From contig SKZV01000007.1 of NCBI GenBank assembly GCA_007127165.1, positions 1 to 43,807 of the forward strand: 43,807 nucleotides of DNA, read 5' to 3'. The position numbers and the translations under genes were made by a program. Every line of letters starts with the position of its first letter. Positions within the stretch are counted from its first letter, which is position 1. Shown here piece by piece: positions 1 through 43,807 of this stretch. The notes under the pieces are model-generated. The model was given only the letters and a program-made list of their open reading frames with translations, did no database searches and was not told the DNA's origin. The DNA is from Rhodovibrio sp. GTDB lineage: Bacteria > Pseudomonadota > Alphaproteobacteria > Kiloniellales > Rhodovibrionaceae.

Positions 1-233
1 ACGTGGGCCGGAGCCACTACGCAGGCGGCGGCCCGGCTGGCCTCGAAGTCCGGCAGGTAGCGCTTGTTGTCGAGAAAAGCGAGATCACGCGGCCCCGCAT
101 CTTTCAGCGAGGCCACGTCGGCGATTTCCTGGTCCGGCGACGGAGCCTCTCCTGCCAGCTCCGCTCCCGCGATCTCGGCAAGCTCGGTGAGACGAAACGG
201 GCCGCGGGCCTCGAAAAATCTTGGGTCGGCCAT
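1..233 (-). CDS. lpxD: LpxD, UDP-3-O-acylglucosamine N-acyltransferase (N-terminal part, runs off the left edge)
   Basis: Only the first 77 residues or so are in the window. They begin MADPRFFEARGPF and continue through a segment with DVASLKDAGPRDLAFLDN and an Ala-rich stretch, which matches the N-terminal uridine-binding domain of LpxD. The enzyme adds the second hydroxyacyl chain to UDP-GlcN in lipid A synthesis. The left-handed beta-helix hexapeptide repeats expected downstream are outside the window. The start is the ATG at 231-233, 13 bases after the skp stop codon, and the skp-lpxD order is the usual one in Proteobacteria. Identification rests on the N-terminal pattern plus position. 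Confidence 0.88.
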   Translation of the reverse strand, partial: MADPRFFEARGPFRLTELAEIAGAELAGEAPSPDQEIADVASLKDAGPRDLAFLDNKRYLPDFEASRAAACVVAPAH

Positions 234-246
234 TGAATTGGCCGAG

Positions 247-822
247 TTAATTTTGGGTTGCCTGGACGTCTACCGACTCAAGCTCCGCATTCAACCGCTC
301 AAGTGCCGGGTCGGTAATTTCCAGTTCCGTGCGCGCAAGTACGATCGTCGCCTTGTTCAATACTACGTCGAGATCTCGCGCTTCCGAAATGTCGTTGATA
401 ATTTCGATCAGAACTTTCTCCACCTCTCGCATCGCCCGACTATAATCCTCGTCAAGGCTCTCGCGCTGACCCTGTATCTCGCGCTGGAGTATACCCACTT
501 CCTGTTCAAGTTCCTGGCGCTTTTGCTGGAATGCTTCGGAGGAGAGGATGTTTCGTTGCCGCGCCAACTCTTCATCGGCCTCGCGCAATTCGTTTTCCTT
601 GCGGCTCAACTCTTCCTGATAGAGTGAGCGCTGCTGATCGATCTGCTGCTGTATTGACCGAACGGCGGTCGATTCACGCATGATCCGCTGCATGTCGATG
701 ACAGCAATGCTCGGCGACTGCATCTCCGCCGTCTGCGCGGCGGCAGGCTTCGGGGCGATGGTCAACCCTACGGACAGGGCAAGGACGGCAAGTGCACCGA
801 AGATCGTGCGGGAAGGTGTCAT
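247..822 (-). CDS. skp: Skp/OmpH family periplasmic chaperone
   Basis: 191 residues. A signal peptide is clear: MTPSRT, a hydrophobic stretch, then a likely cut after PKPAAAQ. The mature part starts with SIAVIDMQRIMRES and is then mainly a Gln/Glu/Arg-rich coiled coil (about residues 60-150), as in the OmpH/Skp family that holds unfolded outer-membrane proteins in the periplasm. The frame is open further upstream to 936, but that stretch lies inside bamA. The ATG at 822 sits 5 bases after the bamA stop and puts the signal peptide at the very N-terminus, so I chose it. Its place between bamA and lpxD fits outer-membrane assembly. Confidence 0.9.
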   Translation of the reverse strand: MTPSRTIFGALAVLALSVGLTIAPKPAAAQTAEMQSPSIAVIDMQRIMRESTAVRSIQQQIDQQRSLYQEELSRKENELREADEELARQRNILSSEAFQQKRQELEQEVGILQREIQGQRESLDEDYSRAMREVEKVLIEIINDISEARDLDVVLNKATIVLARTELEITDPALERLNAELESVDVQATQN

Positions 823-827
823 GATAC

Positions 828-3137
828 TCAAAATCTTGTCCCGAAGCTGAAGCGGAAGATTTGCTCGTCGTCGAAGTCCTCGCTGAGGATTGGAAAACCG
901 AAGTCGATGTCGAGCGGCCCCAACGGCGAACTCCAACTCAACCCGGCTCCCACGGCCAAGCGCGGACTCTTCTCTTCTAAGATGTCTCCAGGCGCTCTGT
1001 CTACCCCCCAGGACGCGCCGACATCGGTAAACAATCGCCCGCGAATGGGCAGATCGTCCGGAGCACCAAGAGGGAAGCGGGTCTCTACCGTTGCGGTGTA
1101 GAACTGGTTGGCGCCAAGCGGATCGCGTGTCAACTCATCGCGCGGCGAGATACCTGACGATGCAAAGCCTCGGAGCTGCGAGCCGCCCACGAAGAAGCGG
1201 TCCAACACCCGCGTATCGTCATTGATTCCAACGATCTGACCGACCTCGGCCCCGACCCGCAGGGTCCAGTCCTCCAGGATCGGCAGGAAATAGTCACCGC
1301 CGACGGTGTTCTTCGCAAAGGTGACGTCCCCGCCCAACCCGGCAAAGGTGTTGTTGGTAAACAACCTCACTCCGCTACGGGGGTCGAAGCGGTCGTCCCG
1401 CGTGTCATAGGTCAGCCTGTGTGTCACGCTGGAGCGGTCGGTCTTGCCTTCTTCCAGGCGAATCGCCAGAGCCGCCCGCGGGTCGACGTTGGTGATGTCG
1501 CGTCGCGAGAACTCGTACCGCCAGTTCTGCTGCCAGAATTCGACGATTTCGTAGCCCGCGCGCAGTGCGCCGCCCGTGCGCTCCTGATCGAACGTCAAGT
1601 TCCGCTCGCTGGTCTCGATCCGGAAGAGGTCGATGCCGGCCGCCAGATTGCGGTCGAGGAAGTAGGGCTCGGTGAAACTCAGTTCCAAGCCGGAGCGCTG
1701 GCCGGCGACGGTCAGGTTCAAAAGCAGATCCTGGGCGCGACCGAGGAGATTCCGCTCTCGAATTTCTACCTGTGCGATCGGACCCACGTCGGTGGAGAAA
1801 CCGCCGCCGAAGGTGAGGCTTCCGGTGGCCTGCTCCTCGATCTCAACGTTGATTACGGTCTGGTCAGGCTCCGAGCCCTCAACGCTATCGACGGACACCG
1901 AGCCGAAGAAGCCCAGGTTCTGAATGCGTTGACGCGACCTACGGACCTTGGATGCGTTGAATGCGTCTCCCTCCACGAGCCGGAATTCGCGGCGGATGAC
2001 GCGGTCCTCGGTGCGCACATTGCCTTCGATGTTGATCCGCTCGACAAAAACGCGGGGACCCTCCTGAACCTCGAAGACGATGTCGACTTCTTGCTCCTCG
2101 GGGTTGCGCTGCACCCGCGGGCGCACATCCACAAAGGCAAAGCCGCGATCCGCCACGGCTTCCGTCAACCCTTCGACCGTGTCCTCGACCCTCTGCGCGT
2201 TATACCAGTCTCCTTCGCTTATCCGCACCTCGTCCCGCAGCGCCTCGGGATCGAGGTCGGGGATCTCCGACACCAGATCGAGTGAGCCGACCCGGTAGCG
2301 CTCCCCCTCCTCCAGAATAAAGGTTACGATAAAGGATTCCCGATCAGGCGTTAGTTCCGCCGTCACCGAGTCGACACGGAAATCGGCATAGCCTTCCGTT
2401 AGGTAGAAACGCCGCAGCAACTCGCGATCGAACCCGAGACGGTCCGGATCGTAGCTGTCCTGCGCGCCCAAGATGCGCCACCAAGCCGCTTCCGTACTGA
2501 CGATCTCACCACGAAGGTTGCGGTCCGAATAAGCCCGGTTCCCGATGAAGTTGATCGATTGAATGCGGGTCTTGGGCCCTTCGTCGATTTCGAAGACGAG
2601 ATCGACACGGTTCTGCTCCAGCACGATGACCTTGGGCTCGATCTGTACACCGAAATGGCCGCTCCGCCGGTAGACTTCGGTCAGTCGGGCAACATCGTTC
2701 TGGACCTTCGTCCGGGTAAAGACCACGCGCGGGCGAAGCTCGACTTCACCGCGCAACGACTCGTTGTCGATCTCCGAGTTCCCCTCGAAGGCAATACGAT
2801 TGATAATCGGGTTTTCGTCGACCTCGACGATCAAACTGTCGTTGACGCGGGAAAGGCGCACATCCGCGAACAGACCCGTATCGAAGAGATTGCGGAGAGT
2901 CTCGTTCAATATGGCCGGATCGAAGGGATCACCGGGGTCGACGAGAAGATAAGAGCGCACTGTTGCAGGCTCGATCCTCTGCGTCCCCTCGATGATGATC
3001 TCCTCGATCTCACCTCCCGCTATTTGCTCCACCCCCGAGGACTGCGCCTGAAGCGAGCCGCCCATCGGGACGCTCGAAACAGCGATCAACAGTCCACCCG
3101 CGAGTGCGGCACGAAGTATTTTGACGCACGAAATCAC
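828..3137 (-). CDS. bamA: BamA, outer-membrane protein assembly factor
   Basis: 769 residues, the usual BamA size. A signal peptide covers about residues 1-31 (hydrophobic core ALAGGLLIAVSSV, cut near LQA). About 45-385 holds five POTRA repeats, seen as recurring blocks with EGNxxI, LxxxY and F/D-V-R patterns. From about 390 to the end is the 16-strand barrel, ending in an aromatic residue (RFSFGTRF), the C-terminal signal for Bam recognition. The protein inserts beta-barrel proteins into the outer membrane. The start codon is GTG at 3137; no ATG gives a signal peptide as well placed. rseP lies 51 bases upstream and skp 5 bases downstream. Confidence 0.96.
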   Translation of the reverse strand: MISCVKILRAALAGGLLIAVSSVPMGGSLQAQSSGVEQIAGGEIEEIIIEGTQRIEPATVRSYLLVDPGDPFDPAILNETLRNLFDTGLFADVRLSRVNDSLIVEVDENPIINRIAFEGNSEIDNESLRGEVELRPRVVFTRTKVQNDVARLTEVYRRSGHFGVQIEPKVIVLEQNRVDLVFEIDEGPKTRIQSINFIGNRAYSDRNLRGEIVSTEAAWWRILGAQDSYDPDRLGFDRELLRRFYLTEGYADFRVDSVTAELTPDRESFIVTFILEEGERYRVGSLDLVSEIPDLDPEALRDEVRISEGDWYNAQRVEDTVEGLTEAVADRGFAFVDVRPRVQRNPEEQEVDIVFEVQEGPRVFVERINIEGNVRTEDRVIRREFRLVEGDAFNASKVRRSRQRIQNLGFFGSVSVDSVEGSEPDQTVINVEIEEQATGSLTFGGGFSTDVGPIAQVEIRERNLLGRAQDLLLNLTVAGQRSGLELSFTEPYFLDRNLAAGIDLFRIETSERNLTFDQERTGGALRAGYEIVEFWQQNWRYEFSRRDITNVDPRAALAIRLEEGKTDRSSVTHRLTYDTRDDRFDPRSGVRLFTNNTFAGLGGDVTFAKNTVGGDYFLPILEDWTLRVGAEVGQIVGINDDTRVLDRFFVGGSQLRGFASSGISPRDELTRDPLGANQFYTATVETRFPLGAPDDLPIRGRLFTDVGASWGVDRAPGDILEEKSPRLAVGAGLSWSSPLGPLDIDFGFPILSEDFDDEQIFRFSFGTRF

Positions 3138-3188
3138 TCTGCGAAAGCCCCCGACGTTTCGCCTGAAGCGACTTCGGTCGATCCACCC

Positions 3189-4298
3189 CTAATTGAAAAG
3201 ATCGAACACCCGAAGCTGCACAAGGTCGTTGAAAGTGACGAAAATCATCAGGGTCAATACCAGAGCCAAGCCGATGCGGAAACCGTATTCTTGCGCTCTC
3301 TCTCCCAGAGGCCGTCCACGCACCGCTTCAATCGCGTAGAATACGAGATGACCGCCGTCCAGCATCGGAATCGGGAACAGGTTGATCAATCCAAGGTTAA
3401 TGGACAGGATGGCCATGAACCAGATCAGGTTCACCACGCCCGCGTCAGCGACGTCGCCAGACATCTGTGCGATCCGAATCGGACCTCCCAATTCGTCGGT
3501 GCTGCGGGACCCCGTAATGATCTGCCCGACAGCCTGAAGGGTGGCGCCACTGAGATTTACCGTCTCCCGCATAGCCTGCCAACTCGCCGTCAGCGGACCG
3601 TGCCGGCGATACTCCATTTCAGAACGCGAGATCCCGAGTATCCCGATTTCCTGCCGGTTGCCACGCGCGTCCTCGACCTCGGTGCGTTGCGGCGTCGCGG
3701 TCAGGGTAACTTCGTCCCCGTCGCGCACCACCGTGACCCGGAGTTCGGCGTCGGGGTTCAGGCGCACGCTGCGTTGCACTTCCTCGAAACGCTCGATCGT
3801 GCGGTTGTTCAGGGCGATAATGCGGTCCCCAGGCTGGAAACCTGCCTCTTGCGCTGCGCTCTCCTCCTGCACCTCTCCCACAACCGGCGGCGTGAAGGGC
3901 TGCCCGACAATCGCGAAGAGGCCGGCGAGCGCCACGATGGCGAAAAGGAAGTTCGCAAGAGGGCCCGCCGCGACAATCGCTGTACGCTGGGACAGGCTTT
4001 TGCTCTGAAAGGCGTAGCTACGCTCTTCCTCACTCAACCCCGACGCGTCGCCTGGACGGCTGGTCGCATCTGCGTCGCCAAACATCTTTACGTAACCGCC
4101 GAGCGGGATCAGGCTGAATTTCCAGCGCGTGCCCGCTCGATCGTTGAAGCCGAATATCTCCTTCCCGAAACCAATCGAGAAAACCTCGACCCGCACCTTG
4201 TTCCAGCGCGCCACGAGGTAGTGTCCCATCTCGTGGACAAACACCAGAACGGTCAGGACAATGAGGAAGGGAATGATGTATCCGATGATGATTTCCAT
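3189..4298 (-). CDS. rseP: RseP, site-2 family intramembrane zinc metalloprotease
   Basis: 369 residues. The zinc site HEMGH (H22, E23, H26) lies in the first membrane helix and the second conserved site, PIPMLDGGH, in a late helix. A single PDZ-like domain lies around residues 110-190. The E. coli protein has two PDZ domains, and one is common in alphaproteobacteria. It cleaves membrane-bound anti-sigma factors and signal-peptide remnants inside the inner membrane. It is encoded between dxr and bamA, the usual order. The start is the ATG at 4298, and the helix begins almost at once (MEIIIGYIIPFLIVL). Confidence 0.95.
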   Translation of the reverse strand: MEIIIGYIIPFLIVLTVLVFVHEMGHYLVARWNKVRVEVFSIGFGKEIFGFNDRAGTRWKFSLIPLGGYVKMFGDADATSRPGDASGLSEEERSYAFQSKSLSQRTAIVAAGPLANFLFAIVALAGLFAIVGQPFTPPVVGEVQEESAAQEAGFQPGDRIIALNNRTIERFEEVQRSVRLNPDAELRVTVVRDGDEVTLTATPQRTEVEDARGNRQEIGILGISRSEMEYRRHGPLTASWQAMRETVNLSGATLQAVGQIITGSRSTDELGGPIRIAQMSGDVADAGVVNLIWFMAILSINLGLINLFPIPMLDGGHLVFYAIEAVRGRPLGERAQEYGFRIGLALVLTLMIFVTFNDLVQLRVFDLFN

Positions 4299-4348
4299 CG
4301 AGCCGAACTACCGCCAATCGCTTGTATGGTAAAGTAATGTGACCGCCA

Positions 4349-5584
4349 TCAACCCGCCAGCCGCGCCACCTCGGCAGTCGCCGAACTGCGAGCTTCGCGA
4401 TCTACGCGGGTGATATCGTCGAGCGCCGTCACATCTTGCGAACCCAGTCTATCCAGAACGGTCTCCACGATTCCCGGTATCTCGAGGAACGCAACTCGAC
4501 CGGCCAGAAAGGCTCCAACGGCGATCTCGTTCGCCGCATTCAAGATAGTCGGTGCTGCACCGCCTCTTTGCAAGGCCTCTCGCGCCAAACGCAGCGCGGA
4601 AAAACGTTCCGGGTCAGCAGCTTCGAACGTCAAATTGCCGATGGCGGCGAGGTCCAGCGTCTCCACGGGCGTAGGCATCCGCGACGGCCAGGCCAGGGCG
4701 CAGGCGATCGGTGTGCGCATGTCGGGCGTGCCGAGTTGCGCCAGCACCGACCCATCACAGTGAGCCACGAGGCTGTGGATGATCGACTGCGGATGCACGA
4801 GCACGTCGATTTGCGATTCCGGGAGCCCAAAGAGATGATGCGCCTCGATAAGCTCCAGGCCCTTGTTCATCATCGTCGCCGAGTCGACAGAAACTTTGGC
4901 GCCCATGCTCCAGTTCGGATGCGCGACCGCCTGCTCGGGCGTCACCCTGGCAAGCTGCTCCCTGGTGAATTCCCGAAACGGACCGCCGGAGGCGGTCAGG
5001 ATAATGCGCGAAACCGTCTCCATCCGAAGCGAGTCGAGCACCTGGAAGATTGCGCTGTGTTCCGAGTCCACCGGCAGCACTGTCGTGCCGTGCCGCTCAA
5101 TCTCCGCCATCATCAGTGCACCGGCGCAGACCAGCGTTTCCTTATTCGCCAGCGCGATCGTGGTTCCGCAGCGGATCGCGGCCAGCGAAGGCTCGAGTCC
5201 CGCCGCTCCGACAATCGCCGCGACCACCATGTCGGCCGGCCGCTGCGCCGCCTCCACGATTGCCGCCGGCCCCGCCGCCACTTCGACACCGGTTCCCGCA
5301 AGTGCGCGCTTAAGCGCCTCATAGTGCGCCGCGTTGCCGATGACGGCGCAGCGCGCACCGAGCAGCCGTGCCGTCTCGGCAAGCTCCACCACGTTGTCCT
5401 GCGCCGTCAGCGCCTCGATCTCGAACGCGCGGGGGTGCCGGCGGATCAGATCGACGGTGCTGCGACCGATGGAGCCGGTTGCACCAAGAATTGTGATCCG
5501 GCGTGGGGCGGCGCCCTGCAGGAAGTCTTCGAAATGCTCCAGCGCCGTCGCAGGCGAAGCCCCGGTCTGGCCCATGTTGGTCAT
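4349..5584 (-). CDS. dxr: Dxr (IspC), 1-deoxy-D-xylulose 5-phosphate reductoisomerase
   Basis: 411 residues. The NADPH-binding turn GATGSIG is at 34-40, EHSAIFQVL marks the metal and substrate site, and HPNWSMGAKVSVDSATMMNKGLE is the catalytic-loop block of the family. It converts DXP to MEP, the committed step of the non-mevalonate isoprenoid route, which supplies the C5 units that UppS, encoded two genes upstream, extends. The start ATG at 5584 overlaps the cdsA stop as ATGA, a sign of translational coupling. This gives about 25 residues ahead of the Rossmann fold; a second Met at residue 4 is possible. Confidence 0.96.
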   Translation of the reverse strand: MTNMGQTGASPATALEHFEDFLQGAAPRRITILGATGSIGRSTVDLIRRHPRAFEIEALTAQDNVVELAETARLLGARCAVIGNAAHYEALKRALAGTGVEVAAGPAAIVEAAQRPADMVVAAIVGAAGLEPSLAAIRCGTTIALANKETLVCAGALMMAEIERHGTTVLPVDSEHSAIFQVLDSLRMETVSRIILTASGGPFREFTREQLARVTPEQAVAHPNWSMGAKVSVDSATMMNKGLELIEAHHLFGLPESQIDVLVHPQSIIHSLVAHCDGSVLAQLGTPDMRTPIACALAWPSRMPTPVETLDLAAIGNLTFEAADPERFSALRLAREALQRGGAAPTILNAANEIAVGAFLAGRVAFLEIPGIVETVLDRLGSQDVTALDDITRVDREARSSATAEVARLAG

Positions 5585-6391
5585 CCTCCTTGATGAATCA
5601 GCCAGATGACAAGCGCGAGAGCCGGACTTGCCGACAAAAGCCCATCGGCGCGATCCAGTACGCCGCCGTGCCCCGGGATCAGGTTGCTTGCATCCTTCAC
5701 CCCAACGTAACGCTTTAGCGATGATTCAAGCAAATCACCCGCCTGCGAGATCACCGCCAAAGCGGCACCGAGCACGACAAAGCCCAAAACCGGAACTCCG
5801 TCCAATATGTGCTCGGCCTCCGGCAGGAGCCAAGCGGCCAGACCCACCGCGGCGCCCGCACTGATCATACCCCCAATCAAGCCGGACCAGGTCTTCTTCG
5901 GGCTGAGCCTCGGCGCGAGTTTCGGCCCGCCAAGGCTGCGGCCGGAGAAGTACGCGCCGATATCCGTCGCCCAAACCGCCGCCAGCAGCACGATGATCGC
6001 CGCGAGACCGAACTCCGGAAGCTGGCGCAGCCAGATGAAGCCAAGGCACCCAATCGTCAAGTAGGCGAGGAAGCCACCGAGCAAAACACCTCTGGCCGTC
6101 CCGAAGCCGACGGCGAAAGCCAGCGCGGCGGCACCGACCACCGCCAAGCCGGTAGATGGCTGACCAAAGGCGGCGAACGCGAGCGCCAATGCGACGCAAG
6201 CCGGTGTCAGCGCTTCCAATACGCGCGAGCGTGGCGGCGCCAACATCCGCGTCGCCTCCCAAGCCATGATGGATCCGGCCACGACGACGAGCGCATCGGC
6301 ATAGGGCCAGCCCGCGTAAAGCGCCAACAGAACGAGCGGCGCCAACAAGGCCGCGGAAACAACGCGAAGGGCGAGAGGGGACACCGTGCGG

Positions 6392-7129
<738 letters not shown>

Positions 7130-7130
7130 C

Positions 7131-7691
7131 CTAAACCTGCATGATCTCCTGCTCTTTGTGCTCCAGGAGCTCATCGATCTGCTTGATATGCTCGTCGGTC
7201 AGCTTCTGCAGCTTATCGGATTCGCGCTTCAACTCATCTTCGGAGATGTCGCCGTCTTTTTGCTGCTTCTTCAGGGCTTCCATACCGTCGCGGCGGACGT
7301 TGCGCACGGCGACGCGTCCCTGCTCCGCATATTTTCCGGCGACCTTCGACAGCTCCTGGCGGCGCTCCTCGCTCAACTGCGGAACCGGCACGCGGATCGT
7401 CTGGCCCTCGCCTTGCGGATTGAGACCGAGACCGGCGTCGCGAATCGCCTTCTCGACCGCACCGGCAAGCGAGCGGTCCCAAACGTTGACGACCAGCATC
7501 CGCGCTTCGGGCACGTTGACGTTGGCGACCTGATTGAGTGGAACTTCAGATCCGTAGGCTTTCACCCGGACCGGCTCAAGCAGGCTGGCATGTGCGCGAC
7601 CGGTGCGCAAACCTTGGAACTCACGCTTCAGGGCGTCGAGTGCTCCATCCATCCGGCGCTGCAGGCTTTTGAAATCGGTATCTTCCGACAC
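7131..7691 (-). CDS. frr: Ribosome recycling factor
   Basis: 186 residues, the typical RRF length of about 185. [17 protein letters not shown] and [16 protein letters not shown] are the conserved blocks, and the charged C-terminal helix ends in [13 protein letters not shown] splits post-termination ribosomes together with EF-G. The start is GTG at 7691, since the only in-frame ATG further in (M14) would remove conserved N-terminal residues. It follows pyrH by 3 bases and precedes uppS by 1 base, so it sits inside one transcription unit. Confidence 0.97.
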
Positions 7692-7694
7692 GGC

Positions 7695-8420
7695 TTAATC
7701 CTCATCCTTGACGATGGTGAATCGGCCTTCTCCGCAGACCACTTCCGCGAAGCCGCCGGGCCGGGTGATCGAGAACACCACGATCGGAATATGATTCTCC
7801 CGCGCGAGCGAAATGGCGGAATGGTCCATCACACCCAAATCTCGCGATAGAACCTCCATATAGCCCAGTTCGGCATAACGTTCGGCGTCTTGTACTTTGA
7901 CAGGATCGGCGCTGTAAACGCCATCGACTTTCGTGCCCTTGAGCAGCGCATCGCAGCCCATCTCCGAAGCCCGCAGCGCAGCAGCCGTATCGGTGGTGAA
8001 GAACGGGTTACCGGTCCCGGCCGCGAAGATCACCACGCGGCCTTTCTCCATGTGACGCAGCGCGCGTCGCCGTATATACGGCTCGGACACAGCGGCCATG
8101 GGAATCGCCGATTGGACCCTTGTCGGCACGCCGGTCCTTTCAATGGCGTTCTGCATGGCGAGCGAATTAATCACCGTGGCCAGCATCCCCATGTAGTCCG
8201 CCGTCGCGCGCTCCATCCCGGCCGCCGCTCCGGCCAACCCGCGAAAGATATTGCCGCCGCCAATGACCAGGCATACTTGGGTTCCGAGTTCGTGGACCGC
8301 CTTAACGTCTTCCGCGATCCGCGCGAGCGTGGTCGAGCATAGTCCGTACTCGCCTTCACCCATCAGGGCTTCGCCAGAGATCTTCAGTAGAACCCGCTTA
8401 AAGCGCGGTTGTCCGGCCAT
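7695..8420 (-). CDS. pyrH: UMP kinase
   Basis: 241 residues of the amino-acid-kinase fold. KISGEAL begins at K13, [10 protein letters not shown] follows, and later [16 protein letters not shown], all matching bacterial UMP kinase. It phosphorylates UMP to UDP, and the bacterial enzyme is normally a hexamer controlled by GTP and UTP. The ATG at 8420 is well supported because the conserved [12 protein letters not shown] begins at residue 8. tsf lies 101 bases upstream across a region with a clear hairpin, and frr 3 bases downstream. Confidence 0.97.
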
Positions 8421-8456
8421 GCAGCCCGCCTGCCTGTCGTCTTGTTAATCATGAAC

Positions 8457-8492
8457 CCGACGGCGCCAGCCTATCCCGGCGGACGCCGTCGG
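8457..8492 (-). promoter_or_regulatory. Hairpin between tsf and pyrH
   Basis: A perfect 9-base inverted repeat (ccgacggcg at 8457-8465 and cgccgtcgg at 8484-8492) with an 18-base spacer that can pair a little further. It lies in the 101-base gap between tsf and pyrH. No U-run follows on the minus strand, so it is not a textbook terminator. It may pause or attenuate transcription or act as an RNA processing or stability element. Confidence 0.4.
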
Positions 8493-8521
8493 ACGTTCCT
8501 TCAACCCGGCTTGTCCCGAGT

Positions 8522-9427
8522 TTACTCCTGGGCTTCGCCGTCGCCTTCGGACTTGGCCTGTTCACCCAACTCGAAGCGAATAAAGCCCTTCAGTTCGACC
8601 GAGACCCCAAGCGCCTGACCAAGCCGCGCGACCACGTCCCGAACCCGGCTTTCACCGTCAACCACGAAGATCTGGTCGAGCAGCGCGATCTCCTCGTAGA
8701 ACTTGCGCAGACGGCCTTCGACCATCTTCTCGATGATGTTCTCGGGCTTGCCGCTGGCGCGTGCCTGCTCGATGAGGACGTTGCGTTCCCGCTCCGCCAA
8801 GGCCGGATCGATCTGATCCTGACTCAACGCCTGGGGCCGTGCCGCAGCGACGTGCATGGCGATCTGCTTGCCCAGGCTCTCCAGCTTCTCCAGATCGCCC
8901 TCACTTTCGAGCGCGACCAGAACGCCGATCTTGCCAAGGCCAGGCGCTAGCTGGTTGTGCATGTAGGCCGAGACGACGCCCTTCTCAACCGCCAGCGCCG
9001 CGCTCCGGCTCAACTTCATGTTCTCACCGATGGTGCCGATGAGTTGCGTGAGTTCCCGCTCGACCGTGCGGCCGGTCTGCGGATAGTCGGCCTGCTTGAG
9101 CGCGTCCAGATCGCCGCCCGCCTTCAACGCCAGATCCGTCACCGTGGACACGAAGCTCTGGAACGTCTCGTTCCGAGCCACGAAATCGGTTTCGGAGTTC
9201 ACCTCGGCAACGGCGCCCCGTCCGCCTTCGGTCTTGATGCCGATGAGGCCTTCGGCAGCCGTACGACCCGCCTTCTTCTCGGCCTGGGAGAGGCCCTTCT
9301 TCCGCAACCAGTCGACCGCCTGCTCGATGTCGCCGCCAGTGTCCGACAGCGCCTTTTTGCAGTCCATCATGCCCGCGCCGGTGCGCTCGCGCAGGTCTTT
9401 CACCAACGCCGCGGTGATTTCCGCCAT
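8522..9427 (-). CDS. tsf: Elongation factor Ts
   Basis: 301 residues. It starts [27 protein letters not shown], the conserved N-terminal domain that contacts EF-Tu, followed by the core ([15 protein letters not shown]). EF-Ts regenerates EF-Tu-GTP. The frame continues upstream to 9448, but the ATG at 9427 has a Shine-Dalgarno-like GGAAAGAGG just upstream and gives the family N-terminus exactly. It lies 79 bases after rpsB, and a nested hairpin lies in that gap. Confidence 0.97.
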
Positions 9428-9455
9428 GGCTTGCCTCTTTCCTTCCAAAAGTCTT

Positions 9456-9496
9456 GCCGAGCGGCCGGGGCTTTTTCAGCCGATGGACCGCTCGGC
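9456..9496 (-). promoter_or_regulatory. Nested hairpin in the rpsB-tsf gap (possible attenuator)
   Basis: gccgagcgg (9456-9464) pairs with ccgctcggc (9488-9496), and an inner ggct/agcc pair flanks a purine-rich loop. On the minus strand the structure lies between the rpsB stop and the tsf ribosome-binding site. rpsB-tsf operons in other bacteria often carry an intergenic attenuator, so this is a plausible candidate for setting the S2 to EF-Ts ratio. There is no long U-tract. Confidence 0.4.
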
Positions 9497-9506
9497 CGCT
9501 AACAGG

Positions 9507-10325
9507 TTATTGCGTGCCCGCTGTGGTTTCCGACTTCGCGTCAGCCGCAGCCTCGCCTTCGGCGCGATCCAGGGACGCCTCGCTCACGAGTTCGGCTGCG
9601 TCCTCGGTCGCTCCGACATCGGCGCCGCTTGCCGTAAGCTCCGCCTGAATCCCGGTCAGGACCGCATCGGCGACCAGTTCGCAATACAGCGAGATCGCGC
9701 GAAGCGCGTCGTCGTTGCCTGGGATCGGATAGGTGATCCCCTTCGGGCTGGAGTTGGAATCGAGCACCGCCGCCACCGGAATGCCGAGCTTCTGCGCCTC
9801 TGCGACGGCCAGATGCTCCTTGTTGGTGTCGATGATGAAGATAATGTCGGGCAAGCCTCCCATGTCCTTGATACCGCCCAGCGCGCGGTCGAGCTTGTCG
9901 CGCTCACGGGTCAGGTTCAGGGTTTCCTTCTTGGTCAGCCCCTTGCCGCCTTCTTCCAGAATCCCTTCAAGCTCACGCAGGCGCTTGATCGAGTGGCTGA
10001 TCGTCTTCCAGTTCGTCAACATGCCGCCGAGCCAGCGGTGGTTGACGTAGTACTGGCCGCAGCGCTTGGCCGACTCCGCGATGTAGTCGGAGGCTTGGCG
10101 CTTGGTGCCGACGAGCAGCACGCGGCCCCCGTTGGCGACCACTGCGCGCGTCGCGTCGAGCGCGCGCGAAAGCAGCGGAACGGTCTGCTGCAGGTCGAGG
10201 ATATGCACGCCGTTGCGCTCTCCATAAATGAAGGGCGCCATCTGGGGATTCCAGCGGCGAGTGGTGTGGCCAAAGTGGACGCCAGCTTCCAGAAGCTGGC
10301 GCATCGTAAAGGTCGGGAGCGCCAT
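9507..10325 (-). CDS. rpsB: 30S ribosomal protein S2
   Basis: 272 residues. It opens [29 protein letters not shown], the hallmark N-terminus of S2, and contains [20 protein letters not shown] and [14 protein letters not shown]. The last 45 residues or so are an Ala/Glu/Thr-rich acidic tail (from about [10 protein letters not shown]) beyond the usual core; such tails occur in several alphaproteobacteria. The ATG at 10325 is certain from the family N-terminus. A leader of about 195 bases separates it from the dnaE stop and probably holds the promoter for the rpsB-tsf unit. Confidence 0.97.
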
Positions 10326-10399
10326 GATATTTGGTCCTTATCTCCGGTTCACGTCCTCCACGGGCTTCATAGGTCTGTTGCCAGACACCGGATAAGCCT

Positions 10400-10416
10400 G
10401 CGGGAGGTTTTCCCGC
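10400..10416 (-). promoter_or_regulatory. Hairpin in the rpsB leader
   Basis: gcggga and tcccgc pair around a 5-base loop in the 5' untranslated region of rpsB. Ribosomal-protein operons often have leaders bound by their own product, and S2 is known to repress its operon in E. coli. Whether this hairpin is such a site cannot be told from the sequence alone. Confidence 0.3.
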
Positions 10417-10456
10417 CGGCCGGAACGCCCGCGTGTGGATTTTCAAGTCGCCTGTG

Positions 10457-10490
10457 TGATAACGGCCTCGCCCTCGGATTGCAAGGTCAA
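10457..10490 (-). promoter_or_regulatory. Possible promoter of rpsB-tsf
   Basis: On the minus strand TTGCAA (10479-10484) and TTATCA (10457-10462) are 16 bases apart. An overlapping TTGACC (10485-10490) could be an alternative -35. Position (about 130 bases before the rpsB start, just after the dnaE stop) supports a promoter here. The match to a sigma70 consensus is only moderate. Confidence 0.35.
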
Positions 10491-10520
10491 ACGCAACTCC
10501 AGTAGGCCTTCTCCTAAGGC

Positions 10521-13500
10521 TTACACGTCCTGCAGCTCAATGCCGGGCAGCGCTTTGAGCGCCTGACGCGTCCCCGGCGTGAGGCGAAACCCGCCAGGCA
10601 GTTCCATCTCCACCTCTTCGCCCGCATCCAGCGCAAGCACCAGCGAGACCTTCCCGCGCCCCTTCCCTTCCCGCGCGAGGATGCTCTTCAGTTGCTCCAC
10701 CGGCTTGGGATCGTCGATAAAGACCCGCAGGCCAGCCGCCGCATGGGCCACGGCCTGATCGAGGTCTTCGATGTCCACAGCGGAAAGGCGCATGTCCTCG
10801 TTATCGAGGCGCGCGTCGACCGTGAGCATCACCGGCTGCCCTGCCACCAGCAGGTCGCGGCATTTGGCCAGCGTTTCCGCGAACACCACGATCTCCTGTA
10901 CGCCGGTCGCGTCGGAAACTTGCACGAAGGCATACTTGTTGCCGCTTTGCTTGGCGCGGCGCTCCTGCTTGCCGACGATCAATCCCGCCACCTTTTTCCG
11001 TCCGGACTCGACCCGGAGCAAGGCCGGTAAGCCGGCAAAGGAGACGACGCGCAGCCGCTTCAGGCTCTGTGCGTAAGCGTCCAGCGGATGGGCGGAAAGG
11101 TAGAAGCCGACGGCATCGAACTCATAGCGCAGCCGGTCCATACTCGGCCAATCGTCGACCGGCGGCAGCGGGATGCGGGGAGGCTCCGCCGCGCCGCCGC
11201 CGAAGAGGTTCGACTGATTGCTCTGCCGCTCGTTCGCCGCGACCGCCGCATGGCGCACCAGAAGGTCGGCGGCCTTGTGAACCTGTTGCCGGTTCGCGGT
11301 GAGGCTGTCGAAAGCTCCGGCGCAGGCGAGCATTTCCAGCGCCCGCTTGTTCACCAGCTTGCTGTCCAGGCGCATCGCAAAGTCGGAAAGGTCGCGGAAA
11401 CTGCCGCCCTCTTCCCGCGCCTTCACCAGCCCCTGCATTGCCTGATGCCCGACATTTTTCAACGCCGCCAGCGCATAGCGGATACCGTACTGCCCCGCCT
11501 CCATCGGCTCGACGCCGAAGTCCGCGCGCGACCGGTTGATGTCGGGCGGGAGGAGGGGCACGCCCTGCCGGTCCAACTCCTGGCGGAATATGTTGAGCTT
11601 GTCGGTGTTGCCCATGTCGAAGGTCATGATCGCGGCCATGAACTCGACCGGAAAGTTCGCCTTAAGGTAGGCCGTCTGATAAGCGACCAGCGCGTAGGCG
11701 GCGGCGTGGCTCTTGTTGAAGCCGTAGCCCGCGAACTTCGCGATCTGGTCGAAGATGCGCGAAGCCTGGTTCTTGTCGACGTTGCGGGCCGTCGCGCCGT
11801 CGATGAAGATCTGACGCTGCTGGTCCATCTCGGACTGGATTTTCTTGCCCATCGCCCGGCGCAGCAAGTCGGCGGCTCCAAGCGAGTAGCCCGCAAGCTC
11901 CTGCGCCGCCTGCATCACCTGCTCCTGATAGATCATGATGCCGAAGGTTTCGCGCAGAACGCCTTCCAGCACCGGGTGCAGGTAGTCCACGGTTTCCTTG
12001 CCGTGCTTGCGGGAGATATAGGAGGGGATGTTATCCATCGGCCCAGGGCGGTAGAGCGCCACCACCGCGATGATGTCCTCGAATCGGTCGGGCTTGAGGC
12101 GGCGCAGCACGTCCCGCATCCCCGACGATTCCAACTGGAACACGCCGATGGTATCGCCTCGGCTCAAAAGCTCGTAAGTCCCCGGATCGTCCAGCGGAAT
12201 CTGTTCGAGGTCGACTGGAATGCCCCGCTCGGCCAGCAGCTCGCAGGCACGCGCCAGCACCGTCAGCGTCTTCAGTCCCAGGAAGTCGAACTTGACCAGC
12301 CCGGCCTTCTCGACGTCCTTCATGTTGAACTGCGTGACGGGCATCTCCGAGCGTGGATCGCGGTAGAGCGGAACCAGTTCGTCCAACCTGCGGTCGCCGA
12401 TCACCACACCGGCGGCGTGGGTGGACGCGTGGCGGTAGAGGCCTTCGAGCTTCAACGCGATGTCGATCAGGCGGGCCACCGTCTCGTCGCTGTCGCGCTG
12501 CTCGCGAAGCTGCGTCTCTTGAGCGATGGCCTCGGCTAGAGTGACCGGGTTCGCCGGGTTGTTCGGAACCAGCTTGCAGATGCGGTCCACCTGCGGATAG
12601 GGCATCTGCAGCACCCGGCCCACGTCGCGCAGCACGGCGCGGGCTTGCAGCTTTCCGAAGGTGATGATCTGGGCGACGCGGTCGTGGCCGTACTTCTTCT
12701 GGACGTAGGTGATCACCTCGTCGCGGCGGTCCTGGCAAAAGTCCACGTCGAAGTCGGGCATGGACACGCGTTCCGGGTTCAGGAAGCGCTCGAACAGCAG
12801 GTTCCACCGCAAGGGGTCGAGATCGGTGATCAGCAACGCCCAGGCCACCACCGAGCCGGCACCGGAGCCACGCCCCGGGCCTACCGGAATCCCTTCGTTC
12901 TTTGCCCACTGAATGAAGTCGGCGACGATCAGGAAATAGCCGGGAAAGCCCATGTTCTCGATGACGCCCAGCTCGTGCTCCAGCCGGTGCCAATACGCCT
13001 GCGCAGCCCCTTCGCGGGCGGCCTCATCCATCTCCTCGGTAAAAACCTGAGATTCCAGTCGCTTGCGAAGCCCCGCCTCTGACTGCGCGTGCAGCTCTTC
13101 GGCCTCGCTGCGGCCCCCGGCAGTGTCATAGGCCGGAAGGATCGGGTCGATCTGCGCCGGGAAATAGGCGCAACGCTGCGCCACCACCAGCGTGTTGTCC
13201 ACCGCCTCGGGCAGGTCGGCGAAGAGGCTGCGCATCTCCTGCGCGGATTTGAAGTAATACTCGGGCGTCAGGCGGCGGCGGTCGTCCTGGCTGACATAGG
13301 TGCCCTCCGCGATGCAGAGCAGCGCGTCGTGCGCGTCGTACATCTCGCGGTCGGCGAAGAAGGCTTCGTTGGTGGCGACCAGCGGAATGTCGTGGTCGTA
13401 GGCGAACTGGACCAGCCGGTCCTCCGTCGCCTCTTCCACCGCGAGCCCGTGGCGCTGCACCTCGACGTAAAGCCTCCCGGAGAACGCGGTTTTCAGGCGT

Positions 13501-13994
13501 CCGAGAGCTTCCTCCGCCAGCGCGTCCTTTTGCTCCGCAAGCAGCCGCCCAACCGGCCCGGCCGGTCCGCCGGTGAGGCAAAGCAGCCCCTCCGAATGCG
13601 CCTCCAGCTTGCTCCAGCCGATATGCGGCGCTTCCCCGGTCGGCGTTTCGAGGAAGGCGTCGCTCGCCAGCTTCATGAGGTTGGCGTAGCCCGTGGCATC
13701 CTGCACCAGCAACACAAGCTGATCCGGCGCGGCCGCGGCTTGGCCCTTTGCCGCAGCGTCGCTCGCCTCCGGCCGTGCAATGGAGAGTTGGCAGCCGACA
13801 ATGGGCTGCACCCCGGCTTTCATGGCCGTCTGCGCAAACTCCAGCACGCCGAAAAGGTTGTTCGTGTCGGTGACGGCCACCGCGGGCATGCGGTGCTTCT
13901 TGGCTAGATCGACCAGCGCCTTGACCTTCAACGCCCCTTCCGAGAGCGAATAGGCTGAATGGACGCGCAGATGGATGAAGTCGGCGTGGGTCAT
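10521..13994 (-). CDS. dnaE: DNA polymerase III alpha subunit
   Basis: 1157 residues, the usual DnaE size. The N-terminal PHP domain begins HLRVHSAYSLSEGALK. The polymerase active site is MPDFDVDF (D414, D416, D418), with the third Asp in KFDFLGLKTL near residue 570. A tandem HhH region, an OB-fold (VAGLIVGKQERRAK) and a C-terminal tau-binding part follow. This is the replicative polymerase. The frame is open to 14030, but the ATG at 13994 (MTHADFIHLRVHS) matches the family start. It lies 68 bases downstream of lolD. Confidence 0.97.
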   Translation of the reverse strand: MTHADFIHLRVHSAYSLSEGALKVKALVDLAKKHRMPAVAVTDTNNLFGVLEFAQTAMKAGVQPIVGCQLSIARPEASDAAAKGQAAAAPDQLVLLVQDATGYANLMKLASDAFLETPTGEAPHIGWSKLEAHSEGLLCLTGGPAGPVGRLLAEQKDALAEEALGRLKTAFSGRLYVEVQRHGLAVEEATEDRLVQFAYDHDIPLVATNEAFFADREMYDAHDALLCIAEGTYVSQDDRRRLTPEYYFKSAQEMRSLFADLPEAVDNTLVVAQRCAYFPAQIDPILPAYDTAGGRSEAEELHAQSEAGLRKRLESQVFTEEMDEAAREGAAQAYWHRLEHELGVIENMGFPGYFLIVADFIQWAKNEGIPVGPGRGSGAGSVVAWALLITDLDPLRWNLLFERFLNPERVSMPDFDVDFCQDRRDEVITYVQKKYGHDRVAQIITFGKLQARAVLRDVGRVLQMPYPQVDRICKLVPNNPANPVTLAEAIAQETQLREQRDSDETVARLIDIALKLEGLYRHASTHAAGVVIGDRRLDELVPLYRDPRSEMPVTQFNMKDVEKAGLVKFDFLGLKTLTVLARACELLAERGIPVDLEQIPLDDPGTYELLSRGDTIGVFQLESSGMRDVLRRLKPDRFEDIIAVVALYRPGPMDNIPSYISRKHGKETVDYLHPVLEGVLRETFGIMIYQEQVMQAAQELAGYSLGAADLLRRAMGKKIQSEMDQQRQIFIDGATARNVDKNQASRIFDQIAKFAGYGFNKSHAAAYALVAYQTAYLKANFPVEFMAAIMTFDMGNTDKLNIFRQELDRQGVPLLPPDINRSRADFGVEPMEAGQYGIRYALAALKNVGHQAMQGLVKAREEGGSFRDLSDFAMRLDSKLVNKRALEMLACAGAFDSLTANRQQVHKAADLLVRHAAVAANERQSNQSNLFGGGAAEPPRIPLPPVDDWPSMDRLRYEFDAVGFYLSAHPLDAYAQSLKRLRVVSFAGLPALLRVESGRKKVAGLIVGKQERRAKQSGNKYAFVQVSDATGVQEIVVFAETLAKCRDLLVAGQPVMLTVDARLDNEDMRLSAVDIEDLDQAVAHAAAGLRVFIDDPKPVEQLKSILAREGKGRGKVSLVLALDAGEEVEMELPGGFRLTPGTRQALKALPGIELQDV

Positions 13995-14062
13995 GACGAT
14001 AGTTTGGCCTCGGCGATTGGAGTCCGGCAACTGCTATAATCGGAGCGGCAGCCCCGGCTGCT

Positions 14063-14749
14063 TCAAACCGGAACGACCCGCCCTTCATCCAGCGTCAAGG
14101 TTCGATCCATCTTGTTCGCCAGATCGAAGTTATGGGTCGCCACGAGCGCCGCCAGCCCTTCCCCTTTCACCAAGCCGCGCAGATGGTCGAAGACGTGCTC
14201 GGCGGTGTGCGGATCGAGGTTGCCGGTCGGCTCGTCGGCCAGCAGCAGGGCCGGGCGGTTCGCCAAGGCGCGTGCGATGGCGACGCGCTGTTGTTCCCCG
14301 CCGGAAAGGCGCGCGGGGCGATGATCCAACCGCTCCGACAACCCCACGGTCTCGAGAAGATAGGCCGCGCGTTCGCGTGCTTCAGCGCGGGAACGCCCGT
14401 CGATCATTTGCGGCAGCACGACATTCTCGAGCGCCGAGAACTCGGGCAAAAGATGATGGTGCTGATAAACAAAGCCGACATTCTGCCTGCGCACGCGCGT
14501 CCGCTCGCCGTCGTTCATGCCGCCGCAGTCCTGCCCGAGGATACGGATGCTCCCGCCGTCGCCGTGCTCCAACAAGCCCGCGATGTGCAGCAGTGTCGAC
14601 TTGCCCGACCCCGAAGGCCCGACCAGCGCGACAAGTTCTCCGGCTTCGACCTCCAGGCTTGCCCCCGCCAGAACGTCGAGCCGCCGCTCCCCCTGGTGAA
14701 AGATCTTGCGGACTTCGGAAAGACTAAGACTTGCCGCGCCCTTACTCAT
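14063..14749 (-). CDS. lolD: LolD, lipoprotein-releasing ABC transporter ATPase
   Basis: 228 residues, a single ABC domain: Walker [10 protein letters not shown] (44-52), Q-loop [10 protein letters not shown], signature [15 protein letters not shown], Walker [13 protein letters not shown] and a switch His in VATHN. The LolD-type Q-loop region and the overlap with a LolC/E permease (8 bases) identify it as the ATPase that powers release of lipoproteins from the inner membrane to LolA. MacB-type ATPases look similar, but the partner protein has LolC topology. Confidence 0.95.
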
Positions 14750-15986
14750 AGCGAAGCGCCTCGACCGGGTCCAGCCGGGCCGCCCGCCACGAGGGATAGA
14801 GCGTTGCCAGCAGTGACAGCCCGAGGGCCATTGCGACGACCGTGACCACCTCTCCCGGATCGACCTCCGCCGGAAGCCGTGACAGGAAATAGATCTCCGC
14901 CGCGAAGAGTTCGGTGCCTGTCAGTGCCTCCAGCCAACTCCGAATCGTCTCGATATTCATCGAAAACGCCAGCCCCAGGACGAAGCCTGCGAACGTGCCG
15001 ACCACTCCGATGCTCGCCCCGCTGATCAGGAAGATGCGCATGATCATGCCGCGCGTCGCGCCCATCGTGCGCAGAATTGCGATATCCGGCCCCTTGTCCT
15101 TCACCAGCATGATCTGACCGGAAATGATATTGAAAGCCGCCACCAGGATGATCAGCGTGAGGATGAGGAACATCACGTTGCGTTCGACCTGGATCGCGTT
15201 GAAGAAGCTGGCGTTCGCCTGCTGCCAATCCACGGAACGGAAGCCCGGGCCCAGTTCTTGCGCAACCGCCCGGCGAACCTCGCTCACACGATCGGGGTCC
15301 GAGACAAAGAGTTCGATCGCGTTCGCGCCCTCGCCGGTTCGGAAGAACTGCTGCGCCGCGTCCATTGGCAGATAGACGAAGCTGCTGTCGTACTCATACA
15401 TCCCGACTTCGAAAAGTCCGGCGATGGAGTAGCTCTTCATGCGCGGGACGGTTCCCATCGCCGTGGTTTCACCGCGCGGACTCACGAGGGTGATGCGGCC
15501 TTCGTTCATCAGCCCCATGTTCTGGGCCAGACGGCTGCCCACCAGCGCGCGCTGATTCTCCATGTCCTGGATATTGCCCCGGACGATATTCCCCGCGATC
15601 AGCTCGCGGGACTGCAGATCTTCCAGCCGCATCCCGCGAATCATCGCACCGGACGCCTCGCCGTTGTGCGTGATCATCACCTGCCCCTGCACCTGGGGAT
15701 AGGCGGCGACCACGAGATCGAGCGCCCTCAGCCGCTCGGTCAGCGATTCGTAATCCTCGATGGGCCCGCTGTTGGAGTAGACCGTCATATGACCGTTCAC
15801 GCCGAGGATGCGGTCCATCAATTCGGTGCGAAAGCCGTTCATCACCGCCATGACGATGATCAGCGTCGCCACGCCCAGCGCGATTCCCAACAGGGAGAAC
15901 CCGGCGATGACGGAAATGAACCCTTCCTGGCGGCGAGCACGGAGGTAACGGAAAGCGACGGTCCGCTCAAAGGCGTTGAAAATCAT
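14742..15986 (-). CDS. lolC: LolC/LolE-family lipoprotein-releasing permease
   Basis: 414 residues. One membrane helix near the N-terminus (about 22-50, [28 protein letters not shown]) is followed by a large periplasmic domain and three C-terminal helices in an FtsX-type domain (about 270-410, including [21 protein letters not shown]). This is the LolC/E layout. Only one permease is present here, so the transporter may be a homodimer, as in bacteria with a single LolF-type subunit; a second copy could lie elsewhere. It overlaps lolD by 8 bases and follows proS by 19. Confidence 0.94.
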
Positions 15987-16005
15987 GACGGGTTTTGCGG
16001 CCTCC

Positions 16006-17328
16006 TCATGCCGCGAGTTTGGACAGGGCCGAGTCGGGGGAAAGTTCCTCGCGCACGCCGTCAGCCCGGCGCTTCAATTCGACGGTGCCGGACTTCAAAC
16101 CACGCGGCCCAACCACGATTTGCCATGGCAGGCCGATCAGGTCCATCCGCGCGAACTTTGCGCCCGCGCTTTCTTCCGTATCGTCGTAAAGCACGGAGAC
16201 GCCAGCCTCTTGAAGCTTTCTGTACAGCTCGTCGCACGCTCCGGCGCAGGCGGAATCGCTGGTCTTCAGGTTGATCAGGCCGACCTTGAAGGGGGCGACG
16301 CTCTCCGGCCAGATGATCCCGGCATCGTCGTGCGACGCTTCGATGATGCCGCCGACCAGGCGCGAAACGCCGACACCGTAGCTGCCCATGTGAACCGGCA
16401 CGCTCTCCCCGTCCTGGGTCGACACGTACGCGCCCAGCGGCTCGGAATACTTGGTTCCGAAGTAGAAGATGTGCCCGACCTCGATCCCACGCCGGCGCAC
16501 CTGCTTGTCCTCAGGCACCTCGCGTTCGAAAACCTCGGCCTCGTGCATATCCTCGGTGCGGGCATACACCTTGGTCCAGGAGTCGACGATCGGCTGCAGA
16601 TCGTCGTTCTCGTAGTCGACGCCGCTGCCTAGAATGTCGAACTCGATCAGGTCGCGATGGCAAAAGATCTCGGTCTCGCCGGTGTCGGCCAGGATGATGA
16701 ACTCGTGGCTGAGGTTGCCGCCGATGGGCCCGGTCTCCGCCTCCATGGGAATCGCCTTGAGCCCCATCCGCGCGAAGGTCCGAAGGTAGGCTACGAACAT
16801 CTTGTTGTAGGCCCGGATCGCACCCGCTTGGTCGAGGTCGAAGGAGTAGTTGTCCTTCATTAGGAACTCGCGCCCGCGCATCACGCCGAAGCGTGGCCGC
16901 ACCTCGTCGCGGAACTTCCACTGAATGTGATAGAGCATCCGCGGCACGTCCCGGTAGCTGCGGGCGCCGTTGCGGAAGATGTCGGTGATCAACTCCTCGT
17001 TCGTCGGGCCGTACAGCATCTCCCGGTCGTGCCGGTCGCGAATGCGGAGCATCTCCTTGCCGTAGTCCTCGTACCGCCCGGACTGCCGCCACAGGTCGGA
17101 CGACTGGATCGTGGGCATGAGCACTTCTTGAGCGCCCGCGCGGTCCTGCTCTTCGCGCACGATCTGCTCGATGTTCTTGAGCACCTTGTGGCCCATCGGC
17201 AGCCAGGAATAGATCCCGGCGCTGGCCTGCCGGACCATCCCCGCGCGCAGCATCAGCCGGTGCGAGACAACCTGCGCCTCGGCAGGGGTTTCCTTCAAGG
17301 TGGGGAGGAAATAACGCGTCAGCCGCAT
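16006..17328 (-). CDS. proS: Prolyl-tRNA synthetase (short form without editing insertion)
   Basis: 440 residues. Class II motifs are clear: the N-terminal [34 protein letters not shown], motif 2 in [20 protein letters not shown], motif 3 in [16 protein letters not shown], then an anticodon-binding domain. E. coli ProS is about 570 residues because of an inserted cis-editing domain. That insert is missing here, the usual alphaproteobacterial form, so mischarged Ala-tRNA(Pro) must be cleared by a separate deacylase. The frame runs up to 17382, but the ATG at 17328 gives the conserved start. Confidence 0.96.
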
Positions 17329-17430
17329 GATGTTTCTTGTTCCGCGTGCAGATTGCCAGAAAACGGCCATCGCCGACCGCAAGCGGCGCGACTGTATGGG
17401 AAGCCCGCCCCCTTGTCCATGGCGCTCCGT

Positions 17431-17934
17431 TCAGCGCGCCAGATACTCCCGGCACCGCGCCGCCAGATGTGCCTGGGCCGGGGCCGTGATCGGCCGGCCG
17501 TTGAAGGTGGCATACCCGTCATCGAGGTCGATCTCCACCAGGCCCACCGCCACCTCGCCCCGATAGCGCCGGTCGGCGGGACGCCCGGAGCGGTCGAAGA
17601 GATCCACTTCGATGGGAATGACAACCGTCTGTGGCAATTCGATGGCGTGACCGCCGTAAAGGTCGGCGGGCGCGACCGCATTGCCGTGGACATCGACGCC
17701 CGGCCGGTAAGCCACGTCATCGTCGGGCTCGTGCTTGACAAGCTCGATACAGTCGGCCTTTTTAATCCGCACTGTCAGGGGGTCTTCCAGCGAGAGTTGT
17801 TGCGATCCTGCCGCTTCGGCGCCGGGGAGAGCGGACACCGCCGCGAAAGTCAGCGCCAGCAAGAGCGAATGCGCGCGGAGACGTGCGGCCTGCAAGGGCA
17901 CGGCTTTGGACAGGAACTTTGTGACGTGCATCAT
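17431..17934 (-). CDS. Conserved-looking secreted protein of unknown function
   Basis: About 167 residues from the ATG at 17934 (a second ATG follows at 17931). Residues 1-43 look like a long signal peptide: MMHVTKFLSKAV, an Arg-rich stretch, then hydrophobic HSLLLALTFAAVSAL, with a possible cut near GAEAA. The mature part has LTVRIKKADCIELVKHEPDDDVAYRPGVDVHGNAVAPADLYGG and then ITAPAQAHLAARCREYL. I do not recognise a characterised family. The single Cys near each end could form a disulfide. It lies 102 bases upstream of proS on the same strand and divergently from the purine permease. Confidence 0.7.
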   Translation of the reverse strand: MMHVTKFLSKAVPLQAARLRAHSLLLALTFAAVSALPGAEAAGSQQLSLEDPLTVRIKKADCIELVKHEPDDDVAYRPGVDVHGNAVAPADLYGGHAIELPQTVVIPIEVDLFDRSGRPADRRYRGEVAVGLVEIDLDDGYATFNGRPITAPAQAHLAARCREYLAR

Positions 17935-18091
17935 CGTCGTCCACACTCCGTCGGCGGCGTTAAGAAAAAGATAAGGTCGAAGACCGGAAGGACCAGGGGG
18001 AGGTCCCGCCACCGGCGTCAACCCGACCGCGCCAAGGCGCCACGGGCGATGACCGGACCGTACACGAGCCTGCACCAATGGGGATGGCCGC

Positions 18092-19390
18092 ATGCTGGAG
18101 CGCTATTTCGAACTCGCCAAGCACGGAACTTCCGTGCGGCAGGAGGTTCTCGCGGGGGCGACGACCTTCCTCACGATGGCCTATATCATTGTGGTCAACC
18201 CGGCGATCCTGTCCGACACCGGGATGGACTTCGGCGCGGTTTTCGTCGCCACATGCCTCGCGGCTGCCTTCGGCACGCTGATCATGGGGATCGGGGCGAA
18301 CTATCCCTTCGCTCTGGCCCCCGGGATGGGCCTCAACGCCTACTTTGCCTACGCCGTGGTCGGCGGGCTCGGCATTTCCTGGCAGGTGGCGCTTGGCGCG
18401 GTTTTCATATCGGGCGTGCTGTTCCTGATTATTTCGGTTCTGCCGCTGCGCGAATGGATCGTCAACGCCATACCCACCAGTCTGAAGCTGGCGATTTCCG
18501 CCGGTATCGGCTTTTTCCTCGCGATCATCGCGCTCCAGAACGCGGGCGTCGTGGTCGCGCATCCGGCGACGATGGTGACGCTGGGGAACCTCACGACTCC
18601 GGATACCGTCCTGGCGGGAGTGGGTTTCGTCCTGATGATCGCGCTGGATTACCGGCGCGTGCCCGGCGCGGTCCTCATCGGCATCCTGAGTATTGCGGTC
18701 GTCGGAATCCTCCTTGGGATTTCGGAATTCCAGGGCGTGGCCTCCATGCCGCCGAGCATGTTGCCGACCTTGCTTCAAATGGATATTGCCGGGGCGCTCC
18801 AGGTCGGCCTGATCACCATCATCTTCGCGTTCCTGTTCGTCGATCTCTTCGATTCCTCCGGCACGCTGGTGGGTCTGGGACACCGCGCCGGATTCCTCGA
18901 CAAGCAGGGCCGCATGCCGCGTCTGAAGAACGCTCTCTTGGCGGACTCCAGTGCAACCGTCGCCGGGTCGATGCTCGGCACCTCCACGACGACGACCTAT
19001 ATCGAAAGCGCGTCCGGCATCAAGGCGGGAGGACGAACCGGGCTGACCGCGGTGACCGTGGCAGGGCTTTTCTTGCTGGCGCTCTTCCTATCGCCGCTCG
19101 CGCAGTCGATCCCGGCCTACGCCACTGCCCCGGCCTTGCTCTTCGTCGCCTGTTTGATGGCGCGCGGTCTGGCAGAGGTCGATTGGGAGGACCCGACGGA
19201 GTATGCGCCCGCCGTGGTCACGGCCATCGGCATGCCGCTGACCTACTCCATCGCCGACGGCATCGGCTTGGGTTTCATCACTTATGCGCTTACGAAGATT
19301 CTCAGCGGCAAGTTGCAGCAGGCGTCGCCCGCAGTCCTATTGATCGCGGCGCTCTTCGTCCTGCGTTTCATTCTGTTGGAGATCGGATGA
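18092..19390 (+). CDS. NCS2-family (AzgA-like) purine permease
   Basis: 432 residues, strongly hydrophobic with about 12-14 helices. The opening FELAKHGTSVRQEVLAGATTFLTMAYIIVVNPAIL and GANYPFALAPGMGLNAYFAY are typical of the AzgA/GhxP/PbuG branch. FLFVDLFDSSGTLVGLGHRAGFLD and GTSTTTTYIESASGIKAGGRTGLTAV hold the conserved substrate and proton region. The likely substrates are hypoxanthine, guanine or adenine, taken up with protons. It is one of very few plus-strand genes and interrupts the DUF1467-proS neighbourhood. No purine riboswitch is visible in the 157-base upstream gap. Confidence 0.9.
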   Translation: MLERYFELAKHGTSVRQEVLAGATTFLTMAYIIVVNPAILSDTGMDFGAVFVATCLAAAFGTLIMGIGANYPFALAPGMGLNAYFAYAVVGGLGISWQVALGAVFISGVLFLIISVLPLREWIVNAIPTSLKLAISAGIGFFLAIIALQNAGVVVAHPATMVTLGNLTTPDTVLAGVGFVLMIALDYRRVPGAVLIGILSIAVVGILLGISEFQGVASMPPSMLPTLLQMDIAGALQVGLITIIFAFLFVDLFDSSGTLVGLGHRAGFLDKQGRMPRLKNALLADSSATVAGSMLGTSTTTTYIESASGIKAGGRTGLTAVTVAGLFLLALFLSPLAQSIPAYATAPALLFVACLMARGLAEVDWEDPTEYAPAVVTAIGMPLTYSIADGIGLGFITYALTKILSGKLQQASPAVLLIAALFVLRFILLEIG

Positions 19391-19421
19391 ACCCAATGAC
19401 CGGAAATGTTGAATATTGACG

Positions 19422-19451
19422 TTGGATAGATCGAATCTTTCCTGCTAGTAT
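19422..19451 (+). promoter_or_regulatory. Promoter-like pair ahead of the putative small RNA
   Basis: TTGGAT (19422-19427) and TAGTAT (19446-19451) are 18 bases apart on the plus strand, 31 bases after the permease stop. A second TTGACG at 19416-19421 overlaps the -35 area. Transcription would start near 19458 and run into the strong terminator that ends at about 19599. Confidence 0.5.
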
Positions 19452-19457
19452 CCGCGC

Positions 19458-19599
19458 CACGCGGCCAACAACGACCAGACACGGCGCAGCCCAAGTCTGG
19501 GGAGGAAACGCCTGAAAAAAATGTTCCCGCAAGGGGACGATAAAAAAAGATAGCCGCGCGACGACGGGCTCCTTCCCTGGAAGGAGCCCGTCGTGTTTT
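19458..19599 (+). ncRNA. Candidate small RNA (about 140 nt, own promoter and terminator)
   Basis: No long gene fits this stretch, yet it has transcript architecture. There is a promoter-like pair upstream. Then comes a perfect 6-bp stem (ccagac 19475-19480 with gtctgg 19495-19500), an unpaired GGAGGAAAC and A-rich linker, and a GNRA-capped hairpin (gttccc-gcaa-ggggac, 19523-19538). A 14-bp terminator stem closes it. The next gene is convergent, so this is not a leader. A 10-codon frame (ATG 19521 to TAG 19553, MFPQGDDKKR) lies inside, with GGAGG 15 bases upstream, so a tiny peptide is an alternative. I could not match it to a named RNA family. Confidence 0.5.
19561..19599 (+). terminator. Strong intrinsic terminator
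   Basis: A perfect 14-bp stem (acgacgggctcctt with aaggagcccgtcgt, 6-base loop) is followed by GTTTTC. It ends the plus-strand transcript of the candidate small RNA and probably read-through from the permease gene. On the other strand T-runs appear about 8 bases beyond the stem, so it may also act weakly on minus-strand transcripts leaving DUF1467. Confidence 0.85.
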
Positions 19600-19611
19600 C
19601 AGGGGAGGCGA

Positions 19612-19860
19612 TCAGCCGCCGGAAATCGCACCACGAAAGGTGATCAGATCCGAGGTGATGAGGAAATAGCAGCCGACCCACACGACCGCCGATATCGCCG
19701 TCGTCGCCAATGCCTTGCGAACCATCATCGGGTTGGCGGGCGCGCTATCCGCGTGGCCCGTTTCCGGCTCGGCGGGCGGATGCGCCCTCCAGGGCAGCAC
19801 CGTGAAAAGCACCAGCCACCAGATCAACAGATAGAGCATTCCGCCGGTAAACCACGTCAT
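19612..19860 (-). CDS. DUF1467-family small membrane protein
   Basis: 82 residues with two membrane helices: GGMLYLLIWWLVLFTVLPW near the N-terminus and ISAVVWVGCYFLITSDLI near the C-terminus. Between them is a short Pro/Glu-rich loop ending in SAPANPMMVRKALATT. The WWLVLFTVLPW and APA-P-K-TT pattern is that of DUF1467, a family I know from alphaproteobacteria beside methylmalonyl-CoA epimerase and proS. The function is unknown. Here mce is 9 bases upstream on the same strand, but proS has been separated from it by about 2.3 kb. Confidence 0.85.
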   Translation of the reverse strand: MTWFTGGMLYLLIWWLVLFTVLPWRAHPPAEPETGHADSAPANPMMVRKALATTAISAVVWVGCYFLITSDLITFRGAISGG

Positions 19861-19869
19861 GTACTGCTC

Positions 19870-20274
19870 TTACGCCTCTTCCAGTTCGACAAGCGTTCCG
19901 TTGAAGTCCTTAGGATGCAGGAACAGGACGGGCTTACCGTGTGCTCCCGTCTTCGGCTTGCCGTCGCCCAGGACGCGCGCGCCCTGCGCCTTGAGGCGTT
20001 CGGCCGCCGCGTCGATATCCGGCACCTCGTAGCAGACGTGGTGAATGCCGCCCGCGGGGCTTTTGTCCAGGAAGTTCTGGATCGGCGAGCCGCTGCCGAG
20101 CGGTTCCAACAATTCGACCTTGGTGTTCTCCAACTCGACGAAGACGACGGTAACCCCATGGTCCGGCTGCTCCACCGGGTCCGATACCTGGGCACCGAGC
20201 CCCTCGCGGTAGAGTTTGCTCGCCGCCGCCAAGTCCGGCACGGCAATCGCGACGTGATTCAAACGACCGATCAT
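19870..20274 (-). CDS. mce: Methylmalonyl-CoA epimerase
   Basis: 134 residues, the family length, of the glyoxalase/VOC fold. NHVAIAVPDLAAASKLYREGLGA opens the first half and GGIHHVCYEVPDIDAA the second, with the metal-binding His, Glu and His residues in place and a final Glu in GTLVELEEA. It interconverts the (S) and (R) forms of methylmalonyl-CoA in the propionyl-CoA to succinyl-CoA route. The ATG at 20274 gives the standard N-terminus. In related genomes it usually follows rnj directly; here a transporter gene lies between. Confidence 0.93.
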   Translation of the reverse strand: MIGRLNHVAIAVPDLAAASKLYREGLGAQVSDPVEQPDHGVTVVFVELENTKVELLEPLGSGSPIQNFLDKSPAGGIHHVCYEVPDIDAAAERLKAQGARVLGDGKPKTGAHGKPVLFLHPKDFNGTLVELEEA

Positions 20275-20356
20275 GGCGCTGTCCTGCTCCGTAATGTCCT
20301 ACGATCCGCCTTATAGCGCATCAAGGCGTCCGGCCATAGGTGCGGCGGCGTGCGAC

Positions 20357-22156
20357 TTAATGCAGCGGCCAGAATACCGGAATGGCAAAGGTCGCAACAA
20401 TCCACAAAAGGATGTTCAACGGCAGGCCGATCTTTAGGAAATCGCCGAACCGATAGCCACCGGCACTGTAAACCAGGGTATTCGTCTGATACCCGATTGG
20501 CGTGGCGAAGCTGGCGCTGGCTGCGAACATAACGGCCACGACAAAGGGTCTTGGGTCCGCGCCAAGCTCATAGGCAAGGCCGATGGCAACTGGTGTCAGC
20601 AGAATGGCCGCCGCATTGTTGCTGATGATCTCCGTGAGGGCCGAGGTGATGAAATAAACCGCCGAGAGCACGGCTACGGGCCCAAGATCCGAAACCGTCG
20701 AGGCGATGAAGCCAACCAATAGCGTTGCCGTGCCGGTTTCCTGCATGGCGGTGCCGAGGGCCAGCATTCCGAAGATCAGCATCAGAATGCGCCAGTGAAT
20801 GGCCTCGTAAGCTTCTTTCGAATCGAGACAGCCCAGCGCCACGACCGCCACGGCGGCCATCATCGCCAGAGGAGCGATGGGCATCACGCCAAGCTGCGCG
20901 AGAACCATCATGACGGCAATCGCCCCCAGCGCGATGGGTGCCTTGTTGCGCCGGAACGCGCGCTCCGTCGGTTCGGTGAGGTTCACCAGATCCTGCCGGT
21001 CGAACAGCCGCCGCACCCCGTCGGGCGGCCCCTCCAGCAAGAGCGTATCGCCGAGGTTCAGGCGCACCTGCTCGAAGTCCTTGCGCATCCCCTCGTCCTG
21101 CCGGTGGACCGCGAGGACATAAACGCCGAAGAGCTTGCGCAGGCGCAGATCGCCGACGCGCATTCCGGCGAAGCGGGAGTTCGGCCCGACCAGCCCCTCC
21201 ATCACGACGGTGGGTTGACTGCCGATGGGCTCGATGGCGTGCGCGCGCTCGGGATCGAAGGTTAGGCCGTCGACATTGCGCAGACTGATAACGTCGGCGA
21301 CATTACTGCGTATGACGATACGGTCGCCCGCTTCGAGGTCCAGCGTATCCAGTTCCCGCCGCAGCGACACATCGTGACGGATCACGTCGACGATCTCGAA
21401 GTTGTTGCGCGGGGACAGCCCCGCCCATTTCAGGGTTCGGCCGACCAGAGGCGAATCATGCGGCACCAGCACTTCGGTGAGAAAACGGCGGCCAGCGCGG
21501 TTGGGGAGAATCTCTTGCAGCGACGTGCGCTCCGGCAGCAGCCACTTGCCGCAGATCATCAGATAGGTCACGCCAACCCCGCCCATGACCAGCCCTAGCG
21601 GCATGATCTCGAACATCGTAAAGGGGGCGAGACCGGCGTCCTGCGCCACACCGTCCACCAGCAAGTTCGACGACGTTCCGATCAGCGTCAGCGTTCCACC
21701 GAAGATGCTGGCGTAGGACAGAGGAATCAGCAGCTTCGACGACGCTACACCCTGCGACTGCGCCAGCGCGATCACGACCGGGATCAAAATTACCACCACC
21801 GGCGTGTTGTTCACGAAGGCCGAAATTACGATTACGACCAGCAGTAGCGTCAGGGTTTGAAGCGCCGGGTTGCCCTTCATCCGGCCTACGATCCCGCCCA
21901 GGCGGTCGATTACCCCGGTTCGCTCCAGAGCCGCCGACAGGACGAACATGCAGGCGACGGCGATCGGCGCGCTGTTCGAGAAGACACCGAAGATCTCGTC
22001 CGGACCCAGAATGCCGACGCCGAGAAGCACCGCCATCGCCACCAGCGCCACTACATCGACAGGCGGGCGCTCTCGGACAAAGCCTATGAAGACCGCGACC
22101 AGCAGCGCAAGCGTGATCGCGATCTCGACCCCCGGAAGGGCATCAAGCGGCAGCAT
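20357..22156 (-). CDS. SLC13-type (DASS) anion transporter with two TrkA-C domains
   Basis: 599 residues. About six hydrophobic helices (1-210, with NTPVVVILIPVVIALAQ and LIPLSYASIFGGTLTLIGTSSNLLVDG) are followed by two cytoplasmic TrkA-C/RCK-C type domains (about 220-300 and 315-395, each ending in an LxxGDxLxLxG-like strand). A second helix block (about 405-599) contains EIISNNAAAILLTPVAIGLA and SFATPIGYQTNTLVYSAGGY. This layout matches SLC13-like sulfate/dicarboxylate carriers. The substrate (sulfate, dicarboxylate or another oxyanion) cannot be assigned. It is inserted between rnj and mce. Confidence 0.88.
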   Translation of the reverse strand: MLPLDALPGVEIAITLALLVAVFIGFVRERPPVDVVALVAMAVLLGVGILGPDEIFGVFSNSAPIAVACMFVLSAALERTGVIDRLGGIVGRMKGNPALQTLTLLLVVIVISAFVNNTPVVVILIPVVIALAQSQGVASSKLLIPLSYASIFGGTLTLIGTSSNLLVDGVAQDAGLAPFTMFEIMPLGLVMGGVGVTYLMICGKWLLPERTSLQEILPNRAGRRFLTEVLVPHDSPLVGRTLKWAGLSPRNNFEIVDVIRHDVSLRRELDTLDLEAGDRIVIRSNVADVISLRNVDGLTFDPERAHAIEPIGSQPTVVMEGLVGPNSRFAGMRVGDLRLRKLFGVYVLAVHRQDEGMRKDFEQVRLNLGDTLLLEGPPDGVRRLFDRQDLVNLTEPTERAFRRNKAPIALGAIAVMMVLAQLGVMPIAPLAMMAAVAVVALGCLDSKEAYEAIHWRILMLIFGMLALGTAMQETGTATLLVGFIASTVSDLGPVAVLSAVYFITSALTEIISNNAAAILLTPVAIGLAYELGADPRPFVVAVMFAASASFATPIGYQTNTLVYSAGGYRFGDFLKIGLPLNILLWIVATFAIPVFWPLH

Positions 22157-22197
22157 CGGATTCTATCCGGCCATACTTGGCGAACCCGTCCGCTGGG

Positions 22198-23868
22198 TCA
22201 CCCGAGCCTCACCAAATGCACCTCGGTCATCGGCTTGCGCCCGGTGAACCGGTGGAGCGTGCGCCGGACGGCGAGCCGGGCCGTCTCACGCACGATCGCG
22301 TCGTTCCGGCGGTCGCGCAACTTCAGTTTATCCACCGAGGCCGTCACGCTGTCGAGGACGCGTTCGGCGATCTCCTCGCCGAAATCGTCTTCGGTGAGCA
22401 GGCCGTGGACGGTCAGCAACGGGTCGCCCTCGAATCGCCCGTCCCCGTCGAGCACCAGCGTCAAGACGGCCGCGCCCTGAAAGGCCAGTTTTCTGCGTTC
22501 GCGCACCGGACCATGCTCTACCGGCACCAGCGTCTCCCCGTCGAGCGCCAGGCGGCCGACCGGCACCTCGGCGATGACCGTCGCGCCATTCGGGGCGAGA
22601 CGGATGCACTGACCGTCCCTGGGCACGAGCGTCTGCGGCACCTGGCACCGCTCCGCCAGCCGGGCATGCGCCATCAGGTGCCGAGGTTCCCCGTGCATCG
22701 GAATGGCGATGCGCGGGCGCACCCACTGATAAAGCTGCTCCAACTCCTGCTGGCAGGCGTGGCCCGAAACGTGGACGAAGTGATCGCCCTCGGTCAGGAC
22801 ATCGACGCCTAGCTGCATCAACTGGTTTTGAACCGCATGGATCGGCTTCTCGTTGCCGGGAATGACGCGCGACGAGAAGATCACCGCGTCATCCCGCTCA
22901 AGCTCGATCTGCGGATGCTCGTTTCGGGATATCCTGGCGAGGGCCGAGCGGGCTTCCCCCTGGCTGCCCGTGACGAGATAGACCACCTTATCGCGCGGCA
23001 GTTTCGCCGCCTCTTCCTCGCTCACCACCGGTGGAAGGTCGTGCAGATAACCGGTTTCGCGGGCTGCTTGCACGATATTGTGCATGGAGCGGCCGACGAG
23101 GGCGCACTTGCGGCCATGCGCCTTCGCCACCTCGACGACGCTCTTCACCCGCGCGACATTGGTGGCAAAGCAGGTGACGGCCACACGGTTGTTCAGCGTG
23201 CCCATCAACTCCATCAGGCTGTTGCGCACGTCCAGTTCAGAGCCGCTGTGCCCCGGCACCATCGCATTCGTCGAATCGCCCACCAGCGCCAGGACCTGCT
23301 CGTCGCCGAGCCGCGCCATGCGCTCCTGATCGAACTGCGCCCCGATCAGGGGGTGGTGATCCAGCTTCCAGTCGCCGGAATGCACGACTGTTCCGGCGGA
23401 GGTGCGGATCAAAAGGGCATTGGCTTCCGGCACCGAGTGGGTGACCGTAATGAACTCCAGGTCGAACGGGGCCACTGTGAACTGCGAGCCGACCGGCAAC
23501 TCCACCAGCGGCACGTCCGCCAGCATGTCGAACTCCAACAGCTTGCGCCGCAGCACCGCGCACGCAAAGGGCGTCGCATAAATCGGACAACCGAGCCGCG
23601 GCCAAAGGTAGGGCACCGCGCCGAGGTGGTCTTCGTGTGCATGTGTGATCACCAGCCCCTGCAGGCGATTCTTCTGAGCGGCGATGAAGCTGACGTCGGG
23701 CATGATCAGGTCCACACCCGGATGACGGTCGTCGGCGAAAGTCAGGCCAAAGTCCACCATCAGCCACGCGTCCGCATGACCGTAAAGATAGACATTCATC
23801 CCCACTTCGCCGGTTCCGCCCAAGGGCAGGAACAGCAACTCGTCGGGTCCCGCCACTGGTTGGTTCAA
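22198..23868 (-). CDS. rnj: Ribonuclease J
   Basis: 556 residues of the metallo-beta-lactamase/beta-CASP type. FLPLGGTGEVGMNVYLYG opens the fold and THAHEDHLGAVPYLWPRLG holds the HxHxDH zinc site (H76, H78, D80, H81). The beta-CASP part has VVSEEEAAKLPRDKVVYLVTGSQGEARSAL, and HVSGHACQQEL is the third metal region. RNase J combines endo- and 5'-exonuclease action in RNA maturation and decay. The start appears to be TTG at 23868, preceded by an AGGGGAG ribosome-binding site inside the end of coaX. A GTG 12 bases further in lacks such a site. The gap to coaX is 3 bases. Confidence 0.95.
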   Translation of the reverse strand: MNQPVAGPDELLFLPLGGTGEVGMNVYLYGHADAWLMVDFGLTFADDRHPGVDLIMPDVSFIAAQKNRLQGLVITHAHEDHLGAVPYLWPRLGCPIYATPFACAVLRRKLLEFDMLADVPLVELPVGSQFTVAPFDLEFITVTHSVPEANALLIRTSAGTVVHSGDWKLDHHPLIGAQFDQERMARLGDEQVLALVGDSTNAMVPGHSGSELDVRNSLMELMGTLNNRVAVTCFATNVARVKSVVEVAKAHGRKCALVGRSMHNIVQAARETGYLHDLPPVVSEEEAAKLPRDKVVYLVTGSQGEARSALARISRNEHPQIELERDDAVIFSSRVIPGNEKPIHAVQNQLMQLGVDVLTEGDHFVHVSGHACQQELEQLYQWVRPRIAIPMHGEPRHLMAHARLAERCQVPQTLVPRDGQCIRLAPNGATVIAEVPVGRLALDGETLVPVEHGPVRERRKLAFQGAAVLTLVLDGDGRFEGDPLLTVHGLLTEDDFGEEIAERVLDSVTASVDKLKLRDRRNDAIVRETARLAVRRTLHRFTGRKPMTEVHLVRLG

Positions 23869-23871
23869 GTC

Positions 23872-24660
23872 TTACTCCCCTTTACCTGCGTGCTTCGTGT
23901 TGACTTCGTAGATCCGCAGCAGTCCACGCAGGGTCAGGTCCGGATCGACATGATGGATAGCTCTTGTTTCGGCATCAAATAGTGGGGCGAGCCCGCCAGT
24001 CGCCACGACTGTCAAGGCCTTGCCGTATTCGCCGTCGATGCGCACGATGATGCCCTCGATGAGGCCGATGTAGCCCCAAAATACCCCCGACTGCATCGCG
24101 GGAACCGTCGCTTTTCCGATGACCCGCGACGGTTTCTCGACCGCGACTCGTGGCAGCTTCGCGGCGGCCATGTAGAGCGCCTCCATAGACGAGTGAATAC
24201 CGGGCGCGATCACGCCGCCCTCGTAGGCACCGTCTCCTCCGATCACATCGAATGTCGTGGCGGTCCCGAAGTCTACGACCGCGGTCGGCCCGCCGTAGCG
24301 CTCGAACGCCGCCAGGGCATTCACAAGGCGGTCCGCCCCTACCTGTTCCGGCCGGTCGATACGCACAGGAACGCCGAGATGCACGCCTGGGTGACCCACC
24401 GTCACCGGTGCGCCGCCAAAGTACTCACGGCACAACCGCTGAAGACTGTAGTCCGACGCCGGAACGACATTCGCCATGACAGAAGCGGTGACGTCTCGCG
24501 GGCTCAGCCCCCGAAGCGCCATCAACTGCGTAAGCCATACCGCGTATTCGTCGGCGGTGCGCCGCGAATCGGTCGACGCCCGCCATTCTCCACGCCAGGC
24601 CTCGCCATCGTGGATGGCAAACACACAGTTGGTGTTGCCCGAATCGATCACCAGCAGCAT
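23872..24660 (-). CDS. coaX: Type III pantothenate kinase
   Basis: 262 residues from the ATG at 24660. Motifs of the ASKHA-fold CoaX family are MLLVIDSGNTN (phosphate-1 loop, D6), GADRLVNALAAFERYGGP and VVDFGTATTFDVI. It phosphorylates pantothenate in the first step of CoA synthesis, and unlike CoaA it is normally not feedback-inhibited by CoA. GGAGTGAGG lies just ahead of the ATG. A GTG at 24669, overlapping the birA stop as GTGA, would add three residues. It sits between birA and rnj, the customary alphaproteobacterial order. Confidence 0.95.
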   Translation of the reverse strand: MLLVIDSGNTNCVFAIHDGEAWRGEWRASTDSRRTADEYAVWLTQLMALRGLSPRDVTASVMANVVPASDYSLQRLCREYFGGAPVTVGHPGVHLGVPVRIDRPEQVGADRLVNALAAFERYGGPTAVVDFGTATTFDVIGGDGAYEGGVIAPGIHSSMEALYMAAAKLPRVAVEKPSRVIGKATVPAMQSGVFWGYIGLIEGIIVRIDGEYGKALTVVATGGLAPLFDAETRAIHHVDPDLTLRGLLRIYEVNTKHAGKGE

Positions 24661-24665
24661 CGGCC

Positions 24666-25463
24666 TCACTCCGCGAAAAACACGTCACCGGCGTATATGC
24701 GCCGAAGGTCCCCGCCATCCTCACGGTCAAGGCAGAGCGCGCCCGCCTCATCCAGGTCGCGGAAGACGCCGTGCAGCGTCTCGTTCGGCAAACGGACCTC
24801 GATTCGCTCGCCACGGCCTTTCGCGCGATGCAGCCAGTTTGCCCGAACCGGAGAGAACCCCTCGTCGAGCCAGCGGTTCGTCCATTTGAGGAAATGCCGC
24901 GAAAACGCCTCCAGGACCGCGACCTCATCGACATCCGAAGCGGCACCTTCGGCCCGTAGGCTAGTCGCTGGGTAGCGGGCGTCTTCAGGATAATGCCGAA
25001 CGTTTACGCCCATACCCAGCAGCAGCGCCTGCATGCTCCCATCAGAACTCAGAACGGTCTCCAGAAGAAACCCGGCGATCTTGCAGTCATTGACAAGGAT
25101 ATCGTTCGGCCACTTTACCTGCGCCTCCACCATCGGCGGCATCACCGTGCCGATGGCGTCGCAAAGTGCGATAGCGGCCACGAAGCCCAGTTGAACCGCC
25201 TCGCTTAACGGGCATTCGGGGCGCAAGATCAGGCTCAGGTAGAGATTGCCGCGCGGCGAGTTCCAGTCCCGCCCCAGGCGCCCACGCCCTCCCGTCTGTT
25301 CCCGCGCCCATACGAGCGTCCCATCCTCGGCGTCAGCGTCCGCCACCAGACGCCGCGCCTCGTCGTTCGTGCTGCCGACGCACTCGAGAGCGACAAGACG
25401 AAAAGCCGGAGGCAATGATGGACGGCGCGGCGAATCGCCCGGATCCTGATACCCCTCATTCAT
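24666..25463 (-). CDS. birA: Biotin-protein ligase without DNA-binding domain
   Basis: 265 residues. CVGSTNDEARRL, then EQTGGRGRLGRDWNSPRGNLYLSLIL (biotinyl-AMP loop) and VKWPNDILVNDCKIAGFLLE are the diagnostic catalytic blocks. A small C-terminal SH3-like part follows. There is no N-terminal helix-turn-helix, so it is a ligase only and not the biotin-operon repressor. It loads biotin on carboxylase carrier proteins. The ATG at 25463 lies 16 bases after nuoN, so it may be read from the nuo transcript. Confidence 0.94.
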   Translation of the reverse strand: MNEGYQDPGDSPRRPSLPPAFRLVALECVGSTNDEARRLVADADAEDGTLVWAREQTGGRGRLGRDWNSPRGNLYLSLILRPECPLSEAVQLGFVAAIALCDAIGTVMPPMVEAQVKWPNDILVNDCKIAGFLLETVLSSDGSMQALLLGMGVNVRHYPEDARYPATSLRAEGAASDVDEVAVLEAFSRHFLKWTNRWLDEGFSPVRANWLHRAKGRGERIEVRLPNETLHGVFRDLDEAGALCLDREDGGDLRRIYAGDVFFAE

Positions 25464-25479
25464 CCGCCGCTCTCCGTTC

Positions 25480-26931
25480 TCAACCCGCCAGCAAAGCGGC
25501 GGCCGCGATTTCCGCGCCTTCGAGGATCGGCGAAGGGAACACGAAGAACAACAGAATGAGCGCGCCCGCCACGCCCATGACCAAGTTCATCTCCCGTCCG
25601 AAGGGCCGGTCGAAGGCTTCAACCGGCTCGTCGAAGTACATCAGTTTTATGATGCGTAGGTAATAGAAAGCGCCAACAACGCTGGTCAACACACCAATGA
25701 CGGCAAGCACGTACAGTTCCGCCTCAATGGCCGCCAGGAACACGTACAACTTGCCGAAGAAACCGGCAAGCGGTGGAATTCCGGCCATGGAGAACATGAA
25801 GATCGCCATCGCCGCCGCCATCATGGGATGCGTCCGGCTGAGCCCCCGCAGGTCATCAATCCCCTCGACCATCCGCCCCTTCTGGCGCATGCACAGAATC
25901 ACGGCAAAGGTGCCCAGGTTCATGACCAGATAGATCGTCATGTAGATAATCAGGCCCTGGATACCCGCCTCTGTGCCGGCCGCGAGCCCGATCAGCGCGT
26001 AGCCGACGTGCCCGATCGACGAGTAGGCCATCAGCCGTTTGATGCTTGTCTGGTTGATGGCGGCGAAAGCCCCCAGCAACATGGACAGAATCGAGATCGC
26101 GATGATGATTTGTTGCCACTGCGCCACCAGATCGCCGAACGGCCCCATCATCACACGGCCGAACAACGCCATGGCCGCGATCTTCGGTGCCGAGGCGAAA
26201 AACGCGGTGACTGCCGTTGGCGCGCCCTCGTAGACGTCGGGCGTCCACATGTGGAACGGCACTGCGCTGACCTTGAAGGAGAGGCCGGCCGCCATGAAGA
26301 CAAGCCCCACGATGATGCCCAACGAGGGCATTTCACCAGCGGCCCTGGTCTCGGCGAAGGCGGCAGCCAGATCGTCGAAGTTGGTGGTCCCGGTAAAGCC
26401 GTAGATCAGGGAAGCTCCATAGAGCAGCATTCCCGAGGCCAATGCTCCCAGAACGAAGTACTTCAAGCCGGACTCGGTGGAGCGAAGCGTGTCGCGCCGG
26501 AAGGCGGCGATCACGTAGAGCGACAGGCTCTGCAACTCCAGGCCGATATAAAGCGACATCAGGTCATTCGCCGACACCATCATCAGCATGCCCAGCGTCG
26601 CGAAGAGGATCAGGATCGGAAACTCGAACTGCGCCATATTCTCGCGTTCGATGTAACGCCACGACATGACGAGGCTGACGCCGGTTCCGATAAGGATCAG
26701 CCCCTTCATGAATGCGCCAAAGCCGTCCCTGATGAAGAGTCCTTCGAAGACGACAACGCGGGTGCTCGGCGCGAGCCAGACCAACGCGAAGGTGATCACC
26801 ACCACGACAACGCTCAGCATGAGCACGAGGCCCGTGGATTCGCGGCCACGGAACACTCCGAGCATCAAGAGCGCCATCGCGGATACCGCCAGGAAGAGTT
26901 CCGGTGCGATCGTGGCCAGGTCTTGGGTCAT
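25480..26931 (-). CDS. nuoN: NADH-quinone oxidoreductase subunit N
   Basis: 483 residues, about 14 helices, of the antiporter-like Mrp family. [22 protein letters not shown] and [24 protein letters not shown] hold the conserved Glu and Lys of the proton path, and [19 protein letters not shown] the central Lys helix. It is one of the three large membrane pumps of complex I. It starts at the ATG 34 bases downstream of nuoM and closes the nuo cluster. Confidence 0.96.
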
Positions 26932-26965
26932 GCCTGTTTTTTCGTCCCGTTCGTTCTAGAATAGA

Positions 26966-28495
26966 TCATCGGCCCGGCCACAACGCGGCCAGACTCTGCG
27001 CCTGCGACTGCGCTATCGCCTGCTCGTAGTTTCCAATCAGATTTTCCACCGACGCCGACATCACGTCGATGAAGCTGACCGGATATACACCCATCCACAA
27101 CACCAGCACGATGAGCGGCGCGAAAATGGCCTTCTCCCGCCAGTTCAGATCCTTGATCGTCATCAGGTGCTGCTTGGTCAGCTTTCCGAAGATCACGCGC
27201 CGGTAGAGATAAAGCATGTAGGCGGCGCCAAGCACCATTCCGGTCGCCATCAGAAGGGCAACCCAGGTGTTAACCTGGAACACACCGACGATTACCAGGA
27301 ATTCCCCAACGAATCCGCTCGTGCCCGGCAGGCCGACACTGGCCAACATAAAGATCATGAACACCAAGGCGTACACCGGCATCCGATGCACCAAGCCGCC
27401 GTACTTCTCGATCAACCGGCTGTGCACACGGTCGTAGAGAACACCGACCACGAGGAAGAGCGCCGCCGCCACCACACCATGGCTCAACATCTGGAAGATC
27501 GCGCCCTCAAGGCCTTGCTGCGTCAGGGTGAAGATACCGGCGGTGACGAAGCCCATGTGGGCGACCGACGAGTAGGCGATGAGTTTCTTCATGTCCACCT
27601 GCGCTAGCGCCACCAACGAGGTGTAAATCACCGCCACGACGGAGAGCGCAAATACCAATGGCGCGAAAAAAGCGGTCGCATCCGGCAGCATCGGCAAGGA
27701 AAACCGCAGGAACCCGTACCCTCCCATCTTCAAGAGCACGCCGGCGAGAATGACGGAGCCCGCCGTCGGCGCTTCCACGTGTGCATCCGGCAGCCAGGTA
27801 TGCACCGGCCACATCGGCACCTTCACGGCAAAGGACGCAAAGAAAGCCAGCCACAGCCAGATCTGCATCGACGGGGGAATGCCGGCGCCTTCCAGCAAGA
27901 CCACGATATTGGTGGTTCCGGTCTGGAAATAGATCGCCAAAATGGCGAGCAACATCAGCACCGATCCGGCCAGCGTGTAGAGGAAGAACTTGAACGCGGA
28001 ATAAACCCGCCGGTCGCCGCCCCAAATCCCGATAATCAGGAACATCGGGATCAGGACGCCCTCGAAAAACATGTAGAACGGCACGAAATCGAGCGCGCAA
28101 AACATGCCGACCATAAGCGTTTCCAGCGCCAGGAAGGCCACCATGTATTCTTTCACACGGTGCTTGACGGACTCCCAACTCGCCAGAATGCAGATCGGCG
28201 TCAAGATCGTCGCCAGCAGGACGAACATCATCGAAATGCCGTCGACGCCCATCCGATAGGTGATGCCGAAAGCCGGAATCCAGGTGACTTCCTCGACGAA
28301 CTGGAACTCCGAGGTTCCCCGCTCGAACCCGAACCAGACGAACAACGACAGCAGAAACGTGATCAGCGAAGTCCACAGCGCAACGTAGCGCGCGTTCCGC
28401 GCGACAACGGCCTGCTCCCCCCGGATCGTGAGGATGAACGCCGCCCCGACAAGCGGAAGGAATGTTACCAACGAGAGTAATGGCCAGCCGTTCAT
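26966..28495 (-). CDS. nuoM: NADH-quinone oxidoreductase subunit M
   Basis: 509 residues, about 14 helices. The proton-path Glu lies in [31 protein letters not shown], and [31 protein letters not shown] and [13 protein letters not shown] are the conserved broken-helix regions. The frame runs upstream to 28633 inside nuoL. The ATG at 28495 gives [18 protein letters not shown], the proper first helix, 4 bases after the nuoL stop. Confidence 0.97.
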
Positions 28496-28499
28496 CGTA

Positions 28500-30431
28500 T
28501 CAACCGATCTGCGTAAAGAGGTACCAGGTAACAAAAACCACCACGCCAACAAGCATGACAAAGGCGTAGTGGTACAGATAGCCGGTTTGCAGCCTACTGA
28601 CTCGGCGCGCAAGATCGCGCGTCGTCGCCGCAATGCCGTCGGGGCCGATTCCGTCGATCACCGCGCCATCGCCGACACGCCATAACCCGTGCCCCAAATA
28701 GGAGGCAGGGCGCACGAAGACCGCGTTGTACAGCTCGTCGAAGTACCACTTGTTGTAGACGAAGAGGTAGAGCGGGCGAATCCGGCTGGTCACCATCCCC
28801 GGCAAGTCTGGGCGCGTGATGTACATTACGTAGGCCAACACTATCCCGCTTACGGCGATGATGATCGGCAGTATTTGGACCCACAGCGGAACGTAGTGAG
28901 CCAGCTCCACAGTATCGTTCTCCGGCAGTACGAATATCGATGCGCCCCAGAATGCCTCGCGCGCATCGCCGACGAATGCGCTATAGCCCAACCAGCCCGC
29001 CAGTACAGAGCCTACCGCCAAGACGATCAGCGGCACTGTCATGATTTTCGGTGATTCATGCACGTGACTCATGACTTCTTTGCTCGCCCGGGGCTTGCCG
29101 TGGAACGTCATGAACAGAAGCCGCCAGGAGTAGAAAGCCGTCATGAAGGCGGCGGCAATTCCAAGCCAGAAGGCGAAGTAGCCGTGACTGCTCTGCGCCG
29201 CAAAGGCCGCCTCAAGGATCACATCCTTGGAGAAGTAGCCGGCGAACGGTGGAATCCCGGCCAAAGCCAAACTGCCAATCCACATCAAACCGTAAGTCAG
29301 CGGAATCATGCGCCACACGCCGCCCATCTTGCGCATGTCCTGCTCATTTGCCAACGCATGGATCACGGACCCAGCGCCCAGGAACAACAGGGCCTTGAAG
29401 AATGCGTGCGTCATGAGGTGGAACATTGCCGCGCTGTAGGCCGAGACGCCGATCGCAAACATCATGTAGCCGAGCTGACTACAGGTGGAATACGCAATCA
29501 CCCGCTTGATGTCATACTGCGTAAGACCGATGGTCGCCGCAAAGAAGGCGGTGGCCGCTCCGATTATGGTGATCAGCAAGAGGGCAGCAGGCGCAAACTC
29601 CAGGATCGGAGAGACGCGCACCATCAGGAAAACGCCTGCCGTAACCATGGTTGCCGCGTGAATCAGTGCGGAGACCGGGGTTGGACCTTCCATCGCGTCC
29701 GGCAGCCAAGTGTGCAGCCCGAGCTGCGCCGACTTCCCCATCGCGCCGATGAATAGAAGGATCGCGATAATGTTGAGGGTCTGAGCCTCGATTCCGATGA
29801 ACGTGAAGGTCGTATCGGCCATCTCCGGCGCTGCCGCGAAGACGGCGTCGAAGGTGACGGAGCCGAAGACGAAGAATATCCCTGCAATGCCCAGCGCAAA
29901 GGCGACGTCGCCCACGCGATTAACCAGAAAAGCCTTGATAGCGGCGGCATTCGCGCTCGGCTTTTCGTACCAAAAGCCGATCAAAAGGTAGGACGCGAGC
30001 CCAACCCCTTCCCAGCCGAAAAATAGCTGTACGAAGTTGTCTGCCGTGACCAACATCAACATGAAGAAGGTGAAGAGCGAGAGATACGCGAAGAACCGCG
30101 GGATTGACGCGTCGTGCGACATATAGCCGATCGAGTAGACGTGCACCATTGCGGAGACCAGGGTCACCACAACGAGCATCACCGCACTCAGAGTGTCGGC
30201 GCGCACTGCCCAGCTGAACTCGAAAGCCCCACTCGAAAACCAGGTGAACAGCTCGGTCGTCCGCGCGTTGCCGCCAACCGCCACGTCGAAAAAAACGATG
30301 ATCGAAAGTAGCGTTGCCAGCAGCAACAGCCCCGAAGTTACATACTGCGCGCCTCGATCGCCAAGGCGAGCGCCGAACAAGCCAGCCAGGATTGCACCGG
30401 CCAGCGGTAGAAATACCGCTACGACTTCCAT
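28500..30431 (-). CDS. nuoL: NADH-quinone oxidoreductase subunit L
   Basis: 643 residues with about 16 helices, including the long C-terminal lateral helix and final membrane anchor ([20 protein letters not shown]). [39 protein letters not shown] and [38 protein letters not shown] are signature blocks. It is the distal proton pump of complex I. It begins 6 bases after nuoK. Confidence 0.97.
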
Positions 30432-30437
30432 GCTCGC

Positions 30438-30749
30438 CTAGCCCTTCATCATGTTTATGTCTTCCACGGCAATGGAGCCGCGGTTGCGGAAGAAGATGAC
30501 CAAAATGGCCAAACCGATAGCGGCCTCGGCTGCTGCGACGGTTAGAACGAACATCGCGAAGACTTGGCCGACCAGATCACCAATAAAGACAGAAAAAGCG
30601 ACCAGATTGATGTTCACGGCCAACAGCATCAACTCGATGGACATCAAAATCACGATCACGTTCTTCCGATTGAGGAATATCCCGAAGATGCCCAGCGTGA
30701 ACAGGATGGCGGCGACGCTGAGGTAATGCGCGAGACCGATTTCAAACAT
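30438..30749 (-). CDS. nuoK: NADH-quinone oxidoreductase subunit K
   Basis: 103 residues, three helices. [44 protein letters not shown] carries the two buried Glu residues needed for proton transfer. The ATG at 30749 overlaps the nuoJ stop (TGATG). A GTG three bases upstream would add one residue and is the less likely start. Confidence 0.97.
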
Positions 30750-31363
30750 CACACGCCTCCCCTGCTTTGAACCTTCTTGATTTCCACGGACTCCTCACGT
30801 GTCCTGAAGTTCTGCTCGCGGATCGACTGGCGATGCACGCCTGGCCGCGAGCGTAGGGTCAGGACGATGGCCCCAACCATCGCTACAAGCAGCACCAGGC
30901 CCGACGCTTGGAAGAGGTACACATACCGCGTGTAAAGCACACTGCCGAGCGCAGCCGTATTAGACATTTGGTCGAGTGGCGGGATCGGCACTTGCGCCCG
31001 CGCCTCAATCTCGGGCGCAAAGACCCATGCACCAACGACGAGGAACAATTCGGCTACCAGGATCGCTCCGATTAGTCCGCCAATCGGCAAATACTGCAGA
31101 AATCCTTCGCGTAGCCGGGCCACATTGATGTCCAGCATCATGACGACGAAGAGGAACAGCACCGTCACCGCGCCCAGATAGACGACGACAAGGATCATCC
31201 CCAGGAACTCGGCGCCGATCAGGATGAAGAGCGCCGCCGCATTGAAGAATGCGAGGATCAGGAACAATACCGAATGCACCGGATTGCGCGCCGAAATCAC
31301 CATCACGGCGGACGCGACGGCGATGGCGGCGAAAATGTAGAAGCTTATCGCCTGAATAATCAT
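30749..31363 (-). CDS. nuoJ: NADH-quinone oxidoreductase subunit J
   Basis: 204 residues. Five helices come in the first 165, with the conserved [20 protein letters not shown] (pi-bulge helix region), then a short basic tail ending [11 protein letters not shown]. NuoJ forms part of the quinone-linked E-channel with NuoA, H and K. It overlaps nuoK by a TGATG junction and lies 90 bases downstream of nuoI, one of the few true gaps in the operon. Confidence 0.96.
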
Positions 31364-31453
31364 GCCGGCCCCACGGCGGTTTGCGTGTGCAATGCGTGCA
31401 CGGGTCTCGTCCCCCTTTGTCGACCCGGAAAAAGTGGCGCGAGCGCGCAGCTT

Positions 31454-31942
31454 TTACCTGTATGGCGCGTCCAGCGTCAGCTTTTGAGCAATTTCTTGCT
31501 CCCAGCGATCGCCGTTCTGTAGCAGCTTTTCCTTGTTATAGAAAAGCTCTTCCCGCGATTCTGTTGCGAACTCGAAGTTCGGGCCCTCGACGATCGCGTC
31601 CACCGGACAGGCTTCTTCACAGAGCCCGCAATAGATGCACTTCGTCATGTCGATGTCGTAGCGAGTGGTGCGACGGCTTCCGTCTTCGCGCGGCTCCGCC
31701 TCGATCGTAATCGCCAGAGCCGGGCAAATTGCCTCGCACAGCTTGCAGGCGATGCAGCGCTCCTCCCCATTCGGGTAGCGGCGCAACGCATGCTCGCCCC
31801 GGAATCGGGGGCTGATCGGCCCCTTCTCGTAGGGGTAATTCAACGTAACCTTCGGCTTGAACATGTAGCGGAACGTCAGGGCGAGCCCTGACAGAATCTC
31901 GCCGAGAACAAGCGAACGCGCGTAGCGGTCAAGTACCGTCAT
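31454..31942 (-). CDS. nuoI: NADH-quinone oxidoreductase subunit I (2x[4Fe-4S])
   Basis: 162 residues. Two ferredoxin-type motifs bind clusters N6a and N6b: [16 protein letters not shown] (C63, C66, C69, C73) and [16 protein letters not shown] (C102, C105, C108, C112). An amphipathic N-terminal helix ([18 protein letters not shown]) lies at the membrane face. An AAGGTGG ribosome-binding site precedes the ATG. The ATG overlaps the stop of a 46-codon frame that fills the gap after nuoH. Confidence 0.97.
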
Positions 31943-32079
31943 GGTCGAGCCACCTTAACTTGTCGAATCCCGCCCTGGCGCTGCTCGAAGCAAGCGCGTA
32001 GGCGCAATCCGGAATTCGCGTACACCATAGCCACCCGATATGCCCTTGCAAGGACTGCCTCGCGAAAACCCGTGCTCAT
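31939..32079 (-). CDS. Possible 46-residue small protein bridging nuoH and nuoI
   Basis: An open frame starts with an ATG overlapping the nuoH stop (ATGA, 32076-32079) and ends with a TGA overlapping the nuoI start (ATGA, 31939-31942). The product would begin [16 protein letters not shown]. It is Arg-rich, has one Cys and no membrane segment. Third-position GC is about 59%, lower than I would expect for a typical gene here, and no strong ribosome-binding site is visible. It could be a real coupled small protein, or a chance frame that merely keeps ribosomes moving between nuoH and nuoI. Confidence 0.3.
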
Positions 32080-33086
32080 TCCGGAAGCCATCCGAAAGTG
32101 ACGAGCACACCGGCCGTCAGCACCACCCAGAACAGCGAGAGCGGAAGAAAAATCTTCCATCCGAGCCGCATAAGCTGATCGTAACGGTAGCGTGGCAGTG
32201 TCGCCCGGACCCAGATGAAGACGAACATCAAGGCCGCAATCTTGAGCGCCAGCCAAATGGGGCCGGGAATCCAATTCAAAGGCGGTATGTCCAGTATCGG
32301 CAGCCAGCCGCCCAAGAAGAGCACGGCAGTCATTGCGCTGAGCAGCAGCATGTTTGCATATTCGCCGAGAAAGAACAGCGCGAAGGTCATCGAGGAGTAC
32401 TCGACGAAATAACCGGCGACCAGTTCTGCCTCACCTTCCGGCAAATCGAAAGGAGTACGATTCGTCTCCGCCAAGATCGACACGAAGAAGACGACGAACA
32501 TCGGCAACAGAGGTATCGCGAACCAGATGGTCCGTTGCGCCTCTACGATTTGCGTAAGGTTCAACGAGCCGGCGCAGAGCACGACGGTGACGATCACGAA
32601 ACCCATTGAGACTTCGTAGGACACCATCTGCGCGGCCGAGCGCAACGAACCGAGGAACGCATACTTCGAGTTCGACGCCCAGCCCGCCATGATGACTCCG
32701 TAAACTCCAAGCGAAGAGATCGCGAAGAGATACAGTACGCCGACGTTGATGTCGGCGATCACCATGTTCGGGCCAAACGGAATTACTGCCCAAGCCACCA
32801 GCGCCAGCACGAAGGTGATGATCGGAGCGAGAACAAAGACGACCCGATTCGCGCCGGCAGGCAGAATCGTCTCCTTGAACAGCAACTTCACGCCGTCAGC
32901 AATCGGCTGCAGCAGTCCAAACGGGCCGACCATGTTGGGCCCGCGCCGTAGCTGCATGGCGCCGATTACCTTGCGTTCGGCGAGCGTAGTGTAGGCCACA
33001 GCCAAAAGCAGCGGCACCAATACGGCCATGATCTGTAAGACGATGAAGATCGCCGGCCAGAGGTAGCCTTCCCAAAATTCAGCCAT
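32076..33086 (-). CDS. nuoH: NADH-quinone oxidoreductase subunit H
   Basis: 336 residues, eight helices. [36 protein letters not shown] and the loop [28 protein letters not shown] are hallmarks of the quinone-site subunit (ND1 type). The C-terminal [18 protein letters not shown] is also conserved. It overlaps nuoG by 8 bases. It links the quinone pocket of NuoB/D to the membrane arm. Confidence 0.97.
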
Positions 33087-35148
33087 CTGTGCCCGTCGCT
33101 TCTTGCTTCGGTAGGATAAAGGTGGCCGTGCAACGGGCCATGGTTTCGGAGTTTCGACTGATCGGATCTGTCATATAGAAGTTGGCGACGGGCAGAGCGA
33201 AAGGCCTGCTTTCGATCGGACCTTCCTGAGCGAAATCTCCCCATTCGGCCGGCGCAACGTGATCCACTGCCGCGAAGGTCCGCGATGTTTCGATCAGCTT
33301 CTGCCGGACCTCGCCAAGCGTGTCGTAAGGCAGAGGACTCTTCAAAACGTAGTCCGAGAGGGCGCGCAGGATCGCCCAATCCTCTCGCGCGTCGCCGGGC
33401 GGCTGCGCGGCCAGTCGAGCCAACTGAACCCTGCCTTCCGTATTTACGTAGGTGGCGTTCTTCTCGGTGTAGGCGGCGCCTGGGAGGACGACATCGGCGC
33501 GATGGGCGCCCGCGTCGCCATGGTGTCCCTGGTAGATCACGAACGCCTTGCCGAGCCGGTCCATGTCGATCTCATCTGCGCCAAGCAGGAAAACCGTGTC
33601 TATATCACCGGAAGACGTTGCGTCCAGAATGCCTTCGAGATCTTTGCCGCCCTCGCCTGGAACAAATCCTAAGTCCAGACCGCCGACCCGAGCAGCCGCG
33701 GTGTGCAAGACGTTGAAGCCGCTCCATTCCTCGCTCACCATACCGAAGTCGAGGGCCATCTGCCGTGCCAACGCCAAGACCGCTGCTCCGTCAGGACGCG
33801 CAAGCGCCCCCGTACCGACGACAATCATCGGCCTCTCAGCGGTCTTCAGCACGTCGGCAAAGGCGTTCTTTCCCTCGGCGATCTGTTTCAACGTGTCGGT
33901 CCCGGCACCCAGGTAGTCCACCTGATAGGTCAGTTCGACGGGCTCGCCGATCATCCCGACCTTGAAGCCGCCTTCCAGGAACCTCTTGCGCAGCCGCGTG
34001 TTGATGAGCGGCGCTTCCCAGCGAGGATTGGTTCCGACGAGCAGGCAGGCGTCCGCCTCCTCGATCCCCGCGATCGTCGTGTTGAAGATATAGCCTGCCC
34101 GGCGCGTCGGATCGAGCTTCGCCCCGTCCTGCCGACACTCCAGGTTCGGCGTCCCAAGCGCGTGCATCAAGTCGCGCAGCGCCAACATCGATTCGGCGTC
34201 GCAGAGATCGCCCGCAATCGCCGCGATTTTCTCCGGCTTACGCTTGCTCTTCAGGCGCTTGGCGACGGCGTCGAACGCCTCGTCCCAACTGGCTTGGCGC
34301 AAGCGCCCGCCTTCGTCACGAATGAAAGGGCGATCCAGCCGCTGCCGCCGCAGACCGTCGCAGGCATGGCGCGTCTTATCGTGGATCCATTCTTCGTTAA
34401 CGTCCTCGTGTAGACGCGGCAGCACACGCATGACTTCGCGTCCGCGCGTATCGACGCGAATGTTGGAGCCGACGGCGTCCATGACGTCGATGGAAGGTGT
34501 CTTGCGCAACTCCCACGGGCGCGCCGAGAAGGCGTAAGGCCGCGAGGTCAGCGCGCCGACCGGGCAGAGATCGACCAGATTTCCGGACATCTCGCTGTCG
34601 ATCGCCTGCTCCAGCGTCGTCACTTCCATGTGCTCGCCACGTCCGATGGCGCCGAGTTCCTCGACTCCGGCCACTTCTGCCGCGAAGCGAATACAGCGGG
34701 TGCAATGGATGCAGCGGGTCATGATCGTCTTAATCAGAGGGCCCATCTCCTTTTCCGGCACCGCGCGCTTATTCTCCTCGTAGCGGGAGCGGTCGAAGCC
34801 GTAGGCCATCGCCTGATCCTGCAGATCGCATTCGCCGCCCTGATCGCAGATCGGACAATCCAACGGATGGTTGATCAGCAGGAATTCCATCACTCCCCGG
34901 CGTGCCTTGCGGACAAGATCGCTGTCGGTCCAGATTTTCATCCCGTCTCCGGCCGGCATGTGGCAGGCGGCGATCGGCTTCGGCGCCCGCTCCATTTCCA
35001 CCAGACACATGCGGCAATTACCGGCGACAGACAGGCGCTCATGATAGCAAAAGCGCGGAATCTCGAAGCCCGCCAACTCACATGCCTGTAGCACGTTTAC
35101 CCCGGCGGGAACCGTGATTTCCTTGTCGTTGATGGTCAGCGTCGGCAT
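33079..35148 (-). CDS. nuoG: NADH-quinone oxidoreductase subunit G (Fe-S, molybdopterin-oxidoreductase fold)
   Basis: 689 residues, the alphaproteobacterial length (E. coli NuoG is over 900). N-terminal ligands are a [2Fe-2S] site (C34, C45, C48, C62), the His/Cys [4Fe-4S] site (H94, C98, C101, C107) and a second [4Fe-4S] (C146, C149, C152, C195). The rest has a molybdopterin-oxidoreductase-like fold that has lost its cofactor. The extra N7 cluster motif of E. coli type is not apparent. GGAGAGG precedes the ATG, 8 bases after nuoF. Confidence 0.97.
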
Positions 35149-35156
35149 GACCTCTC

Positions 35157-36464
35157 CTACTCGGCGGCCACGGGGACCGTCCGGCTCCCGTGGGTCTTTT
35201 GATAGTTAACAATCCGGCTTTCAATCTCGGGCCGGAAGTGCCGGATCAGCCCCTGCACCGGCCACGCCGCCGCATCGCCCAGCGCGCAGATCGTATGCCC
35301 CTCGACCTCCTTCGTCACGTCCCAAAGCTTGTCGATCTCCTCGATCTGCGCCCGGCCCTGCACCATCCGGGTCAGCACACGCCACATCCAGCCGGTGCCC
35401 TCCCGGCAGGGCGTGCATTGTCCGCAACTTTCGTGCATGTAAAACAGCGAAAGGCGCGCAATCGCCGCAACGATGTCCGTCGACTTGTCCATCACGATCA
35501 CCGCCGCAGTACCCAGCCCAGTCTGCGCGTCCCGCAACGCGTCGAAGTCCATCAAGATGTCGTCGCAGGTCGGCTTCGGGATGCAGGGCACCGACGACCC
35601 GCCCGGAATGACCGCCAGAAGGTTGTCCCATCCCCCGCGCACGCCCCCCGCATGGCGCTCCAGCAACTCCTTCATAGGAATACCCAAAGACTCCTCGACA
35701 TTGCACGGCTTGTTCACGTGGCCGGAGATGCAGAACAGTTTGGTGCCATGGTTCTTCGGCCGCCCAATGCCGGTCCACCAGGACACGCCGCGCCGCATGA
35801 TCTCGGGCACCACCGCAATGGTCTCGACGTTGTTGACGGTAGTCGGACAGCCGTAGACGCCAAGCTGCGCGGGAAACGGCGGCTTTAAGCGCGGCATCCC
35901 CTTCTTGCCCTCCAGGCTTTCCAGCAACGCCGTCTCTTCACCACAGATATACGCCCCTGCCCCGCGATGGAGATAGATGTCGCAATCCCAGCCGGACTTG
36001 CACGCGTTCTTGCCGATCAGCCCCGCTTCATACGCCTCGTCGATCGCGTGCTGAAGGTGCTGCGCCTCCTGATAGAACTCGCCACGAATATAGATGTAGC
36101 AGGTATTCGCGCCCATCGCGAAGCAGCCAATCAGACAGCCTTCCAGGAGACGATGGGGATCGTATCGCATGATCTCCCGGTCCTTGCACGTGCCCGGCTC
36201 CGACTCGTCCGCGTTGACGACAAGGTAATGCGGGCGCCCGTCGCTCTGCTTCGGCATGAACGACCACTTCAAGCCTGCCGGGAAACCCGCCCCGCCACGG
36301 CCGCGCACTTCGGCTTCCTTGACGGTCTGGAGCACCGTCTCCCGCCCCAGTTCCAGCATATCCTTGGTGCCCGCCCAAACGCCGCGCTTGCGCGCGCCTT
36401 CAAGCCGCCAGTCGAACTGGCCGTAAAGGTTGGTAAAAATCCGGTCTTTGTCTTGCAAGATCAT
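35157..36464 (-). CDS. nuoF: NADH-quinone oxidoreductase subunit F (NADH/FMN site)
   Basis: 435 residues. The FMN/NADH glycine-rich loop [13 protein letters not shown] is at 55-67, [15 protein letters not shown] and [12 protein letters not shown] form the nucleotide pocket, and the [4Fe-4S] N3 ligands are [12 protein letters not shown] plus the Cys in [14 protein letters not shown]. It accepts hydride from NADH. Its ATG overlaps the nuoE stop (ATGA). Confidence 0.98.
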
Positions 36465-37222
36465 GCCTTGCCATCCCCCTTTCCGGAGGTCTCGCCAGCC
36501 TGGTGCTCATTTTTGGCCGCTTCGGCCTCGGCTTTCCGCGCTTGGCGCACCGCGTCCGGAACGCCGCCACCATTCGCGAAGGCGTAGCCCGCGACACCGG
36601 TCTCCCCGACCTCCGTCAACGTCTTCGCCCCGCCCAAAGGCTCGGAGCCGGCACGACCAGCCTGCGAGCCGGGCTGCGCGTCCTTGCCGGCCCGCAGGTC
36701 GTCCAGCAAGTTCGAGAGTGATTCCGGCGTTAGATCTTCGTAATACAGATCGTTGATCTGAACCATCGGCGCGTTACAACACGCGCCAAGGCACTCCACC
36801 TCCCGCATGGAGAAGACGCCATCTTCGGTGACCTCGCCCTCGCCCACGCCGAGCTTGTCTTTCACTGCGGCAATCAACTCGTCACTTCCACGCAACATGC
36901 AGGGCGTCGTGCGGCAGACTTGAATGAAGTATTTGCCGACGGGCCGATGATTGAACATCGAGTAGAAGTGCGCGACCTCGTGAACCCGGATTGGCGCCAT
37001 TCCGAGTAGAGAGGCCACGTACTCAATCGATTCCCGCGTCAGATGACCGCCGTTTTGCCGCTGCGCCAACCACAACAGCGGCAGGACCGCGCTCGCCTTG
37101 TTGTTGTCGGGATATTTCGCAAGATGCCTCTGCGCCTGCGCCTGGTTCTCCTCGGTGAAGGCGAATCCACCCGTGTTCGGAGCCGGGAAAGTCGTAACCT
37201 TCGGGCGTGCTGTACCACTCAT
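36461..37222 (-). CDS. nuoE: NADH-quinone oxidoreductase subunit E ([2Fe-2S], with C-terminal extension)
   Basis: 253 residues. The thioredoxin-like [2Fe-2S] domain has ligands C103, C108, C144 and C148 (CRTTPCML and CLGACCN). After about residue 185 there is a low-complexity tail rich in Gly, Ala, Lys and Glu with [19 protein letters not shown]. Longer NuoE forms occur in alphaproteobacteria. The start ATG at 37222 overlaps the nuoD stop (ATGA); the upstream open stretch lies inside nuoD. Confidence 0.96.
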
Positions 37223-38397
37223 CGGTCGATTTCTCCGAAGACGATGTCCATCGAGCCCAATATCGCGACGCTGTCGGCCAGCATGTAGCCCTTGCACATG
37301 TAATCCATCGATTGCAGATGCGCGAAGCCCGGCGCACGAATATGACACTTATAAGGGCGGTTGCTCCCATCGGCTACCAGGTAGACGCCAAATTCCCCCT
37401 TTGGAGCTTCGACAGCGGTGTAAGTTTCACCTGGCGGAACATGGTAGCCCTCGGTGTACAGCTTGAAGTGATGGATCAACGCCTCCATCGAGCGCTTCAT
37501 CTCTCTGCGCCTCGGTGGAACGACCTTCTGATCGTCCGCCAGCACCGGTCCTTCGGGCATCTTTTCAAGGCACTGCCGGACGATGTTCAGAGACTCCCGC
37601 ATCTCCTCGATTCGAATCAGGTACCGATCGAAGCAGTCCCCGTTCTTGCCCACCGGTATGCCGAAATCCATCTCCTCGTAGACTTCATAAGGCTGGGCCT
37701 TGCGGAGATCCCATGGAACCCCGGCGGAGCGCAGCATCGGGCCGGTGAAGCCCCAATCCAGCGCCTCTTCCTTGTTCACAATGCCGATGTCGACCGAGCG
37801 TTGCCGAAAGATCCGGTTTCCGGTCAGCAAGCTTTCCATGTCGACGACCACCTGCGGGAAACGCTCGCTCCACGCCCAAATATCGTCGACGAGCCCTGCT
37901 GGAAGATCGCGCGGCACTCCACCTGGGCGGAAATAGCCCGCGTGCATCCTCGCCCCCGAAGCGCGCTCGTAGAACTCCATCAGCTTCTCGCGCTCTTCGA
38001 ACGCCCATAGCATCGGCGTCATGGCGCCTACATCGAAGCCGTACGTGCCGATGTTGAGAAGGTGATTGAGGATTCGCGTCAACTCACAGTAGAGCGTGCG
38101 AATGAACTTCGCCCGGCGCGGCACTTCCAGCCCCAACAATTTTTCCACTGCAAGAGCAAAGGCATGCTCCTGCGACATGGGCGAGACGTAATCCAAGCGG
38201 TCGAAGTAGTGGATCGCCTGAAGATAGGTTTTGTACTCGATCAGCTTTTCGGTACCGCGATGAAGCAGGCCGATGTGCGGATCGCAGCGCTCGATTACCT
38301 CGCCGTCCATCTCCAGCACCATACGCAGAACGCCGTGCGCGGCAGGATGCTGTGGTCCGAAGTTGAGCGTCAGCGGCTTAATCGTGGATTCGGCCAT
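37219..38397 (-). CDS. nuoD: NADH-quinone oxidoreductase subunit D (49-kDa type)
   Basis: 392 residues. [23 protein letters not shown] (quinone-site loop with the conserved His), then [15 protein letters not shown] and the C-terminal [17 protein letters not shown] are diagnostic. NuoD and NuoB form the quinone pocket. The frame is open upstream to 38466 in nuoC, but the ATG at 38397, one base after the nuoC stop, gives the normal [18 protein letters not shown] start. Confidence 0.97.
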
Positions 38398-38398
38398 G

Positions 38399-39049
38399 TC
38401 AGCCCTTCTTCCCCTCGCCATGTCCGCCTGACCCATGTCCGCCCGCCGCTTGCGCCTTTTCGTCACCAGGCAGGTGCAGCATTCCTTCCCACGGGCTCAT
38501 GAAGTCGAAATTCCGGAACTCCTGTGACAACTTCACAGGTTCGTAGACCACGCGCTTCTCATCTTCGTCGTAGCGCACCTCGACAAACCCGGTGAGGGGG
38601 AAATCCTTTCGGAGCGGATGGCCCTCGAAGCCGTAATCGCTGAGGATGCGGCGGAGATCGGGATGGTTCGCGAAAAACACGCCGTAAAGATCCCAGACCT
38701 CGCGTTCGAGCCACCCGGCGGTGCTATAGACCCCGGTGATCGAGTCGACCGGTGTCTCTTCTCCCGCAGGCAATTTTACCCGAACGCGCTGGTTGTGCTT
38801 CAACGATAACAGGTTGTAGACGACCTCGAAGCGCTCTTCCCGGCTGGGATAGTCCACGCCGGTAATGTCCATGAGCTGCTTGAAGTGGCAATTCTGGTCG
38901 TCGCGCAAAAAAGTCATGACCCTCAGCACCGACGGTCGCGCAATCCAGACCGTCAACTCGCCGTACGTCAGTTCCGTACCCACTACGTCGTCAGGCAGTG
39001 CGGAGGCGATATACTCGCCAAGCTCCGCAAGCGCTTCCATATCGGCCAT
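38399..39049 (-). CDS. nuoC: NADH-quinone oxidoreductase subunit C (30-kDa type)
   Basis: 216 residues. [22 protein letters not shown] and [43 protein letters not shown] are the family core. The protein ends in a Gly/His/Lys-rich tail ([14 protein letters not shown]) beyond that core. GAGGAGATAC provides the ribosome-binding site for the ATG at 39049; an ATG three codons later is possible. A palindromic element of about 107 bases lies upstream, between nuoB and nuoC. Confidence 0.96.
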
Positions 39050-39090
39050 CGTATCTCCTCAAGTCCCGCGTCGCCGGCACAGGCTCCGCG

Positions 39091-39197
39091 ACTAGAGCGG
39101 GATGGCTTATCTTCCACTCGCCATCCTGCCTTGGCGTTTGTTTGGCGATGCGATTCGGACCTCAAGCCGAAGTGGCTTGAGGTCATCGCACTCTAGT
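39091..39197. repeat. Nested palindromic (REP/BIME-like) element between nuoB and nuoC
   Basis: Outer arms actagag (39091-39097) and ctctagt (39191-39197) enclose two hairpins. One is ggatggc (39100-39106) with gccatcc (39120-39126). The other is cctcaagcc (39160-39168) with ggcttgagg (39174-39182), extended by tgcgat/atcgca (39149-39154 and 39185-39190). Similar palindromic mosaics with CTAGAG-type ends are dispersed in many alphaproteobacterial genomes. The nuoB stop codon (39193-39195) lies in the outer arm, so the element abuts or has created the end of that gene. Only one copy is seen in this window. Confidence 0.6.
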
Positions 39198-39750
39198 GCC
39201 GCTCCAGATGAGCTTCCCGGCGAATCTTTTTCTGGAGTTGCAGAATGCCGTAAAGCAAAGCTTCCGCAGTCGGCGGGCAGCCCGGAACATAGATATCCAC
39301 CGGCACGATTCGGTCGCAACCGCGCACGACAGAATATGAATAGTGATAGTATCCGCCGCCGTTCGCGCAGGATCCCATGGAAATGACCCATCGCGGCTCG
39401 GCCATTTGGTCGTACACCTTCCGCAGGGCCGGCGCCATCTTATTGCACAGTGTTCCGGCGACGATCATCACGTCGGCCTGACGCGGACTGGGCATGAACA
39501 CCGTGCCGAATCGGTCCATGTCATAGCGGCTGCAAGCGGTCTGCATCATTTCCACCGCGCAGCACGCAAGACCGAAGGTCATCGGCCACATGGAACCGGC
39601 GCGCGCCCAAGCCGACAGCTTGTCCAGTTGGGCCACCACGAAACCCTTGTCGCTCAATTCTCCGGTGACGCCTTTGATGAGCTGGTCTCGCTCCATGCCC
39701 TGAATCGGAACACCCGACTCAGAACGGCCGCCCGTGGAACTCACTCCCAT
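39193..39750 (-). CDS. nuoB: NADH-quinone oxidoreductase subunit B (N2 cluster)
   Basis: 185 residues from the ATG at 39750. The N2 [4Fe-4S] ligands are the tandem pair C63-C64 (LACCAVE), C128 (SMGSCANGG) and C158 (VPGCPPTAE). It passes electrons to quinone. The frame is open upstream to 39861 inside nuoA. The ATG at 39750 overlaps the nuoA end by 10 bases; a GTG at 39744 (GTGA junction) is the alternative. The last residues, RREAHLERH, and the stop fall in the palindromic element. Confidence 0.96.
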
Positions 39751-40106
39751 TCCAGAGCCCCTTTCTTCCATTCGTATATGAATCCAATGGTCAGGACCGC
39801 CAGGAAAACCACCATCGACCAGAAACCGAAGACGCCGATGTCGCCAAGCGCGACCGCCCATGGGAAGAGGAACGCAACCTCAAGATCGAAGATGATGAAC
39901 AGCAGCGTCACCAGATAGAACCGTACGTCGAACCGGCTACGCGCGTCGTCGAAGGCTTCGAAGCCACACTCATAGGCCGAAACCTTCTCCGGGTCCGGGT
40001 TCTGACGCGACACGATGAGAGAAGCTCCAACCATCGCAACGGCAAGGCCGGTGGCCACGCCGAAAAAGATCAGAATCGGCAGATATTCGATCAGAAAGCT
40101 TTCCAT
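39741..40106 (-). CDS. nuoA: NADH-quinone oxidoreductase subunit A
   Basis: 121 residues, three helices. [45 protein letters not shown] is the conserved loop and second helix, with the Cys of the ND3-type loop and the acidic residues near the quinone channel. It is the first gene of the nuo operon, and all 14 subunits follow in order. Confidence 0.97.
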
Positions 40107-40398
40107 GGCATATACCGTCCTCGAGAGACTGTCGGCGCACGCTGTCGTTGGTCGGCTGCCTCATATCACGTAGACCGCGCCGCGTCATATCTTTTGCTTA
40201 GGGGCGATAGTGTGTCTCAGGGGGGCGCTCCAAACAACCATCGATACCGAATATCTGCCCATGAAGGTAGCTCGGCAACCTGTGCCGACCACCTTGTCAA
40301 AAGAGCGCACGCGCAATTTAGGGAATTTTCTGGGCCAAACAGATGAAACTGCGAAGCAGCATTCTTGGGGGTCGGAAGACCTCACCGCGCGGGGAAAG
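40107..40398 (-). promoter_or_regulatory. Upstream region of the nuo operon
   Basis: This 292-base stretch between nuoA and tRNA-Asp shows no believable gene. It should hold the nuo promoter. A perfect TTGACA (-35 type) on the minus strand lies at 40295-40300, but no good -10 follows at 16-19 bases (TGCCGA at 17), so the assignment is weak. The leader from there to nuoA would be about 160 bases. No clear terminator for tRNA-Asp is visible. Confidence 0.35.
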
Positions 40399-40475
40399 TG
40401 GCGGGAGTGACGGGACTCGAACCCGCGGCCTCTGGCGTGACAGGCCAGCGCTCTAACCAACTGAGCTACACCCCC
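40399..40475 (-). tRNA. tRNA-Asp (anticodon GTC)
   Basis: 77 bases including an encoded CCA. The acceptor stem is GGGGGTG paired with CACTCCC (one G-U pair), the discriminator is G, and the D-arm is AGCTCAGTTGGTTAGAGC. The anticodon arm is CTGGC-CTGTCAC-GCCAG, giving GTC in the loop, and the T-arm has GGGTTCGAGTCCC. It is orphaned from rRNA genes and has its own promoter 19 bases upstream. Confidence 0.97.
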
Positions 40476-40500
40476 GCGATCCCCGCGATGCGGTGTGCGT

Positions 40501-40529
40501 GATGTACTCAACGCAGCGCGGGCTGTCAA
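40501..40529 (-). promoter_or_regulatory. tRNA-Asp promoter
   Basis: On the minus strand a perfect TTGACA (40524-40529) and TACATC (40501-40506) are separated by 17 bases. The predicted start lies some 15-20 bases before the mature tRNA 5' end. This is a good sigma70-type promoter in both spacing and position. Confidence 0.75.
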
Positions 40530-40598
40530 GCAAGGGCAAGCGCCTTTTTCAATGTTTCTGCAGAAGGTCGCTCATGACGCTCAGGTGCGGCGGTCTAT

Positions 40599-41537
40599 CT
40601 AGATCGGCGACCAGAGCAGCAGCAACGCCGAGATCGTGGCCACGGACACTGCGGTGCCGATCAGGATGCTACTCGCTGCGACCGCCGGGAGCGTCTCGTA
40701 GCGCTGGGCCAGGATGTACGCGTTCACGCCGGCGGGTAATGCCGCCACGATAACGGCGACCTGAAGCCACAGCGGGTCGAGCTCGAAGACGAATCGGCCG
40801 AGACTCCAGACCAGCAGAGGGTGCAGCACCAGCTTCAGGCCCACGAGGGTGATGCTTTCGGGGAGTGGGCCCCGAATACCGTAACCGTGCAGCGAGGCCC
40901 CCATCGCGAAGAGCGCGACCGGCACCGCCGCCCGCCCCAGCATCTCGAGCAGCGAATCGAGGGCTGTAGGAAGGTCCAGTTGAAGAATGTTGATGGTTAG
41001 ACCAATCACGAGTCCGATAAGAATCGGGTTTCGCGCAAGGCCACCCAGCGTCGAGCGCGCGAGGTCGCCGAATCTCAGCCCCCTGCCCCCGCGAAATTCG
41101 AGCATCACCGTGGCGATAGGAAACATGAGCAGTGAGTGGAACGCCACGATCAGGAAGACCGGCAAAGTCGCCCGCTCGCCGAACACGGTCAGCACGATGG
41201 GGATTCCCAGCAACACCGTGTTCGAAAACGACGCCGTGAACCCGCCGATGGCGCCGCCGCGCAGTCCATGTCCGAACGTCAGCCGACTCACCGCCATACC
41301 AGCCGCATAGATCGTGAAGGCGCTGAGGTAGTACGAAGCGAGGAACGGCCACGCGAGGGCGCCCGTCAGCTCGATCTGTGCCATCGAACGCAACAAGAGC
41401 GCCGGAATCGCGAAGGCGAACGCGAAATACGACAAGCCACGCAGCCGGGCCGCCTCAAAATATCCGAGTCGGGCCGCTCCATAGCCGACAGCGACCAATC
41501 CGAATATCGGCGTCACAATCTCGATAAGGACGTTCAT
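40599..41537 (-). CDS. AEC-family (auxin efflux carrier-like) transporter
   Basis: 312 residues, about ten helices in two five-helix halves. IVTPIFGLVAVGYGAARLG opens the protein. GGFTASFSNTVLLGIPIVLTVFG and AALPAGVNAYILAQRYET carry the two broken-helix motifs of the AEC/PIN fold. Bacterial members export or take up small organic acids such as malate or malonate; the substrate cannot be told here. It stands alone between the tRNA-Val region and tRNA-Asp, without co-directional close neighbours. Confidence 0.9.
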   Translation of the reverse strand: MNVLIEIVTPIFGLVAVGYGAARLGYFEAARLRGLSYFAFAFAIPALLLRSMAQIELTGALAWPFLASYYLSAFTIYAAGMAVSRLTFGHGLRGGAIGGFTASFSNTVLLGIPIVLTVFGERATLPVFLIVAFHSLLMFPIATVMLEFRGGRGLRFGDLARSTLGGLARNPILIGLVIGLTINILQLDLPTALDSLLEMLGRAAVPVALFAMGASLHGYGIRGPLPESITLVGLKLVLHPLLVWSLGRFVFELDPLWLQVAVIVAALPAGVNAYILAQRYETLPAVAASSILIGTAVSVATISALLLLWSPI

Positions 41538-42074
41538 GTACTGCCCCTGCCAGGCCGGGCAGCCTTCCCGGCACCCCGCTCCCCGCCCTTATGCCGCCCG
41601 CTTTCTTCGAGCAGAATACCTTTTTGCCGCGGAGTCCCTCACCGAAAGGGCGGCATGCGCAATTTGGCGCTTCTGAAAGAGCGCCTGCGTCAGTCGCTTA
41701 CGAGGCCCGCTAAAAGGAAAAGCCCTTGCGAAGGGGGGCTTCGCAAGGGCTATCGCAGGCTCAGGACCGGCGATCGGCGATACGACCGTGCATTGGTGGG
41801 GGATGGCACGTCCGTAACTCCAGTATTATTAAACCACATTACCACCCCTTTTCGAATTTCAATAAGGGCGTACTCCGCCCGATACATCAGAAGCGGAACA
41901 AAGGCGGCCTTTCTTCCCTTCAGACAGGAGGAACGGCGCAGATGGAATATCGGTAATCGGATGACATAGAGGAATAATGGTGCCAGTTATAGTAACTGTA
42001 GCTCGCCTAAGATTTAGCGTCTGCCGTCGAGAAGCCTTTAACAGTCCCTCTAGCGAAAGCTTACCGGGATTCAC
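41538..42074. other. 537-base gap without a convincing gene
   Basis: Between the AEC transporter and tRNA-Val. The left part has a perfect 9-base inverted repeat (atgccgccc 41591-41599, gggcggcat 41648-41656, spacer 48). A strong minus-strand terminator lies at 41711-41750. From about 41820 to 42070 the DNA is clearly more AT-rich than the rest of the window, with small palindromes such as cagtta-tag-taactg (41984-41998), which overlaps a TATAAC on the minus strand. Short open frames here look random. It may hold a small RNA or a decayed gene. Confidence 0.6.
41711..41750 (-). terminator. Intrinsic terminator, minus strand
   Basis: A perfect 13-bp stem (agcccttgcgaag 41720-41732 with cttcgcaagggct 41738-41750) around a loop of five identical bases. 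On the minus strand it is followed directly by TTTTCCTTTTAGC. It ends a transcript coming from the right: tRNA-Val read-through or an unrecognised RNA between 41751 and 42074. Confidence 0.85.
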
Positions 42075-42150
42075 TGGTGGGCGGTGCAGGGCTCGAACCT
42101 GCGACCTTCTGGGTGTAAACCAGACGCTCTCCCAGCTGAGCTAACCGCCC
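42075..42150 (-). tRNA. tRNA-Val (anticodon TAC)
   Basis: 76 bases with an encoded CCA. The acceptor stem is GGGCGGT paired with ACCGCCC and the discriminator is A. The D-arm is AGCTCAGCTGGGAGAGC, the anticodon arm TCTGG-TTTACAC-CCAGA gives TAC, and the T-arm is GCAGGTTCGAGCCCTGC. It lies downstream of hupB with its own promoter-like sequence. Confidence 0.97.
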
Positions 42151-42164
42151 CTCACCTACACCAA

Positions 42165-42194
42165 ATTATCGCATTCGAAGACAAAATCAATCAA
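42165..42194 (-). promoter_or_regulatory. tRNA-Val promoter
   Basis: On the minus strand TTGATT (42189-42194) and GATAAT (42165-42170) are 18 bases apart and end 14 bases before the mature tRNA 5' end. The surrounding bases are AT-rich. The elements and position fit a sigma70-type promoter; the tRNA could also be read from hupB. Confidence 0.6.
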
Positions 42195-42260
42195 GGCCCA
42201 GGAACGCCAGCCGACCGTCGTTTCCGCCCGGCCGACGACCCCGAATCTTGAGCAGACGTT

Positions 42261-42533
42261 TTAGTTGACCGCGTCCTTGAGTGCCTTACCGGCCTTGAAC
42301 TTCGGTTGCCGGGTTTCGGGAATCGCAATCTTCTCCCCTGTACGAGGATTGCGACCCTCGGACGCAGCGCGTGTCGCAACGGCAAAGGTGCCAAAGCCAA
42401 CCAGGCGAACCTCGTCACCTTGCTTCAAAGAAGCTGTAATCTCGTCGAAGACACAATCGACAGCCTTCGCAGTATCGGCCTTCGTAAGACCGGTCTTCTT
42501 TGAGACAGCATCAATAAGTTCGTTCTTATTCAC
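42261..42533 (-). CDS. hupB: HU-family nucleoid protein
   Basis: 90 residues, exactly the HU length. NKNELIDAVSKKTGLTKADTAKAVD forms the N-terminal helices, VRLVGFGTFAVATRAASEGRNPRTGEKIAIPETRQPKFKAGKALKDAVN the beta-arm (RNPRTGE) and C-terminus. It binds and bends DNA with little specificity. The frame extends to an ATG at 42584, but that would overlap the promoter region. The GTG at 42533 gives the family start and has a G-rich ribosome-binding site just upstream. It follows lon, a common order. Confidence 0.95.
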   Translation of the reverse strand: MNKNELIDAVSKKTGLTKADTAKAVDCVFDEITASLKQGDEVRLVGFGTFAVATRAASEGRNPRTGEKIAIPETRQPKFKAGKALKDAVN

Positions 42534-42592
42534 GTCAAACCCCCCACGAGTTGTTGGGAAACACCTGTTCAACCACTGCAGCAAGCGGCAGG

Positions 42593-42621
42593 AGTGTAAA
42601 GTCGCCCCCTGCGACCGTCAA
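42593..42621 (-). promoter_or_regulatory. hupB promoter
   Basis: On the minus strand TTGACG (42616-42621) and TACACT (42593-42598) are separated by exactly 17 bases. The predicted start is near 42586, leaving a leader of about 53 bases before the GTG start. One of the best sigma70-type matches in the window. Confidence 0.75.
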
Positions 42622-42681
42622 TGTGCGAATGGCAGTTTTCCAAGGAATTCCGCCATTTCAGCACACCCTAACTACCCTGTG

Positions 42682-42706
42682 GCGGGTTAATGAGTGATTA
42701 ACCCGC
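42682..42706 (-). promoter_or_regulatory. Palindrome spanning the lon stop codon
   Basis: A perfect 10-bp stem (gcgggttaat and attaacccgc) with a 5-base loop that contains the last codons and the TAA stop of lon. On the minus strand it is not followed by a U-run, so it is a weak terminator at most; it may protect the lon mRNA 3' end. Confidence 0.45.
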
Positions 42707-43807
42707 TTTCGTCCGGCGTTTTTGGCGGTTTCGTTACGGTATCCACCTTCTCGGCCTCAGGCCACGCGCAGGGTGTCAATGGCTTTGAAAGCGCCTTCTC
42801 AAGCACCTCATCGACGATGGCGACCGGGATAATTTCGAGGCCCCGCTTGACGTTGTCAGGTATGTCCGCGAGGTCCTTCTCATTGTCCTTGGGGATCAGG
42901 ATTGTCTTCAGGCCGCCGCGCAGCGCCGCCAGCAGCTTCTCCTTCAGCCCGCCGATTGGCAGGACGCGGCCACGCAATGTGACCTCTCCCGTCATCGCCA
43001 CGTTGCAACGCACGGGGTTGCCGGTCAGCACGGAGACCAGAGCCGTAACCATAGCGATACCGGCGCTCGGCCCATCTTTCGGCACGGCGCCTTCGGGAAC
43101 GTGCACATGGAGATCACGCTTCTCGAATACCTCCGGGGAAATGCCGAAGGCCGCCGACCGGCTCTTGATGAAATACTCCGCCGCCTGCAAGGATTCCTTC
43201 ATCACGTCGCCAAGCTTACCGGTGGAAGTTACCTTGCCCTTTCCCGGGACGGTCACAGCCTCGATCGACAGAAGTTCACCGCCGACCTCGGTCCAGGCCA
43301 AGCCGGTCACCACGCCAATAAGGTCTTCGTTCTCCGCAACCCCATATCGAAACCGCGGCACGCCAGAATATTTCTTGAGATTCCTTTGGGAAATCTGAAC
43401 CTTCGGTAGACTCCCGGAAACGATTTCCTTCACCGCCTTGCGAGCAAGGTTGCCGATCTCGCGCTCGAGATTGCGCACCCCGGCTTCGCGGGTGTAGAGC
43501 CGAACCAGTTCGCGCAGCGCGCCATCGGAAATCGACCACTCCTCTTCGCTCAGTCCGTTTTCCTTGCGCTGCTTCGTGATCAGGTGGCGCTTGGCGATCT
43601 CGACCTTTTCATCCTCGGTGTAGCCTGGGATTCGGATGACCTCCATCCGGTCCAACAGGGCCGGCGGCATCCGAAGTGAGTTTGCCGTCGTGATGAACAT
43701 CACCTCGGAGAGATCGTACTCCACGTCGAGATAGTGATCGACGAAGGTGCTGTTCTGCTCGGGGTCGAGCACTTCCAGAAGCGCCGAAGACGGGTCGCCG
43801 CGCCAGT
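42687..43807 (-). CDS. lon: Lon ATP-dependent protease (C-terminal part, runs off the right edge)
   Basis: About 373 C-terminal residues are present and the frame continues past the window edge ([37 protein letters not shown]). This covers the end of the AAA+ module, the alpha-helical lid and the protease domain. The catalytic Ser is in [11 protein letters not shown] (codon at 43065-43067) and the catalytic Lys in [13 protein letters not shown]. Lon degrades misfolded and regulatory proteins. The C-terminus carries a short extra tail after [15 protein letters not shown], ending GLITH. hupB follows downstream. Confidence 0.96.

Follow-up and report, generated by a model that had tools for sequence, protein, structure and literature searches.

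The intergenic region between a purine-type permease gene and a DUF1467 gene of a Rhodovibrio genome most probably encodes, on the plus strand, a stand-alone small RNA (sRNA), about 140 nt long, which serves as a decoy, or sponge, for the αR8/MmgR family of Hfq-binding sRNAs. We assign this interpretation a probability of about 0.83, with the expression and the function of the RNA remaining untested. Judging from the sequence, and in the absence of any transcript data, the locus is a genuine small RNA gene. What we observe is the gene itself, its conservation and synteny across related genomes, the compensation of base changes in its stems and a base-by-base covariation between the putative sponge site and αR8. 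The stretch of DNA under study, hereinafter the window, is the 43,807 bp contig C329 of the 3.37 Mb, 353-contig assembly of this genome (G000).

The locus and its genomic neighborhood

The sRNA locus lies in the intergenic region 19391-19611, which is flanked on one side by the permease (Xan_ur_permease, 18092-19390, plus strand) and, on the other side, by the DUF1467 gene (PF07330, 19612-19860, minus strand) followed by the gene for methylmalonyl-CoA epimerase (TIGR03081, 19870-20274, minus strand). The proline--tRNA ligase gene, proS (NF008979, 16006-17382, minus strand), is also a syntenic neighbor, as is the epimerase gene, and the permease is found upstream of the sRNA in many relatives. 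The original prediction, which was made from the sequence alone, posited that the next gene is convergent with the sRNA, and the orientation of DUF1467 bears this out.

A search of the whole window against Rfam at the gathering threshold returned two tRNAs only, leaving the sRNA locus unmatched, and no Rfam family covers its plus strand. In the E-value mode, the same search yielded chance matches along with a single informative one, a weak match to suhB on the minus strand. When the entire intergenic region is compared with relatives at the DNA level, nothing beyond short matches is found, two of them to the antisense strands of αR8 genes. It was the weak minus-strand suhB match (12.2 bits), taken together with these short antisense mmgR matches, that led to the recognition of positions 19489-19511 of the plus strand as the complement of the αR8/MmgR core, a key feature that the original prediction had overlooked.

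Architecture of the predicted sRNA gene

The inferred transcript (19458-19600, plus strand, ~140 nt) would start near position 19458 and end after the terminator. It is preceded by a promoter-like element (19422-19451, plus strand) that consists of a -35 hexamer, TTGGAT (19422-19427), an 18-nt spacer and a -10 hexamer, TAGTAT (19446-19451). This pair, with this very spacing, is the one named in the original prediction, and it is indeed present, though weak by the standard of the E. coli consensus, which it matches in 7 of the 12 positions; a simple promoter scan did not report it. Two structural elements proposed at the same time are likewise recovered, namely, a perfect 6-bp stem and a GNRA-capped hairpin. 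In the minimum-free-energy fold, CCAGAC (19475-19480) pairs with GUCUGG (GTCTGG in the DNA, 19495-19500), forming a hairpin (19475-19500, plus strand) that presents the sponge site, and the second hairpin, GTTCCC-GCAA-GGGGAC (19523-19538, plus strand, with one G-U pair), lies between A-rich linkers. The fold additionally predicts a long-range stem in which 19460-19465 pair with 19553-19558, enclosing the hairpins (19460-19558, plus strand); an apparent corresponding stem of a different sequence is discernible in another genome (G001), by eye, in a comparison with locus L075.

The terminator (19561-19600, plus strand) is perfect and is followed by GTTTTC, as had been claimed, but its stem is 15 bp long (19561-19575 with 19580-19594, loop CCTG), not 14 bp. 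The T tract is short and weak; nevertheless, with the 15-bp stem and GTTTTC in place, the requirement for a Rho-independent terminator in a trans-acting sRNA gene is met. Compared with 200 dinucleotide shuffles, the fold of the window sequence is more stable (z -5.4), largely owing to the terminator, and the stronger evidence against chance is provided by conservation in related genomes rather than by fold stability.

Conservation of the sRNA gene

As determined with a promoter-to-site model (R1) combined with syntenic inspection, the sRNA gene is present in 37 of the 58 genomes of the order, and at least 25 further genomes of the class contain sponge-like loci. In the class-level sample of 385 genomes, partial matches to the model were largely to the antisense strands of αR8 genes, so the count is confined to full-length loci that were inspected. 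All 25 inspected class-level loci have DUF1467, epimerase, proS or permease genes within ~1.5 kb, and in several of these, the order permease, sRNA, DUF1467 is the same as in the window. Relatives carry GGCCCRAGTYTRGGGAGGA beside DUF1467, invariably antiparallel to that gene, with a -35/-10 element upstream and a hairpin and a T run downstream. The family model has a full-length match to the window at 19416-19522 (E 5.9e-9), an E-value to be read with the caveat that the window sequence itself was in the alignment used to build the model.

A promoter-like -35/-10 pair is found upstream in 53 of the 57 loci of the family, with a spacer of 17-18 nt in 49, and the family form of the element is RTGAC, 17 nt, TAnnnT. 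The occurrence of RTGAC instead of TTGAC at -35, together with the nearly fixed 17-nt spacing over the 57 loci, could point to a special class of promoter or to a special regulator. A plus-strand terminator was detected by a script in 44 of the 57 loci; that of the window itself was missed because of its short T tract.

Just upstream of the sponge site, the relatives have a 5' hairpin of a different sequence, and the hairpin 3' of the site recurs in them as well; in both hairpins, the sequence changes and the pairing is kept. Double changes are seen in 7 of the 22 pairs within one genus and in 5 of the 11 pairs across 16 genomes of the class, and in both sets, the stem covariation scores are reached by none of the 500 shuffles and by none of the slid controls. 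When RNAalifold was run on a MAFFT alignment of the whole family, almost no structure was obtained since the lengths differ; lineage-wise alignments worked. Stems that are not conserved or compensated had been named at the outset as a result that would refute the proposal of a trans-acting small RNA gene, and at the level of the family, this test has been run and passed, even if the exact stems of the window differ between lineages. That proposal is well supported by same-locus orthologues in those 37 of 58 genomes and in many more of the class, the promoter-like element, the terminator and the compensated stems.

The fate of the accompanying suggestion of a dual RNA or micropeptide is different. 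The 10-codon frame on which it was based exists, running from ATG at 19521, 15 nt after GGAGG, to TAG at 19551-19553, but the peptide is unsupported and the frame is not conserved. We reject this candidate, given that an ATG or GTG frame of at least 8 codons at the proper spacing after GGAGG was found in 0 of the 57 loci.

Complementarity to αR8 and coevolution of the two RNAs

The putative anti-αR8 site (19489-19511, plus strand) consists of GCCCAAGTCTGGGGAGG (17 bp) and AAACGC (6 bp) and pairs with 5'-GCGUUU(A)CCUCCCCAGACUUGGGC-3' of αR8, giving 17 bp, one bulged A (1 nt) and 6 bp. In a scan of 28-nt stretches of both strands of the window, sampled every 4 bases, against αR8, this site gave the best duplex on either strand, at -47.1 kcal/mol, the next unrelated site reaching -30.8. 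Duplex energies for whole RNAs compared with shuffles were uninformative, long interior loops being allowed, whereas the 28-nt sliding test was clear. Two αR8 genes of the genome are canonical (49.6 and 45.2 bits), a third one is weak (29.5 bits), and both canonical genes carry GCGUUU-A-CCUCCCCAGACUUGGGC. Where the usual αR8 has CCCU, the αR8 of this genome has CCCC, which is matched by GGGG in the sponge. A 20-mer of the site occurs in a single copy in the genome, and allowing up to 3 mismatches adds just one further place, which differs at 3 positions. There are three αR8 matches per genome in this genome (contigs C108, C84 and C90) and in G001 (three loci), both of the family of the window, and in each, two of the three come close to the canonical form and contain an additional A (UUUACCUCCCC or GUUACCUCCCC) that the usual UUUCCUCCCU core lacks.

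The variable positions of the sponge site are the R, Y and R of CCCRAGTYTRGGG. Among the 47 genomes with both RNAs that were included in the count (two, G013 and G025, were left out for unusual or shifted sites), the 18-nt site pairs better with the αR8 of its own genome than expected under permutation (793.5 vs 757.2 ± 3.4; 0 of 20,000 permutations), and with one genome taken per genus, the result is the same (489.0 observed vs 465.1 ± 3.1; again, 0 of 20,000). The permutation leaves kinship in. However, double changes are observed at several sponge/αR8 positions, even inside one genus, where kinship can hardly be invoked: genome G055 has A in αR8 and T in the sponge, in contrast to G and C in the rest of its genus (g22), and the C and G of G372 stand against T and A in G291 and G191. 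By the standard set for sponges, namely, that pairing with the sRNA partner is preserved by coevolution, this site qualifies.

Furthermore, the presence of the gene tracks that of canonical αR8: it is found in 37 of the 40 genomes with a canonical αR8 and in none of the 18 without one (Fisher 3e-12, uncorrected for kinship, with the absences falling in about four clades). In families f2 and f6, genus g6 and genome G002, most genomes have neither a canonical αR8 nor the sponge, which suggests that the two members of the pair were lost together in these lineages. Not every detail fits the sponge interpretation equally well: the promoter-like element and the T tract of the window are weak, the site of the window lies partly inside the 6-bp stem, the site is truncated in genus g12, and genus g22 has one mismatch in the core.

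Alternative interpretations

Could the functional gene reside on the opposite strand, as a divergent αR8 paralogue, with the plus-strand features being secondary? In some distant, class-level loci, the reverse strand does carry an αR8-like core and a terminator with a T run, the minus strand of one such locus (L160) scores exactly at the suhB threshold of 41 bits, and concerted evolution of paralogues would mimic covariation too. Nevertheless, we regard this possibility as unlikely. The minus strand of the window scores only 12.2 bits against that threshold and lacks a T run after the core; the promoter-like element with its fixed spacing is on the plus strand; and the invariant αR8 10-mer, UUUCCUCCCU, is mostly broken on the minus strand. 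In addition, over the first 16 positions, 21 deviations from complementarity retain G-U pairing as opposed to 3 transitions that break the pair (p ~3e-4), although the cut at 16 positions was picked after seeing the data, and with all 18 positions, the counts are 22 and 10 (p 0.05). As a separate observation, the reverse strand of the sponge reaches or nears the Rfam suhB threshold in L160 (1539-1629, minus strand) and other class-level loci, and automated annotation with Rfam may call a sponge locus mmgR, on the wrong strand.

A second scenario, quite improbable in our assessment, retains the action on αR8 but not the independent gene: the RNA would be a processed fragment of the 3'-UTR of the purine permease mRNA. 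The stop codon of the permease (19390) is 31 bases upstream of the -35 element, the search for an intervening terminator came up empty, and the linkage of the permease with the sRNA is recurrent. What this scenario does not account for is the promoter-like element upstream in nearly all loci, including those without a permease detected within ~1.5 kb.

Less probable still are two related options for the RNA, a conventional sRNA directed at mRNAs and a small mRNA that is a target of αR8 instead of its antagonist. A perfect Shine-Dalgarno sequence, GGGGAGG, is part of the site, and in G001, a near-identical site elsewhere in the genome precedes the ATG of a 46-aa frame, but in the sRNA family, neither a start codon nor a reading frame is conserved downstream of the site (0 of 57 loci). 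The G001 sequence merits attention in its own right: in locus L005 (1500-1680; G001:C1:973179 onward), CCCAAGTCTGGGGAGGACACGCC is located directly before the ATG of this frame, which includes a hydrophobic stretch, and the corresponding mRNA is a candidate αR8 target with near-full complementarity. Finally, an ordinary bidirectional terminator with 3'-UTR debris, for which the perfect hairpin between convergent genes and the T-rich stretch also on the left side of the stem could be adduced, can be discounted almost entirely, as it leaves unexplained the 23-bp antisense site, the αR8 covariation, the promoter-like element and the tracking of αR8 presence.

Proposed function and evolution

The sponge interpretation implies the following chain of events. 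The αR8 RNAs repress mRNAs via a single-stranded anti-Shine-Dalgarno core, CCUCCC; the sRNA would display the complement of this core, extended to 23 bp, sequester αR8 and probably trigger its decay; and the targets of αR8 would thereby be freed from repression. Transcription of the sRNA, its binding to Hfq, and the sequestration, decay or lowering of αR8 are all inferred, and so is the physiological signal, for which the state of carbon or nutrient supply is suggested by analogy with CrfA of Caulobacter.

The αR8/MmgR RNAs have been reported from all orders of the class but Rickettsiales (PMC12559287). In the open-licence papers, the only αR8 antagonist that we found described is that of Caulobacter; an earlier description of the present RNA may have been missed. 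The occurrence of a syntenic, coevolving antagonist in many families suggests that sponge-mediated control of αR8 is not peculiar to Caulobacter but belongs to nutrient regulation in general and is of old standing. A more specific evolutionary scenario can be offered only tentatively and is, in our view, somewhat less probable than not: αR8 and this sRNA would be an ancient, coevolving sRNA/anti-sRNA pair in much of Alphaproteobacteria, the sponge having originated by inverted duplication of an αR8 gene into the space between the permease and DUF1467 genes, and in Caulobacter, CrfA would be an independent replacement. The sponge and αR8 represent a ready two-gene system to test.

Comparison with known systems

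The closest functional parallel is CrfA of Caulobacter crescentus (Vogt et al., 2025; PMC12559287), which binds the αR8 10-mer of SisA-D, as demonstrated by RIL-seq, structure probing and compensatory mutants (PMC12559287), and on carbon starvation lowers SisA-D and frees their targets (PMC12559287); Hfq-dependent decay of αR8 and derepression of the targets have been shown (PMC12559287). Shared with the RNA described here are the αR8 target family (SisA-D), the free-standing gene and the G/A-rich GGGGAGGAAACGCC pairing element positioned roughly 40-60 nt from the 5' end. Complementarity to the αR8 10-mer core and flank, one criterion for a CrfA-type RNA, is also in evidence (17 bp, bulge and 6 bp with the αR8 of the same genome), and a CrfA-like mechanism, by analogy, is the most economical one for this sRNA.

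The likely crfA genes differ in several respects. In loci L312 and L303 (a C. vibrioides MAG and C. segnis, respectively), around position 1500 of the minus strand, there is a hairpin, GGCGUUUC-GGGGAG-GAAACGCC, with a terminator, and the agreement of GGGGAGGAAACGCCC with the published numbering of G49-G54 and C63 marks these loci as the likely crfA genes. Here, GGGGAG is the loop of the GGCGUUUC/GAAACGCC hairpin, the CCCAAGTYT extension is missing, and the genes are not beside DUF1467, proS, epimerase or permease. Model R1 had no match in 12 Caulobacteraceae genomes at E 0.1 (an empty answer that alone shows little), and no such sponge site was found within 1.5 kb of DUF1467 in Caulobacteraceae. 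The family model, synteny and architecture all speak against CrfA as an orthologue; the two αR8 sponges may have arisen independently or may descend from one ancestor and have diverged until the relationship became unrecognizable.

With αR8/MmgR itself (Rfam RF00519, suhB), the likeness is that the sponge site is complementary to the conserved core of this RNA, and the difference is in the opposite strand and the opposite role; the window does not qualify for RF00519 membership, its minus strand remaining at 12.2 bits against the threshold of 41. In a broader context, QrrX of Vibrio and the phage-encoded AgvB and AsxR (named in PMC12559287) similarly are free-standing RNAs that sequester a base-pairing sRNA, with different hosts, sequences and targets.
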